Shown here: in pieces, positions 1 through 64,000 of the stretch | Layout of the letters: every line of letters starts with the position of its first letter | How positions within the stretch are numbered: position 1 is the first letter of the stretch | Source: Burkholderiales bacterium | Lineage (GTDB): Bacteria > Pseudomonadota > Gammaproteobacteria > Burkholderiales > Burkholderiaceae_C | Length of the DNA stretch: 64,000 nucleotides | Direction: 5' to 3' | NCBI GenBank assembly: GCA_025350505.1 | Contig: JANXXS010000410.1 | Span: 26,175 to 90,174, forward strand | Notes under the pieces: generated by a model | The model's input: only the letters and a program-made list of their open reading frames with translations | The model's database searches: none | Told to the model about the DNA's origin: nothing | Made by a program: the position numbers and the translations under genes

Positions 1-1141
1 GCGTGATCGAGTCGCCCTCTTCCACGCCGGTGTCGACGCGCACGTGCGCCGATTCGCGCGGCGGCATCAGGTAGACGAGCTTGCCGGTCGAGGGCAGGAA
101 GCCGCGCTCGGGATCCTCGGCATAGACCCGCGCCTCGATCGCATGGCCCGAGATCGCCAGCTCGTCCTGGTGTTTGGGCAGGCGCTCGCCCGAGGCGACG
201 CGCAGCTGCCACTCGACCAGGTCGAGACCGGTGATCATTTCGGTGACCGGGTGCTCGACCTGGAGCCGCGTATTCATCTCCATGAAGTAGAAGCGGCCGT
301 CGGGATGGGCGATGAACTCGACCGTGCCGGCACCGACGTAGCCGACGGCCTTGGCCGCTTCGACCGCGGCCTGGCCCATGGCCGCGCGGCGCTCGGTCGT
401 CATGCCCGGCGCCGGCGCTTCCTCGAGCACTTTCTGGTGGCGCCGCTGCACCGAGCAGTCGCGCTCGAAGAGATAGACGCATTCGCCGAAGCTGTCGGCG
501 AAGACCTGGATCTCGATGTGCCGGGGCTTCAGCACGTATTGCTCGACCAGCACGCGGTCGTCGCCGAAAGCGCTCTTCGCCTCGCGTTGGCAAGAGGCCA
601 GCGCGGCCGCGAAATCGGCCGCCGCATCGACCCGTCGCATGCCCTTGCCGCCACCGCCGGCGCTCGCCTTGATCAGCACGGGAAAGCCGATCCGCCCGGC
701 TTCCCTTGCGAGCAGCGCCGGGTCCTGGTCGTTGCCGTGGTAGCCGGGCGTGAGCGGCACGCCGGCCTTTTCCATCAGCGTCTTGGCCGCCGACTTCGAG
801 CCCATCGCGCGGATCGCCGAGGGCGGCGGGCCGATGAAGACGATGCCTTCCTTCGCGCATTCTTCGGCGAAGGCGTCGTTCTCCGACAGGAAGCCGTAGC
901 CCGGATGAATCGACTGCGCGCCAGTCGCCTTCGCGGCCGCGATGATCTTCGCGCCGACCAGGTAGGACTCGCGCGCCGCGGCCGGCCCGATCCGCACCGC
1001 TTCGTCGGCGAGGCGAACGTGGCGCGCCTGCACGTCGGCGTCGGAAAACACCGCGACGGTGGCGATGCCCATCTTGCGCGCCGTCTTGATGACGCGGCAG
1101 GCAATCTCGCCGCGGTTGGCGATCAGGATCTTGGTGAACAT
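1..1141 (-). CDS. Methylcrotonyl-CoA carboxylase biotin-carboxylase (alpha) subunit, 3' part outside the window
   Basis: Reverse strand from ATG at 1141 reads MFTKILIANRGEIACRVIKTARKMGIATVAVFSDADVQARHVRLADEAVRIG...SIHPGYGFLSENDAFAEEC, typical of biotin carboxylases; downstream of a methylcrotonyl-CoA carboxyltransferase gene on the same strand. Runs off the window edge. Confidence 0.88.
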   Translation of the reverse strand, partial: MFTKILIANRGEIACRVIKTARKMGIATVAVFSDADVQARHVRLADEAVRIGPAAARESYLVGAKIIAAAKATGAQSIHPGYGFLSENDAFAEECAKEGIVFIGPPPSAIRAMGSKSAAKTLMEKAGVPLTPGYHGNDQDPALLAREAGRIGFPVLIKASAGGGGKGMRRVDAAADFAAALASCQREAKSAFGDDRVLVEQYVLKPRHIEIQVFADSFGECVYLFERDCSVQRRHQKVLEEAPAPGMTTERRAAMGQAAVEAAKAVGYVGAGTVEFIAHPDGRFYFMEMNTRLQVEHPVTEMITGLDLVEWQLRVASGERLPKHQDELAISGHAIEARVYAEDPERGFLPSTGKLVYLMPPRESAHVRVDTGVEEGDSIT

Positions 1142-1188
1142 GCTCGTCCTCGTTGCTGGCGTCCGCGTTGTTCTTCTGTGCTCATGCA

Positions 1189-1294
1189 GCATCGGGTCAG
1201 GGTGCCCTGCTCCGCTCCATGTCCCCCGATCCAGGGCTGAAGCCCTGGCTCTCCTCCTAGTACTTCCGCTCCGCAGGGCACCCTACCCCGATGC
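1189..1294 (+). repeat. Structured palindromic repeat, copy 1
   Basis: Outer arms GCATCGGGTCAGGGTGCCCTGC (1189-1210) and GCAGGGCACCCTACCCCGATGC (1273-1294) pair at 20 of 22 positions; inner hairpin CCAGGGC-TGAA-GCCCTGG (1231-1248); conserved cores TCCGCTCCATGTCCCCC and TCCTCCTAGTACTTCCGCTCC. Confidence 0.85.
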
Positions 1295-1332
1295 GACCGA
1301 CACGTGCGTGCGATGTCGCGCGGGCACCAGTC

Positions 1333-1452
1333 CGGACTTGGGTGAGTAGGCGGCGTGCGGAGCGGAAGTATTAGGAGGAGGCGAGCGCCAAGCTTGCTTG
1401 GTGCTCGCCGGGGGACATGGAGCGGAGCACGCCGCCTGCTCGCCCAAGTCCG
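1333..1452 (-). repeat. Structured palindromic repeat, copy 2 (inverted relative to copy 1)
   Basis: Outer arms CGGACTTGGGTGAGTAGGCGGCGTGC (1333-1358) and GCACGCCGCCTGCTCGCCCAAGTCCG (1427-1452) pair with two G.U-type positions; inner hairpin 1380-1409; on the minus strand carries TCCGCTCCATGTCCCCC and TCCTCCTAATACTTCCGCTCC, nearly identical to copy 1. Confidence 0.85.
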
Positions 1453-1472
1453 CGTATGGACCGGCATCCCGA

Positions 1473-3080
1473 TCACATCCGGAACACACCGAACTTCGTC
1501 GCCGGAATCGGCGCGTTCAGCGTGGCCGCCAAGGAAAGGCCGAGAACCCGGCGCGTGTCGGCCGGGTCCATCACGCCGTCGTCCCACAGGCGCGCGCTGG
1601 CGTAGTACGGATGACCCTGGTGCTCGTACTGCTCGAGCAGCGGCGCCTTGAAGGCACGCTCTTCTTCCGCCGACCACGAGCCGCCGCGCGCCTCGATGCC
1701 GTCGCGCTTGACGGTGGCGAGCACGGCCGAGGCCTGCTCGCCGCCCATGACGCTGATGCGCGCGTTCGGCCACATCCACAAGAAACGCGGCGAATAGGCG
1801 CGGCCGCACATGCCGTAGTTGCCGGCGCCGAACGAGCCGCCGATCAGCACCGTGAGCTTGGGCACCTGCGCCGTCGCCACCGCCGTAACCATCTTCGCGC
1901 CGTCGCGGGCGATGCCGGCGTTCTCGACCTTCTTGCCGACCATGAAGCCGGTGATGTTCTGCAGAAAGAGCAGCGGCACGCGTCGCTCGCAGCAGAGCTC
2001 GATGAAGTGGGCGCCCTTCTGCGCGCTCTCGGAAAAGAGGATGCCGTTGTTGGCGATGATGCCGACCGGCATGCCATACAGGCGCGCAAAGCCGGTCACC
2101 AGCGTCGCGCCGTAGCGCGACTTGAACTCGTCGAGCCGCGAGCCGTCGACGATGCGGGCGATGACCTCGCGCACGTCGTAGGGCTTGCGCGTGTCCTGCG
2201 GGATCACGCCGTAGATCTCCTTCGGGTCGTAGAGCGGCTCTTCGCTCGGCTCGATCGTCACCGTCTCGGGCTTTCGCCGGTTGAGGCTGGCGACGATGCG
2301 CCGGGCAATTGCCAGCGCGTGCCGATCGTCGTCGGCCAGGTGATCGGCCACGCCCGAGAGCCGCGTGTGCACATCGCCGCCGCCGAGCTCTTCGGCCGTG
2401 ACGATCTCGCCGATCGCCGCCTTCACCAATGGCGGCCCGCCGAGAAAGATCGTGCCCTGGTTCTTGACGATGATGGTCTCGTCGCTCATCGCCGGCACGT
2501 AGGCGCCGCCGGCCGTGCACGAGCCCATCACGACGGCGATCTGGGCGATGCCCTGCGCGCTCATGTTGGCCTGGTTGAAGAAGATGCGGCCGAAGTGCTC
2601 GCGGTCGGGAAAGACCTCGTCCTGGCGCGGCAGGAAGGCGCCGCCGGAATCGACGAGGTAGATGCACGGCAGCCGGTTCTGCATCGCGATCTCTTGCGCG
2701 CGCAGGTGCTTTTTCACCGTCATCGGGTAGTAGGTGCCGCCCTTGACCGTCGCGTCGTTGGCGACGACCATCACCTCCTGCCCGTGCACCCGGCCGATGC
2801 CGGCGATCATGCCCGCGGCCGGGGCCTCGCCGTCGTACATGCCGTAGGCGGCGAGCTGGCCGATCTCGAGAAAGGGCGAGCCGGCGTCGAGCAGGCCGTC
2901 GACCCGCTCGCGAGGCAACAGCTTGCCGCGCGCCGCGTGCCGCTCACGCGACTTGGCGTCGCCGCCAAGTGCGATCTCGGCCGCACGGGCGCGCAGGTCG
3001 TCGACCTGCTTCTGCAGGAAGGCGGCATTGGCCCTGAAATCCTCCGAGCGCGTGTCGATGCGCGACTTCAACGCGGGCAT
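1473..3080 (-). CDS. Methylcrotonyl-CoA carboxylase carboxyltransferase (beta) subunit
   Basis: 535 aa, [29 protein letters not shown]...[56 protein letters not shown], typical MccB/LiuB. Confidence 0.93.
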
Positions 3081-3161
3081 GGTCTCCTGCTTGTCGTTGT
3101 GGTGCCGGGACCCGGAGCTTAACGTCGCCGCCGAAGGGGTCGGCGCGAGGCGGGTGCCCGG

Positions 3162-5000
3162 TCAGCCAAGCAAGGTCACGAGCAGCCCGGCGATGCCGAG
3201 GCCGAGCGCGGCCAGCGCGTCGCCGGCGATCAGCCCGCCGCCGAGCAACGAAGTGCTGCTCATGTCCTCGGGCAGCACCGCCCCGCCGGGGGCGGGCTTG
3301 GCCCTGGGCAGCGAGTTGAAGAAGCTGGACACGATGCCGCCGGCGCCGAGCCAGAGCGAGGTCGGCAGGTTGACGAAGCCGCCGAACGAGAACGCGTAGG
3401 GCGAAGGCAGGACCACCGCGTCGAGCAGGAAATCGACGCTGAAGCCGAGCTTGCCGCGCGCCACGAAGCGCCGGTAGCCGCCGTGCGCGCGGATCAGCTT
3501 GCGCAGCAGCTCGATCGCCAGGCCGATCGCCACGCCCACCCAGATCGCGGTGCGCTGGTAGGGCTTGTCGTCGGTCAGGCTGCGAAGCACGCCGACGAGC
3601 TTGTAGGTCATCGCCGCGCTCCACTGCGCCGGCTGCTCGGCGGCGCTCATCGCCGTCTGGTCGAGCAGCAACACCGGATAGGCGGCCATGAACAGGCGCG
3701 CGAAGCCGACCGAAAGCAGCGCGCCCATCAGGATGCCGGCCACCTGGTAGCGGAACTGCACGACGCGATTGGTGCCGAGCCGCCAGCCGGTCGAACGGTC
3801 CTGCTGCATGTCGCTGGCGACGCTGGTCGACACCAGCAGCACGGCGCCCGCCATGAGGCCGACACCCGGATCCTTCAGGCCGAGCGCCGCCATCATGACG
3901 ATGCAGACGACGAAGGCCGACGAGATCGGGGCCGAGTCGCTGACGCCGGCGGCGATGCCGTTGACGACCGCGAACACGAACACCAGCGCCACCGCGAAGA
4001 CCAGGTAGCCGACCGGCTGGCCGAGCACCCAATGCCCGGTGACGACGATGCCGATACCCCAGCATGCCACCCAGAGGGCGAGGCGAAGCGTGTTGATGCG
4101 CTTCCAGTCCGGTCCGCCTTCGGGTGCTGCCACGGCAGCGGCGGGCTGGCGCAGCCGCTGCACGGCCTGCCACGAGATCAGGCCGAGGTCGACGATGGCC
4201 GCCCCCATGATCGTGCCGAGGGCGATCAGAAAGGTGATCTTGCGGAACGGGTCGCCCTCGTGCAGCCAGCCGATCGACACGAAGTACGGCGCCAGCGCCC
4301 GGCCGAGCAGGCCGCCGAGGATGGCCGGGACGCCGATGCGCGCGCCGACGACCATGCCGGCGCCGAAGGTCGAGGTCGAGAGCTCGATGGCGCCGAGTAC
4401 CGCGACCTTGGCCGAGGCGATGCCGCAGGCAAGCCCGACGGCGATGCCGGTGCCGAGCTGGCCGACCGAGGCGCGCAGCAGCACGGGGTCGGTGAGCGCG
4501 CGCAAGATGTTGGCGACTGCCAGTCCCGACGGGAAGCTAAGCTGCATGCGATCGACCAGGATCGGCGTATACAGCATGCCCACGCCGGCGCCGAACATGC
4601 CGATGCACAGCATGTAAAGCACGAGCTGCCATATCGGCGGCTGCGCCAGGCCCATCCAGACCATGGCCTGGATCAGCACGCCCATCGCGCTCATGCCGGC
4701 CACCGAGGCCGCGGCCGTCTGCATGTAGTTGACGCCGTGCTTGCCCTCGGCGCCGTAGCCGAAGGTCACGGTCGAGCCGAGGATGCCGGCCAGCACCTGC
4801 CCGCCGACGAAGAAGCCGAGCGAGAAGTTCATGTACGAGGCGGTCACACCGCCCAGCGGGCCGAGCACGAAGATGCCGAGCCCGACCAGCAGCAGGTGGT
4901 ACTTCCAGGTGCCCCGAGTCGGCAGCCAGGCCCAGCGCGGAGCCGCATCGGGGGGTGTGCGGACGGCGGCGACCGGCAGGGCGGCGGTGGGTGTGCTCAT
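3162..5000 (-). CDS. OPT-family oligopeptide transporter
   Basis: Multi-TM protein from ATG at 5000 (MSTPTAALPVAAVRTPPDAAPRWAWLPTRGTWKYHLLLVGLGIFVLGPLGGVTASYMNFSLGFFVGGQ); OPT-like motifs such as MQLSFPSGLAVANILRALTD. Confidence 0.82.
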   Translation of the reverse strand: MSTPTAALPVAAVRTPPDAAPRWAWLPTRGTWKYHLLLVGLGIFVLGPLGGVTASYMNFSLGFFVGGQVLAGILGSTVTFGYGAEGKHGVNYMQTAAASVAGMSAMGVLIQAMVWMGLAQPPIWQLVLYMLCIGMFGAGVGMLYTPILVDRMQLSFPSGLAVANILRALTDPVLLRASVGQLGTGIAVGLACGIASAKVAVLGAIELSTSTFGAGMVVGARIGVPAILGGLLGRALAPYFVSIGWLHEGDPFRKITFLIALGTIMGAAIVDLGLISWQAVQRLRQPAAAVAAPEGGPDWKRINTLRLALWVACWGIGIVVTGHWVLGQPVGYLVFAVALVFVFAVVNGIAAGVSDSAPISSAFVVCIVMMAALGLKDPGVGLMAGAVLLVSTSVASDMQQDRSTGWRLGTNRVVQFRYQVAGILMGALLSVGFARLFMAAYPVLLLDQTAMSAAEQPAQWSAAMTYKLVGVLRSLTDDKPYQRTAIWVGVAIGLAIELLRKLIRAHGGYRRFVARGKLGFSVDFLLDAVVLPSPYAFSFGGFVNLPTSLWLGAGGIVSSFFNSLPRAKPAPGGAVLPEDMSSTSLLGGGLIAGDALAALGLGIAGLLVTLLG

Positions 5001-5193
5001 GGGCCGTGCCTGAGGTCGCGACGGCGGGATTCTGCGCCCGGCCGGCGACGGGGTCGCACCGGCCTTCGATCCGCACTGCCGTGTCCGGATCGGCGATCGT
5101 TTTGCGTACGTGCCCCCCGGACGCGCCAAGTTGCGTGCGTCCGGGGAACGTCCCTTCGGGGTCGGGCCTCGTGTCGCAACCCGAGGAGCCACG

Positions 5194-7374
5194 ATGAGCA
5201 CATTCCACCCGCAGGCCGCGAGGCCGTCGCATGCCGGCCGCCAAGCCCCACGATTCGTGCACGGCCGACGTGCCCGCGCCGGACGCGCTGCGCTCGTGCT
5301 CGCCGGCGCGATGACGCTCGGCCTCGGTCTCGCCGGTTGCTGGGACGACGACAGCTCGACGCCGGCCACCTACAACGTCGGCGGCAGCATCGCCGGCCTG
5401 ACCACCGCCGGCCTGGTGCTCGCCAACGGCAGCGACACCGCGAGCCCCGCGGCCGGTGCGACAACCTTCACCTTCGCGACGGCGGTGGCCACCGGCAGCA
5501 GCTACGCGGTCACAGTGCAGACGCAACCCTCGAATGCGAGCTGCGCGGTCAGCAACGGCGGTGGCACCGTCGGCACGGCTACCGTGACCAGCGTCGCGGT
5601 CACCTGCACGCCCACCGCCTTCACGGTCGGCGGCTCGGTCAGCGGCCTCGCCGCAACCGGCCTGGTACTCGCCAACGGCACGGACACGGTGGCGGTCGCG
5701 TCGGGCGCGACCGGCTTCACCTTGCCGAGCGCCGTGGCCCAAGGTGCCGCCTATATGGTCACGGTGCAGACCCAGCCGACCGGCGAGCACTGCAGCCTGA
5801 CGAACTCGACCGGCACGATCGCCGGCGCCAACGTCACCAACGTCGCGGTCGCCTGCGCGGCGGTGTCGCACACGCTCGGCGGCACGATCTCGGGGCTGCC
5901 CTCGGCCGGCCTGGTGCTCGCCAACGGCAGCGACACGATCAGCCCGGCGCCGGGCGCCCTGGCGTTCACCTTCGCCACGCCGGTCGCCGAAGGCGGCGCC
6001 TATGCAGTGAGCGTGCAGACGCAACCAACCGGCGCCACCTGCAGCGTCGGCTCCGGCACCGGCACGATGGGCACGAGCAATGTCGTCTCGGTGCAGGTGA
6101 CGTGCGCAGCGAATGCCTACCACCTGGGTGGCACGATCACGGGCCTGACGGCCGGCGGGCTGATCCTCGCCAACGGCACCGATACGGTGAGCCCGGCGGC
6201 GAACGCCACGACCTTCGCCTTCGCGATGCCTGTGTCGTTCGGCGGCAGCTACAACGTGACCGTCACGCAGCAGCCGACCGGGCTGACCTGCGCGGTGGCC
6301 GGCACGTTCCCGGCGACGATGGGCCCGGGCGACGTCAGTAATGTCGCGGTGACCTGCGCCACCGCCGTGGCCTACGCGCCGTTGGCGGGCCACGAGGTCT
6401 GCACGCCGCCGATCAGCCAGGACGGCACCGGCAACGGCGCGAGCATTCCCGGCGCGGTGGCCATCGCATTCGATGCCGCCGGCAACGCCTATACGACGAG
6501 CGGCCTCAGCATCCACAAGATCACGCCAGGGGGCGTCGCCACAACGCTCGCCGGATCGGACGGCGGCGGACAACCGGGCCAGGTCGACGGCACCGGTGCA
6601 GCCGCCGGCTTCAGCGCCAACGTGAATTCTCTGGCGACCGATAGCGCCGGCAACATCTACGTCGGGGACCAGTACATGATCCGCAAGGTGACCCAAGGCG
6701 GCGTGGTCACGACCATCGCGGGGCAGGTCGGGAGCGGCTTCGGCAACGGCACGGGAGGTGCCGCGAGGTTCGGTTTCATCCGTGGCATGGCCATCGACAG
6801 CGCCGGCAACATTTTCGTCACCGACTCCAACTCGGCGATTCGCAAGGTCACCTCCGGCGGCGTCGTCACGACTCTCGCCGGCAGCAATCCGGCGCTCGGG
6901 CCCACCCCCGGCTTCGTCGACGGGGCGAGCCTCGCCGCGCGCTTCGCGACGCCGTGGGGCATGGCGATCGACGGCGCCGGCAACCTGTTCGTGGCCGATA
7001 CGTTCAACAACGCGATCCGTCGGATCACGCCCGCCGGCCAGGTCACGACGCTGGCCGGCGGCGGGCCGGCGGCGGCCGGCTATCTGGACGCGACCGGTGC
7101 GGCCGCACGATTCAATTTGCCCGACACGCTGTCGATCGATGCGGCAGGCAACCTCTACGTCAACGACGCCAACGGCAGGGCGGTGCGCAAGGTGACGCCG
7201 GGCGGCGTCGTCACCACCGTGGCCTACACCGACAGCTTCACGGCCAATACCGGCCAGCCGGCGCCGAGCGGTGCATTGCACGTCGTCACCCTCCAGTACA
7301 CAACCTTTGTCGCGAACAGTGCGGGCGTCCTGTACTTTCCGAGCGGTTGCGCGATCGAGAAATCCGGTCCCTGA
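5194..7374 (+). CDS. Putative lipoprotein with four 83-aa tandem repeats followed by NHL-type beta-propeller repeats
   Basis: Signal/lipobox-like ALVLAGAMTLGLGLAGCWDDD; repeats GGSISGL..AGLVLANGSDT...VQTQPTG..C; C-terminal AIDSAGNIFVTDSNSAIRKVTSGGVVTTLAG NHL-like repeats. Confidence 0.85.
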   Translation: MSTFHPQAARPSHAGRQAPRFVHGRRARAGRAALVLAGAMTLGLGLAGCWDDDSSTPATYNVGGSIAGLTTAGLVLANGSDTASPAAGATTFTFATAVATGSSYAVTVQTQPSNASCAVSNGGGTVGTATVTSVAVTCTPTAFTVGGSVSGLAATGLVLANGTDTVAVASGATGFTLPSAVAQGAAYMVTVQTQPTGEHCSLTNSTGTIAGANVTNVAVACAAVSHTLGGTISGLPSAGLVLANGSDTISPAPGALAFTFATPVAEGGAYAVSVQTQPTGATCSVGSGTGTMGTSNVVSVQVTCAANAYHLGGTITGLTAGGLILANGTDTVSPAANATTFAFAMPVSFGGSYNVTVTQQPTGLTCAVAGTFPATMGPGDVSNVAVTCATAVAYAPLAGHEVCTPPISQDGTGNGASIPGAVAIAFDAAGNAYTTSGLSIHKITPGGVATTLAGSDGGGQPGQVDGTGAAAGFSANVNSLATDSAGNIYVGDQYMIRKVTQGGVVTTIAGQVGSGFGNGTGGAARFGFIRGMAIDSAGNIFVTDSNSAIRKVTSGGVVTTLAGSNPALGPTPGFVDGASLAARFATPWGMAIDGAGNLFVADTFNNAIRRITPAGQVTTLAGGGPAAAGYLDATGAAARFNLPDTLSIDAAGNLYVNDANGRAVRKVTPGGVVTTVAYTDSFTANTGQPAPSGALHVVTLQYTTFVANSAGVLYFPSGCAIEKSGP
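5377..6372 (+). repeat. Four tandem 249-bp coding repeats
   Basis: The GG(S/T) codon pair of each unit starts at 5380, 5629, 5878 and 6127, an exact 249-bp period. Confidence 0.85.
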
Positions 7375-7448
7375 GTCGCGCGCCCAGGCGGCGACGAGGC
7401 CGGTATGCAGGGCGCGGCGGAGGGCAACGGCGATGACAGAATGGGCGC

Positions 7449-8006
7449 ATGCCCGACGAGCCGCTCACCGTCACCCTGCGTGCCGCGCACGCCGGTGATC
7501 GTGAGGCGGCGAACCGCGCCTACGCCGCGCTCTACCCCGAGCTGCTCAAGATCGCGCGGGCGCGGCTGCGCCGGCACCAGCCGAACACGCTGCTCGACAC
7601 GCAGGCGCTGGTGCACGAGAGCTTCATGCGCTTCGTCGCGGCCGACAAGATCGGCATCGACGACCGCAAGCACTTCTTCACCTACGCCGCCAAAACGATG
7701 CGCAACATCGTCATCGACTTCGCGCGGCGCCGCCAGGCCGAGCGTCACGGCGGCGCGGCCGAGCGCGTCACGCTCGATACCCATTTGCTCGGCCAGGGCG
7801 AGCAGGACGCGTCGGTGATCGACGTCGACAACGCCCTGCGCGAGCTCGAGGCCCTCGACCCGGCCCTCGCGCAGGTGGTCGAGATGCGCTACTTCGGCGG
7901 CTACACCGACGCCGAGATCGCCACCGCCATGGACATCGCCGACCGCACCGTGCGCCGCCACTGGGACAAGGCGCGCGCCTTCATCCTGGCGCAGTTGCAG
8001 CCCTAG
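7449..8006 (+). CDS. ECF-type RNA polymerase sigma factor
   Basis: 185 aa, LLDTQALVHESFMRFVAADKIGIDDRKHFFTYAAKTMRNIVIDFARRRQAERHGG...VEMRYFGGYTDAEIATAMDIADRTVRRHWDKARAFI; sigma2/sigma4 regions. Confidence 0.88.
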   Translation: MPDEPLTVTLRAAHAGDREAANRAYAALYPELLKIARARLRRHQPNTLLDTQALVHESFMRFVAADKIGIDDRKHFFTYAAKTMRNIVIDFARRRQAERHGGAAERVTLDTHLLGQGEQDASVIDVDNALRELEALDPALAQVVEMRYFGGYTDAEIATAMDIADRTVRRHWDKARAFILAQLQP

Positions 8007-8052
8007 CCGCGCAGGCTGTCGGCGCAGCGCACCGCTCCCTTACCCGCTCGCG

Positions 8053-10890
8053 ATGACCATCCCGGCCGGTCTGTGGCCCGAGCTCTCGGACTTGCTCGAC
8101 CAGGCAATGGCGCTGGCGCAGCAGGACCGCGCCGCCTGGCTCGCCGAGCGTGCAGGCGATCGGCCCGATCTGGCGCCCCATCTGCGACGGCTGCTCGCCG
8201 CGCATGAGCGGCCCGAGGCGTCGGATCCGTTGCAAACCCGGCCCGCCGAGCTCATGGCCGAGGCGCTGGCGCAGCGCTCGCCGGAACGCGCCGCAGGCGA
8301 CGGGCTCGATCGACCCATGGCCCCGCTCGACGAGGGAGGCATGACTTTGAAGGAGCGCCAGGTCGGACCCTATCGCCTACTGCGGGAGATCGGCGAAGGC
8401 GGCATGGCGACCGTGTGGCTTGCGGAGCGCGCCGATGGTCTGCTCGCGCGGCGCATCGCGTTGAAGCTGCCGCATCTCGGTTGGGGCCGTGCCGCGCTCG
8501 CCGGCCGCATCGCGCGCGAGCGCGCCCTCCTTGCCTCGCTCACCCATCCGAGCATTGCGCGTCTCTACGACGCGGGCATCGCGGACGACGGCCGGCCGTA
8601 TCTCGCGCTCGAGTTCGTCGACGGTCAGGCGATCGACACCTACGCCGCAAAGCGCGGCCTCAGTACGGCCGCGAGGGTCGAGCTCATCGTGCAGGTCGCG
8701 CGCGCCGTCGCCTATGCCCACCACCAGCTCATCATCCATCGGGACCTCAAGCCCTCGAACATCCTCGTCGATGGCGAAGGACGTGTCCGCTTGCTGGACT
8801 TCGGCGTCGCCAAGCTGATCGATCCGGGCGACGCCGACTCGCAGGGTGACGTCACCGTCGCCGGCGGCCGCGCCTTGACACCCCAATACGCGTCGCCCGA
8901 GCAGGTTCGCGGCGATGTCGTCGGCACAGCCTCGGATGTCTATTCGCTCGGCATCGTTGCGCACGAGTTGTTCACCGGCACCAGGCCGTATCACCTGCCG
9001 ACAGGCCTGGGCCTGACGGCACTCGCGGCCGCGCTCGACGCCGTCGAGCGGCGCCCGGCGAGCGAGCTTGCACAGGACGAGGGGGTGCAGCGCAAGCTGC
9101 GGGGCGACCTCGACGCGATCCTCTCCCGCGCCCTCGCCCTCGACCCGGGAGCTCGCTATGCGACCGCCGATGCCTTCGCGGAAGACCTCGAGCGGCACTT
9201 GCGCGGCGAGCCCGTCCGCGCGCGCGCTGCCTCGCGCGCCTATCTCGCGGAGCGCTGGATCCGGCGGCACAAGCTGGAGACGGCGATCGTCGCGGCGCTC
9301 ATCATCGGTGCGGCCGCCCATGCCTACGCCCAGGTGCTCGTGTCGATCGCGATCGGCGCTGGCGCGATCGCCGCGTTGTGGCAACGCAATCGCGCGGTCC
9401 GTCAGGCCGAGATCGCGCAGGCGGCGCTTGCCCGCGGCGAGCAGGTCAAGGACTTCATCGCCTCGATCTTTACCCAGGCGGTGCCGCGCGCGGGCAAGGG
9501 CGGCGTCGTCGCTGCGGTTGACCTGCTGAGGGCGGCGGCGCATCGTGTGGAGGTTGACCTCACCGGCCAGCCGGCTGTCGCCGCCGAGCTCGGCGCGCTC
9601 ATCGGTGCAAGCTTCAACGAGCTCAACGAAGTCCAGGCGGCGATGGCCTGGCTGCCGCGGGCCATCGAGCTCTGCACGCGCGCTTTGGGGCCGATGCACC
9701 GGCTCACGCTGCAAAGCCGCTATCGGCTCGCGGAAGCCACGAACTACCTCGGCGACGCCCAGGCGGCCATCGCGACGCTGCTCCCCCTGATCCGCGACCT
9801 GCGTGCGCTCCTCCTGGCCGGTGACGGCCGGCGCGATGAGATCAAACTGCTCGCGTGCGCCCTAGAGAATCTCGCCATCGCCTACGGCGCGAACGGCCGC
9901 GAGCTGGAAGCGACGTCGGCGCTGAACGAGGGCCTCGAGTTGGCCGAGCACCGCCTGGGCGAAGACAGCGACGAGGCCTTGTCGTTGCGCGTTGCGCTGT
10001 CGAATACGCTGATTCATTTCGGACGAAAGGCGGAGGCGTTGGCGGCGATGGGGTCGGCGCTCGAGATCGCCAGGACAGCCTACGGCGCCCAACGACCGCA
10101 TCGCATGTTGCTGAGCGTCGAGCGAGCCCAGGCCAACGCGATGGCGTCGAACAACCGCCCGGGCGATGCCGCGGTGTTGCTGCGCCAGGCGCTCGCCGAT
10201 GAACGAGCGCTCGATGTCGACGACACGCCGCGGGTACGCGAAGCGATGACGTTTCTGGGCAAGGCACTGCTCTTGAGCGGTTGCCTCGATGAGGCGGCGG
10301 CGCTCTTCGCGGAGGCGACCGCGCTGCTCATCCGGCTGACGGGAGGCACCAACCAGGAAACGGCCGGTGCGCACACCTGGCAGGGACGGACGGCGCTGAT
10401 GCAGGGCGACGGTCCGGCGGCACTCCACTACCTCGGGCAAGCACTCGCCCTGGCCGCGACGCTGCCGGAGGACAACGCATCGCTGCGTCGCAACCGCGAG
10501 TGCCTGCGCTGCTGGGCGCTGGCGCTGGCGGGACACGCCGACGAGGCCTTGACGGCGGCTGATGCGCTGGCCACCGTCGTGGCCCCGCTGGGGCAGAACG
10601 CGCTGCGACTGCAGCTTGCGCGTGCCCAGGCTTTGCGCCGAATGGCGCGCGCCGAACAAGCTCGACATGCCTGCGCGCTGGCGCTTGCCGCGGCCGAAGG
10701 AGGGGAGTGTCCGGCGATCGAGCATGGTCTGTCGTTGCTCGAAGCGGCCCGTGAGCGCTTCGCCGCCGGCGACGAATCAGCCGCGGCCGTGCATTGGAAC
10801 GAGGCGATCGCGGTGTGGAAAGGCGGCCAGGTCGAGAGCGCATCCTGGCAGACATCCCAGTTCGGCTGCTCGAAAGTCACCGAGTTGTAG
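8053..10890 (+). CDS. Serine/threonine protein kinase with C-terminal TPR-like region
   Basis: Kinase motifs GEGGMATVWLAER, HRDLKPSNILVDGEGRVRLLDFGVAKL, TPQYASPEQVRG; TM-like segment IVAALIIGAAAHAYAQVLVSIAIGAGAIAALW; long helical repeat C-terminus. Confidence 0.92.
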   Translation: MTIPAGLWPELSDLLDQAMALAQQDRAAWLAERAGDRPDLAPHLRRLLAAHERPEASDPLQTRPAELMAEALAQRSPERAAGDGLDRPMAPLDEGGMTLKERQVGPYRLLREIGEGGMATVWLAERADGLLARRIALKLPHLGWGRAALAGRIARERALLASLTHPSIARLYDAGIADDGRPYLALEFVDGQAIDTYAAKRGLSTAARVELIVQVARAVAYAHHQLIIHRDLKPSNILVDGEGRVRLLDFGVAKLIDPGDADSQGDVTVAGGRALTPQYASPEQVRGDVVGTASDVYSLGIVAHELFTGTRPYHLPTGLGLTALAAALDAVERRPASELAQDEGVQRKLRGDLDAILSRALALDPGARYATADAFAEDLERHLRGEPVRARAASRAYLAERWIRRHKLETAIVAALIIGAAAHAYAQVLVSIAIGAGAIAALWQRNRAVRQAEIAQAALARGEQVKDFIASIFTQAVPRAGKGGVVAAVDLLRAAAHRVEVDLTGQPAVAAELGALIGASFNELNEVQAAMAWLPRAIELCTRALGPMHRLTLQSRYRLAEATNYLGDAQAAIATLLPLIRDLRALLLAGDGRRDEIKLLACALENLAIAYGANGRELEATSALNEGLELAEHRLGEDSDEALSLRVALSNTLIHFGRKAEALAAMGSALEIARTAYGAQRPHRMLLSVERAQANAMASNNRPGDAAVLLRQALADERALDVDDTPRVREAMTFLGKALLLSGCLDEAAALFAEATALLIRLTGGTNQETAGAHTWQGRTALMQGDGPAALHYLGQALALAATLPEDNASLRRNRECLRCWALALAGHADEALTAADALATVVAPLGQNALRLQLARAQALRRMARAEQARHACALALAAAEGGECPAIEHGLSLLEAARERFAAGDESAAAVHWNEAIAVWKGGQVESASWQTSQFGCSKVTEL

Positions 10891-11025
10891 TCCGTCGCCG
10901 ACGCGCGACCGGCGCCTTCGGTGGGGACAGAGCGCCGCCGTCCGACGCAGTCCATCCCAACATGGGGTTACGGTGATGCATGGCCGCGATGCGGTTCATC
11001 TTTTGAACACTCCCAAGGAGCCAAC

Positions 11026-11307
11026 ATGAACGACACCACCGTACAGACCGACGTTGCGCGCGAACAGGCCTATTGGCGCTCGCACTTCCGCAACCGCTCG
11101 TACGTCGCCTCCGACGACGTGTACGACGACTACGGGCCGGCCTTCGACTACGGCATCGACGCCCACGGGCGGCACGATGGGCGCCGCTTCGAAGACGTCG
11201 AATCGGAGCTCGCGCGCGACTGGGACAAGTTCAAGGGCCAGTCCAAGCTGACCTGGGAGTGCGCCAAGGGCGCCGTCCGCGACGCCTGGAATCGCCTTAC
11301 CGACTGA
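11026..11307 (+). CDS. Small hypothetical protein, CsbD-like C-terminus
   Basis: ATG at 11026; MNDTTVQTDVAREQAYWRSHFRNRSY...ARDWDKFKGQSKLTWECAKGAVRDAWNRLTD; GGAG upstream. Confidence 0.7.
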   Translation: MNDTTVQTDVAREQAYWRSHFRNRSYVASDDVYDDYGPAFDYGIDAHGRHDGRRFEDVESELARDWDKFKGQSKLTWECAKGAVRDAWNRLTD

Positions 11308-11451
11308 TCTTGAGTGAACCACGGGCAGGGCGCCGCGGCGCCCTGCTTGCGCGTCGGGCGGCTGGTCGAACGAGGGCGACAATAGCTGCATGCATATCGG
11401 CCGTTCTGGGAAGAGAGCTTGGTTCGGGCAGTCGCTCGTCGGGGTGGACGC

Positions 11452-12114
11452 ATGATCCGCGTCAGCGCCTTCCGCTGGGTACCGCCCTTCGCCCAGGGCT
11501 TGGTTCGCGACCTGCGGGTGCGCTGGGCGCTCGAGGAAGCGGGCCTGCCGTACGAAGTCATGCTGATCGGCCCCGACGAGCAGAAGTCGGAGAGCTACCG
11601 CAGGCTGCAACCTTTCGGCCAGGTGCCGGCGATCGACGACGACGGCCTGGTGCTGTTCGAGTCGTGCGCCATCGTCATGCATCTCGGCCAGCGTTCGGAA
11701 GCGCTGATGCCGCGCGACGATCCGGCGCAGGCCCGCGTTCGAACCTGGATGCTGGCGGCGTTGAACACGATCGAGCCGCCGATCACGACCCTCAACGTCA
11801 TCGATCTGCAGCCCGGCGGCGCGCCGGCCGGCGCGAAAGACATGCGCGACTCGGTCGTCGCCCGCATCGGCGGCCGGCTCGACAGCCTGGCCGCCTTCCT
11901 CGGCGGTCGCGAGAACCTGGTCGAGGAGCGTTTCACTGCCGCCGACCTGCTCATGACGACGGTGCTGCGCATCCTGCGCACCACCGATCTGGTGAGCAAG
12001 CGACCGACCCTGGAGGCCTATCGCTTGCGCCACGAGGCGCGGCCGACGTTCCAGAAAGCGCTGGCCGCGCAGATGGCGACGTTCGCGAAACACGCGCCGC
12101 CGGTGAAGCAGTAG
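11452..12114 (+). CDS. Glutathione S-transferase family protein
   Basis: MIRVSAFRWVPPFAQGLVRDLRVRWALEEAGLPYEVMLIGPDEQKSESYRRLQPFGQVPAIDDDGLVLFESCAIVMHL, GST N-domain pattern. Confidence 0.85.
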   Translation: MIRVSAFRWVPPFAQGLVRDLRVRWALEEAGLPYEVMLIGPDEQKSESYRRLQPFGQVPAIDDDGLVLFESCAIVMHLGQRSEALMPRDDPAQARVRTWMLAALNTIEPPITTLNVIDLQPGGAPAGAKDMRDSVVARIGGRLDSLAAFLGGRENLVEERFTAADLLMTTVLRILRTTDLVSKRPTLEAYRLRHEARPTFQKALAAQMATFAKHAPPVKQ

Positions 12115-12165
12115 CCGAGCTGTCGCGCCGGACCTACGCCGTCGCGGCCCACGCCGCCTTCGACC

Positions 12166-13341
12166 TCACATGCTTTCGGCGTACAGCTCGCGGCCGATCA
12201 GCATGCGCCGGATCTCGCTCGTGCCGGCGCCGATCTCGTAGAGCTTGGCGTCGCGCCACAAGCGACCGGCCGGGTATTCGTTGGTGTAGCCGACGCCGCC
12301 GAGCGCCTGGATCGCTTCGCCGGCCATCCAGGTCGCTTTCTCGGCCGAGTAGAGGATGGCGCCGGCCGCGTCCTTGCGCAGCGTGCGCGCGTGGTCGCCG
12401 CGATCGCAGGCCTGGCCCACCGCATAGACGTAGGCGCGCGACGCCGACCAGGTGGTGTACATGTCGGCGACCTTGCCCTGCATGAGCTGGAACTCGCCGA
12501 TCGACTGGCCGAATTGCTTGCGCTCGTGAATGAAGGGCAGCACGACATCCATGCAGGCGGCCATGATGCCCAGCGGCCCACCCGAAAGCACGGCGCGCTC
12601 GTAGTCGAGGCCGCTCATCAGCACCTTGACGCCACCGCCCTCCTTGCCGAGCACGTTCTCGGCCGGCACTTCGCAATCCTGGAAAAAGACCGGATACGTG
12701 TTCGAGCCACGCATGCCGAGCTTGTCGAGCTTGGTGCCGAACGACAGGCCCTTGAAGCCCTTCTCGATGATGAAGGCGGTAATGCCGCTCGGGCCGCCAT
12801 TGATGTCGGTCTTGGCGTAGACGATCATCGTGTCGGCATCGCCGCCGTTGGTGATCCACATCTTCGAGCCGTTCAGCACATAGCGGTCGCCCTTCAGGTC
12901 GGCGCGGAGCTTCATGCTCACCACGTCGGAGCCGGCGTTCGGCTCGCTCATCGCCAGCGCGCCGACGTGCTCGCCCGAGACCAGCTTGGGCAGGTACTTC
13001 TGCTTCTGCGCCTCGCTGCCGTTGCGGTGCATCTGGTTCACCGCCAGGTTCGAGTGCGCGCCGTACGAGAGTCCGACCGACGCCGAAGCTCGCGACACCT
13101 CCTCCATGGCGACGATGTGCGCCAGGTAGCCGAGATCGCTACCGCCGTACTCCTCTTTCACGGTCATGCCGTGCAGGCCGAGGGCGCCGAGTTTTTTCCA
13201 GAGGTCGGCCGGAAATAGGTTGTTCGCGTCGATCTCGGCCGCGCGCGGCGCGATCTCGTCGTCGGCGAACTGCTGCACGGTATCGCGCAGCATGCCGATC
13301 GTCTCGCCGAGGTCGAAAGCGAGGCCAGGCAGATGAGGCAT
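12166..13341 (-). CDS. Isovaleryl-CoA dehydrogenase / acyl-CoA dehydrogenase
   Basis: ATG at 13341, [44 protein letters not shown]...[20 protein letters not shown]...[39 protein letters not shown]. Confidence 0.92.
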
Positions 13342-13396
13342 GGTGGGTGGCTTTCGCAAACGTTCTTGAGGGAAACGCGAGCTTAGCCGGGGCGCC

Positions 13397-14188
13397 TCAC
13401 CACTTGTTGCGCAGCTCGCGCAGCTTGACGAATACCGTCTTCGGATCGGGCTTGTCTGGCAGGTCGGGAAACGCCCCGCGCAGCGCCGCGATGACGCTCG
13501 GGCTGGACAGGCGCAGAAAGGTGTTGATCCGCTTTTCTTCGCGCAGCGTCGTGACCCGGCCGGTTGCCGGGTCCTGCCCCGCCACCTCGGGCAGCAGTGC
13601 CTCCGCGGCGGCGTTGTCGGGCTCGCGCGCGAGGGTGAAGCGCAGGTTGTTCTCGATGTAGTCGTGGCCCGGATAGACAAGGGTGTCCTCGGGCAACCTG
13701 GCGAGCTGATCGACGAAGGTCGCGTACAGATCCTCGGCATTGCCGCCGTTGTGGCAGTTGCCGGCGCCGGCGTTGAACAGCGTGTCGCCGGAGAAGAGGG
13801 CCGGCGTCTCGGTGTGCGAGCGCAGGCAGATGTGGCACATCGTGTGGCCCGGCGTGTCCAGGCATTCGAGCTCGACGGTCTTGCCGACCTTGATCACGTC
13901 GCCGGCCTTGACGCCGCGATCGACGCCGGCGATGCGCGAGCCCGCGTTGTAGTGCGCGATCACCTTGGCGCCGGTCGCCGCGACGACGGCGGCATTGCCG
14001 CCGGTGTGGTCGTGATGCTCGTGGGTGTTGAGGATCTGCGTGATCTGCCAGCCTTTGACCCGGGCCGCATTCAGGCATTTCTCGTGATCGAGCGGATCGA
14101 TCGCCAGGGCCTCGCCGCTTTCCGGGCAAGCGATCAGGTAGTTGTAGTTGCGGTAGGCGTTGCCGGTCCAGATACGCTCGACGATCAT
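13397..14188 (-). CDS. gloB: Hydroxyacylglutathione hydrolase (glyoxalase II)
   Basis: 263 aa with [11 protein letters not shown] metal-binding motif, [11 protein letters not shown] and [16 protein letters not shown]. Confidence 0.85.
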
Positions 14189-14249
14189 GCTTGCTCCAGA
14201 GGTCGGATCGACCGCCGGCGATCATGCCACCGCAGCCCCTGCCCTTCGC

Positions 14250-15461
14250 TCAGGCGAGCCTGTCCACGGCTGCTTCGAGCCGATCGATGTCGCTCTCGTC
14301 GTTGTAGACCTGCATCGAGAGCCGGGCCCAGAGGGCACCGTTGCGCACGATCACCGGCACCTCGATGCCATGCTCGAACAGCAGCGCGTCGCGCAGCCGT
14401 TGAGAAGTCGCGACGTCGGCCGGACCCAGGCGCTCCGGGAGGGGCACGCTGACCATGCAGCCGACCATCGCCTCCGGTGTGGTCCAGCGATGACCCCAGC
14501 GCTCGGACAGGCGTTGCGCGCTCTGCCAGGCAAGACGATGGTTGTGCGCGCGCATCGCAGCGAGGCCGAGCGCGTCGTGCATGAAGTCGAGGGCCGCGGG
14601 CGCGGCCAGCCAGGGCGAAGGATCGCGCGTGCCGGTCCAGTCGAATTCCTGCAGCCAGTCGTCGTTGGTGATGCCCCACGAGATCACGCCTGGGTGCAGT
14701 CCCGCGCGCCGCTCCGGTGCGGCCCACAGCACGCCGCAGCTGCGCGGCACGAAGCACCACTTGTGCAGATTGGCCGCGTACCAATCGACGCCCAGGCTTT
14801 CGATGTCGACGTCGATCGCGCCCGGCGCGTGCGCGCCGTCGACGAGCACCGGCACGCCTCGCGAGCGGCAGACCATGGCCATCTCGGCCAATGGCATGAC
14901 GAGCGCCGTTTCCGAGCTGACGTGGTCTAGCAAGGCGAGGCGTGTGCGCGGCGTGATCGCGCGCTCGACGGCGTCGACGAAGGCCGGCGCGTCGGTCGCG
15001 GGGAACGGCAACTTCACGACGTTGATCGTGACGCCACGCTGGCGGGCGATGAAGGCCGCGGCGCGCGCCACGCCGCCATAAGCCTGGTCGGGGATGAGGA
15101 TCTCATCGCCGGGCTCGAAGTCGATCGAGCGAAGTACGGCGTTGACGCCGCTGCTCGCGTTGTCGACGAACACCAGGCCATCGCCGCTCGCACCGAGGAA
15201 CGCGGCGACCCGGTCGGCGGCGGGGCGCAGGCGGGGCGCCTCCGGTGGCGCCGACATGCCCAGGCTCATGAGCTCTCGGATCATGAAGCGCGACGGATGG
15301 CGCTCGATCTCGTCGAGCAGGTCGGCGCGGGCGCGCATGACGGCGAGCGGCGTCACGCCGACCGTGCCGTGATTCAGGTAGACGCCGCCCGGCTCGAGCG
15401 GAAACTCGGCCAGCATGGCGCGGCCGAACGACGGCGGCGGGGTGATCTGCGTATCGGGCAT
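14250..15461 (-). CDS. Class V aminotransferase (isopenicillin-N-epimerase-like)
   Basis: ATG at 15461; YLNHGTVGVTPLAVM, DNASSGVNAVLRS, VPVLVDGAHAPGAIDVDIESLGVDWYAANLHKWCFVPRSCGVLW. Confidence 0.85.
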   Translation of the reverse strand: MPDTQITPPPSFGRAMLAEFPLEPGGVYLNHGTVGVTPLAVMRARADLLDEIERHPSRFMIRELMSLGMSAPPEAPRLRPAADRVAAFLGASGDGLVFVDNASSGVNAVLRSIDFEPGDEILIPDQAYGGVARAAAFIARQRGVTINVVKLPFPATDAPAFVDAVERAITPRTRLALLDHVSSETALVMPLAEMAMVCRSRGVPVLVDGAHAPGAIDVDIESLGVDWYAANLHKWCFVPRSCGVLWAAPERRAGLHPGVISWGITNDDWLQEFDWTGTRDPSPWLAAPAALDFMHDALGLAAMRAHNHRLAWQSAQRLSERWGHRWTTPEAMVGCMVSVPLPERLGPADVATSQRLRDALLFEHGIEVPVIVRNGALWARLSMQVYNDESDIDRLEAAVDRLA

Positions 15462-15501
15462 CACCGCATTTTGTCGCGCCGGCGCACAGCCGGCGGCCGG
15501 A

Positions 15502-16188
15502 TCAGCGCTCCGGGGGCCGCGGGCCTTCGCCCCGACGGTCGTTGCCGCCCCGATCGCCCGGCGGGCGCTCGCCACCAGGCGGTCGACCCGGTAGACGGCC
15601 TTCCGGTGGACGTCCTTCCGGCGGACGCCCTTCCGGCGGACGCCCCTCAGGCGGGCGGGCCACCGGCGGCGGCCGCGGCGCGGGTGGCGGGCGCAGCACT
15701 GGCGGCGGCCGGTTGTCGCCTGGTGGGCGACCGATCGGCGGGTGCGGCGCGACCGGCGGCCGCATGACAGGCCGTCCCGGCCGCATCGGCGGCGCATGGT
15801 TCTCCCAGCGTCAGCGATCGCGGAACCAGGGCCGGTTCGGATAGTACGAGCCCCAGTAGTTGCCGATCGAGAAGCTGATGATCGGAATGCCGACCACCGA
15901 GCCGTACATCTGCAGCGGCCGCTCTTGGTCCTGGAACGGGTAGATGATGTTGCCGGCGAAGACCCAGCCGCGCACGTTGCCCGGGGCGATCACGTCGCAC
16001 CAACCGTAGCCGTCGGTGCAGCCCTGAACGGCGAGCGGCGTTCCCGGGCCGTAGCTGGCGACCAGCGGGTAGTCGCGGGCAGGACCGGCGCGCATGTTGA
16101 TCTGCTTGGCGCTGTGCGCGTCCTGTGCGGACGCCACTGCAGGCATTACCGCCGCGACCACGACCCAGGCGAGATGCTTGACGTTCAT
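15502..16188 (-). CDS. SH3-domain periplasmic protein, Pro/Arg-rich tail interrupted by an in-frame TGA (possible nonsense mutation)
   Basis: 15811-16188 encodes signal peptide plus SH3b-like domain (INMRAGPARDYPLVASYGPGTPLAVQGCTDGYGWCDVI). After TGA at 15811-15813 the same frame continues RWENHAPPMRPGRPVMRPP...PPEGRPPEGRPPEGRPPEGR to 15502. Confidence 0.7.
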
Positions 16189-16257
16189 GAGGGTCTCCGT
16201 GCCGACCGATCTGCCGCGCCGACCGGAACTCTTGGCACACGACGTGCCGAGAGGGCC

Positions 16258-17316
16258 CTAGGCGGCCGGTGCGCGCCCCGCCTCGGCGAGCTGCTTGCGC
16301 CGCACCTCGCCCTGGCGCGTGAACATCCAGCCCGGGTATTCGGAAGGCAGCCGGCTCACCGCGTCGAGCCGCTTCAGCTCGTCGGCACCGAGCGCGACGG
16401 TGGTGGCACCGATATTGTCGGCAAGCTGCTCGGCCTTCTTGGCGCCGATGATCACGCTCGTCACCTGCGGCTGGTGCAAGAGCCAGGCAAGCGCGACCTG
16501 CGCCACCGAGGCGCCGCGCTGGCCGGCGATCTCGCGCATGACGTCGACGCAATCGAAGGCGCGCTCCTTGTTCACCGGCGGGAAGTCGAACGAAGTGCGG
16601 CGGCTGCCTTCTTCGGCCTTCGCGTCGCGTCCGTACTTGCCGCTCAGCAAGCCGCCGGCGAGCGGGCTCCAGACCATCAGGCCGAGGCCTTCGCTCTGCA
16701 GCATCGGCATCAGCTCGCGCTCGAGGTCGCGGCCGGCGATCGTGTAGTAGGCCTGCAGGCTCTCGAAGCGGGCCAGGCCGAGCCGCTCGGAAATGCCGAG
16801 CGCCTTCGTGATCTGCCAGGCCGCCCAGTTCGAGACGCCGACGTAGCGCACATGGCCGTGCTGGACCATCGTGTCGAGCGCGCGCACTGTTTCCTCGATC
16901 GGCGTCGCCGGGTCGAAGCCGTGGATCTGGTAGAGGTCGACGTGCTCGAGCTGCATGCGCTTCAGGCTCGCCTGCAGGCCGGCGACGATATGGCTGCGCG
17001 TTGCGCCGCGCATGTTCGCGCCCGGCCCGGTCTCGCCGAACACCTTGGTCGCGACGACGACGTTCTCGCGCGGCACCTTCAGGTTCTTCAGCGCCTGGCC
17101 GGTGATCTCTTCGGAGCGGCCGCCGGCATAGACGTCGGCGGTGTCGATGAAATTGATGCCGGCGTCGAGCGAGCTGCCGACGATGCGCTCCGACTCTTCC
17201 TGCTGCAGCTGGCCGATCTTCGACCACATGCCCTCGCTGCCGCCGCCGAAGGTCATGGTGCCGAGGCAGAGCTCGGAGACGAACAGGCCGGTGCGGCCGA
17301 GGGGCTTGTATTTCAT
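16258..17316 (-). CDS. Aldo/keto reductase
   Basis: MKYKPLGRTGLFVSELCLGTMTFGGG...GINFIDTADVYAGGRSEEITGQALK; YQIHGFDPATPIEETVRAL. Confidence 0.92.
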   Translation of the reverse strand: MKYKPLGRTGLFVSELCLGTMTFGGGSEGMWSKIGQLQQEESERIVGSSLDAGINFIDTADVYAGGRSEEITGQALKNLKVPRENVVVATKVFGETGPGANMRGATRSHIVAGLQASLKRMQLEHVDLYQIHGFDPATPIEETVRALDTMVQHGHVRYVGVSNWAAWQITKALGISERLGLARFESLQAYYTIAGRDLERELMPMLQSEGLGLMVWSPLAGGLLSGKYGRDAKAEEGSRRTSFDFPPVNKERAFDCVDVMREIAGQRGASVAQVALAWLLHQPQVTSVIIGAKKAEQLADNIGATTVALGADELKRLDAVSRLPSEYPGWMFTRQGEVRRKQLAEAGRAPAA

Positions 17317-17329
17317 GGCTTCCTTCTTT

Positions 17330-18445
17330 TCAACGGGCGCCGAACGCGGCGTTCTCGAACAGGTCTTTGTACTGCCTCGGCTGCGAGCGCCAGTACTGGT
17401 GCGGGGCCTCGACCTGGGCGCCGAGCTTGGCGGCGGCATGCCACGGCCAGCGCGGGTCGTAGAGCATGGCGCGGGCCAGCGAGACGGCGTCGGCCTCGCC
17501 GCTGGCGACGATGGTCTCGGCCTGCTCGGCCTCGGTGATCAGGCCGACGGCGATCGTCGGCAGGCCGACCTCGGTCTTGACGCGCAACGCGAACGGCACT
17601 TGGTAGCCGGGGCCGACCGGAATCGCCTGCTGCGGCGAGACGCCGCCGCTCGACACATGGATCGCCGCGCAGCCGCGCGACTTCAGCGCCTGCGAGAGCG
17701 CGACCGTGCCTTCGATGTTCCAACCGCCAGGCACCCAGTCCGTCGCCGAGATGCGTGCCCAGACCGGCTTGTCGGATGGAAACGCGGCGCGCACGACCTC
17801 GAAGATCTCGAGCGGAAAGCGCATCCGGTTCTCCAGGCTGCCGCCGTACGCGTCGCTGCGCTTGTTGGCGATCGGCGAGAGGAACTGGTGCAGCAGGTAA
17901 CCGTGCGCGGCATGGATCTCGAGGCCGTCGAGGCCGAGCCGCGCGGCGCGTGTCGCCGCGCGTGCGAAGTCGTCGCGCACCTTCTGCATGCCTTCGGCGT
18001 CGAGAGCGCGCGGCGCGTCCTCGCCTTCGCCATGCGGCACCGCCGACGGGGCGACCGCCTGCCAGCTCTGCGGCTCGCCGCGGCGAATCTGCTTGCCGCC
18101 CTCCCACGGCGCGCGGCTCGAAGCCTTGCGTCCGGCATGCGCCAGTTGCATGCCGATCCTGATCGGCGAGACCTCGCGCACCGCGCCGAGCACGCGCACC
18201 AGCGCCTGCTCGTTGGCATCCGAATACAGGCCCAGGTCGGCCGGCGTGATGCGGCCCTCGGGGGACACCGCCGTCGCCTCGACGATCAGCATGCCAGCGC
18301 CCGAGAGCGCGAGGTGGCCAAGATGGATCAGGTGCCAGTCGACGGCCGAGCCCTCGCTCGCCGAGTACTGGCACATCGGCGCGATGACGATGCGGTTGGC
18401 GAGGCGCAGCGCGCCGATCTCGAAAGGCTGGAAAAGCTTGCTCAT
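17330..18445 (-). CDS. NADH:flavin oxidoreductase (old yellow enzyme family)
   Basis: MSKLFQPFEIGALRLANRIVIAPMCQYSASEG...RIGMQLAHAGRKAS...GLDGLEIHAAHGYLLHQFLSPIANKRSDAYGGSLENRMRF. Confidence 0.93.
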   Translation of the reverse strand: MSKLFQPFEIGALRLANRIVIAPMCQYSASEGSAVDWHLIHLGHLALSGAGMLIVEATAVSPEGRITPADLGLYSDANEQALVRVLGAVREVSPIRIGMQLAHAGRKASSRAPWEGGKQIRRGEPQSWQAVAPSAVPHGEGEDAPRALDAEGMQKVRDDFARAATRAARLGLDGLEIHAAHGYLLHQFLSPIANKRSDAYGGSLENRMRFPLEIFEVVRAAFPSDKPVWARISATDWVPGGWNIEGTVALSQALKSRGCAAIHVSSGGVSPQQAIPVGPGYQVPFALRVKTEVGLPTIAVGLITEAEQAETIVASGEADAVSLARAMLYDPRWPWHAAAKLGAQVEAPHQYWRSQPRQYKDLFENAAFGAR

Positions 18446-18499
18446 GCAATCGAGTCTAGGCGGCGCATGCAAATCGCGCAGGCCGCACTTTCTTCTTGG

Positions 18500-19024
18500 T
18501 CAGGCCCGCGGTCTTTCGATCTCCAACGAGCGCAAAGCGACCGCGATCACGGCCTCGACCGGCAGCTCGATGCCGAGGCGCAGCGCATCGGCCTCGTCGG
18601 CGCCGGGCGGCTCGAGCGTCTGCAGCTGGCTCTGGAGCAGAGCCGCCGGCATGTAGTGGCCGACCCGCCCGGCCATGCGCGCGCCGATCAGCTCGGCCGC
18701 GCCATCGAGGAAGACGAAGCGCACGCCCGGTGCGGCGCTGCGGATGCGATCGCGGTAGGCGCGCTTCAGTGCCGAGCAGGCGATCGCCACGCCCTCGGGC
18801 CATTGCGCGGCATCGGCCAGGCCGGCGCCGATGCGGTCCAGCCAGGGCCAGCGGTCTTCGTCGCGGAGCGGCGTCCCGGCGCGCATGCGCGCCACGTTCT
18901 CGGGCGGATGCAGGCCATCGCCGTCGATGAAGTGCAGGCCGAGTGCTTCGGCGATGCCGGCGGCGACGGTCGACTTGCCGGAGCCCGACACGCCCATCAC
19001 GACGACGGCAAGACGGTGCTTCAT
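18500..19024 (-). CDS. gntK: Gluconokinase
   Basis: MKHRLAVVVMGVSGSGKSTVAAGIAEALGLHFIDGDGLHPPENVARMRAGTPLRDEDRWPWLDRIGAGLAD. Confidence 0.9.
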   Translation of the reverse strand: MKHRLAVVVMGVSGSGKSTVAAGIAEALGLHFIDGDGLHPPENVARMRAGTPLRDEDRWPWLDRIGAGLADAAQWPEGVAIACSALKRAYRDRIRSAAPGVRFVFLDGAAELIGARMAGRVGHYMPAALLQSQLQTLEPPGADEADALRLGIELPVEAVIAVALRSLEIERPRA

Positions 19025-19035
19025 CGCTCGGCGGA

Positions 19036-19881
19036 CTAGCGATGGCGCTCCAGCCGGCGATAGGCGCTGAGGTGTCGCAGTGCCTTCTTCGCATCGCCGA
19101 GCTGCTCGTGCAGGCGCGCCGCGTTGTAGTGGGCGTCGGCCAGCGCCGGGTCGAGGCGCAGGCTGGTGTCGTAGCCGGCGAGCGCGTCGGCGGGCCGGCC
19201 CTTGTCCTCGAGCGCGACGGCGCGGTTGAAGTGCAGCAGCGCCTCGTCCGGGTGGCGACGCAGGGCTTCGTCGTAGAGCGCCACCGCCTCGCCGCAACGC
19301 CGCGATTCGCAGAGCAGCGCGCCGAGGTTGAGGTAGGCGCCGGTGTGGTTCGGGTCGAGCGCGAGCACCTTGCGATAGGCCGACTCGGCGGCGGCGCGGT
19401 CGCTCTGCTCGAGCGCCTCGCCCTGGCTGAACACCGTGTCCGAGTCGTCGGCGGGACGTGCCACAGGCACGGTCTTCCGCTGCAGCAGCGTGACGGTGCC
19501 CTGCGCCGGCGCGAGCTCGAAGTCCATCACCAGCTGGCCCGACTCGGCCTGCCATTGCGAGCGGCCGTCGCGCACCGTCACGTCGTTGCCGACGGCGGTG
19601 ATGCGCAGCCCCGTCAGCGGCAGCTCGCCCGGCAGCGTCGCTTTCAGGCGGCGCAGGGCACTCAGGATCTTGCGCGGCGCGATGCGCGCGCCCTGCAGCT
19701 CGACGGCAGTGCGCAGCAGCACCACGTCCTGGAAGGTGAAGCGGTATTCGTTGCGCGGGCCGCGGCCCGGCTTGACGAAGCCCGCGCCGACGAGGCCGGT
19801 GATGACCCCGCGCGCAAGGCCCAGCATCTCCTGGATGCTGCGCAACGTGTAGGTGCTCGGCGCCGGCGCGCTCTTCGTCAC
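19036..19881 (-). CDS. MerR-like DNA-binding domain plus TPR protein
   Basis: GTG start at 19881, overlapping the ku stop by 4 nt; YTLRSIQEMLGLARGVITGLVGAGFVKPGRGPRNEYRFTFQDVVLLR (MerR-like HTH) then TPR units DPNHTGAYLNLGALLCESRRCGEAVALYDEALRRHPDEALLHFNRAVALEDKG. Confidence 0.78.
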   Translation of the reverse strand: MTKSAPAPSTYTLRSIQEMLGLARGVITGLVGAGFVKPGRGPRNEYRFTFQDVVLLRTAVELQGARIAPRKILSALRRLKATLPGELPLTGLRITAVGNDVTVRDGRSQWQAESGQLVMDFELAPAQGTVTLLQRKTVPVARPADDSDTVFSQGEALEQSDRAAAESAYRKVLALDPNHTGAYLNLGALLCESRRCGEAVALYDEALRRHPDEALLHFNRAVALEDKGRPADALAGYDTSLRLDPALADAHYNAARLHEQLGDAKKALRHLSAYRRLERHR

Positions 19882-20804
19882 TTCTTCGCCCGGGCGCGGG
19901 CGGGAGCGGCGGGTTCTTCGGCTTTTTGCGCGCGCTTCACGCCCTTGCGTTCCTTGGCCGCCTCGACCGCCGGGGCCGGCTCGGCTGCGGGCGCGGCCTT
20001 GGCCGGCGCCGCCTTGGCCTTGGCGCCGCCCCTCGCACCGAGGCTGGCGCGCAGCGCTTCCATCAGGTCGATCACCTGCGCGCCGCTGGCCGGCTCGACC
20101 GGCTCGTTGGCGACGACCTGCTTGCCGGCGATCTTCTCGTCGATGGCGGCGAGGATGCGCTTCTTCTCCTCGTCCTCGAACATCGTCGGGTCGTAGGTGT
20201 CCTCGGAGATCTGGTCGATCAGCTGCATGGCGAGCTTGAGCTCGGCCGGCGAGACCGTGACCTTCTCGATATCGAGCTCCTTCATGGAGCGCACTTCGTC
20301 GGCATAGAGCAGCTGCTGCAGCACGATGCCGTCTTCGGCCGGGCGCACCTGCACCACGTACTGCTTGCCCTTCCAGGCCCACTTGGCCAGCGCCACCCGC
20401 TGGCTCTGGCGCATCGCTTCCATGAGCAGGTTGTAGGGCTTGGCGCCGCGCTTGTCGGGGGCGAGGAAGTAAGCCTTGTCGTAGAAGATCGGATCGATCG
20501 CCTTGTCGGGAATGAAGGCGACGATGTCGACGCTGTGGCTCGGGCTTTCCTGCACCGCCTTCAGCTCTTCGGGCGAGAAGATGACGAAGCGGTCTTTCTC
20601 GAACTCGTAGCCCTTGACCATCTCGGCGCGCTCGACGACGGACTGGTCCTTCTCGGAAACGTATTGCTGCTTGAGACGGGAGCCGTCCCTGGCCAGCATG
20701 TTGAAGCGGACTGCCGCCGAGCTTTCGGTTGCCGAGTAGAGCTTGACCGGGATCGACACAAGGCCGAAGGAGAGGGAGAGCGAAGCAATCGAACGCGCAG
20801 CCAT
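19878..20804 (-). CDS. ku: Ku non-homologous end-joining protein
   Basis: MAARSIASLSLSFGLVSIPVKLYSATESSAAVRFNMLARDGSRLKQQYVSEKDQSVVERAEMVKGYEFEKDRFVIFSPEELKAV. Confidence 0.94.
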   Translation of the reverse strand: MAARSIASLSLSFGLVSIPVKLYSATESSAAVRFNMLARDGSRLKQQYVSEKDQSVVERAEMVKGYEFEKDRFVIFSPEELKAVQESPSHSVDIVAFIPDKAIDPIFYDKAYFLAPDKRGAKPYNLLMEAMRQSQRVALAKWAWKGKQYVVQVRPAEDGIVLQQLLYADEVRSMKELDIEKVTVSPAELKLAMQLIDQISEDTYDPTMFEDEEKKRILAAIDEKIAGKQVVANEPVEPASGAQVIDLMEALRASLGARGGAKAKAAPAKAAPAAEPAPAVEAAKERKGVKRAQKAEEPAAPARARAKK

Positions 20805-20952
20805 GTCAGGCCTCCTGTGTCGCCTTGCGGCCCGCGGGCCCCTGCTTGGCGGACGCGCAGCATACGGGCAAGTGCCTTGCCTTGTCACCCGAACCGTTGC
20901 GAAAGCGCCTCGCCTTCGCGGGCATCTTCACGCTCCGGGCGCCTGGCTTCGT

Positions 20953-23505
20953 CTAGCCGAGCGCCTCGACGGCTGACGCCAGGGTCTGTTTCGACTTCCA
21001 GTAGCCAGCCCACGGATCGACGGGTTCGAAGCTCAGGTACTCGCGCGCCGTGGCGATCGTCCATTGCGCCGCGCTCTTCAGCGCCATCAACTGATCCCAG
21101 GCGATCGGCATCGAGACGCCGAGCCCGGGCCGCGACCGCGCCGAGAAGGCCGCCGCGGTGGTCGCCGTGTGGCCGTTGCGCAGGTAGTCGACGAAGATGC
21201 GGCCGACCCGGTTGGCGCCGCCGCTCTTGGCGACGAAGCGCAGCGGGATCGTCGCCGCGAGGTGCTGCACCACCGCCTGCGAGAAGGCCTTGACCGGCTC
21301 GTAGCCGAGTTCGGGGGCGAGCGGCACGACGATGTGCAGGCCCTTGCCGCCGCTCGTCTTCAGCCAGCTTTCGAGGCCGAGCTCGCTGAGCAGCGTGTGC
21401 ACGAGGAGCGCGCCCTCCTGCACGTGCGACCACGTCACGCCCTCGCCCGGGTCGAGGTCGAAGACGACGCGGTCGGGCTCGTCGATGTGGGCGCTGGTCG
21501 AGTTCCAGGTGTGGAACTCGATCGTGTTCATCTGCGCCGCCGCGAGCAGTGCCTCGACGCTGTCGATGCCGAGCATGCGCGCATGGCCGGGCCAGAGCGA
21601 GGCGTCGAACACGCGCAGTCCGGGCACCCGCGTCTCCGGATGTTTCTGGAAGAACAGTTCGCCGCCGATGCCTTCGGGCGCGCGCACCAGCGAGACCGGC
21701 CGGTCCTCGAGGTGCGGCAGGATGCGCTCGGCAACGCTTTCGTAGTAGCGGACCAGGGCCAGCTTGGTGAGGCCGGTCGAAGGATCGATGACGCGCTCCG
21801 GGTTCGTCACCTTGATGCTGCTGGTCGTCTTCGCGGTCGGTGCGGCGGCGACGCTGGCCTCGGCACGCGCGACCTCGCGCGTCACCGTCTTCGCCGCCGT
21901 GTCCAGGCGCAAGCCCTGGAACACGGCGTGACGCACGTGGTCGTCGGGCGTCCATTCGGCGAACGAGATCTCGGCGACCAGCCCGGGACGGACCCAGCGT
22001 TCGGCGCCCTCCGTGCGGCGCGACCAGCGACCGGGCTTCAGCGCCTCGGCATCGAACAGCGGCGCCGCCACCTCGAGCGCGACCAGGCGCGCGTGCAGAT
22101 CGCGGCCGGTCTTCGCGCTCCAGCCCGTGCCGACGTTGCCCGCGTATTTCAGCTCGCCCTGCTCGTGATAGCCGAGCAGCAGGCTGCCGACCTCGGACTG
22201 CGAGCCCGCGCGGTCGGTGAAGCCGCAGATGACAAGCTCCTGGCGCGCATGGCATTTCAGCTTCAGCCAGGTCTCGGTGCGCGCCGACACGTAGGGCGCA
22301 TCGGGGCGCTTCAGGATGATGCCTTCGAGGCCCATCTGCCGCGCCGCCTCGAGCATGCGAGCGGGCGCCGCGTCGAAGCTCTGGCTGAGGCGAATGCGCT
22401 CCGACGGGCTCGCTTTGAGCACCTCGCCCAGCAGGGCGCGCCGCGATGCCAGCGGCACCTCGCGCAGGTCCTTGCCATCGTGGAACGGCAGGTCGAACAC
22501 GAAGTAGACGATGTCGGCGTCACGGGTCGCGTCGATGGCGTTCTGCAGCGCGTTGAAGTCCGGCACGCCCGACGCGTTCATGACGACGATCTCGCCGTCG
22601 AGCCATCCCGAGCCGATCTTCAGCGACTCGATCGCGGCGGCGAGCGAGGGCATCTTCTTGGTCCAGTCGTGGCCGTTGCGCGTGATGAGCCTGGCCTTGC
22701 CCTTGTCGATGCGCGTCATCAATCGATAGCCGTCGAACTTGGTCTCGACGATCCAGTCGCCCGATGGCGGCGACGCGGCGAGCGTCGCGAGCTGCGGCTC
22801 GAGCTTGGTCGGCAATGGCGCCTTCACGCCCTTCGAGAGGTCGGCCTTCGCCGGCGCGACGGGCACGACGCCCGCAGCGCGAGCCGCCGACCGACGCGGC
22901 TCTCTCTCTTCGACGAGCCCGAGCGGATTCGCGACGACGCTGTCGGGCAGCGCCGCGATGACGTCGTAGTCGGCGAGCGGACGCGCCCATTCGTCGCGCT
23001 TCTTGAAGAGCATCCACGGGTCCTGCTTGTCGCCGGGCTTGGCGATGCGTACCAGCTCCCAGAGGCCCGCCAGCTTTTCGCCGTGCAGCCTGAACAACAC
23101 CTTGCCCTTCTGCAGGCCCTCGCGCGGATCGCCGACCGGCTCCCAGGTGCCGTGGTCCCAGACGATGACCTTGCCGGCGCCGTACTGCTTCGGCGGGATC
23201 GTTCCCTCGAAGGCTGCGTACGAGAGTGGATGGTCCTCGACGTGGATCGCCATTTGCATCTTCGTCGGGTCGTACGACGGGCCCTTGGGCACCGCCCAGC
23301 TCAGCAGCACGCCATCGAGCTCGAGGCGAAAGTCGTAGTGCAGGCGGCTCGCCCAGTGCTTCTGCACGACGAAGGACAAGGCACCGGACGGTCGCCCCTG
23401 CGCTTTCCCATCGTCGGCCGCCGCCGGCTCGGGCGTGCGTTGGAAGTCGCGCTTCTCGTGGTAGCGCGAGAGCGGCGTGGGAGCGCGGGGCGTGGCGGCG
23501 GCCAT
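20953..23505 (-). CDS. ligD: ATP-dependent DNA ligase D (phosphoesterase, ligase and polymerase domains)
   Basis: From ATG at 23505: LSFVVQKHWASRLHYDFRLELDGVLLSWAVPKGPS (PE), DWIVETKFDGYRLMTRI (ligase), DRVVFDLDPGEGVTW (polymerase). Confidence 0.94.
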   Translation of the reverse strand: MAAATPRAPTPLSRYHEKRDFQRTPEPAAADDGKAQGRPSGALSFVVQKHWASRLHYDFRLELDGVLLSWAVPKGPSYDPTKMQMAIHVEDHPLSYAAFEGTIPPKQYGAGKVIVWDHGTWEPVGDPREGLQKGKVLFRLHGEKLAGLWELVRIAKPGDKQDPWMLFKKRDEWARPLADYDVIAALPDSVVANPLGLVEEREPRRSAARAAGVVPVAPAKADLSKGVKAPLPTKLEPQLATLAASPPSGDWIVETKFDGYRLMTRIDKGKARLITRNGHDWTKKMPSLAAAIESLKIGSGWLDGEIVVMNASGVPDFNALQNAIDATRDADIVYFVFDLPFHDGKDLREVPLASRRALLGEVLKASPSERIRLSQSFDAAPARMLEAARQMGLEGIILKRPDAPYVSARTETWLKLKCHARQELVICGFTDRAGSQSEVGSLLLGYHEQGELKYAGNVGTGWSAKTGRDLHARLVALEVAAPLFDAEALKPGRWSRRTEGAERWVRPGLVAEISFAEWTPDDHVRHAVFQGLRLDTAAKTVTREVARAEASVAAAPTAKTTSSIKVTNPERVIDPSTGLTKLALVRYYESVAERILPHLEDRPVSLVRAPEGIGGELFFQKHPETRVPGLRVFDASLWPGHARMLGIDSVEALLAAAQMNTIEFHTWNSTSAHIDEPDRVVFDLDPGEGVTWSHVQEGALLVHTLLSELGLESWLKTSGGKGLHIVVPLAPELGYEPVKAFSQAVVQHLAATIPLRFVAKSGGANRVGRIFVDYLRNGHTATTAAAFSARSRPGLGVSMPIAWDQLMALKSAAQWTIATAREYLSFEPVDPWAGYWKSKQTLASAVEALG

Positions 23506-23784
23506 GGCGCCGCGGAGGATGCCACAGGCCGCCAACGCCGGCCTCGTGGCGCCGATCGCGCAGCCCGTTCGCGCGGCGACGCACGCTTCGGTGGCAGAGC
23601 GTAATCGCTGGTAAGCAGGCACCGATCGGGCATTCGCTTTGCGTTCCAGGCTCGCCACGCGCGTCGATGACGCGATCCGTCGCCTCTGCCTCATGCATCT
23701 GAAACAGTCTGTCAGCCGCCCTTCATCGGCCGCACTTGCTGCCGATATCGCCGCCCGCCGCATCGATCGCGACGAGGGCGGCCG

Positions 23785-25389
23785 ATGACGCCCGATCCGT
23801 TCATGCTGATGCTGAGCCGGGTCCGGTTCGGCCTGACGATCGGCTTTCACTACATCTTCGTTCCGCTGACGATCGGCCTGATCGTCGCCGTGGCGCTGAT
23901 GGACACCTTGCGCGTCGTCACCGGCCGGCACGACTGGCGCCGCGCCGGGCGCTTCTGGTATCGCTTCTTCGTGCTGGCGTGGCTGATCGGCATGGCCACC
24001 GGCTATCCGCTGCGCATGCAGCTCGAACACCAGTGGTCGGGCTACAGCGTGCATGCGCGCGAGGTCATCCACGCCATCATGGGCATGGAAGGAATGATCG
24101 CGCCGGCGATGGTCTCGCTGGTCCTCGTGCTGGCCTCGCTGGCGCACGGCCAGCCGGCCCTCGACCGGGCCATCACGCGCTGGGTACTGGCTATCGTCAT
24201 GCTCGTCCAGGCGGCGTGCATCGTCACGCTGAACGCGTGGATGCAGCATCCGGTCGGCACCGAAGCGGGCAACGCCGGGCTCGAGATCGTTTCGCTGAGC
24301 GCGATCTTCCTCAGCCCGACGGCGCTCTGCAAGATCGCGCACACGCTGAGCGCCGGCCTCCTGACCGGCGCGATCTTCATCGCCGCGATCTCGAGCTTCT
24401 ACCTGATCAGGAAGCGCCACTTCGACGTCGCGCGCCTGTCGCTGTCGCTGGCCCTGCCGATGGCGGCGCTGTCGCTGGCGGCGGTGATCTGGAGCGGCCA
24501 CGCCAGCGCCCGCCTCGTGATGCAGCAGCAGCCGATGAAGTTCGCGGCGATCGAGGCGCACTGGGAACAGGAGGCCGGCCCGTCGTCGCTGACCTTGTTC
24601 GCCGTGCCCGACCTGGCGGCGCAGGCGAATCGCTTCGCGGTGACGGTGCCGCGCCTGATGAGCTGGCTGGCGACGCACAGCGACGCTTCGCCGGCCGGCG
24701 TTCGCGAGCTGCTCGTCGGCGCCGAGGCGCGCATTGCGTCGGCGTTGCGCGACCCCGCCACCGAAGCCGGCACCGGCTGGCGCCAGCTCTATGCGCGCAC
24801 CGCGCAGACGCGCGAAGACTGGCCCCGGCTCTCGGACGAGCAGCGCATCCACGCCACGGCGCTGGCCAGCGTACCGAGCGTGCCGACGCTGTTCGGCAGC
24901 TTTCGCCTGATGGCCGGCTGCGCCCTCGTCCTCGGTCTGGTGCTGGCCTGCGCCCTGTGGCACCGCCGCGCCTTGCAGCGCGGTGGCGCGCAATGGCCGT
25001 TGCGAGTGCTCTGCCTGTGCCTGCCCCTGCCCTGGCTGGCGAGCTTCGCCGGCTGGACCGTCGCCGAGGTCGGCCGCCAGCCCTGGGTCATCTACGAGCA
25101 GATGGCGACCGGCAGCGCCGCCGTGTTGCCGCCGCCGGCTGCGGGCATCCTCGAGCTGCTGACGTTTCTTGCCGCGTACAGCGTGCTCGCCGTGTTGTTC
25201 ATCACGGTGACACGCGCCCTGTTGCGCATCGGCCCGCGCCGCCACATCTGGTCGTCGGCCTGGCGTTACAAGGTTCGCTCGATGATCGGCAATCCGCTGC
25301 AGCGCCGAACCGCGGCGGCAGCACGTGCCAGCGCCTGGGTCGGCAAGCCGACGCGGCCGCGTCACATGCACCGCGTCGCCACGACCTGA
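23785..25389 (+). CDS. Cytochrome bd-type oxidase subunit I (CydA-like), orphan
   Basis: GFHYIFVPLTIGL, GMEGMIAPAM, NAWMQHPVGTE, KIAHTLSAGLLTGAIF, KFAAIEAHWE, FRLMAGCALVL, AGWTVAEVGRQPWVIYE. No cydB in the following ORFs. Confidence 0.85.
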   Translation: MTPDPFMLMLSRVRFGLTIGFHYIFVPLTIGLIVAVALMDTLRVVTGRHDWRRAGRFWYRFFVLAWLIGMATGYPLRMQLEHQWSGYSVHAREVIHAIMGMEGMIAPAMVSLVLVLASLAHGQPALDRAITRWVLAIVMLVQAACIVTLNAWMQHPVGTEAGNAGLEIVSLSAIFLSPTALCKIAHTLSAGLLTGAIFIAAISSFYLIRKRHFDVARLSLSLALPMAALSLAAVIWSGHASARLVMQQQPMKFAAIEAHWEQEAGPSSLTLFAVPDLAAQANRFAVTVPRLMSWLATHSDASPAGVRELLVGAEARIASALRDPATEAGTGWRQLYARTAQTREDWPRLSDEQRIHATALASVPSVPTLFGSFRLMAGCALVLGLVLACALWHRRALQRGGAQWPLRVLCLCLPLPWLASFAGWTVAEVGRQPWVIYEQMATGSAAVLPPPAAGILELLTFLAAYSVLAVLFITVTRALLRIGPRRHIWSSAWRYKVRSMIGNPLQRRTAAAARASAWVGKPTRPRHMHRVATT

Positions 25390-25428
25390 CCGCGCCGCGA
25401 CCGGCCCGAGCAGGCCGCGAGCGCAGGC

Positions 25429-25860
25429 ATGCGACGATTGCGTCGTCTGTCTTCCTGGAGAGCGACCTTGTTCCTCGAGCGCATCCCTGTTCCCGTCCGC
25501 GCCGCCGCCGCGTTGCCCCTGCTCGTCGCCCTCGCCGCCTGCGGCACCCTCTTCAAGAAAGACGAAGCGGTGCAGGCCGTCGTCAACAGGCGCGCCATCG
25601 GCATGGCGGCGGGCGAGTTCTTCGACCAGTTCGGCACCTGGCGGCAGCGCACCGAGCTGCTCGACGCAACGACCGAATTCAGCTGGACCTCGGCCACCGC
25701 GTCCCGCACCGCCGCCGGCTACGTCAGCCTCGACGACCGCACCTGCACCTTGCGCATCGTCGTCGCAAAGAACGGCAGGATCGCCACGGCCGACGTCGTC
25801 TTCGACAACCAGGGCCGCGTCAGCACCTCGCGATGCGCGGAGCTGTTCGGCACCAGGTAG
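25429..25860 (+). CDS. Hypothetical lipoprotein
   Basis: Lipobox-like LLVALAACGTLF followed by KKDEAVQAVVNRRAIGMAAGEFFDQFGTW. Confidence 0.6.
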   Translation: MRRLRRLSSWRATLFLERIPVPVRAAAALPLLVALAACGTLFKKDEAVQAVVNRRAIGMAAGEFFDQFGTWRQRTELLDATTEFSWTSATASRTAAGYVSLDDRTCTLRIVVAKNGRIATADVVFDNQGRVSTSRCAELFGTR

Positions 25861-25873
25861 GACGACCCACGCG

Positions 25874-27103
25874 ATGCGACGCGACGACGTCATCGTCATC
25901 GGCGCCGGCATCGGCGGCCTGACGCTGGCGCTCTGCCTGCACCGCGCCGGCATCGCCTGCCGCGTCTACGAGGCGAGCGCCGCGATCCGGCCGCTCGGCG
26001 TCGGCATCAACGTGTTGCCGCATGCCACCGCCGAACTGCAGTCGCTCGGCCTGCTCGACGCGCTCGAGCGGGTCGCCGTGCAGACGCGCGAAGCGGCGTT
26101 CTACAACCGCTTCGGCCAGCTCGTCTACGCCGAGCCCGCGGGCCGTTGGGCCGGCTACGAGGTGCCACAGCTCTCGATCCACCGCGGCGACCTGCAGGAG
26201 GTGCTGCTCGCCGCCGTGACGTCGCGCCTCGGTGCCGACCGCGTCGTCACCGGGCACTCCTGCGTCGGCGCGGAGAGCGCCCGCGACGACGCGGTGCGCG
26301 TGCGCTTTCGCGGCGCCGCGGGTGAGGCCTTGCCGGATGCGCTCGGCCGCATCGTCGTCGCCTGCGACGGCATCCATTCGGCGCTGCGCAAGCAGCTCCA
26401 TCCCGACGAAGGTCCGCCGCGCTGGTCGGGCGTCAACATGTGGCGCGGCGTCACCGCGCACGCGCCCTTCCTCGGCGGCGCGACCATGGTTCGCGCCGGC
26501 TGGCTCTCGGTCGGCAAGATGGTGATCTACCCGATCCGCAACGACGTCGACGGCGCCGGCCGGCAGCTCGTCAACTGGGTCGCCGAGCTCGAAGCCACGG
26601 CGCCGGTGCAGCGCGACTGGAACGCACGCGGCAAGCTCGACGATTTCTTCCCGACCTTCGCCGACTGGCACTTCGGCTGGCTCGACGTGGCCGCGCTGAT
26701 CCAAAGCACCGCGACCCTGCTCGCCTACCCGATGGTCGACCAGGACCCGCTGCCACGCTGGAGCTTCGGCCGTGTCACCCTGCTCGGCGACGCCGCGCAT
26801 CCGATGGTGCCGCGCGGCTCGAACGGCGCCGGCCAGGCGATCCTCGATGCGCGCTGCCTCGCCGACCTGCTGGCCGCGCGTGGCCTCGGTCCTGAAGCGC
26901 TCGGCGAATACGATCGCCTGCGCAACGCCGCCACCGCGAAGATCGTGCTCATGAACCGCAGCAACCCGCCCGACGCGATCCTGCGCGAGGTGCACGAGCG
27001 CTCGGGCGACCAGCCCTTCGCGCGGATCGAAGACCTCGTCTCGCGCGAAGAGCTGGCGAAGATCGCCGACGACTACAAGCAGGTGGCGGGACTGCGACGC
27101 TGA
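25874..27103 (+). CDS. FAD-dependent monooxygenase
   Basis: MRRDDVIVIGAGIGGLTLALCLHRAGIACRVYEAS...VTLLGDAAHPMVPRGSNGAGQAILDARCLADLL. Confidence 0.9.
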   Translation: MRRDDVIVIGAGIGGLTLALCLHRAGIACRVYEASAAIRPLGVGINVLPHATAELQSLGLLDALERVAVQTREAAFYNRFGQLVYAEPAGRWAGYEVPQLSIHRGDLQEVLLAAVTSRLGADRVVTGHSCVGAESARDDAVRVRFRGAAGEALPDALGRIVVACDGIHSALRKQLHPDEGPPRWSGVNMWRGVTAHAPFLGGATMVRAGWLSVGKMVIYPIRNDVDGAGRQLVNWVAELEATAPVQRDWNARGKLDDFFPTFADWHFGWLDVAALIQSTATLLAYPMVDQDPLPRWSFGRVTLLGDAAHPMVPRGSNGAGQAILDARCLADLLAARGLGPEALGEYDRLRNAATAKIVLMNRSNPPDAILREVHERSGDQPFARIEDLVSREELAKIADDYKQVAGLRR

Positions 27104-27136
27104 GGCGCGCCGCTCCTGCACGCCGCACCGCCCGCC

Positions 27137-28048
27137 ATGTCGACGCTGATCTATCGGCAGGTCGCAACGCTGGCGATCGACCCCGCCGATCACCCGCGCG
27201 GGCTGTCGTTTCTCAGCGCCGCGAGCGGGCTGGTGCGCGTCGGCCAGCGTCTCTACGTCGTCGCCGACGACGAGAACCACATCGGCGTGTTCAACGCCGA
27301 TGCCGGCTCGACCGGCCGCCTGATCCGGCTCTTCGACGGCGACCTGCCGGAATCGAAGAAGCAGCGCAAGGCGGAGAAGGACGACCTCGAGTCGCTGCTG
27401 CGCCTGCCGCCGACGGCGGCGTGGCCGAGCGGTGCGCTGCTGGCGCTCGGGTCGGGCTCGCGGCCGAACCGCTTTTCCGGGGCCTTGCTCGGGCTCGATG
27501 CGAACGGCGAGGCGCGAGGTCCGGCACGCGTTGTCGACCTCTCGCCCCTGTATGCCGATCCGAGTTTGCGCTTCGAGGCGCTGAACATCGAAGGCGCGTT
27601 CATCGTCGACGATGCCTTGCTGCTGCTGCAGCGCGGCAGCATGCGCAGCCCGAGCGCGGTCATCCGCTTTCCGCTCGATCGCGTCATGGCGTGGCTGAGC
27701 GGCGCACCGGCCTCTTTGCAGCCGCGCGCGACCGTCGAATGCGACCTCGGCAAGGTCGAGGGCGTGCCGCTCACCTTCACCGACGGCTGCGCCCTGCCCG
27801 ACGGCTCGTGGCTGTTCAGCGCCGTCGCCGAGCAGACCGGCAACAGCTACGACGACGGCGCCTGCGCCGGGGCGGCGATCGGCATCGCCCGCGGCGACGG
27901 CACGCTGCAGGAAGTGCGCCGGATCGAGCCGACGCGCAAGATCGAAGGCATAGACGCGCGCGTCGCCGGTGGCAAGATGACGATCGACGTGGTGACCGAC
28001 GCCGACGACCCGGCCATTCCGGCCGAGCTCGGCGAGACCGTCTGGTGA
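27137..28048 (+). CDS. Conserved hypothetical protein (beta-propeller-like)
   Basis: Long uninterrupted ORF with coherent composition, RGLSFLSAASGLVRVGQRLYVVADDENHIGVFN; family assignment uncertain. Confidence 0.65.
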   Translation: MSTLIYRQVATLAIDPADHPRGLSFLSAASGLVRVGQRLYVVADDENHIGVFNADAGSTGRLIRLFDGDLPESKKQRKAEKDDLESLLRLPPTAAWPSGALLALGSGSRPNRFSGALLGLDANGEARGPARVVDLSPLYADPSLRFEALNIEGAFIVDDALLLLQRGSMRSPSAVIRFPLDRVMAWLSGAPASLQPRATVECDLGKVEGVPLTFTDGCALPDGSWLFSAVAEQTGNSYDDGACAGAAIGIARGDGTLQEVRRIEPTRKIEGIDARVAGGKMTIDVVTDADDPAIPAELGETVW

Positions 28049-29073
28049 CCGACTCGCGAACACGGAGCAAAGCCTTGCCATCAACCGATCTGTCACGCCG
28101 CCGCGGCATCCTCGCCGCGCTCTCGGCCGCAGGGCTGGCCGCACCCGGCTCCGGTCGCGCCTTCGCGCAGACGGCATGGCCGAGCAAGCTCGTACGCATC
28201 GTCGTTCCGTACACGCCGGGCACCGGCATGGACATCCTGGCCCGCACCATGGCCCCGCATCTGAGCGCGCTGTGGAACGGGCAGGCGATCGTCATCGACA
28301 ACCGGCCCGGCGCCTCGGGCAACCTCGGCGCCGGCGCGGTCGCCAAGTCGCCACCCGACGGCCAGACGCTGCTGATGGGGGTCAACACGCTCATCATCAA
28401 TCCTGCCCTGTACACGAACATGAGCTACGACCCGCTCAAAGACCTGGCGCCGCTCGGCCTGTGCGCGACCGGCTCCTTCCTGCTCGTGGCGAGTGCAGCA
28501 TCGAAGCTCCGCTCGGTCGACGACCTGGTCAAGGCGGCGCGCGCCAGGCCCGGCTTGCTCGACTACGCCTCGCCCGGCATCGCAACGCCGCACCACATGG
28601 CGATGGAGCTGTTCAAGCTGCAAGCCAGGGTCTCGATCACGCACATCCCGTTCTCGGGCACGGCCGGCGCCGTCGGTGCGGTGCTCTCGGGCGACGTGCC
28701 GCTGATGTTCCTGCCGGTGCATGTGGCGATGGCGCAGGTGAAGGGCGGCCGGCTCGTCGCGCTGGCCGCCGCCGGCGACAAGCGATCCTCGCTCGCGCCC
28801 GACGTGCCGACGCTTGCCGAGCTCGGCTACAAGGGCGTCGAGGCCGACCTCTGGTACGGCATGCTGGCACCGGCCGGCACACCGGCCGAGATCGTCGCCA
28901 AGGTCAACGCCGACATGCGCAAGGTGCTCGCCCTCACCGAAGTGCGGGCCGCCCTCGTCGCGCAAGGCATGGAGATCGCACCGGGCTCGCCCGAAGAGAT
29001 GGGCGCGCTGATGCGGCGCGACGCGGCGCGCTGGGCCACCGTGGTGAAGCAGGCGGGCATCCGGGCCGAGTAG
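28045..29073 (+). CDS. Tripartite tricarboxylate transporter substrate-binding protein (Bug/TctC family)
   Basis: Twin-arginine-like leader then WPSKLVRIVVPYTPGTGMDILARTMAPHLSALWNGQAIVIDNRPGASGNLGAGAVAKSPPDGQTLLMG; GTG start overlapping the upstream stop. Confidence 0.9.
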   Translation: MTDSRTRSKALPSTDLSRRRGILAALSAAGLAAPGSGRAFAQTAWPSKLVRIVVPYTPGTGMDILARTMAPHLSALWNGQAIVIDNRPGASGNLGAGAVAKSPPDGQTLLMGVNTLIINPALYTNMSYDPLKDLAPLGLCATGSFLLVASAASKLRSVDDLVKAARARPGLLDYASPGIATPHHMAMELFKLQARVSITHIPFSGTAGAVGAVLSGDVPLMFLPVHVAMAQVKGGRLVALAAAGDKRSSLAPDVPTLAELGYKGVEADLWYGMLAPAGTPAEIVAKVNADMRKVLALTEVRAALVAQGMEIAPGSPEEMGALMRRDAARWATVVKQAGIRAE

Positions 29074-29090
29074 GCGCAGGACCGCGATCG

Positions 29091-30056
29091 ATGCGCAGCC
29101 TCCACGACCGCGACGCCGCCTGGCCGGCCCTCGACCACGCCGCGTCGCGCGACACGCTGGCGACGCTGCAGCTCTGGGCGCAGATCGTCGGCAAGGTCCG
29201 GCTCGCGCTCACGCCCTGGCTCAACCACGGCTGGCAGATGCCGCTCTACGTCAACGCGCGCGGTCTCGGCAGCTCGCCGATCCATGTCGGCGGCGAGATC
29301 GTCGAGATCGGCTTCGACCTCGTCGATCATCGGCTGGTCGTCCGCTCGTCGCGATCGAGCGAACGCGGCTTCGCGCTCGCGCCGATGTCGGTGGCCGCGT
29401 TCTACCGCCGGCTCATGGCCGAGCTCGCGGCGATCGGCGTCGAGGTGGCGATCAACACCTTGCCGAACGAGGTGGCCGATCCGATCCGCTTTCCCGACGA
29501 CGAGACGCATGCCAGCTATGACGCCGCGATCGCGCATGCCTACTGGCGCGCCCTCGTGGCCGTCGACGGCGTGTTCCGCTTGTTCCGCACCGCCTTTCTC
29601 GGCAAGACGAGCCCGGTGCATCTGTTCTGGGGCGCCTTCGACCTCGCCGTCACGCGCTTTTCCGGGCGCACCGCGCCGCACCATCCAGGCGGCGTTCCCG
29701 GCCTGCCCGACGACGTGACGCGCGAGGCCTATTCGCACGAGGTGAGCAGCGCCGGCTTCTGGCCGGGCAGCGATCGATACCCGCAGGCCGCGTTCTATTC
29801 GTACGCCTATCCCGCGCCGGCCGGCTTCGCCGATGCGAAGGTCGAGCCTGCGCAAGCGACCTGGTCCGCGGCGATGGGCGAATGGCTGCTGCCCTACGAG
29901 GCGGTGCGCAGCGCAGCCGACCCGGAGGCCGCGCTGATGCGATTCCTGCAGTCGACCTATCGCGCCGCGGCCGACCTCGGGCACTGGGAGGCGGCGCTCG
30001 AATGCGCCCTCGGCGTGCCCGGACGACCGCGCGCGGTGACAGGCGCGACCGGCTGA
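29091..30056 (+). CDS. Conserved hypothetical protein (DUF5996-like)
   Basis: WLNHGWQMPLYVNARGLGSSPIHVGGEIVEIGFDLVDHRL...KTSPVHLFWGAFDLAVTRFSGRTAPHHPGG. Confidence 0.78.
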   Translation: MRSLHDRDAAWPALDHAASRDTLATLQLWAQIVGKVRLALTPWLNHGWQMPLYVNARGLGSSPIHVGGEIVEIGFDLVDHRLVVRSSRSSERGFALAPMSVAAFYRRLMAELAAIGVEVAINTLPNEVADPIRFPDDETHASYDAAIAHAYWRALVAVDGVFRLFRTAFLGKTSPVHLFWGAFDLAVTRFSGRTAPHHPGGVPGLPDDVTREAYSHEVSSAGFWPGSDRYPQAAFYSYAYPAPAGFADAKVEPAQATWSAAMGEWLLPYEAVRSAADPEAALMRFLQSTYRAAADLGHWEAALECALGVPGRPRAVTGATG

Positions 30057-30092
30057 CTGGCGACCCCGGCGACGTCGCGCGGCGCCGCTGAC

Positions 30093-30119
30093 TCAAGTCC
30101 TTCGCGCGCGCGCCGATAA
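30093..30119 (+). promoter_or_regulatory. FliA (sigma-28)-like promoter
   Basis: TCAAGTCC (30093-30100), 11-nt spacer, GCCGATAA (30112-30119); matches the TAAAGTTT-N11-GCCGATAA consensus, with a perfect -10. Confidence 0.6.
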
Positions 30120-30254
30120 CGACGCTAAGGGGGCTTGCGGCCATCGCCGGCGCCGCGTCTCCGTCGGTCGGCACGCGCCGACCGCGCGTCGGACGGCGCG
30201 TTCGGCGGCGCGACGGAAGTCTCGCTTCGCGGACCTCGGGCACAGACGGTCTAC

Positions 30255-30275
30255 AAATGTGCAGCTTGCACATTT
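30255..30275. promoter_or_regulatory. 21-bp perfect palindrome, candidate operator
   Basis: AAATGTGCA-GCT-TGCACATTT, AT-rich in a GC-rich intergenic region, 60 bp upstream of the next ATG. Confidence 0.5.
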
Positions 30276-30335
30276 ACGATTCCGCTCGACGGTCGAGATG
30301 ATCCCGGCCGCAACAACATCCATCGGGAGTTATCG

Positions 30336-31823
30336 ATGATTCGTCGCCACAGAACCAGCTCGCGCCCCTCGGCGCGCCTTGCCCTCCTTCAGGTCGCCTG
30401 CGCGGTCGCTGCCTTGGCCGGCTGCGGCGGCGGCGGCCCCGACATGTTGGGCACCGGAACGGGAGGCACTGCGCAGACCCAGTCGGTGCTGCAGACCTAC
30501 ATCACCGACAACCTCGCGACCGACTATTCCAAGGTCTGGGTCTCGATCCGCAAGATCACCGCCGTCGACGCCAGCGGCACCGAGGTGACGCTGCTCGACG
30601 CGACCGCCGCGCCGGTCGTCGTCAACCTCTCTTCGCTCGCCTCGGTCGGCCAGTTCCTCTCCACGGTGAAGATTCCCGCAGGCGTCTACGGCGAGGTCCG
30701 CGTGACGCTCGACAACAGCGTGCAACTGGTCTCGCTGGACGGCGCCACGACGATCACCGCCAAGCTGACCGCGACCGGCACCGAGTTCGTCGTGCACGTA
30801 CGCAACATCGATCTCGACACCGCGGCGAATGGCCAGCTGGTGCTCGACTTCAACCTCGCCCGTTTCACCTACGACCCGCTCACCGGCCTGGTGACGCCGA
30901 CGATCGAGGCGCCCAAGCCGAGCGACGCGTTCGGAAAGTTCGTGCGCCAGCAGGCCGAAGTACATGGCACGGTGAAGAGCGTCGACACGACGGCGCAGAC
31001 GCTCGTCATCGACGACGCGCGGCTCGGCAGCGGCATCGTCGTCTCGCTGGCTACCGACGCGGTCATCCTCGACGAAGCGAGCGGCAAGACGGTGACGCTC
31101 GCCGGCATCGCCGCCGGCGCGCGGGTCGAGATCAAGGGCGTGGTGACGCCGGGCACGACCACCGCCGACCCGGTCACGGTGACGGCCTCGGTGATCCACA
31201 TCGAGCCGGCCAACCCGGCGCCCGGCCTGGTCCGCGTCGGCGGCGCGGGCAAGGTGATCTCGGTCAGCGGCAACCTCGTCACCGTGGCCCTCGACGAAGC
31301 CAACTTCCTGCCCGGCGCGAACAGCGTCGTCGTCGACGTGTCGACGGCGGAGTTCGAGCACGGCCAGCTCTCCGACCTGAGCGCCGGCGTCGGCGTTGCC
31401 TTCCGCGGCACGCTGAGCGGCACCGGCACTTCGGCGCAGGTGATGGCCACTGCCATCGACGTGCGCGGCGCGCCGTCGCAGAGCGATCGGCAGCAGAACC
31501 CCGGCCAGACGTTCAGCGCGGTCAACGGCGCCATTGCCAACCTCAACCCGGACGGCACCTTCACGGTCACGGTGACGAGGGCCGACGGCCCGGTCGTCGT
31601 CCCCGGTCTGTACACCGTCGACGCCTCGAAGGCGACCTACATGGAAGGCAATGCCTCCTGCCTCGCCGCGGGCGCGGTCGTGCAGGCGGTCGGTTCGCTC
31701 GTGAACACGACGCTCACGGCCAAGTTCATGAACGTCAAGGGCTGCGCTGGCGAGACGCATTCGGAGCCGCCGCCGCCCGCAGCGCCGCCGCCGGCCGCAT
31801 CGGCAGCTTCCGGCGCGCACTGA
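30336..31823 (+). CDS. Secreted lipoprotein with DUF4382/DUF5666-like domains
   Basis: Lipobox-like AVAALAGCGGGG; N-terminal YSKVWVSIRKITAVDASGTEVTLLDATAAPVVVNLSSL, then repeated GTVKSVDTTAQTLVID-type beta units. Confidence 0.75.
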   Translation: MIRRHRTSSRPSARLALLQVACAVAALAGCGGGGPDMLGTGTGGTAQTQSVLQTYITDNLATDYSKVWVSIRKITAVDASGTEVTLLDATAAPVVVNLSSLASVGQFLSTVKIPAGVYGEVRVTLDNSVQLVSLDGATTITAKLTATGTEFVVHVRNIDLDTAANGQLVLDFNLARFTYDPLTGLVTPTIEAPKPSDAFGKFVRQQAEVHGTVKSVDTTAQTLVIDDARLGSGIVVSLATDAVILDEASGKTVTLAGIAAGARVEIKGVVTPGTTTADPVTVTASVIHIEPANPAPGLVRVGGAGKVISVSGNLVTVALDEANFLPGANSVVVDVSTAEFEHGQLSDLSAGVGVAFRGTLSGTGTSAQVMATAIDVRGAPSQSDRQQNPGQTFSAVNGAIANLNPDGTFTVTVTRADGPVVVPGLYTVDASKATYMEGNASCLAAGAVVQAVGSLVNTTLTAKFMNVKGCAGETHSEPPPPAAPPPAASAASGAH

Positions 31824-31841
31824 GTCGCACCGGCCCGACTC

Positions 31842-31870
31842 GCCCCGGCCGTCCTGGCCGGGGCTTTTTT
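31842..31870 (+). terminator. Rho-independent terminator
   Basis: GCCCCGGCC-GTCCT-GGCCGGGGC followed by TTTTTT. Confidence 0.9.
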
Positions 31871-31891
31871 CGCCCGCGAGAAGCGGCCGGC

Positions 31892-32704
31892 TCAGGCCGG
31901 CACGACCTCGTCGGTGCGCACCTGGAAGTGCTCGAGCGTGTTCGGGCCGAACGCGGTCGACAGCGCGACGTCGCAGGCGTCGCGGCCGCGCGCCATCAGC
32001 ACGCGGCCGATGCGCGGCATGTTGTTGCGCGCGTCGAAGGTGTACCAGCGGTCGCCGAGCCAGGCCTCGAACCAGCCGGCGAAGTCCATCGTGCCGTAGG
32101 GCGGCGGCATGCCGATGTCGCCGAGGTAGCCGGTGCAGTAGCGCGCCGGGATGTTCAGGCAGCGGCAGAAGGCGATCGCCAGGTGGGCGTAGTCGCGGCA
32201 CACGCCGCGGCCTTCGTTGTAGGCCTCCCACGCCGTCTTCGTGTTGCGCGCGTACTGGTAGCCGAACTCGATGTGCCGGTGCACGAAGTCGCAGATCGCC
32301 TGCACCCGCGCCCAGCCGGTCGGCCCGGCGCCGAAGCGGTTCCACGCGACGTCGGAGAGCTGGTCGGTCTCGCAGTAACGGCTGCCGAGCAGGTAGACCA
32401 GCGTCGATTCGGGCAGTTGCTCGACCGGCGTCTGCACCGCCGTCGGCACGACGACGTCGGGCAGGCCGCTGTCGTTGATGACGGCGTCGGTGCGCAGAAC
32501 GATGCGGCCGCGCGGCGCGATGATGCGGCTGCACCAGTTGCCGAACAGGTCGCGGTAGGCACCGATCGGCACCGGCGGATCGGTGACCAGCAGGTCGGGC
32601 TGCACCAGGTCCGAGGCCCGCGAGTAGTGGATGTTCAGGACGAGCAGCATCGGCGTCGGCTGCGGGCAGCGATACGCCATTTCGAAACCGACCCGGATTT
32701 GCAT
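31892..32704 (-). CDS. Transglutaminase-like family protein
   Basis: GRGVCRDYAHLAIAFCRCLNIPARYCTGYLGDIG...WFEAWLGDRWYTFDARNN: Cys/His/Asp transglutaminase-core pattern. Confidence 0.87.
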   Translation of the reverse strand: MQIRVGFEMAYRCPQPTPMLLVLNIHYSRASDLVQPDLLVTDPPVPIGAYRDLFGNWCSRIIAPRGRIVLRTDAVINDSGLPDVVVPTAVQTPVEQLPESTLVYLLGSRYCETDQLSDVAWNRFGAGPTGWARVQAICDFVHRHIEFGYQYARNTKTAWEAYNEGRGVCRDYAHLAIAFCRCLNIPARYCTGYLGDIGMPPPYGTMDFAGWFEAWLGDRWYTFDARNNMPRIGRVLMARGRDACDVALSTAFGPNTLEHFQVRTDEVVPA

Positions 32705-32808
32705 GCTCGCCCTCGTTGCGCTGGCCACTGCCAGCAAGCCGCGTGCCGCCAGCGCCGAGTATCCGCCTGAACACGGCGTGGCGCGGGCACGGCCACAATG
32801 CCCGGCCC

Positions 32809-34092
32809 ATGACCGATGCCATCGCCTCGAGCGACACCCGCGTCGACACGCTGGCCAACGGCGTGCGCGTCGTCGCCATCGCCCTGCCGCACCTCGAAAG
32901 TGCGAGCGTCAGCGTGTTCGTGCGCGCCGGCAGCGGTCACGAAGCGCGGCGCCAGAGCGGCATCAGCCACTTCGTCGAGCACATGGCGTTCAAGGGCACG
33001 GCGACGCGCAGCTGCCAGCGGATCAACCTCGACGCCGAGCAGCTCGGCGCCGACGTCAACGCGCACACCGACAAGGACCACACCGCCTTTCACATGCGCG
33101 GCATGGCGCGCGACGCCGGCGCCTTCGTGCGCATGCTGGGCGACATCGTGCTGAACGGCACCTTCCCCGAGGCCGAGCTCGAGCGCGAGCGCCAGGTGAT
33201 GGTGCAGGAATACGCCGAGGACGAGGAAGACCCGCTCTCGACCGCCTTCAAGCTGTTCGACAAGCTCTGCTTCGGCAGCCATCCGCTGGCCCTGCCGGTG
33301 ATCGGCCTGCGCGGCAACATCGGCCGCATCACGCGCGACGACCTGCTCGCCTGGACCCGCGACCGCTACGTCGGCGCGAACATCGTCGTCGGCGTGGCCG
33401 GCAGGATCGAAGCCGACGGCATCGCCGCGGCGGTGCACGACGCGTTCGGTGCGCTGCGCGCGGGCGATGCCGCCGTCGTGCCGGCACCGGCGCACCTCGG
33501 CGGGACCGGCTCGCGCGCCGTCGCCGGGCTGGGCCAGACGCACATCGTCTACGGCCTGCCCATTCCTTCGCTCGGCGACGAGGCGCACCACGCCTACGTC
33601 GTCGCCGCGGCGCTGTTCGGCGAAGGCATGAGCTCGCCGCTGCTCGACGAGATCCGCGAGCGGCGCGGCCTGGCGTATCACGTCTCCTGCTCGGCCGACG
33701 TCACCGAGCTGGCCGGCCAGTTCGTCATCGAGGCCTCGACCGCGCCCGAGCATGCCGAGGAGTTTCTGGTCGAGATGAAGCGCCTGCTCGAAGCGCAGGC
33801 CGGCCACGTCGATGCCGTGGCGCTCGAGCGCGCGCGCAACCTGATCGCGGTGCGGCGACTGCGCGCCTGGGAGAACGCGTCGCGGCGGGTCGAGGACGCG
33901 GCGCTCGACCTGCTTGCGCTCGGCCGGGTCCGCTCGCGCGCCGAGATCGCGGCGCGCATCGAGTCGGTCGGCGCCGCCGACGTGCGCGAGGCCTTCGCGC
34001 GCATGCTCGCAGCGCGGCCGGCGGTGGCGATCGCCGGACGCCTGAAGAAAGGCGTTCCGGAGCGCGCGCGGGAGCTGTTCGCGGCCGGCTGA
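32809..34092 (+). CDS. M16 family zinc peptidase
   Basis: GISHFVEHMAFKGTATR (HxxEH motif), QEYAEDEEDPLSTAFKLFDKLCFGSHPLALPVIG. Confidence 0.92.
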   Translation: MTDAIASSDTRVDTLANGVRVVAIALPHLESASVSVFVRAGSGHEARRQSGISHFVEHMAFKGTATRSCQRINLDAEQLGADVNAHTDKDHTAFHMRGMARDAGAFVRMLGDIVLNGTFPEAELERERQVMVQEYAEDEEDPLSTAFKLFDKLCFGSHPLALPVIGLRGNIGRITRDDLLAWTRDRYVGANIVVGVAGRIEADGIAAAVHDAFGALRAGDAAVVPAPAHLGGTGSRAVAGLGQTHIVYGLPIPSLGDEAHHAYVVAAALFGEGMSSPLLDEIRERRGLAYHVSCSADVTELAGQFVIEASTAPEHAEEFLVEMKRLLEAQAGHVDAVALERARNLIAVRRLRAWENASRRVEDAALDLLALGRVRSRAEIAARIESVGAADVREAFARMLAARPAVAIAGRLKKGVPERARELFAAG

Positions 34093-34249
34093 CGCGAACC
34101 GCCGGGGCGCGGCTCGTGCTCCCTGTCCGGCGCACCGGCGACGGCAGCGTGCGCAGGCAGGCGGCAGGGATCATCCGAAGGTCGAGCCGTCCGTCACAGG
34201 GTACAAATGCCCTTGCGAATCGGCAACAACGACAACACCGGAGGAGCCC

Positions 34250-35413
34250 ATGAAATCTCTCGCCACCACCCTGTGTTCGGCCCTGGGCTGGATCGCCCTC
34301 GGCGCGGGCACTGCCCACGCCGCCGACATCATCGTCTCGGCCCAGGACGGCAAGTTCGTTCGCGTCGACGGCGTCGCCACCTTCCCCGAGCCGGCGCCGC
34401 GCGACAGCCTGGTCGTGCTCGACGCGACGCGGTTTCCGCCGGTGGTGAAGGCGACCGTCGACGTCGGCCTGGAGCACACGGTGCAAGGGCCGCCGCAAGC
34501 GGTCGCCGTCACGCCCGACGGCAAGCTCGCCATCGTCGCCGCGCCGACCCGCTACGACTACGCCGCCAGGAAGGAGCTGTTCGACAACTTCCTGCAGATC
34601 GTCGACCTCGAGGCGTCGCCGCCGGCGCTGATCGCCAAGGTCGACGTCGGCGGCCATCCGAACGGCCTGTCGATCAATCGCGAGGGCACGCTGCTGCTCG
34701 CCGCCGCGCACGACGGCACGGTCAAGGTGCTGACGATCGAGGGCAAGAACGTCAAGCTCGTCGGCCAGGTCAAGGTCGGCGAGAAGCGCATGTCGGGCGT
34801 CTCGTTCACGCACGACGGCAAGTCGGCCATCGTCGCGCTGCGCGACGAGAACGGCGCCGCCGTGCTGAGCGTCGAGGGCTCGACCGTGACGCTGACCAGG
34901 GAACGCATCTCGACCGGCGTCAATCCTTACGCGATCGACATCTCGAGCGACGGCCGCTGGGCCGTCATCGGCAACACCGGCACCGGCAGAACGGTCGACG
35001 ACGCCGACGTCGTCACCCTCGTCGACGTGAGCAAGCGGCCGTTCCGCGCCGTGCAGCAGATCTCGGTCTCGGCCACGCCCGAAGGCGTCGCCATCTCGCC
35101 CGACGGACGCTGGATCGCCGTCTCGTCGATGGCCGGCTCCAATCTGCTCCTCACCGACCCAGGCCGGCACAAGCTCGGCACGGTGTCTTTGTTCGCGATC
35201 CAGGACGGAGGCGCCGTCAAGGTCAGCGAGCTGCCGGGCGGCGAGGCCGCGCAAGGCCTCGTCTTCACGCAGGACAGCAAGACCATCATCGTCCAGTTCG
35301 ACGTCGAAAGGGCGCTCGCCCTGTACGCGGTCCGCGACGGCAAGCTCGTCGATACCGGCGAGCGCATCAAGCTCGCGGCCGGGCCGGTCTCGATCCGCTC
35401 GATGCCGCGATGA
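34250..35413 (+). CDS. Secreted beta-propeller protein
   Basis: Signal peptide plus repeats VAVTPDGKLAIVAAP, LSINREGTLLLAAAHDGTVKVLTI, IDISSDGRWAVIGNTGTGRTVDDADVVTLVDV. Confidence 0.8.
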   Translation: MKSLATTLCSALGWIALGAGTAHAADIIVSAQDGKFVRVDGVATFPEPAPRDSLVVLDATRFPPVVKATVDVGLEHTVQGPPQAVAVTPDGKLAIVAAPTRYDYAARKELFDNFLQIVDLEASPPALIAKVDVGGHPNGLSINREGTLLLAAAHDGTVKVLTIEGKNVKLVGQVKVGEKRMSGVSFTHDGKSAIVALRDENGAAVLSVEGSTVTLTRERISTGVNPYAIDISSDGRWAVIGNTGTGRTVDDADVVTLVDVSKRPFRAVQQISVSATPEGVAISPDGRWIAVSSMAGSNLLLTDPGRHKLGTVSLFAIQDGGAVKVSELPGGEAAQGLVFTQDSKTIIVQFDVERALALYAVRDGKLVDTGERIKLAAGPVSIRSMPR

Positions 35414-36573
35414 GCCCTGCCGCGCAGCCGTTTCATCTGCGGGTCGCCGACGCCGCGATCGACGACTTGCGCGAGCGCCTGGCGCGCACCCGGTTCCCCG
35501 AGCAGGCGCCCGGCACGCCCTGGGCCTATGGCACCGACGTCGGCTACCTCTCCGACCTGGTCGAGCACTGGCGCGAGCGCTTCGACTGGCGTGCGCAGGA
35601 GGCGCGGCTCAACGAATTTCCCCAATGGACGGTGCCGCTGCATGGCATCGACCTGCATTTCCTGCACGTCGAAGGCAAGGGGCCGAATCCTTATCCGCTG
35701 CTGCTGTCGCATGGCTGGCCCGGCTCGGTGTTCGAGTTCCTCGACATCATTCCGCGCCTCACCGATCCGGGCCGCTTCGGTGGCGACCCGGCCGATGCCT
35801 TCACCGTCGTCGCGCCATCGTTGCCGGGCTACGGCCTGTCGTTCAAGCCAGGCCAGCCGCGCTTCGGCCTCGAGGCGATCGCCGACTGCTTCGCCGAGCT
35901 GATGACCGGCGTGCTCGGCTACCCGCGCTTCGCCGCGCAGGGCGGCGACTGGGGCGCCTTCATCACCTCGCGGCTCGGCGCGGTCCACGCCGAGAAATTG
36001 ATCGGCATCCACCTCAATCTGCTTGCGGTGGCCCGCGACCCGAAGGCCGTGGCCAGCCCCACGCCCGAGGAGAAGGTCTTCCTCGGCGAGCTCGCGGCCT
36101 GGCTCAGGGAAGAGACGGGCTACCAGTGGATCCAGGGCACGCGGCCGCAGACGCTCGCTTTCGGCCTGAGCGATTCGCCGGCCGGCCTGGCCGCATGGAT
36201 CGTCGAGAAATTCCGCAGCTGGTCCGATTGCCATGGCGACCTCGAGAGCGTGTTCTCACGCGACCACCTGCTCGCCAACATCAGCCTGTACTGGTTCACC
36301 GGCGCGATCGGCTCGTCGTTCTGGCCGTATTACGCGCGCATGCACGGGCCGTGGCCGATCGCCGAGGGCGGCGTCGGCGTGCCGATCGGCTACGCCGCCT
36401 TTCCGCGCGAGATCGTTCGCCCGCCGCGGTCGTTGGCGGCCAAGTGGTACACCGACATCCGCCGCTGGACCGAGATGCCCGCCGGCGGCCACTTCGCGGC
36501 GATGGAGCAGCCCGAAGCACTGGCGCGCGAGATCGTGGAGTTCTTCCGACCCCTGCGACCGCGCGGCCGTTGA
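35410..36573 (+). CDS. Epoxide hydrolase (alpha/beta fold, EHN domain)
   Basis: N-terminal DLRERLARTRFPEQAPGTPWAYGTDVGYLSDLVEHWRERFDWRAQEARLNEFPQW, LLLSHGWPGSVFEFL, AAQGGDWGAFITSRLG. ATGA overlap with the upstream gene. Confidence 0.9.
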   Translation: MSPAAQPFHLRVADAAIDDLRERLARTRFPEQAPGTPWAYGTDVGYLSDLVEHWRERFDWRAQEARLNEFPQWTVPLHGIDLHFLHVEGKGPNPYPLLLSHGWPGSVFEFLDIIPRLTDPGRFGGDPADAFTVVAPSLPGYGLSFKPGQPRFGLEAIADCFAELMTGVLGYPRFAAQGGDWGAFITSRLGAVHAEKLIGIHLNLLAVARDPKAVASPTPEEKVFLGELAAWLREETGYQWIQGTRPQTLAFGLSDSPAGLAAWIVEKFRSWSDCHGDLESVFSRDHLLANISLYWFTGAIGSSFWPYYARMHGPWPIAEGGVGVPIGYAAFPREIVRPPRSLAAKWYTDIRRWTEMPAGGHFAAMEQPEALAREIVEFFRPLRPRGR

Positions 36574-36706
36574 TCCGCTTTCCGCGCTGCAGCGCCGGGC
36601 GTGCCCCGGCCGCGGGCAGGACGCTCGCGGCCCGGCCTGCAGCCCGCAGATCCGACCGCCGCGGCTGCGCGCACGACCGGCTTCCTTGCGCCTGAGCGCG
36701 CGCTGG

Positions 36707-37615
36707 CTAGCGCCTCATCAGTTGAATGACGAAGGCGCCGTTCAAGAGCTTGTGAAAGTAGAGAAGATGCCCGTCGGCCGAGAGCGACGGTGCCTCGACG
36801 AAGCCGCTGGCGGCGACGACGAGCGCGGCCGGACCGAAGGGCGAACTCGTGTCGGCGCGCACGGCGCGATAGAGGGCCGGATTCGCGCCTGAGCCCATCG
36901 AATCGATGCGGGTGAAGAACAGCTCGAGGCCGTCGACTGAAATGCTCGGCGCGTAGTTGAGCCCGCTGCTGTTGACGGCCGCGAGCAGCGTCGCGCGGTT
37001 GGCCAGGCGAGCGAATGACGCGCCCTGCCGGCTTGCCACGGCGATGCTGGCCGACTGCAACGCGCCGGTCGGCGAATACTGCCCGTCGTCGAACCACAGC
37101 GTCTGCCCGTCGGCGCTGATCTCGGCGTCGAAGTTGACCGAGCCGGCTTGTTGCAGCGACACGCCGGGCACGAGGGCGACGTTGCCGACGCCGCCCGCCG
37201 ACCAGCTGCCCCGGTAGATCGTCGAGAGCGTCGACGTGTAGCTTCGCGTCGAGACGAAGTAGAAGTTGCCGAGCTGGTCGAGGCTCGCCACGGCGTCGAG
37301 CGCTGCGCCGTTCGCGCCGGCGAGGGCGCCGCGAAAGCTGAAGGTCTGGTCGTCGACGCGCGCTGCGTAGTAGAGGTTGGTGTCGACCGACGGGTCGTTG
37401 CGGTTGTTGAAGAAGAGAAGCTGCCCGTCCTTCGAGATGAAGGGCTCCATCGCGTCGCCGCTGTAGCCGGTGATCGTGACCGGCACGGGGTTGGCGAAGG
37501 CCATGTAGGGCGCAGTCGGCGCGCCATTCGTCGCACCCGACGAGCCGCCGCAAGCGACGAGCGCTGCGCAAATCGCGGCGGCGAGGGCGAGCGCGGTACG
37601 TGATCGACGCCTCAT
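36707..37615 (-). CDS. TolB/PD40-like beta-propeller lipoprotein
   Basis: Lipobox-like ICAALVACGGSS; repeats MEPFISKDGQLLFFNN, DAEISADGQTLWFDDG, APSISVDGLELFFTR, APSLSADGHLLYFHK. Confidence 0.75.
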   Translation of the reverse strand: MRRRSRTALALAAAICAALVACGGSSGATNGAPTAPYMAFANPVPVTITGYSGDAMEPFISKDGQLLFFNNRNDPSVDTNLYYAARVDDQTFSFRGALAGANGAALDAVASLDQLGNFYFVSTRSYTSTLSTIYRGSWSAGGVGNVALVPGVSLQQAGSVNFDAEISADGQTLWFDDGQYSPTGALQSASIAVASRQGASFARLANRATLLAAVNSSGLNYAPSISVDGLELFFTRIDSMGSGANPALYRAVRADTSSPFGPAALVVAASGFVEAPSLSADGHLLYFHKLLNGAFVIQLMRR

Positions 37616-37619
37616 CGCT

Positions 37620-38087
37620 TCACTTCGTGCCGCCGGCCTTCGGCTCGCCCGCACGCGGCGCCGCGTTGCGCAGGTCGTACAGGGTTCTCTGCTGCTCCGG
37701 GCTCAGGATGTTCTTCAGCCGCAGCGCCAGCGTCAGCTGGGTGCGCTTGAACTCGCGCTCGGCGGCGAGTACCTTGTCGAGCTGGGCCAGCACCTGCGGC
37801 TCGTCGACCTTGTCCTTGCCGAGCAGCTCGACCAGCGGCTCGAGCGCCCGCTGCATGTCCCACTGCAGGTCGACGATGCGCCCTTGCGCCCGCTTGACCT
37901 CGGCGATGACGGCGCCCTTTTGCGCCTCGCTGAGCTGGATCGCCTTCTGGTTCTGCATGATCAGCTCGGGCGGCAGCACGCTGCGCGCGATCGGGTCGTT
38001 CGGCGGCCCGGCCGGCGCGTCTTCCGCATACGCGGCATGACAGGCGAGTCCGAGGCAGAGGGCGAGGACGGCGGTGGCGGTTTTCAT
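37620..38087 (-). CDS. Spy/CpxP-like periplasmic protein
   Basis: Signal peptide MKTATAVLALCLGLACHAAYA; LSEAQKGAVIAEVKRAQGRIVDLQWDMQRALEPL...LKNILSPEQQRTLYDLR (LTxxQ-like helices). Confidence 0.68.
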   Translation of the reverse strand: MKTATAVLALCLGLACHAAYAEDAPAGPPNDPIARSVLPPELIMQNQKAIQLSEAQKGAVIAEVKRAQGRIVDLQWDMQRALEPLVELLGKDKVDEPQVLAQLDKVLAAEREFKRTQLTLALRLKNILSPEQQRTLYDLRNAAPRAGEPKAGGTK

Positions 38088-38476
38088 CGGCGAATCTCCG
38101 GGGTTGGATGGAACAGAGGCTGGCCGAGGGCGGCCGTCGGCAAGGCAGCCCATGACGGCCGCCCCAGGGAATCGCCGGCGTCGGCGAGCAGGCTGTCGGT
38201 AGGCGTTCGCCAGCCGGGCAGCGCAAGCGCGCCCGGTTCCGGAGCCGACGGGCTCGGGCCTGCAATGAGCCAGACCGCGATCGCCACGGCGGCGACGCCG
38301 AATCCCGCCACCCAGGCCGGCCGCGGCGCGAAGCGCCGATGCGCCGGCGTTCGGCGCACGGCGGCGCGGGCGAGCACGGCCTCGAATTCTGGGGCCGCCG
38401 CCAGATCGCGCTCGCGCATCGCCGCGAACTGCGCACGCAGGTCCGGGTCGGTCGAGTCGGCGGGAGCCATCGTCAT
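38084..38476 (-). CDS. Putative anti-sigma factor (single-TM)
   Basis: Overlaps the sigma gene by 4 bp; one TM segment AWVAGFGVAAVAIAVWLIAG between cytoplasmic-like N-terminus and periplasmic C-terminus. Confidence 0.6.
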   Translation of the reverse strand: MTMAPADSTDPDLRAQFAAMRERDLAAAPEFEAVLARAAVRRTPAHRRFAPRPAWVAGFGVAAVAIAVWLIAGPSPSAPEPGALALPGWRTPTDSLLADAGDSLGRPSWAALPTAALGQPLFHPTPEIRR

Positions 38477-39012
38477 GCCGGCCTCGTCACGCCGAGCAGC
38501 TGGCGCAGCCGTTCCTTGCCGCGCGCGTAGTGCTGGCGCGCCGAGCCGAGGCCGATCGCCATCACGCCGGCGGCGTCTTCGACGGTCAGCTGGTGATAGA
38601 AAACGAGCAGCAGCACCTCGCGCTGGCGCCGCGGCAGCGCGGCCAGGGCGTTCGACAAGCGCGCGCTCTGCTGCGCCGCATCGATGCGTGCGTCGGCAGC
38701 CGGCGCCGGCTCCCGGTCGGCTTCCTCGGCGCCCCAGCGCAGGGAGAAAGCATCGCGCAGGGCGCGGCGCCGCCGATGGTCGGCGGCGGTACGGTGAATG
38801 ACGCCGAACAGCCAGGTCCGGAACGCCGCGCGGCCCTCGAAGCGGGCCCTTCCGTCAAGAACTTTCAAGTAGCTCACCTGCAACACCTCTTCCGCTTCAC
38901 TGCGGTCACGCCGGCAGCAGTGCTTCGCCCACGCATGGGCGGCGCGGTGGTGGAGCACCAGCTCGCGCTGGAGCTCGTCTGGCCCGGCGGGGTCGCCACG
39001 GTCTGCCGTCAT
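38473..39012 (-). CDS. ECF-type RNA polymerase sigma factor
   Basis: SEAEEVLQVSYLKVLDGRARFEGRAAFRTWLFGVIHRTAADHRRRR...LAALPRRQREVLLLVFYHQLTVEDAAGVMAIGLGSARQHYARGKERLRQLL. Confidence 0.88.
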   Translation of the reverse strand: MTADRGDPAGPDELQRELVLHHRAAHAWAKHCCRRDRSEAEEVLQVSYLKVLDGRARFEGRAAFRTWLFGVIHRTAADHRRRRALRDAFSLRWGAEEADREPAPAADARIDAAQQSARLSNALAALPRRQREVLLLVFYHQLTVEDAAGVMAIGLGSARQHYARGKERLRQLLGVTRPA

Positions 39013-39209
39013 CGCTGGATTGGTCGCTCGCGCGCCGCCGCCATATGACGGCGCTCGCACCTTAGCCCGGCCAGGGCGGGCCGGGACGCCCGGCGCCGTG
39101 ACTTTCGGCATCGTCGGGCCTCAAGAGGCGCCGCCGCGCGCCGATACCTTCAGGTACAGCGACATGGCCGTTCGGCCGTTTCCCCTTTACCTTTCCGGTC
39201 GGCGCGCCA

Positions 39210-42137
39210 ATGAGTTCGGGTGATTCATACATGCAGGCGGCACTCGAGGCGGCGCAGAAGTCCATTCGCGCGGCGGTCTCCGACGCCATCGACCCGGCCG
39301 CCGATGCGCTGAAGGCGTTGGTGCGCGCCGCCAGCCCCGGCGAGCGACCGGTGCTGACGCAGGCGCAGGCCGTGCTCCAGCTCTCGCGCCAGCCGCTCCT
39401 CGCCGCCTTCGAGAAGGCGCTGCGCCAGGCCATCGACGACGAGGTGGCGCCCGAGGGCGGCGAAGCGTCGGGATTTCACGATCCCACCGACTGGATGTCG
39501 ATCGGCCTGGTCGACGAAGACCAGTTCGAGAACCATCTGGCCTTCGAGCGCGTCGGCCAGCTGATCGGCCACGAGTGCGAGACCGAGTTGCGCGAGCTTT
39601 CGGCCTACACCGGCGAGCTGCTGAATGTCGGCTGGGCCGACCCCGCGCGCAATCCGATGCGCGGCCAGGTCATCGCCTCGGCGCTGTACCAGGCGGTCGA
39701 GGCGGTGGCCGATGGCGGCGCCTGCCGCCGCATCGTCGTCAAGGAGCTCGGCCAGGCGCTGGCCAAGAGCCTGCGTTCCTCGTACCGCGGCATCGTCAAG
39801 GACTTCTCGTCGCGCGGCTTCCGCCAGGTCGAGATGACGGTGCGTCCGTCGCCTTCTCCGGGCAGTGGTGGTGGCGGCGGTGGCGGCGGTAGCGGCAGTG
39901 GCGGCAGCGCCGCAAGCGGCGGCACGGCTGGCGGCGATGCGGGCGTGGCGCCCTGGCCCAACGGTGCGAACGGACCGAGCGCGCCCGGCTTCGAAGCGAT
40001 GCGCGACCTCTGGGAAAAATCGATGATGGGCCGCATGCCGACCGGCGCAGTCGCCGACATGGCCCGCGCCTGGGAGGCCTCGATCTGCAATCCGCAGGCG
40101 ACCGCGTTCGTCGCCGCCCCGGCCGGAGCAGGCGGGGACGGTTCGGCCGCGCTGCTCGAGCGATTGATGCAGGAAGCCATGGGCGGAGCGGCCGGCTGGC
40201 CGGCCGCGACAGCGCGGGCCGGCGGAGCGGCCGCGCCGGGCGCCGGCGGCAGCCTGTCCGACGTCGACCTGATGCGCCTACTGCGCCGACTCAACAACGG
40301 CACGTCGGCGAGCCCGCAACAGGGCATCGGGGCCGGCATGCGGCAGGCACGCGGCGGTGCCGAACCCACCTTCTTCGGCACCAGCTTCGCTGCCGCCGGA
40401 ACAGGCAGCGCGCAGAGCATGTTCGGCGCCCTGCCGCCGACCAACCTGATCCGTGCCCATCACGACGAGCTGGTGCAGGCGGCCTCGGGCGAGGTCGATC
40501 ACATGGTGATCGAGGTCGTCGCCAGCCTGTTCGACCAGATCCTGGCCGACACGCGCGTGCCGCCGCAGATCGCGCGCGAGATCGCCCGCCTGCAGATGCC
40601 GGTGCTGCGCGTGGCGATGCGCGACACCAGCTTCTTTTCGGCACGCAAGCACCCGGTGCGCCGCTTCATCAATCGCATCTCGACCCTGGCGGTGGGCTTC
40701 GGCGACTTCGAGAGCGGCGCGGGCAAGGAGTTGCTCGTCCGCGTCAACGCGCTGGTCACCGAGATCGTCGAGGGCGACTTCGACCAGGTCCCCCTCTACG
40801 CAAACAAGCTCGGCGAGCTCGAGCAGTTCGTCGCCGCCAATGCGCGCGCCGCGTTCGAGAGCACGCCCGCGGCGGCCACGTTGCAGGCCAAGGAAGCCGC
40901 TTGGCAGACGACGCAGGTCTTCAGCGGACGCCTGCACGAGGCCTACGAGTCGCTGCCGATCCCCGACTACCTGAAGGAATTCCTGGCCGGCGTCTGGAGC
41001 CAGGCGATCGTCGCCGCGGCGCAGAGCGACGACGCCGACCCGGCGCGCGAGAAGCGCTTCCGCCGCGCCGCCTTCCACCTCGTCGCCAGCATCCAGCCGA
41101 AGCGCTCGGCCGAGGAGCGCAAGGCGTTTCTCGCCGGCCTGCGCGGCCTCACCGGCACCCTCGACGAAGGCCTGGCCCTGATCGGCTGGCCGAAGGAAGA
41201 GCACGACGCCTTCTTCGGCAAGCTGATGGCCGACCACTCCGGCTCGCTCAAGGCGGCCGCCGGCAGCGATCTCGATCACAACATGCTGCTGCGCCAGCTC
41301 GACGTCGCGGCGCGCACGCCGCTGCCCAACGCTTCGGAGGCGAGCGCGGCGGCCGAGTGCGCGCCCGAGGGCGAAGCCTTCGAGCCCCGCTTCACGGCCC
41401 AGGAGGCGCGCCGGATCGGCCTCGTCGACGAAGCCGCGGTCGACTGGTCGAGGCCGGCGCCGGTCGCCGTTGCGAAGGAGAGCGCCGCCGCGGTCGTCGA
41501 CACGACCCCGCCGGCCGCGGCGCCGGCCACCGCCGAGCTCGATCTCGACCTTGCGACGAGGCCGGCACCGCTCGACGAGCTTCCCGTCGCGCGCGTCGCG
41601 TCGGTCATGCCCGTCGCGCCTGTCGCGCCGCTCATAGCCGTCATGCCTGCCGCGGCCCCGCGGGCGGCACCGGCCACTGTGGCGGTGCATGCCGACCCGG
41701 CCGATGCCCATGCCTTTCCGACGATCGAGGCACCGCCCGTCGTCACCGCACCCGTGGCCCCGGCGCCCGCGCCGGCGCCCATCGCGCCGCCGCCGGCTGC
41801 TGCGGCCGAGCCCGACGAGCCCACCGAAGGGCCTCGCCTTCTCGCCCATCTGCAAATCGGCGTCTCGTACCGGCTGCACCTGAGGGATCAGTGGCAAAAG
41901 GTCCGCCTCACGCACATGAACGCCGGCCGGACCTTCTTTCTCTTCACGCACGGCGCCGAAGACCGCGGCACGATCTCGATGACCGGGCGCATGCTCGGGC
42001 GGCTCTGCGACACCGGGCGGATGAAGGCCTTCGAGGACAAACCCCTGCTCGACCGCGCCACCGAGCGACTGCGCGCGCAGACGCCGTCGCCGGCAGCGGC
42101 CGCGCCGGTGCGCAGGGCGGAGCTCTCGGCCGCCTGA
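39210..42137 (+). CDS. DUF1631-family protein
   Basis: 975 aa, WMSIGLVDEDQFENHLAFERVGQLIGHECETELRELSAY; poly-Gly/Ser linker; LFDQILADTRVPPQIAREIARLQMPVLRVAMRDTSFFSARKHPVRRFINRIS. Confidence 0.83.
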   Translation: MSSGDSYMQAALEAAQKSIRAAVSDAIDPAADALKALVRAASPGERPVLTQAQAVLQLSRQPLLAAFEKALRQAIDDEVAPEGGEASGFHDPTDWMSIGLVDEDQFENHLAFERVGQLIGHECETELRELSAYTGELLNVGWADPARNPMRGQVIASALYQAVEAVADGGACRRIVVKELGQALAKSLRSSYRGIVKDFSSRGFRQVEMTVRPSPSPGSGGGGGGGGSGSGGSAASGGTAGGDAGVAPWPNGANGPSAPGFEAMRDLWEKSMMGRMPTGAVADMARAWEASICNPQATAFVAAPAGAGGDGSAALLERLMQEAMGGAAGWPAATARAGGAAAPGAGGSLSDVDLMRLLRRLNNGTSASPQQGIGAGMRQARGGAEPTFFGTSFAAAGTGSAQSMFGALPPTNLIRAHHDELVQAASGEVDHMVIEVVASLFDQILADTRVPPQIAREIARLQMPVLRVAMRDTSFFSARKHPVRRFINRISTLAVGFGDFESGAGKELLVRVNALVTEIVEGDFDQVPLYANKLGELEQFVAANARAAFESTPAAATLQAKEAAWQTTQVFSGRLHEAYESLPIPDYLKEFLAGVWSQAIVAAAQSDDADPAREKRFRRAAFHLVASIQPKRSAEERKAFLAGLRGLTGTLDEGLALIGWPKEEHDAFFGKLMADHSGSLKAAAGSDLDHNMLLRQLDVAARTPLPNASEASAAAECAPEGEAFEPRFTAQEARRIGLVDEAAVDWSRPAPVAVAKESAAAVVDTTPPAAAPATAELDLDLATRPAPLDELPVARVASVMPVAPVAPLIAVMPAAAPRAAPATVAVHADPADAHAFPTIEAPPVVTAPVAPAPAPAPIAPPPAAAAEPDEPTEGPRLLAHLQIGVSYRLHLRDQWQKVRLTHMNAGRTFFLFTHGAEDRGTISMTGRMLGRLCDTGRMKAFEDKPLLDRATERLRAQTPSPAAAAPVRRAELSAA

Positions 42138-42195
42138 GCGCTGGAGTCGGCGCCACGAGTGCCGCAGGGACGGATGGAGCGCGGCGCGCTCCGCC

Positions 42196-43230
42196 TCAAC
42201 CGACCGGCGTCTCGCCGAGGGCGACGTCCTGATAGACGAAGAGCGAGGGCAGCCCGCCGGTATGCAGGAACAGCACTCTCTCGTCCGGCCGCAGCGTTCC
42301 CGCGCGAGCAAGACCGATCAGCCCGGCCATCGCCTTGCCGGTGTAGACCGGATCGAGCAGCAGCCCTTCGCTGCGCGCCAGCATCTGCACCGCTTCGACC
42401 ATGGGCGCGTTCGGCAGCGAATACTTGGGCTGCCAGTAGCCGCCGACCGTGACCACCGCCTCGCGCGGCACGGTCAGGCGAACGCCAAGCAGGTCGAGCA
42501 CCGCCTGCGCTTCGCGATGGACGAGCGGCTCCTGGTCGGCCGGGTCGCGGCTGACGCCGATGCCGACGATCGGCGTCGCGACGTTGCCGCCAATGAATCC
42601 GGCGACGAGGCCGCCGTGAGTGCCCGAACTGCCCGAGCCGACGACGACGCGGTCGAACTGCAGGCCGCGCTCGAAGCACTGCTGCTGCAGCTCCTGCGCG
42701 CAGGCGACGTAGCCCAGACCGCCGAGCGCGTTGGAGCCGCCGCCCGGAATGACGTAGGCCTTGCGGCCGGCGGCGGCGATCTCGTCGGCGACCTTGCGCA
42801 TCGCCACCGCCATGTCGCTGCCCGCCGTCACGACGGTGATCGCCTCGACCCCGAGCAGAAGGAACATGAAGTGATTGCCGCCGCCGTTCGGGTCGAAGCT
42901 GCCCGGCACGCGCTCCTCGATGACGAAGCGGCACTTCAGGCCTTCCTTCACCGCCGCCGCGAGCGTGATGCGGCAGTGGTTCGACTGCGGTGCGCCGCAG
43001 GTGACCAGCGTGTCGGCGCCTTGCGCCAGCGCATCGGCGACGAGGAACTCGAGCTTGCGCGTCTTGTTGCCGCCGGGAAAGAGGCCGAGCAGGTCGTCGC
43101 GCTTGACCCAGACCTCCGGACCACGGCCGCCCGGGCACGAGGCGGCGAGCGCGGCGCTGAAGCGCGGCAGGGGCTCGAGCGGCGTCGCGCCTTCGGTGTA
43201 GCGGCGACGGGGAAAGCGGGACAGGTTCAT
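42196..43230 (-). CDS. PLP-dependent D-cysteine desulfhydrase / ACC deaminase-like protein
   Basis: WVKRDDLLGLFPGGNKTRKLEFLVADALAQGADTLVTCGAPQSNHCR; VVVGSGSSGTHGGLVAGF. Confidence 0.88.
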   Translation of the reverse strand: MNLSRFPRRRYTEGATPLEPLPRFSAALAASCPGGRGPEVWVKRDDLLGLFPGGNKTRKLEFLVADALAQGADTLVTCGAPQSNHCRITLAAAVKEGLKCRFVIEERVPGSFDPNGGGNHFMFLLLGVEAITVVTAGSDMAVAMRKVADEIAAAGRKAYVIPGGGSNALGGLGYVACAQELQQQCFERGLQFDRVVVGSGSSGTHGGLVAGFIGGNVATPIVGIGVSRDPADQEPLVHREAQAVLDLLGVRLTVPREAVVTVGGYWQPKYSLPNAPMVEAVQMLARSEGLLLDPVYTGKAMAGLIGLARAGTLRPDERVLFLHTGGLPSLFVYQDVALGETPVG

Positions 43231-43278
43231 GGGTGCGACTCGGCGACGCAGGACGACCGCGATTGTGGAGTGCCGCGC

Positions 43279-44037
43279 TCAGTGCCCGAGCCGGGGGCTG
43301 AAGGTGCGCGGGAATACCGCCGGCGTGCTGCGGTCGAGGAGCCGGTAGCCCATCGCCGGCCGGTTCGAGTCGCCCTCGACCGTGCCCGCTTCGGCCAGGA
43401 ATCGCGCCGCCAGCGCGCGGGTGCGAAAGCCGCTCTTGTCGACCGGTCGGCCGAGCACGACCTCGTAGATGCGCTGCAGCTGCGGCAAGGTGAAGGGCTC
43501 GGCGAGCAGGAAGGCCGGCAACGACGTGTACTCGGCCTTGCTGCGCAGCCGCTCGACACCGGTGCGCAGGATCTCGACGTGGTCGAAGGCGAGCGCGCCC
43601 TTCTGCATCGCGTCGTCGACCGGCCGCCACGACGCTTCGGCCGCAACCGCGACCTGCTCCGGCGCCGTGCCACCGGTCGGCAGCAGGGCGAGCCAGGCAT
43701 GCGTGGCCGACCAGCCGCGCGGATCGCGGGACGCGCTGCCCCAGCTGCCGAGCTGCTCGAAGTACGGACTGACGCGCGCCGTCTTGTCGCGGAGCTTGCG
43801 CCGCGCGCAGGCCAGCAGGTCGGCGTCGCGGTCGACGTCGACGAAGCCGCCGGGCAAGGCCCAGCGACCGGGAAAGGGTTCGCCGGCGACCTTCGGACGG
43901 CGTACGAGGAGGACGCGCAGCGCCTCGTCGAACACGGCGAAAGCGACCACGTCGACGCTGCTCAGCGGCCGGACAAAGCCCAGTGCGGCGCGCGCCCCCG
44001 CGGCGGCACGGGTGACCTTTCTTGCCTTGTCGACCAT
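43279..44037 (-). CDS. NrtR-like transcriptional regulator (degenerate Nudix domain plus C-terminal winged helix)
   Basis: VDVVAFAVFDEALRVLLVRRP...PGRWALPGGFVDVDRDADLLACARRKLRDKTARV: Nudix fold but REXXEE replaced by RKLRDK; C-terminal EPFTLPQLQRIYEVVLGRPVDKSGFRTRAL. Confidence 0.78.
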   Translation of the reverse strand: MVDKARKVTRAAAGARAALGFVRPLSSVDVVAFAVFDEALRVLLVRRPKVAGEPFPGRWALPGGFVDVDRDADLLACARRKLRDKTARVSPYFEQLGSWGSASRDPRGWSATHAWLALLPTGGTAPEQVAVAAEASWRPVDDAMQKGALAFDHVEILRTGVERLRSKAEYTSLPAFLLAEPFTLPQLQRIYEVVLGRPVDKSGFRTRALAARFLAEAGTVEGDSNRPAMGYRLLDRSTPAVFPRTFSPRLGH

Positions 44038-44052
44038 CGATCGATCCTTCGC

Positions 44053-44081
44053 TTGACAGGCGCGATTCTAAGTTGTACTGT
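44053..44081 (+). promoter_or_regulatory. Sigma-70-like promoter for the SPFH gene
   Basis: TTGACA (44053-44058), 17-nt spacer, TACTGT (44076-44081). Confidence 0.5.
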
Positions 44082-44111
44082 CCAACTTGTGCAAGTTGCA
44101 CAATACAACTT
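44070..44111. promoter_or_regulatory. Two tandem 19-bp palindromic operators
   Basis: AAGTTGTACTGTCCAACTT (44070-44088) and AAGTTGCACAATACAACTT (44093-44111), each AAGTTG-N7-CAACTT, 4-bp gap. Confidence 0.75.
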
Positions 44112-44124
44112 ATAGGAGCTCACC

Positions 44125-45240
44125 ATGCTCGGCATCCGGTTCATCAAATCGCAGCCGACGGTTCACCTGCTGCAGTTCCGCGGCGGCCGCGTCGTACGCG
44201 AAGGCGCAGGCCAGTCCTTCTTCTACTACGCACCGACGACGACGCTGGTCGCCGTGCCGGTCGCCAGCCAGGACCGGCCCTTCATCCTCGAGCTCGTCAC
44301 CGCCGACTTCCAGAGCGTCACGGTGCAGGGCCAGGTCACCTACCGCGTCGGCGATCCACGCCGCACCGCGGCGCTGATGGACTTCTCGCTCGGCAAGGAC
44401 GGGCACAGCTATGTTTCGGAAGACCCGCAGCGGCTCGGCGACCGGGTCGCCATGCAGGTCGAGGTGATCGTGCAGCAGGCGGTGCAGGCGCTCGACCTCA
44501 AGCAGGCGCTGCGCGCGCCGGCGCTGATCGCCCGCACGGCGCAGAAGGAGCTTGCCGCGCAGCCCGAGATCGCGGCGCTCGGCCTCGAGGTGCTGGGCGT
44601 CTCGATCATCGCCGTCAAGCCGACGCCCGACATCGCGCGCGCCCTCGAGGCCGAGTCGCGCGAATCGAACCTGAAGGCGGCCGACGACGCCGTCTATTCG
44701 CGGCGCATGTCGGCGGTGGAGAAGGAGCGCGCGATCCGCGAGAACGAGCTCGACACCGACATCGCCGTCGAGCAGAAGAAGCGCCAGATCCGCGAGACGC
44801 AGATGGAAGCGAAGGCGACCCTGATGCGCCGCGAGAACGAACTGCGCGACGAACAGATGGCGGCCGACGTCGCGCTCGAGAACCAGCGCAAGGGCTTCGT
44901 CGACGGCCAGGCCGAGAACAGCCGCACCTTGGCCGAGGCCGAGGCGCACCGCGTCGGCGCCATCATGCAGGCGCTCGAAAAGGCCGACCCGCGCGTCGTG
45001 CAGGCGCTCGCCGCGGTCGGCATGCAGCCGGGCCAGCTCATCGCCCAGGCCTTCGGCGGCATCGCCGAGCGCGCCGAGCGGATCGGCCAGCTCAACGTCT
45101 CGCCGGAGCTGCTCAACTCGCTCATGGCCGGCGCCGCTGGCGACGAGCGCACGAGGGGTACGCGTGAGCGCGCCGGGCCGCCCCAAGGGCGAACACCGGA
45201 GGGCGCAGCCCGGAGGGACTCCGATGAGCGCGGCCGCTGA
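44125..45240 (+). CDS. SPFH/band-7 domain protein
   Basis: DFQSVTVQGQVTYRVGDPRRTAAL...ALGLEVLGVSIIAVKPTPDIARALEAESRESNLKAADDAVYSRRMSAVEKERAIRENELDTDIAVEQKKRQIRE. Confidence 0.85.
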   Translation: MLGIRFIKSQPTVHLLQFRGGRVVREGAGQSFFYYAPTTTLVAVPVASQDRPFILELVTADFQSVTVQGQVTYRVGDPRRTAALMDFSLGKDGHSYVSEDPQRLGDRVAMQVEVIVQQAVQALDLKQALRAPALIARTAQKELAAQPEIAALGLEVLGVSIIAVKPTPDIARALEAESRESNLKAADDAVYSRRMSAVEKERAIRENELDTDIAVEQKKRQIRETQMEAKATLMRRENELRDEQMAADVALENQRKGFVDGQAENSRTLAEAEAHRVGAIMQALEKADPRVVQALAAVGMQPGQLIAQAFGGIAERAERIGQLNVSPELLNSLMAGAAGDERTRGTRERAGPPQGRTPEGAARRDSDERGR

Positions 45241-46159
45241 GCGCAAGGTCGTGCTGGTGACGCGGCACACCCGGCTCGACGAGTTGCTGGCGCGCCACCA
45301 CACGCTGGCCCAGGCCCGCTTCTACATCGAGCACCTGGGCGCCGACTTCTCCGACTACCTGCGCGAGAACGCCGCCTACGCCGAGAGCCTGCGCGTCGCC
45401 GTCGAAGCCCTGCAGGCTTGGGGCCGCTACCAGCTGGTCGACCGTGCCTACCTGCCGAACTTCGTCTTCGGCGCCGACGACATCGTCGTCGCGCTCGGCC
45501 AGGACGGGCTAGTCGCCAACACGATGAAGTACCTCGACGGCCAGCCGCTGGTCGGCGTCAACCCCGAGCCGAGCCGCTGGGACGGCGTGCTCCTCGCCTT
45601 CAAGCCCCCCGACCTGCGCACGCTGATCGGCGACGTCGCGCAGGACAAGCGCGCGACGAAGAGCGTGACCATGGCCGAGGCGCGCCTGTCCGACGGGCAG
45701 CTGCTGCGCGCCGTCAACGATCTGTTCATCGGCCCGCGCTCGCACACCTCGGCGCTCTACGAGATCGCGCTCGGCGACGAGCACGAATCGCAATCGTCGT
45801 CGGGGATCATCGTCTCGACCGGGCTCGGCTCGACCGCCTGGCTGAAGAGCATCGTCACCGGCTCGTGGGGCATCGCCGATGCATTGCGCGATGCCGCCCC
45901 GAAGCACGAGTACCGGCCGCAAGCCTGGGACGCGCGCCATCTGACCTTCGCGGTACGTGAGCCCTTCCCGAGCAAGGCTTCGACCACCAGCCTGGTCTAC
46001 GGCAGCGTCACCGCTCGGCAGCCGCTGCGCCTGCGCTCGCGCATGCCGGAAAGCGGCGTGATCTTTTCCGACGGCATGGAGAGCGACTACCTGCGCTTCA
46101 CCGCCGGCATGGAAGCGACGATCACGGTCGCCGAGCGGCGGGGGCGGCTCGTCGTCTGA
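45224..46159 (+). CDS. NAD kinase-like protein
   Basis: GADDIVVALGQDGLVANTMKYLDGQPLVGVNPEPSRWDG (GGDG-like, here GQDG), RAVNDLFIG (NE-like motif), SGIIVSTGLGSTAWLKSI (GSTA motif). RBS-like GGAGGG upstream of ATG. Confidence 0.75.
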   Translation: MSAAAERKVVLVTRHTRLDELLARHHTLAQARFYIEHLGADFSDYLRENAAYAESLRVAVEALQAWGRYQLVDRAYLPNFVFGADDIVVALGQDGLVANTMKYLDGQPLVGVNPEPSRWDGVLLAFKPPDLRTLIGDVAQDKRATKSVTMAEARLSDGQLLRAVNDLFIGPRSHTSALYEIALGDEHESQSSSGIIVSTGLGSTAWLKSIVTGSWGIADALRDAAPKHEYRPQAWDARHLTFAVREPFPSKASTTSLVYGSVTARQPLRLRSRMPESGVIFSDGMESDYLRFTAGMEATITVAERRGRLVV

Positions 46160-46177
46160 GCATCTGCGCCACCTCGG

Positions 46178-47591
46178 TCATTGTTCGGCGATCTGCAGCG
46201 CCGGCAGCGCGCCGCCGTTGTTCATCACCGGCAGCAGCACCAGCCGCCCGGCCTTGATCTGCCAGGCCACGAAGTCGCCATGCAGCGGTTGACCCGTCGA
46301 CGTGATGATGACCGCGTGCCGGCCGTTGCCGACCAGGTCGGCGGCATAGGCGCCGTCGAACGCAGCGTCGGCGCCGAGTCCGGCGGTGCTGCTGACGTCG
46401 ACCAGGCCGGTGGCGAGGCCGCTCGACAGCGTCAGGTCGAAGGCGAGCTGCGGCACGCTGCCGAGCGACAGCAAGACGGTGGCGCGCCGGCATAGCGCCC
46501 TTCGATGCCGGCGCCGAGCCCGCTCTGCGGTTCGAGAAAGCCGGCCTCGCCCGAATTGGACGAGCCGAGGGTCTGGCCCACGACGAAGCCTTCGTTGACG
46601 CCGGTCAGGAAGATCAACGCGGGGACCGTGCATCCATCCACCTGGAAGTTCAGGCGCGCCCGCCCCGCGGTGGGCCCCGACGTCGACACACCGTAGGTCC
46701 CGGCGGCGACGTTGTGGGTCGTCCAGGCGCCGTTCACGACCTGGTCGAGCCGGCCGCTGTCGATTGTCCCGGCCACGCCGCCGGAGCCTGGCGTGAAGTC
46801 GATTAGGCCGGCCGTAGGTGCGGTGGTGTAGCCGAAGACCGGCGTCGTGATCGAGGCGATGCCCGACGTGTAGAAGATCGCCGCGCCCGACAGCGCCGGC
46901 ATGCCGGGCGTGAGCTTTTGCGCACGCACCTCGCCGACCAGAAAGGCCTTGCCGATGAAGTTCGGACCGCCGCTCTGGCGTCCACTGGTCGTGATGGCGA
47001 ACGCATGGTCGACATCGACGACATAGCGATCGCCGAGAGGCCGCCCCGGCCGTCGGCACGAAAGCGGCCGACGATGCCGCCGCTCTGCACCGTGAAGCCG
47101 GACGAGAAGCCCGACTGCGACAGGTCGAAACCGAAGAACTGGAATGCGTAGTCGCCGAGCAGCGCGCCGTTGAAGTCGGCGACGACGAAGGTCGCCGTCG
47201 ACTTGGCGATGCCGGCCGCGACCTGGAGCGTGACGCTGGCGTCGGGACCCGGGGCGGTTGTCGGCGCGGTGTAGGTCACGGTCGCGCCAGCGCCGCTGCT
47301 CAGCAGACCGCAGGTGGCACCGGCGCAATTCGGGCCGCTCAAGGTCCAGGTCAGGCCGGCCATGTCGAAATTCGAGGGCGCGTTCTGAACGCTGGCGGTG
47401 AAGGTGACTTGCTCACCGGCCGTGACCGACGTGGTACCTGGTGTGATGGCAAGGGCGAGGATGCCGGGCGAGTTGACGGGCGTCGTCCCATACCGGCGCC
47501 GCTTCGGCTCGCTGAAGCGGCGGCTGAGTGGCGCAGGAGGAGGCCGGTCGCACGGCAGCGACGCGGCGTCATTCGGATGATCGAGGCCCAT
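46178..47591 (-). pseudogene. Ig-like-domain secreted protein remnant with two apparent frameshifts
   Basis: Coherent protein text runs across three frames: ILALAITPGTTSVTAGEQVTFTASVQNAPSNFDMAGLTWTLSG...GRGGLS / GDRYVVDVDHAFAITTSGRQSGGPNFIGKAFLVGE...EGRYAG / ATVLLSLGSVPQLAFDLTLSSG...PALQIAEQ. Shifts near 47030-47040 and 46480-46490. No clear signal peptide. Confidence 0.65.
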
Positions 47592-47614
47592 AGCTCTTAC
47601 CACAGGTAGAGTTC

Positions 47615-50600
47615 TTAAGCGCGCCAACGTCCGCCCTCGCGCCGTGCACGTCCCAGCGCTTCGAGCGTGAGCAGGATGCCGGGTAGCCGCTTCTTCCAAG
47701 CGCCTCGGCCGGTGAACGCTTCGGCCATCGCACCTTCGTCCATCGCACCAAGTGCGGCCGTCAGTACGTCGGCGACGGCTCGCACCTGCTCGGCCAAGGT
47801 GCTCGGCCAAGGTCGGCGCGGGCTCCCAACCGAACGGCCCTCTCTCAGTTTGGCTTGAGCCGCCGTGGGCAGTTCACCCAAATCGATTTCGTCTTGCGTT
47901 GGCACGCGAGCGGCGTGATGTGCAGGGTCCTGAAATTCCGGACGTAGCCAACGCACCTCGCCGCGCGCTTCTTCTGCGGCACGTTCGGCGTTCAGAGCCA
48001 CCAAGCGCACGAGCAACTCTTCTTCGGCCGCTGACTGAGCGGCTGGCTTTTCCGGCCAAGGCAAGGTAGCGCCGGGCTTGCCGACAAGCGCCGGCGCCAG
48101 GTCGGACCAACCGTAAGCTTGGAGTACCAACGTGTCGATGCGGTCATGCAGCTCGGCAAGTACGCTCACCAGACCGTCGGCGTGGGTGATCTTCTCCTTT
48201 GCAGTCAGCTCACGGCCGATACGCAAGGCGTCAAGCACGTTGTACATGTCGGTCAGAGTAAGGGTGGCATGAGAGGCTTGGCGGCTTTTGCGATGAGCGT
48301 CGAGCTCTTCTGCGGTACTTGCAACTTCCACTGCAAGTGTGGCCTGGTCTGCAAGGTTGGGAAACGGGAACGGCTCGAAGCAACGAGTCTTGTTGTATCG
48401 AATGTTTCCAGCGTAGGACCCCAGCGAGCCCCCACTGTTTGTAGCCCAGACAAAGTGCGCGCGGCTCGACAAGACGCCATGCAGCTCGGCCTTGTCGGTC
48501 GCGATTACCGTAATCATGTTGTCCGGCGCGACGGCCGAAGGAAGAAACTGAAACGTCCGGTGCTTCGGTGTTTCGACCGTTGCGATGTATCGGCGAAGTC
48601 CAAGGAGCTGCGCTCTCAACTTCGGATTCGGCTCTCCGAAGATCCACCAATTGTTTCGTCTGGACTCACGATTGTTGTTGTCTCGCTCGGGCTTGACCCG
48701 CTCGAGTACTCGCTGATAGACGGCAGGAAACTGCTTCCGCACATCGTCAACTGCAAGTCCAAAGAGATCGATCACTAGGACGCCGCGTGGACGATCATTC
48801 AAATCGCGTCCATTGAAATACAAGTGGATGTGATCGTCGAGCCCAGGCGTACTTCCCAATCCCAGGGATTCCGCTTCTTCAGGTGTGACGATGAAGCCGG
48901 CGCCGTGAAGCTTGAAGCCCGGGTTGCTCATCGCATCGTTTGCACGCAGGCCCTTCGCTGCCGCCACATTCGCTCCAACCCGAAGGTCGGCATGCACGAC
49001 ACCCCTCCGTTCCCGAAACGTCACGTCGGCACTGCCATCATCCTTCGCCGTTTCGCGGACCACATTGAGCAACTCCCCTTCGCCGGCCCCCGCCGCGCAG
49101 ACCGTCATGCTTATTCGCACGTCCGCGCCGTCGGCACTGTCGACCCACGGGTGATCGGCGACGGCATAGACCAGATGCACGGGATGCTCGCCTCCCAACG
49201 CCGCCCCGACAACGCGCCGATTGAAGGTCTGGGGGAGACTGTTGGTTGTGATCAAGCCGAAGCGCCGAGTCTCGCCGCTCGCGACCCTCTGCGCGGCGGC
49301 GTGCCACCAATGCATAACGAAGTCGGCGCTTTCCGGAACGTCTTTCCAGGTGCTACGGAGCGCATCAGCATAGCCGTCGCCCAAGGCGCGGCGCACATTG
49401 CTTGCACCGATGAACGGCGGATTGCCAACGATGAAATCGGCCTTAGGCCAAAGTGCCTTGCGCGCCTTTGTATAGCGCTCCAACGGCACTTGAAACGTCT
49501 CGTCCGGCACGTCCTCCCCCGTCACCGCATGCTTCTTGAAGTGAGCGCCATCCCAGCGAGTCACCGCCTTGCCACTGGCGTCCATCACATAGTCCACGCG
49601 GTCATAGGCCAACACAGCGTCGCGGCACTCGATGTTCCCGTAGTCGTGAATCACCGGTTCGGCCACGCTGGCATTGCCGAGAGTGCGGATATGCCACTGT
49701 AGAAAACCGATCCACAGGACAAGTTCGGCCAATGCGGCGGCGCGGGTGTTGAGCTCGATACCCAGCAGCTGCTGCAGCGTGACGGTCTCGCCGACGAAGC
49801 CCAGCTTGTCCTGCGTTTCACCGTAGGTCTGCAGCAGGTTCAACACCTCGCCTTCGAGGCGCTTGAGATGCTCGAGCGTCACGTAGAGAAAGTTTCCACT
49901 GCCGCAGGCCGGGTCGAGCACACGTGTGCTGCACAGTCGGTGGTGGAATCGCCTGATCTCGGCTCGCGCTTCGGTAAGCTTGCCTTCGCCTGCGAGCAGG
50001 AGCGCAGCGGCCTGGGCGTCCGCCCAGTCGGCACGCAATGGCTGGACGACCGTGGGAAGCACGAGGCGCTCCACGTAGGTACGAGGCGTGTAGTGCGCGC
50101 CGAGCGCGTGGCGCTCCTGCCAGCCAAGTGCACGCTCGAGCAAAGTCCCGAAGATAGCCGGTTCGACCTCGCGCCAGTCTGCCTTGGCGGCGCGAAGGAG
50201 GCCGTCGATCTGGTCCTGGCTCAACGGCAGCACATAGCCATCAGCGGCAGAGCCTTTGAACAGCTTGCCGTTGAACTTGAGCACGTCACCGGCAAGCGCA
50301 GCGCTGAAGCCGCCACGATCCATGTCGGCCCAAAGCACGCGCAGCATCTTGTGCAGCGTGGCGGGATCGTCGCGGTGGCGTTCGAGCAGTTCCTTGAAGC
50401 TGCGTTCGGGCAGCAAGGCAACGTCCTCGGCAAACATGCTGAAGAGACACCGTGTAAGGAAGGCGGCGACCGATTGCGGCGCATGGCCTGCCGCTTCGAG
50501 CGATGTGGCCAACAACGCAAGCTCTGCCGCCACCTCCCGCGTGACCTTGGCACTTGTGCGCGCCGGGTCGAGTTCAAGCGGGTTGAGCCACAGGCTGCGC

Positions 50601-51127
50601 AGGCGTGCGCGAATCGCGTCGATGTGCAAGTCGGCCAGAGAGATGCGGTGCGAACGCGGGTCAGGAAATGGCGTGTAGGTAGCGCCAGTCCGGCTGAACT
50701 CGGCATACAACTCGATGACGTGGCCGACATCGACAACCACCAGGAAGGGCGGCCGACCCTCGGTGGCCGGCAAGGCTCGGGCGTAGCTTTCAGCCTGGGC
50801 GCGGGCACGAAGCAGCGCGTCGTCGAAGACTTTGCTGCTTTGGCCAGTCGTAGCCATCGAGTTGCTGACTTTTAGCTTCTTGGACTCCCAGATGAAGGAA
50901 CCATGTCGATAGCAATCGATACGTCCGGGGCTCGTGCTGCCGTCGCCATGCCGAAAGGTTACCGGCCGCTCGAACATGTAGTCCTGCCCAGGCGTGGCAT
51001 GCGGACGGGGCACGCCGAGCAGATCGCACAACTCGATGACGAAGGTCTGCGAAATTGAGATCTCAGAAGCAGTGACGCCCTGCCAGCGATCGATGAAGGC
51101 GGAGATCTCCTCGCTTTCCGTGCTCAT
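47615..51127 (-). CDS. MmeI-like (type IIL) fused restriction endonuclease/N6-adenine DNA methyltransferase
   Basis: 1170 aa; N-terminal RIDCYRHGSFIWESKK (D-X9-E-X-K nuclease motif), LDPACGSGNFLYVTLEHLKRL (SAM motif I), FIVGNPPFIGAS (NPPF). Confidence 0.82.
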   Translation of the reverse strand: MSTESEEISAFIDRWQGVTASEISISQTFVIELCDLLGVPRPHATPGQDYMFERPVTFRHGDGSTSPGRIDCYRHGSFIWESKKLKVSNSMATTGQSSKVFDDALLRARAQAESYARALPATEGRPPFLVVVDVGHVIELYAEFSRTGATYTPFPDPRSHRISLADLHIDAIRARLRSLWLNPLELDPARTSAKVTREVAAELALLATSLEAAGHAPQSVAAFLTRCLFSMFAEDVALLPERSFKELLERHRDDPATLHKMLRVLWADMDRGGFSAALAGDVLKFNGKLFKGSAADGYVLPLSQDQIDGLLRAAKADWREVEPAIFGTLLERALGWQERHALGAHYTPRTYVERLVLPTVVQPLRADWADAQAAALLLAGEGKLTEARAEIRRFHHRLCSTRVLDPACGSGNFLYVTLEHLKRLEGEVLNLLQTYGETQDKLGFVGETVTLQQLLGIELNTRAAALAELVLWIGFLQWHIRTLGNASVAEPVIHDYGNIECRDAVLAYDRVDYVMDASGKAVTRWDGAHFKKHAVTGEDVPDETFQVPLERYTKARKALWPKADFIVGNPPFIGASNVRRALGDGYADALRSTWKDVPESADFVMHWWHAAAQRVASGETRRFGLITTNSLPQTFNRRVVGAALGGEHPVHLVYAVADHPWVDSADGADVRISMTVCAAGAGEGELLNVVRETAKDDGSADVTFRERRGVVHADLRVGANVAAAKGLRANDAMSNPGFKLHGAGFIVTPEEAESLGLGSTPGLDDHIHLYFNGRDLNDRPRGVLVIDLFGLAVDDVRKQFPAVYQRVLERVKPERDNNNRESRRNNWWIFGEPNPKLRAQLLGLRRYIATVETPKHRTFQFLPSAVAPDNMITVIATDKAELHGVLSSRAHFVWATNSGGSLGSYAGNIRYNKTRCFEPFPFPNLADQATLAVEVASTAEELDAHRKSRQASHATLTLTDMYNVLDALRIGRELTAKEKITHADGLVSVLAELHDRIDTLVLQAYGWSDLAPALVGKPGATLPWPEKPAAQSAAEEELLVRLVALNAERAAEEARGEVRWLRPEFQDPAHHAARVPTQDEIDLGELPTAAQAKLREGRSVGSPRRPWPSTLAEQVRAVADVLTAALGAMDEGAMAEAFTGRGAWKKRLPGILLTLEALGRARREGGRWRA

Positions 51128-51196
51128 CGCCTGATGATAGGAGTGGGTGGATAGATCGCCTGGCCGCCTTCAGCTCGTGCGTGACGAAGTAGCCCT

Positions 51197-52318
51197 CTAG
51201 CGTCCAACTCGGCGCCGGGCCCGCACCGCTTCGGCCAGCGCGAGCAGCACCGGCTCGGTCTGCGCGAAGCCGATGCAGGCGTCGGTGACCGAGACGCCGT
51301 GCCGCAACGGCATGCCCGGCACCAGGTCCTGGCGCCCGGCTTCTAGATGGCTCTCGATCATGACGCCGACGATGCGCCCGTCGCCGGCCGCGACCTGCGC
51401 CGCCACGTCGTGCGCCACCGCGATCTGGCGCAGATGGTCCTTCGCGCTGTTGCCGTGCGAGACGTCGATCATCACCTGCTCGCGCAGCCCGGCGGCACGC
51501 AGCACGGCGCAGGCCGCCTCGACGTTCGCCGCGTCGTAGTTGGGCGTCTTGCCGCCGCGCAGGATGACGTGGCAGTCGTCGTTGCCGCGCGTCTCGAAGA
51601 TGGCGGCGACGCCCATCTTGGTCATGCCCATGAAGGCATGCGGCGAGCCCGCCGCGAGGATGGCGTCGGCGGCGACCTTGACGCTGCCGTCGGTGCCGTT
51701 CTTGAAGCCGACCGGCGAGCTCAGGCCCGAGGCGAGCTGGCGGTGACTCTGGCTCTCGGTCGTGCGCGCACCGATCGCGCCCCAGGCGATCAGGTCGGCC
51801 ACGTACTGCGGGCTCAGCAGGTCGAGAAACTCGGTGCCGGTCGGCACGCCTTGCCGCGTCAACTCCAGCAGAAGGCGGCGCGCCCGTTCCAGGCCTTCGT
51901 TGATGGCGAAGCTGCCGTCGAGGTGCGGGTCGTTGATGTAGCCCTTCCAGCCGATCGTCGTGCGCGGCTTTTCGAAGTAGCTGCGCATGACGATCATCAG
52001 CGCGTCGCCGCACCGCTCGGCCACCGCCTTGAGCAGGCCTGCGTATTCGAGCGCCTGGTCGTGGTCGTGGATCGAGCATGGGCCGACGACGACGACGAGC
52101 CGGTCGTCGCCGCCGTGCAGCACGGCGGCGATCGCGGCGCGGCTGGTCTCGACGAGGGCCAGCGTGGCGTCGTCGACCGGCACCCGCTCCTGCAGCAGCG
52201 CCGGCGTGATGAGAGGCCGCACCGCGCCGATGCGCACGTCGTCGATGCGCGTCGTGTCCAGGGTGCTGGCGCGGTTGCCGACTTCGCGGTCGTGCAGGGG
52301 ATCGTCGAGGGCGGCCAT
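51197..52318 (-). CDS. 3-deoxy-7-phosphoheptulonate (DAHP) synthase, class I
   Basis: LVVVVGPCSIHDHDQALEYAGLL, MRSYFEKPRTTIGWKGYINDPHLDGSFAINEGL, GFKNGTDGSVKVAADAI. Confidence 0.94.
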   Translation of the reverse strand: MAALDDPLHDREVGNRASTLDTTRIDDVRIGAVRPLITPALLQERVPVDDATLALVETSRAAIAAVLHGGDDRLVVVVGPCSIHDHDQALEYAGLLKAVAERCGDALMIVMRSYFEKPRTTIGWKGYINDPHLDGSFAINEGLERARRLLLELTRQGVPTGTEFLDLLSPQYVADLIAWGAIGARTTESQSHRQLASGLSSPVGFKNGTDGSVKVAADAILAAGSPHAFMGMTKMGVAAIFETRGNDDCHVILRGGKTPNYDAANVEAACAVLRAAGLREQVMIDVSHGNSAKDHLRQIAVAHDVAAQVAAGDGRIVGVMIESHLEAGRQDLVPGMPLRHGVSVTDACIGFAQTEPVLLALAEAVRARRRVGR

Positions 52319-52505
52319 GGGGCCCGAACGATACGCGAACGGTTCGTGCTCAGCTCGCATGCGCGGCGCGGATCTGCCGATGCATAAGCCGGCGGCAGTC
52401 GCCACGGTCACAGCCAGGCGGGAGGACGCAGCCTGCGGCGTAGTGTCACGCCGTCGCCGCTTGACGCAGAATCGACAGTCCCGCATCACGATCGGAGCCG
52501 CCCGC

Positions 52506-53354
52506 ATGGCCGACGCAAGCCCCAGCATCGCCGACAAGCGGCGCAGCTTCCGTGCCTTGCACGAGAGCGGCTGCTTCGTCATCCCGAATCCCTGGGACGT
52601 CGGCAGCGCGCGCTACCTGCAAGGGCTCGGCTTCAAGGCGCTGGCCACGACCAGCTCGGGCCATGCCTGGTCGCAGGGTCACCACGACGGCGGCCAATCG
52701 CGCGACGCGGTGCTGGCGCACCTGCGCGAGATCGTCGCCGCCACCGACCTGCCGGTGAACGCCGACTTCGAGAACGGCTTTGCCGCCGATGCGGCCGGCG
52801 TCGCCGAAAGCGTGCGCCTCGCCGTCGAGACCGGCATCGCCGGCCTCTCGATCGAGGACTCGACCGGCGATGCCGCCCATCCGCTGTTCGAGATCGACGT
52901 CGCCGTCGAGCGCCTGCGCGCCGCGCGCAGCGCCGTCGATGCCGCCGGCGGCGACACGCTGCTGGTCGGCCGCGCCGAATGCTTTCTGGTCGGCCGGCCC
53001 GACCTCGACGAAACGATCACCCGGCTCGAGGCCTACGCGCACGCCGGCGCCGACTGCCTGTACGCGCCCGGCGTGCGCACACGCGAGCAGATCGCGGCGG
53101 TGGTCGCCGCCGTCGCGCCGAAGCCGGTCAACCTGCTCATCGGCATGGCGAGTCCGTGGACGGTGCAAGACATCGCCGCGCTCGGCGTGCGGCGCATCAG
53201 CGTCGGCGGCGCGCTGGCGCGTTCGGCCTGGGGTGGCTTCATCAAGGCCGCCAAGGCGATCGCCGAGCAGGGCCGCTTCGACGCCTTTGCCGACGCCGCT
53301 TCGGGCAACGAGCTGAATACGTTTTTTCGCGACGACCCGGCGAAGCGAGGCTGA
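52506..53354 (+). CDS. Isocitrate lyase/PEP mutase family protein
   Basis: FVIPNPWDVGSARYLQGLGFKALATTSSGHAW, LPVNADFENGFAADAAGV, AGLSIEDSTGD. Confidence 0.9.
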   Translation: MADASPSIADKRRSFRALHESGCFVIPNPWDVGSARYLQGLGFKALATTSSGHAWSQGHHDGGQSRDAVLAHLREIVAATDLPVNADFENGFAADAAGVAESVRLAVETGIAGLSIEDSTGDAAHPLFEIDVAVERLRAARSAVDAAGGDTLLVGRAECFLVGRPDLDETITRLEAYAHAGADCLYAPGVRTREQIAAVVAAVAPKPVNLLIGMASPWTVQDIAALGVRRISVGGALARSAWGGFIKAAKAIAEQGRFDAFADAASGNELNTFFRDDPAKRG

Positions 53355-53389
53355 ACGGGCCCGCGCCGGCACAACCCAACGGAGGAACC

Positions 53390-53764
53390 ATGAACTGCAT
53401 GAACGAATGTCTGCATCGAGTCTATGAATACGGGCCGCCGAAAAACCTGCGCACCCTGGACTCCAAGAGCTTCGAGTTCTTTCCGATCGGCAAGGACGTC
53501 ACCAACTACAAGGAGATCGTGGCCAGGGCGCAAGCCTTCATCGACACGCTGCCCAGGACGATAGGCAACTGCGACGAAGGCTGCCGGTGCGTGCCCGACG
53601 CGGTGCAGATCAAGCCGTATCCGCGGGCGAGCGAGGCGCGAACCGAAAGCGGCTGGCTCGGCATGATCAGGTTCGACTACACCATCACGTTCACGACCTA
53701 CACGGGGCAGTGCGACCAGATCCCGCCCGGCTTCAAGAGCCCGCACGAGCAGCCCAAGCGGTAG
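53390..53764 (+). CDS. Small Cys-containing hypothetical protein
   Basis: ATG at 53390 with GGAGG upstream; MNCMNECLHRVYEYGPPKNLRTLDSKSFEFFPIGKDVTNYKE...NCDEGCRC. Confidence 0.55.
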   Translation: MNCMNECLHRVYEYGPPKNLRTLDSKSFEFFPIGKDVTNYKEIVARAQAFIDTLPRTIGNCDEGCRCVPDAVQIKPYPRASEARTESGWLGMIRFDYTITFTTYTGQCDQIPPGFKSPHEQPKR

Positions 53765-53823
53765 TGCACGCCTGATGGCGAGCCGTCGCCGACGGCGCTG
53801 AAGCGAAACCGGGAGGATCCGAC

Positions 53824-55152
53824 ATGACGACTGTGAATCCGCTGCCGCCGGGCAGCAATGGGCTGCCGCTGCTCGGCGAGACGCTCGCCTTCGCGAAGAA
53901 TCCGTTCGATTTCATCCGTCGGCGTCGGGCGCGCTTCGGTGACGTGTTCCGGACCAGCATCCTCGGCAAGCCGACCGTCTTCATCGCCGGCCCCAAGCGT
54001 ACCGAGGTCTGGCTCGATCCGGCCAAGGTCCAGCGCGAAGGCGCGATGCCGGCCAACCTGATGGCGCTGTTCGGCGGCCACCCGGACATCGTGCCGCTGC
54101 TCGACGGCGAGGCGCATGCGCAGAGGAAGCGCAGCCTGCTCGCCGCCTTCTCGGCCGAAGCGATCGGCGGCTACCTGCCGGGACTGCAAGGCCGGATCGA
54201 AGCACTGCTCGCGAAGTGGGTCGCCCACGGCGAAGGACCGGTGACGGTCGAGCTGAAGACGCTGGCGATCGAGTCGCTGGCCGGCGCGATCTTCGGCCTG
54301 GAACCAGGTCCCGAGCTGACGCGACTGCTCGCCGACAACGCGATCCTCGCCAAGGCATTCGTCGCCCTGCCGATCGGCCTGCCCGGCACGGCGTATTCGA
54401 AGGGCCTGCAGGCGCGCGACCGGATCCTTGCGCTGCTCGGCGAGATCGCGCAGCGCCACATCGATTCGCCGCCCGAGCGGCCCGATGGTCTCAGCCGCAT
54501 CCTCGCCGCGGCCAAGGCCGCGGGCGCGCCACTCGACGCGCAGACCGCGGCGCGCGAGATGCACCACTTCCTGCTCGCCGGCATGATCGTCTATGCCGAG
54601 CTGGCGGCGACGCTGCGCGCGCTGCACGAGCACCCGGACGTGTGCGAGCGGCTGCGCACCGAGGTGCTCACCAACGCGCTTGCGGGGCCGGTCGGCCCAG
54701 CGCAGCTGCGCGCGATGCCCTACCTGATGCAAGTGGTCGACGAAGTCAAGCGGACCTGCCCGAACGTGCCAATGAGCTTCGGCCGCGCGCGGTGCGCCAT
54801 CGACGTCGCCGGCTACACCATCCCGCAGGACTACCTGGTGATGATGGCGGTGTACGAGAGCAACCTCGATCCGATCTTCACGGCGCCGGAGCAGTTCGAC
54901 CCCGAGCGCTTTTCAACCGAGCGCGACGAGAAGAAGCGCGCGCCCGACGCCTTCATGCCGCAAGGCGCCGGCGCGATGACCTTTCACAAGTGCGCCGGCT
55001 ACGACTTCGCCACCGTCACGATGCAGCTCTTCGCGGTACTCGCCTTGCGCGCCGCGCAGTGGGAGCTGCCGGCGCAGGACCTGTCGATGCACTGGGTGGT
55101 GCCGCCGGAGCACAAGAGCGGACTGGTCGTGCGCTGGTCGAAGCGAAGCTAG
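53824..55152 (+). CDS. Cytochrome P450 with atypical I-helix and heme loop
   Basis: PPGSNGLPLLGETLAFAKNPFDFI, ExxR as DEVKRTCP, heme loop FMPQGAGAMTFHKCAGYDFA; I-helix FLLAGMIVYAELAATL. Confidence 0.85.
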   Translation: MTTVNPLPPGSNGLPLLGETLAFAKNPFDFIRRRRARFGDVFRTSILGKPTVFIAGPKRTEVWLDPAKVQREGAMPANLMALFGGHPDIVPLLDGEAHAQRKRSLLAAFSAEAIGGYLPGLQGRIEALLAKWVAHGEGPVTVELKTLAIESLAGAIFGLEPGPELTRLLADNAILAKAFVALPIGLPGTAYSKGLQARDRILALLGEIAQRHIDSPPERPDGLSRILAAAKAAGAPLDAQTAAREMHHFLLAGMIVYAELAATLRALHEHPDVCERLRTEVLTNALAGPVGPAQLRAMPYLMQVVDEVKRTCPNVPMSFGRARCAIDVAGYTIPQDYLVMMAVYESNLDPIFTAPEQFDPERFSTERDEKKRAPDAFMPQGAGAMTFHKCAGYDFATVTMQLFAVLALRAAQWELPAQDLSMHWVVPPEHKSGLVVRWSKRS

Positions 55153-55953
55153 CGCGTTGGGCGCCGGTGCCCGACCTCGAGGTCGTTGCGACCGCTGCGG
55201 TCCGTGCCCTTGACGAGCCAGAGCGGTCGATTCGCGAAGTCGACGGCGAGGCCGGTCTTGCCGTCGGCAGGCCGGATGTCGCGCTCGAACACCGAAGTCG
55301 TCGGCATGTAGCGCAGCGCGACCCCGGTACGGCGCTGGCTCGACCGGTTCTCCTTCGCGCCGTGGATCATGTAGACGTCGTGCAGCGACATCTCGCCGGG
55401 CTGCAGCTCGAGGTCGACGGCGCCGGCCTCGCCGAAGCTGCCGGCCGCCAGGCGCTGGTTCAGCGTCAGGTCGCTGCGGTCTTCGTGCAGGTGCTCGTGC
55501 AGCAGCCGGCCGGCATGCGAGCGCGGTATGACGCGGAGGCACCCGTTCGTGGCGGTCGATTCCTCGAGCGCCACCCACACCGTGCAATTGGCGAGCGGGC
55601 GGATCGGCCAGTAGTGGCCGTCCTGGTGCCAGGGCGTCTCGTAGCCCTCGGCGGCCGGCTTGCAGAAGACATGGCAGCCCCAGGATGAGGTCGTCGCCGA
55701 GCACGCCGCTGACCAGCTCGACGATCTCAGGGTCGCGCGCGAGGTCGAGAAAGGCCTGGCTGCCGCGCACGCCTTCGCCGTTGTCGCCGTCGATGTGCGC
55801 CGACACCAGCTTTTCGGGGCGCACGCCGGGGTTGTCGCGAAGCAAGGCGTCGAGCGCCATCGCCGCGACGCGGTCCGCCGCCAGGCGAAAGCGCGGGATC
55901 ACCCAGCCTTCGGTGCGGTAGTGATCGATCTCGTCGCCGTCGAGCCTGGCCAT
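55149..55953 (-). pseudogene. Phytanoyl-CoA dioxygenase (PhyH) family, apparent frameshift
   Basis: N-terminal frame MARLDGDEIDHYRTEGWVIPRFRL...VSGVLGDDLIL; continues in another frame as GCHVFCKPAAEGYETPWHQDGHYWPIRPLANCTVWVALEESTATNGCLRVIPRSH; shift near 55674-55684. Confidence 0.75.
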
Positions 55954-56071
55954 GTCGCGATGCTGCCAGAGTTCCTTCGTCGCAAGCCGCGCGATCTCGC
56001 GCCTTCGGCGCCGGTGCAACTTGGAAGCGCCTTCGGCGCTTGGGCGCAACGCGCCCCGAAGAGCGCGTCGG

Positions 56072-57988
<1,917 letters not shown>

Positions 57989-58072
57989 GGTTTTCAGGAT
58001 CTCCCGGCGTTTCGCGAGCCCGGACTCTAGGCTTGCGACCCAGAAAGTTGTCTTCGTAATTGGCCTCGTCTT

Positions 58073-58091
58073 GATTGTTTATTGCACAATC
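58073..58091. promoter_or_regulatory. 19-bp palindrome, candidate Lrp/AsnC autoregulatory site
   Basis: GATTGT-TTATTGC-ACAATC immediately upstream of the Lrp-family ATG at 58100, in an AT-rich divergent intergenic region. Confidence 0.45.
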
Positions 58092-58099
58092 TGGAAATT

Positions 58100-58621
58100 A
58101 TGGGTACTTCTCTCGTTATCTCTGCTGTTTCGGAAGAATCACTCATACCTGCGCCAGTCGACGGCACGGATTTGAAGATCCTCGACGCCCTCCAGACCGA
58201 CGCGTCGCTCACCAACCACGACCTTGCCGGCCGAGTCCACGTCTCGCCGGCCACCTGCCTGCGCCGCGTCAAGCGCCTGGTGGACTCCGGCATCGTCGAA
58301 TGCCGTGTCGCCATCCTCTCGCCGGAACGGCTGGGCCAAGGCCTGACCGCGATCGTCGAGGTCACGCTCGATCGGCAATCGGCCGAAGCACTCGCGGCGT
58401 TCGAAGCGCGCGCCGTGGCCGAAGAGACCGTGCGGCAATGTCACCGCGTCTCGCCCGGCCCGGATTTCATCCTCACGATCCAGCTCGGCGACATGGCGGG
58501 GTATCACGCGCTGGTGCAACGCCTGTTCACGGCCGACGCGAACGTGCGCAACGTCAAGAGCTTCTTCAGCGTGCACCGCGCCAAGTTCGAGACCCGCATC
58601 GCCTTGCCGCGGCCGGCCTGA
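58100..58621 (+). CDS. Lrp/AsnC family transcriptional regulator
   Basis: DLKILDALQTDASLTNHDLAGRVHVSPATCLRRVKRLVDSGIVECRVAILSPERLGQGLTAIVEVTL. Confidence 0.92.
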   Translation: MGTSLVISAVSEESLIPAPVDGTDLKILDALQTDASLTNHDLAGRVHVSPATCLRRVKRLVDSGIVECRVAILSPERLGQGLTAIVEVTLDRQSAEALAAFEARAVAEETVRQCHRVSPGPDFILTIQLGDMAGYHALVQRLFTADANVRNVKSFFSVHRAKFETRIALPRPA

Positions 58622-58632
58622 AGCGCGCGACT

Positions 58633-59826
58633 TCAGCGCTTCAGGATGACCAGTCCCTTGAGGTATTCGCCTTCGGGAAAGGTCACCGTCATCGGATGGT
58701 CCGGTGCGGCGCCGAGGCGCGCGTAGAACAGGCCGTCGACACCGGCGTCGAGGCCGGCGCCGGCCACGATCTTGTGGAACAGGTCGGCCGAGATGCCGCC
58801 CGAGCAGGAGAAGGTGAACAGCGCGCCGCCGCGGCGAAGCAGCATGAAGGCGAGGCGGTTGATGTCCTTGTAGGCACGCGCCGCGCGCTCCGCATGGGCG
58901 GCGCTCGGCGCCAGCTTGGGCGGGTCGAGCACGATCGCGTCGAAGCTGCGCTTTTCCTCGAGCATGGCGCGCAAGGTTCGGTTGACGTCGGCGTCAAGTA
59001 CCTCGTGGCGTGATGCATCGAAGCCGTTCAAGGCGACGTTGGCGACGGCCTGCTCGAGGGCCGGGCCCGAGGAGTCGACGCCGACCACCTGCGCCGCGCC
59101 GCCGGCGAGCGCGGCGACGCTGAAGCCGCCGGTGTAGCAATAGCAGTTGAGCACGCGCTCGAAGCCGAAGTGGCGCACCGTCTCGGCGAAGAGCTTTCGG
59201 TTGTCGCGCTGGTCGAGATAGAAACCGGTCTTGTGGCCGCTGGCGACATCGAGGCCGAGCCGCCACTCGTGCTCGCGGATCGTGATACGCGTGGCCACTT
59301 CGCCGTCGCCATGACCGCGCAGCCAGCCGCTCGCAGCGGCCAGGCCCTCGCGCTGGCGCGCCGAGGTGTCGCTGCGTTCGTAGAGTCGCGCGGCACCGGT
59401 CGCTTTCGTCAGTGCATCGCCGATCGTCGCCTTCCAGCGCTCGGTGCCGGCCGAGAGGAACTGCGCCGACAACGTGTCGCCGTAGCGATCGACGATCAGG
59501 CCGGGCAGGCCGTCGGACTCGCCATGAACGAGGCGCAGGCCGTCGCTCGCGATCGGCAAGCGGGCGCGCGTCGCCACTGACGCGGCGATGCGCTTCGCGA
59601 AGAACGCCGCGTCGATGCGTTCGGCTTCGTCGAAGCTCCATGCACGCAGCCGAATCATCGACTCCGGGCTGTACGCAGCCCAGGCCAGGAACTTGCCGTC
59701 GCTGCCTTCGACCCGCACCGTCTCGCCCGAGTCGGCCTTGCCGCCGGCGACGCTGCCTTCGAAGACCCACGGGTGGCGGCGCAGCAGCGAGCGCTCCTTG
59801 CCCGGACGAAGCCGGATGGTCTTCAT
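58633..59826 (-). CDS. Class I SAM-dependent rRNA methyltransferase (RlmI-like)
   Basis: MKTIRLRPGKERSLLRRHPWVFEGSVAGGKADSGETVRVEGSDGKFLAWAAYSPESMIRLR; VLNCYCYTGGFSVAALAGG; IVLDPPKLA. Confidence 0.92.
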   Translation of the reverse strand: MKTIRLRPGKERSLLRRHPWVFEGSVAGGKADSGETVRVEGSDGKFLAWAAYSPESMIRLRAWSFDEAERIDAAFFAKRIAASVATRARLPIASDGLRLVHGESDGLPGLIVDRYGDTLSAQFLSAGTERWKATIGDALTKATGAARLYERSDTSARQREGLAAASGWLRGHGDGEVATRITIREHEWRLGLDVASGHKTGFYLDQRDNRKLFAETVRHFGFERVLNCYCYTGGFSVAALAGGAAQVVGVDSSGPALEQAVANVALNGFDASRHEVLDADVNRTLRAMLEEKRSFDAIVLDPPKLAPSAAHAERAARAYKDINRLAFMLLRRGGALFTFSCSGGISADLFHKIVAGAGLDAGVDGLFYARLGAAPDHPMTVTFPEGEYLKGLVILKR

Positions 59827-59833
59827 GCGAGAC

Positions 59834-59898
59834 GATCCTTCGCTTCGCTCAGGATGACATCCCAAAGCACTGTTATCCTGATCGCCGCGAAGGATCTC
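59834..59898. repeat. Inverted-repeat element of the 'HPERSEGS' spurious-peptide type
   Basis: GATCCTTCGCTTCGCTCAGGATGACA ... TATCCTGATCGCCGCGAAGGATCTC, inverted copies; ORF track shows the peptides CHPERSEGSS and RRSFASLRMTS across it. Confidence 0.75.
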
Positions 59899-60856
59899 AC
59901 CCTTGGCCCGACGTGCGCTTCTTGGCACGCGGGTGCGCCGCGTCGTAGACCTTCGAGAGGTGGCCGAAGTCGAGCTTGGTATAGACCTGCGTCGTCGTGA
60001 TGTTGGCGTGGCCGAGCAGCTCCTGCACGGCGCGCAGGTCGCCGCTCGACTGCAGCACGTGCGAGGCGAACGAGTGCCGCAGCATGTGCGGATGGACGTG
60101 CGTCGGCACGCCGGCCGCGATCGCCTGCGCCTTCAGGCGCGTGCGCACCTGGCTCGCCGTGATGCGCGCGCCGCGCCGGCCGACCAGCAGCGCGCGCTCG
60201 CCGGGCCGCGCCAGCTCGCCGCGCACCGCGAGCCAGGCTTCGAGCGCGCGCAGCGCGGGCTTGCCGACCGGCACGCTGCGCCGCTTGCTGCCCTTGCCGA
60301 GCACGTGGGCGCTGGCATCGCCAGAGTCGATCCAGCCGGCAGCGTCGACGCTGGCCGCGGCGTCGAGGCCGACCAGCTCGCCGACGCGCAGGCCGCAGCC
60401 GTAGAGCAGCTCGGCGATGCAGACGTCGCGGGCGACGAGGACCGGGTCGCCGCCTTCGCCGCGATGCTCGACCAGCGCCACCGCATGGTCGACCGAGAGC
60501 GCCTTGGGCAACGGCTTGGCGGCACGCGGCGCGCGCACGCCGGCGACCGGATTGGCGGCGACGAAACCTTCGCCGCCGAGCCAGCGATAGAGGCCCCGCC
60601 ACGCCGAGAGCGCGATCGCGATGCTGCGCGGCGCGAGGCCCCGGCCATGCAGCTGCGCCGCCCAGCGGCGGATGTGCTGCGTCTCGACCGCCCGCAAGGG
60701 TATGGACGCGGCGAGGGCGAAGCGCTGCAGGCGGTCGAAGGCCTCGCCGTACATCGCCAGCGTGCGGCCGGCGAGCCGGCGCTCGACCTCGAGATGGCGA
60801 AGATGCGCGGCGATGTCGGGATCGCGCGTCGCTGCCGCGAGATCCCTTGCGGCCAT
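59897..60856 (-). CDS. xerC: Tyrosine recombinase XerC
   Basis: ELLYGCGLRVGELVGLD, HVHPHMLRHSFASHVLQSSGDLRAVQELLGHANITTTQVYTKLDFGHLSKVYDAAHPRA. Confidence 0.92.
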   Translation of the reverse strand: MAARDLAAATRDPDIAAHLRHLEVERRLAGRTLAMYGEAFDRLQRFALAASIPLRAVETQHIRRWAAQLHGRGLAPRSIAIALSAWRGLYRWLGGEGFVAANPVAGVRAPRAAKPLPKALSVDHAVALVEHRGEGGDPVLVARDVCIAELLYGCGLRVGELVGLDAAASVDAAGWIDSGDASAHVLGKGSKRRSVPVGKPALRALEAWLAVRGELARPGERALLVGRRGARITASQVRTRLKAQAIAAGVPTHVHPHMLRHSFASHVLQSSGDLRAVQELLGHANITTTQVYTKLDFGHLSKVYDAAHPRAKKRTSGQG

Positions 60857-61563
60857 CACGCCGCCGGCAACAGGCGGGTCAACGCCGCGCTCGCCACCTC
60901 GCCGATGCGGGCCAGGAACTCGGTGCCCATGTCGGCGGTGTAGCGGGTCGGATCGGGCGAGGCGAGCGCGAGCAGGCCGAAGGCGCCGGTGATGCTCTCG
61001 TGGCGCAGCGGGACCAGCGCAAGCGATAGCGCCTGCGCCGGCGTCTCGAGCCACTGCACCGCCTCGAAGCCGGTGTTCGCGCCGCAGTAGGGCGCGCCCA
61101 GGCTGCTCGCAAAACTCTTCACATCGTCGCTCACGACGCGCGCGAAGGCGAGCCCGGCAAAGGCCTCGGCGCCGCCCCAGACGCGGATCGCCGCTTGAGG
61201 AATGACGAACTGATGCGTCAGCTCGCGCACCAGCACGTCGGGCAGGTCGGCGGCGTTGGCCGTAAGCATCAGGGCACGCGTCCAGCGGTGCAGCTTGTCG
61301 GCGATGGCGACGTTGTCCTGGCCGTTGCGGATCATCTCCACGATCTGCCGCTCGAAGCCCTTGACCTTGTCGCGCAGCATTTCCATCTGCCGCTCCTGAA
61401 GCGAAACGGCGCGCTGCCCGTGCGGATTGGCGAGTTGCACCGAGCCGAGCAACTCGGCGTGACGTTCGAAGAAGCCCGGGCTCGACGCCAGGTAGTTGGC
61501 GATGTCGGCCTCGGTGATGCCCTGCACGCCTGTCGGCGGCCCGTTCGGGGTCGTGGTGGTCAC
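60856..61563 (-). CDS. DUF484 family protein
   Basis: ITEADIANYLASSPGFFERHAELLGSVQLANPHGQRAVSLQERQMEMLRDKVKGFERQIVEMIRNGQDN; adjacent to xerC and dapF as is common. Confidence 0.9.
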   Translation of the reverse strand: MTTTTPNGPPTGVQGITEADIANYLASSPGFFERHAELLGSVQLANPHGQRAVSLQERQMEMLRDKVKGFERQIVEMIRNGQDNVAIADKLHRWTRALMLTANAADLPDVLVRELTHQFVIPQAAIRVWGGAEAFAGLAFARVVSDDVKSFASSLGAPYCGANTGFEAVQWLETPAQALSLALVPLRHESITGAFGLLALASPDPTRYTADMGTEFLARIGEVASAALTRLLPAA

Positions 61564-61573
61564 AGCGTGCTTC

Positions 61574-62434
61574 TCATAGTTCGATCTCTCCTTCGAAAAC
61601 CGTTTCGGCCGGGCCGGTCATGAGCACCGGTGATATGCCGCCATGCCATTCGATGGCCAGCATGCCGCCGTGCGTCTCGACGTCGACCTTGGCGTCGAGC
61701 AGGCCGAGGCGGATGCCGACGGCGACCGCGGCGCAGGCGCCGGTGCCGCAGGCCAGCGTCTCGCCGGCGCCGCGCTCGAACACGCGCAACCGGATCGCCG
61801 TGCGCGACACGATCTGCATGAAGCCGGCGTTGACCCCCTGCGCGAAGCGCACGTGCTTCTCGATGCGCGGCCCCTGGCTGGCGACCGGCGCAGTGTCGAC
61901 GTCGGTGACGATCTGGACCGCGTGCGGATTGCCCATCGAGACGAGCGCCACATCGACCGTCTTGCCCTCGCCGAGCTCGAGCGGCCAGAGCGGCAGGCCC
62001 GCATCGGCGACGCGCGGCGCCAGCCACGTGATGTCGAAGGGCAGGTGCGCCGGATCGAAATCGGGCGCGCCCATGTCGACCGTGACGCGACCGTCGGGCG
62101 AAAGGCGCAGCTCGAGCCGGCGGTTCATCGTCTCGACGGCGAGCGTGGTCTTGTCGGTGAGGCCCTTGTCGCGCGCGTACCGTACGAAGCAGCGCGCGCC
62201 ATTGCCGCAGTGCTCGACCTCGTCGCCGCTGCCGCCGTTGAAGATGCGATAGCCGAAGTCGACGCCGACGTGGCGTGCCGGCTCGACGACGAGGATCTGG
62301 TCGGCGCCGACGCCGAAGCGACGATCGGCAAGCTTCTGCAGCTGCGCCTGGCTCAGCTCGAGCGGCGCCCGGGTCGCGTCGAGCACGACGAAGTCGTTGC
62401 CGGCGCCGTGCATCTTGGTGAAGCGAACCCGCAT
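61574..62434 (-). CDS. dapF: Diaminopimelate epimerase
   Basis: [61 protein letters not shown]. Confidence 0.96.
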
Positions 62435-62479
62435 CTCTCGATTATCGCGGTGGTATTGGTCAAGGTCTTGCGGCAAGGA

Positions 62480-63355
62480 TCAGTACAACGACGGCTCCCC
62501 CGGCGGCCGTGTCTTGAAGCGACGATGCACCCACAGGTACTGCGCCGGGTTGCGGCGAATCTCGGTCTCGATCCAGCGGTTCATGCGCGCGCTGTCGGCG
62601 ACCGGGTCGTCGCTCGGAAAGTCGGCCCAAGGCGCCTCGTAGCGGACGACATAGCCCCGGCCGCAGGGCAGGATCTCGGCAACCACCGGCTGCACGACCA
62701 TGTTCATCGCCTTGGCCAATCGCGACGGCGCGAGCAGCGTCACCGTGGGCACGCCGAAGAAGGGGACGAAGGCAGCGTCGCGCGTGCCGAAGTCCATGTC
62801 GGGCAGGTTGAAGAAGGCGTCGCCGCGGCGGATGGCGCGGAGCAGCGCCTTGCCGGCTTCATCGCGCGAGAAGATCTCGGCGTTGCCCAGGCGCAGCCGT
62901 CCGCGCCGCAGCGCCCGGTCCATCACCGGGTTGCTCTGCCGCTGGTAGATCGAGATGCCCTTGCGCTTCTGGAACAGCAGCACCGAGGCCCCGGCGACGT
63001 CGAGGGCCATGAAGTGCGGCGCCAGCCACATCACCGGCCGCTCGCTGCGCTCGGCGAGCGTGACGTCGCCCTCGACCCGGATCAGCCGGCGCAGTCTTGC
63101 CGGCGAGGCGTACCAGAGCACGCCGCGCTCGAGCAGGCTGCGCGCGAGCCACCGGAAATGCTCGCGCGCGAGACGTTCGCGGGCCTGGACGGAGAGTTCG
63201 GGAAAGCACAACTCGAGATTGCGTAACGCGACCCGACGCCGCGAGGCGACGACGTGCCAGCCGAGCCGCCCGAACGACGAGCCGATGGCCGCCTGCGCTC
63301 CGAGCGGCAGCCAGTGGAACGCCCACAGGAAGGCGAGCAGCAGCCTTGTCCCCAA
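62480..63355 (-). CDS. Lipid A biosynthesis (lauroyl) acyltransferase, LpxL/HtrB family
   Basis: VALRNLELCFPELSVQARERLAREHFRWLARSLLERGVLWY; VMWLAPHFMALDVAG; FFNLPDMDFGTRDAAFVPFFGVPTVTLLAPSRLA. Confidence 0.9.
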   Translation of the reverse strand: MGTRLLLAFLWAFHWLPLGAQAAIGSSFGRLGWHVVASRRRVALRNLELCFPELSVQARERLAREHFRWLARSLLERGVLWYASPARLRRLIRVEGDVTLAERSERPVMWLAPHFMALDVAGASVLLFQKRKGISIYQRQSNPVMDRALRRGRLRLGNAEIFSRDEAGKALLRAIRRGDAFFNLPDMDFGTRDAAFVPFFGVPTVTLLAPSRLAKAMNMVVQPVVAEILPCGRGYVVRYEAPWADFPSDDPVADSARMNRWIETEIRRNPAQYLWVHRRFKTRPPGEPSLY

Positions 63356-63381
63356 ACCATCTCCTCCTCTTCTCGACTTCC

Positions 63382-63526
63382 TATAATGCGGGGGTCGCCG
63401 AGTTACTGAACAACTTGCGGGGCGACGTTAAAGGAATTCCGCTAAAGCGTTCGCCGCTCCTCCAGGGGTCAGCAGGCCGGCAACGCGGGGTCTTTACTGC
63501 TGACGACCAAGCACTGGAGCCACAGC
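63382..63526 (+). promoter_or_regulatory. metK promoter -10 (TATAAT, 63382-63387) and structured 5' leader
   Basis: Perfect TATAAT; leader of about 130 nt with hairpin arms GTCGCC(63394)/GGCGAC(63421), GCGTT(63447)/AACGC(63482) and GTCAGCAG(63468)/CTGCTGAC(63497). Confidence 0.55.
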
Positions 63527-64000
63527 GTGTCGAACGACTTTCTCTTCACTTCCGAATCGGTCTCCGAAGGCCACCCCGACAAGGTCGCCGACCAGATCTC
63601 CGACGCCATCCTCGACGCGATCTTCGCCCAGGATCCGCGCTCGCGCGTCGCCGCCGAGACCTTGTGCAACACCGGCCTGGTCGTGCTCGCGGGCGAGATC
63701 ACGACCAACTCGCACGTCGACTACATCCAGACCGCGCGCAATACGCTCAAGCGCATCGGCTACGACAACACCGACTATGGCATCGACTACAAGGGCTGCG
63801 CCGTGCTCGTCGCCTACGACAAGCAGAGCAACGACATCGCGCAAGGCGTCGACCATGCCAGCGACGACCACCTGAACACCGGCGCCGGCGACCAGGGCCT
63901 GATGTTCGGCTACGCCTGCGACGAGACGCCCGACCTCATGCCGGCGCCGATCTACTACGCGCACCGGCTGGTCGAGCGCCAGGCCCAACTGAGGAAGGAC
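63527..64000 (+). CDS. metK: S-adenosylmethionine synthetase, partial at the window edge
   Basis: GTG start then [59 protein letters not shown]...[24 protein letters not shown]. Confidence 0.96.

Follow-up and report, generated by a model that had tools for sequence, protein, structure and literature searches.

We have found that two hairpins in a Burkholderiales genome belong to a large family of paired elements, which is widespread in Burkholderiales and their relatives and apparently undescribed. They are probably non-autonomous mobile elements of a REPIN/MITE-like kind, whose folded single strand would be recognised by a mobilising enzyme. We are led to this reading by the dispersed copies, their patchy presence, an insertion between the genes mccB and mccA, a fold specific for one strand and the covariation of the two cores. 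The mobile unit would consist of two long hairpins with divergent orientation, arranged much as in REPINs. A trans-acting enzyme would recognise one strand of the hairpin in its folded form, with ssDNA more likely than RNA as the substrate, and would read its purine-rich internal loop and a stem of ~26-27 bp, not the sequence of the stem.

The window, i.e. the whole stretch of 64 kb that was analysed, has exactly two matches to the covariance model of the family, the hairpins E1 and E2 (E-values 1.8e-17 and 1.8e-16). Their features are given in Table 1. They lie in a gap of ~330 bp between two genes on the minus strand, mccB (carboxyltransferase, 1473-3080) and mccA (biotin carboxylase, start near 1141), which according to Pfam code for methylcrotonyl-CoA-type carboxylase subunits (PF01039; PF00289/PF02786). 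A sequence-only reading of this region had described two inverted structured copies with a shared layout, and direct reading and repeat finding confirm it. The outer stems, reported as 22 and 26 bp, are found by repeat finding at 1189-1210/1273-1294 in E1 (22 nt, 91%) and at 1333-1358/1427-1452 in E2 (26 nt, 92%). The core described as identical corresponds to the 17-nt sequence TCCGCTCCATGTCCCCC, present at 1211-1227 (+) and 1410-1426 (-); the other one differs at 1 of 21 positions, as had been noted. The opposite orientation is also clear: the GGAG form of the core is found in the minus strand at 1189-1294 and in the plus strand at 1333-1452. Dinucleotide shuffling gives far less stable folds for both hairpins (z -5.6 to -8.7, 0/200), and in both of them the folding energy is lower for the strand with GGAG...GGGGGACATGG, a first hint that one strand matters.

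Table 1. Features of the hairpin pair and its surroundings (window positions)
Feature	Position	Strand	Basis
E1, whole hairpin	1189..1294	- (core strand)	inverted arms; covariance-model match 1190-1293, 79.1 bits
E1 outer stem, 3' arm of core strand	1189..1215	-	repeat finding and alignment
E1 core B (GGGGGACATGGA)	1216..1227	-	
E1 inner hairpin, variable	1228..1251	-	
E1 core A (AAGTACTAGGAGGA)	1252..1265	-	
E1 outer stem, 5' arm of core strand	1268..1294	-	repeat finding and alignment
Spacer inside the divergent pair E1/E2	1295..1332	.	
E2, whole hairpin	1333..1452	+ (core strand)	inverted arms; covariance-model match 1338-1447, 83.3 bits
E2 outer stem, 5' arm	1333..1363	+	repeat finding; ortholog comparison
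E2 core A (AAGTATTAGGAGGA)	1366..1379	+	
E2 inner hairpin, variable; common to other copies of G000, G002 and G004	1380..1409	+	
E2 core B (GGGGGACATGGA)	1410..1421	+	
E2 outer stem, 3' arm	1422..1452	+	repeat finding; ortholog comparison
Candidate remnant of a terminal inverted repeat (GTCCTCGTTGCTGG), tentative	1146..1159	+	by-eye likeness to GGGCTCGTTGCGG (G017) and GGCCCGTTGCTG (G061)
Region from mccA start to mccB stop, holding the insertion	1142..1472	.	congener comparison

The family has a common plan: an outer stem of ~26 bp, two bases, core A (AAGTNNAGGAGGA), an inner hairpin of 13-42 nt, core B (GGGGGACATGGA) and the other arm of the outer stem. Copies were searched for by their cores and not by their stems; 128 distinct copies passed, and 48 dissimilar ones were the source of the covariance model. 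In these 48 sequences standard pairs occupy 93.5% of the cells against 50.7% in shuffled ones, a percentage with a slight bias due to the requirement of at least 18 of the 26 outer pairs for membership, and double changes are found at 26/26 outer pairs. With a covariation score of 0.982 the alignment is far above shuffled sequences (0.204, 0/500) and slid structures (0.186 at most). The stems of the two window copies had been described as different in sequence yet well paired, and the strong covariation of the family bears this out. Pairing is high up to position 26-27, drops at 27-29 bp and is near background by about 30.

Non-standard pairs in the stems have a clear polarity. G.U and A.C are found in a ratio of 102:20 in 63 non-redundant copies; 44 elements have more G.U and only 2 have more A.C (p 3e-11). 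A G.U in one strand is an A.C in the other, so that the purine-rich strand is the one under selection. The polarity persists in copies which are antisense to their neighbours (26:3 in singles, 48:1 in pairs): the fold of one strand is selected, equally in antisense copies. Compensatory change of the helix is thus beyond chance and on one strand, as in a structured RNA or ssDNA fold. It can also be followed in place. The E2 orthologs of the window's genome (G000) and of its congener G002 differ at seven outer pairs, five of them changed on both sides, two on one side and none broken. Such changes in situ suggest that an inserted copy keeps its fold, for which a purely selfish element would have no need. 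The inner hairpins of these two orthologs (the G002 one is L191) are unrelated, and the one in the window (1380-1409) is shared by further copies in G000, G002 and G004; judging from these sequences, copies seem to swap their inner hairpins.

The cores had been considered as unpaired, but core A and core B covary with each other and therefore are not simply so. When all 130 position pairs between them were tested in 130 non-redundant copies, the three highest values of mutual information were those of A2-B9, A9-B4 and A10-B3. The first one has A/T in 102 copies, G/C in 23, G/T in 2 and A/C in none; the second has G/G in 121 and A/T in 9, with no other combination; the third has A/G in 103 and G/A in 10, and some of its exceptions come from cores of 14 nt that were wrongly read as 13. 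Core variants are present in several distant lineages. Most likely the two cores are in contact and make up a structured loop that is in part non-canonical. Most variants, but not all, would be compatible with a G-quadruplex of two layers, in which GG-N-GG faces GG-N-GG. Most copies of core A contain a perfect Shine-Dalgarno-like AAGGAGG, and there is an ATG in core B; with the inner hairpin looped out, their spacing would resemble that of a start site.

The distribution of the family is uneven. The covariance model detects 16 copies in the window's genome; among five congeners three have 20, 8 and 7 copies and two have none. Elsewhere we find 31 copies in Rubrivivax pictus (G017, 99% complete), 39 in G062 and G063 and a maximum of 54 in the Burkholderiales MAG G061. 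In a sample of the bacterial family 180 of 400 genomes are positive (45%), in 79 of 141 genera; in a sample of the class only 4 of 369. Pattern scans also find further copies in the same genome and its relatives, as the earlier reading had anticipated, and in GTDB genomes at least 117 stretches, nearly all from MAGs and isolates of Burkholderiales, Rhodocyclales and Xanthomonadales; among the matches listed, the carriers include Roseateles, Rubrivivax, Sulfuritalea, Pseudoxanthomonas and Luteimonas. Common as it is, the family gave nothing meaningful against 4227 Rfam families, either at gathering or at relaxed thresholds; the sequence-only reading had not recognised it. Weak microRNA matches are probably artefacts of long hairpins. 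E2 has no match in plasmid and phage collections, and a search for the core sequence in the open literature returned nothing relevant and no description of the family. A Burkholderiales-1 motif without Rfam accession is listed by Weinberg et al. 2010 (PMC2864571), and our family may be identical to it.

The elements come in pairs. Neighbouring copies are divergent in 52 of 57 cases, with a core-to-core gap of mostly 98-119 bp, and the five further loci examined in the window's genome are also divergent pairs. The space between mccB and mccA had been called a small intra-operon gap, but against its ~330 bp the same junction has about 9-14 bp in two congeners (G004, G005), an empty site; G002 has a single ortholog of E2 there. 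The short junction indicates that the pair in the window is an insertion. It is probably a tolerated one in the mcc operon, and an effect on mccA expression is a possibility only; filled and empty operon junctions of this kind are natural sites for measuring effects on expression.

In R. pictus and in G061 the pair is found inside a unit of ~320-370 bp with terminal inverted repeats. In R. pictus these start with GGGCTC and continue with a CGTTGCGG-like sequence; units with hairpins reach 331 bp, and from others, only 73-127 bp long, the hairpins have disappeared wholly or in part. Four units of this genome (L263, L264, L267 and L278; 73-123 bp) have the same terminal repeats and no hairpin element inside. 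The units of G061 end in a related sequence, and their spacer is palindromic (GGTATTCGACGGTCGAATACC). In the window itself the sequence at 1146-1159 resembles an element end, and the terminal repeats of this pair are uncertain. There is no clear target-site duplication in the units of R. pictus, and in this genome the pattern used found no inverted pair of unit ends 0.5-4 kb apart which could be a full-length parent. TGAAAC/GTTTCA near the ends of Rhodocyclales pairs was considered as a terminal repeat; it seems to be mostly gene stop/start context.

The sequence-only reading had offered two explanations for the copies, an RNA whose fold is conserved and a REP-like mobile element. Both are supported, the mobile half better than the RNA half on account of patchy copy number in one genus, empty sites, recurrent divergent pairs and terminal inverted repeats in two genomes. 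Against a mobile element stand the lack of any autonomous partner or transposase among those searched for and the housekeeping nature of the neighbouring genes; a relic family can outlive its enzyme. More tentatively, the elements could be a new class of mobile nucleic acid, defined by a three-dimensional motif which an enzyme recognises as a folded single strand: a purine-rich internal loop, in which A.G swaps with G.A and G.G with A-U (a non-Watson-Crick covariation), placed between a free-sequence stem of ~26 bp and a free hairpin.

It is useful to compare the family with known repeats. Like bacterial MITEs and ERIC/RU sequences, its members have a few hundred bp or less, are non-coding and are tolerated, whichever way they point, in gaps between co-directional genes. 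R. pictus and G061 have terminal inverted repeats, the window only tentative ones; in contrast with MITEs no target duplication is clear, and the family is defined by structural covariation and not by a conserved sequence. No parent insertion sequence has been found, and for this reason we do not assign them to the MITEs of a known one. In attC sites and IS200-IS605 ends a folded single strand is read mainly by its structure and the stem sequence is variable. By analogy our elements may work in the same way, although we see no attC boxes nor any association with a Y1 transposase, and a long stem with a conserved two-strand loop is particular to them. Single copies have a weak GC-skew bias (26:12), which does not match what is expected from lagging-strand targeting of the IS200/IS605 type. 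The usual logic of bacterial palindromic repeats is inverted here: the loop conserves its sequence and the stems conserve their shape. The family thus provides a deep natural alignment from which a new loop motif of nucleic acids can be studied, and it points to a mobilising enzyme that reads structure.

The main rival is a role at the level of the host, as a cis-acting RNA which might stabilise or process mRNA or bind CsrA/RsmA through its four GGA motifs. We consider it rather unlikely, but it is kept alive by the compensatory changes in situ between orthologs, and the strand-specific fold and covariation also favour it. Conserved internal-loop nucleotides between covarying helices, with G.U favoured, are found in the structured RNAs of Rfam; our family differs from them by its many copies per genome and by having no association with particular genes and no orientation preference. 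A simple GC-position script was used for gene calling, and single placements can therefore err. Of 87 placed units, 57 are in co-directional gaps, as a cis RNA might be, 23 in convergent and only 7 in divergent ones; in the background of gaps >100 bp (n=290) the figures are 158, 65 and 67. Yet the singles between co-directional genes are sense in 22 cases and antisense in 20, equally well folded. This absence of orientation preference counts against a general cis-RNA role, and so do the range of 0 to 20 copies within one genus and the absence of an Rfam family.

The neighbours are ordinary metabolic and housekeeping genes. Some junctions recur in different species, at fliR (L280/L287), motB (L281/L291) and ureC (L283, L046, L055, L065), the first two genes named by eye from their first residues, and such recurrence also speaks for the cis RNA. 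It may be due either to repeated insertion in a hot spot or to inheritance of an old insertion with rapid turnover. The copies at the flagellar junctions (fliR, motB) have dissimilar stems. One element (L148) appeared to lie within an ORF of 905 codons; this long reading is probably spurious, since its Pfam domains begin only at about residue 535 and the element is upstream of them.

Returning to the mobile element, the family has many features of REPINs and BIMEs: its palindromes are short, non-coding and intergenic, the two of a pair point in opposite directions with a short spacer between them, the copy number is patchy (several to dozens) and singles look like broken pairs. However, REPINs have REP hairpins of 20-40 bp with a conserved stem sequence and a RAYT partner, while here we find ~26 bp stems with an inner hairpin, free stem sequence, conserved cores and no RAYT link. 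GGAG is present in core A, next to the foot of the inner hairpin, but not as part of a sequence-conserved palindrome with GTAG/GGAG. Movement by a RAYT (TnpA-REP) transposase would explain the divergent pairs and is very unlikely. Y1_Tnp (PF01797), which covers the IS200 type including RAYTs, is absent from the carriers G000, G002, G004, G062 and the 99%-complete R. pictus, and the RAYT loci of other carriers have none of these hairpins, negatives which are limited by the partial genomes. Three RAYT-like genes that were inspected (L151, L153 and L154) are flanked by their own distinct repeats, such as AATGTGAGCCTGGCCCCTTT and GGGGTCAGGTTCATTTTC. The RAYT link having been looked for and not found, we do not classify the family as REPIN/BIME.

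IS110 and reverse transcriptase are each absent from several carriers, again within the limit set by partial genomes, and a Pfam scan of 143 flanking genes shows no prominent transposase among the 25 commonest of 129 families. Two loci with two elements facing each other 2 kb apart (L113, L146) looked like an autonomous unit by their layout. L113 turned out to have two separate elements downstream of DadA-like and Lrp-like genes (named by eye).

Long perfect arms are known substrates of template switching (quasipalindrome correction). It could maintain complementarity between the arms in the absence of selection, as the paired changes in orthologs would allow, and covariation would then be uninformative about function. 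We give this a very low probability, since it predicts neither the 102:20 excess of G.U over A.C on the element's own strand nor a fixed stem length and core-core covariation. Movement by way of RNA, with a reverse transcriptase copying a transcript of the hairpin back, is hardly likely either: RNA-like covariation with G.U intermediates would fit, but RVT_1 is absent from six carriers (G004, G017, G063, G064, G065, G068), and the terminal inverted repeats of R. pictus and G061 suggest a DNA transposon. A local duplication-inversion at this locus alone, which two inverted copies side by side might recall, is already refuted by the many copies elsewhere in the same and other genomes; these copies together with stem covariation are the opposite of what the sequence-only reading had named as evidence against itself.

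A few copies have unusual features. Two of them (L304 and L305, in G607 and G678) have long A-rich inner loops, elements of 124-131 nt and cores GGCGGA or GAAGGA/GGGTGA. A contig labelled as Nostoc (L102) has a Roseateles-like pair, which is probably an assembly contamination. Finally, two chimeric copies, L024 (G004:C7:194266-194331) and L027 (G017:C33), have the layout TCCATGTCCCCC-hairpin-GGGGGACATGGA, which is that expected from a deletion between the inverted copies of one pair.
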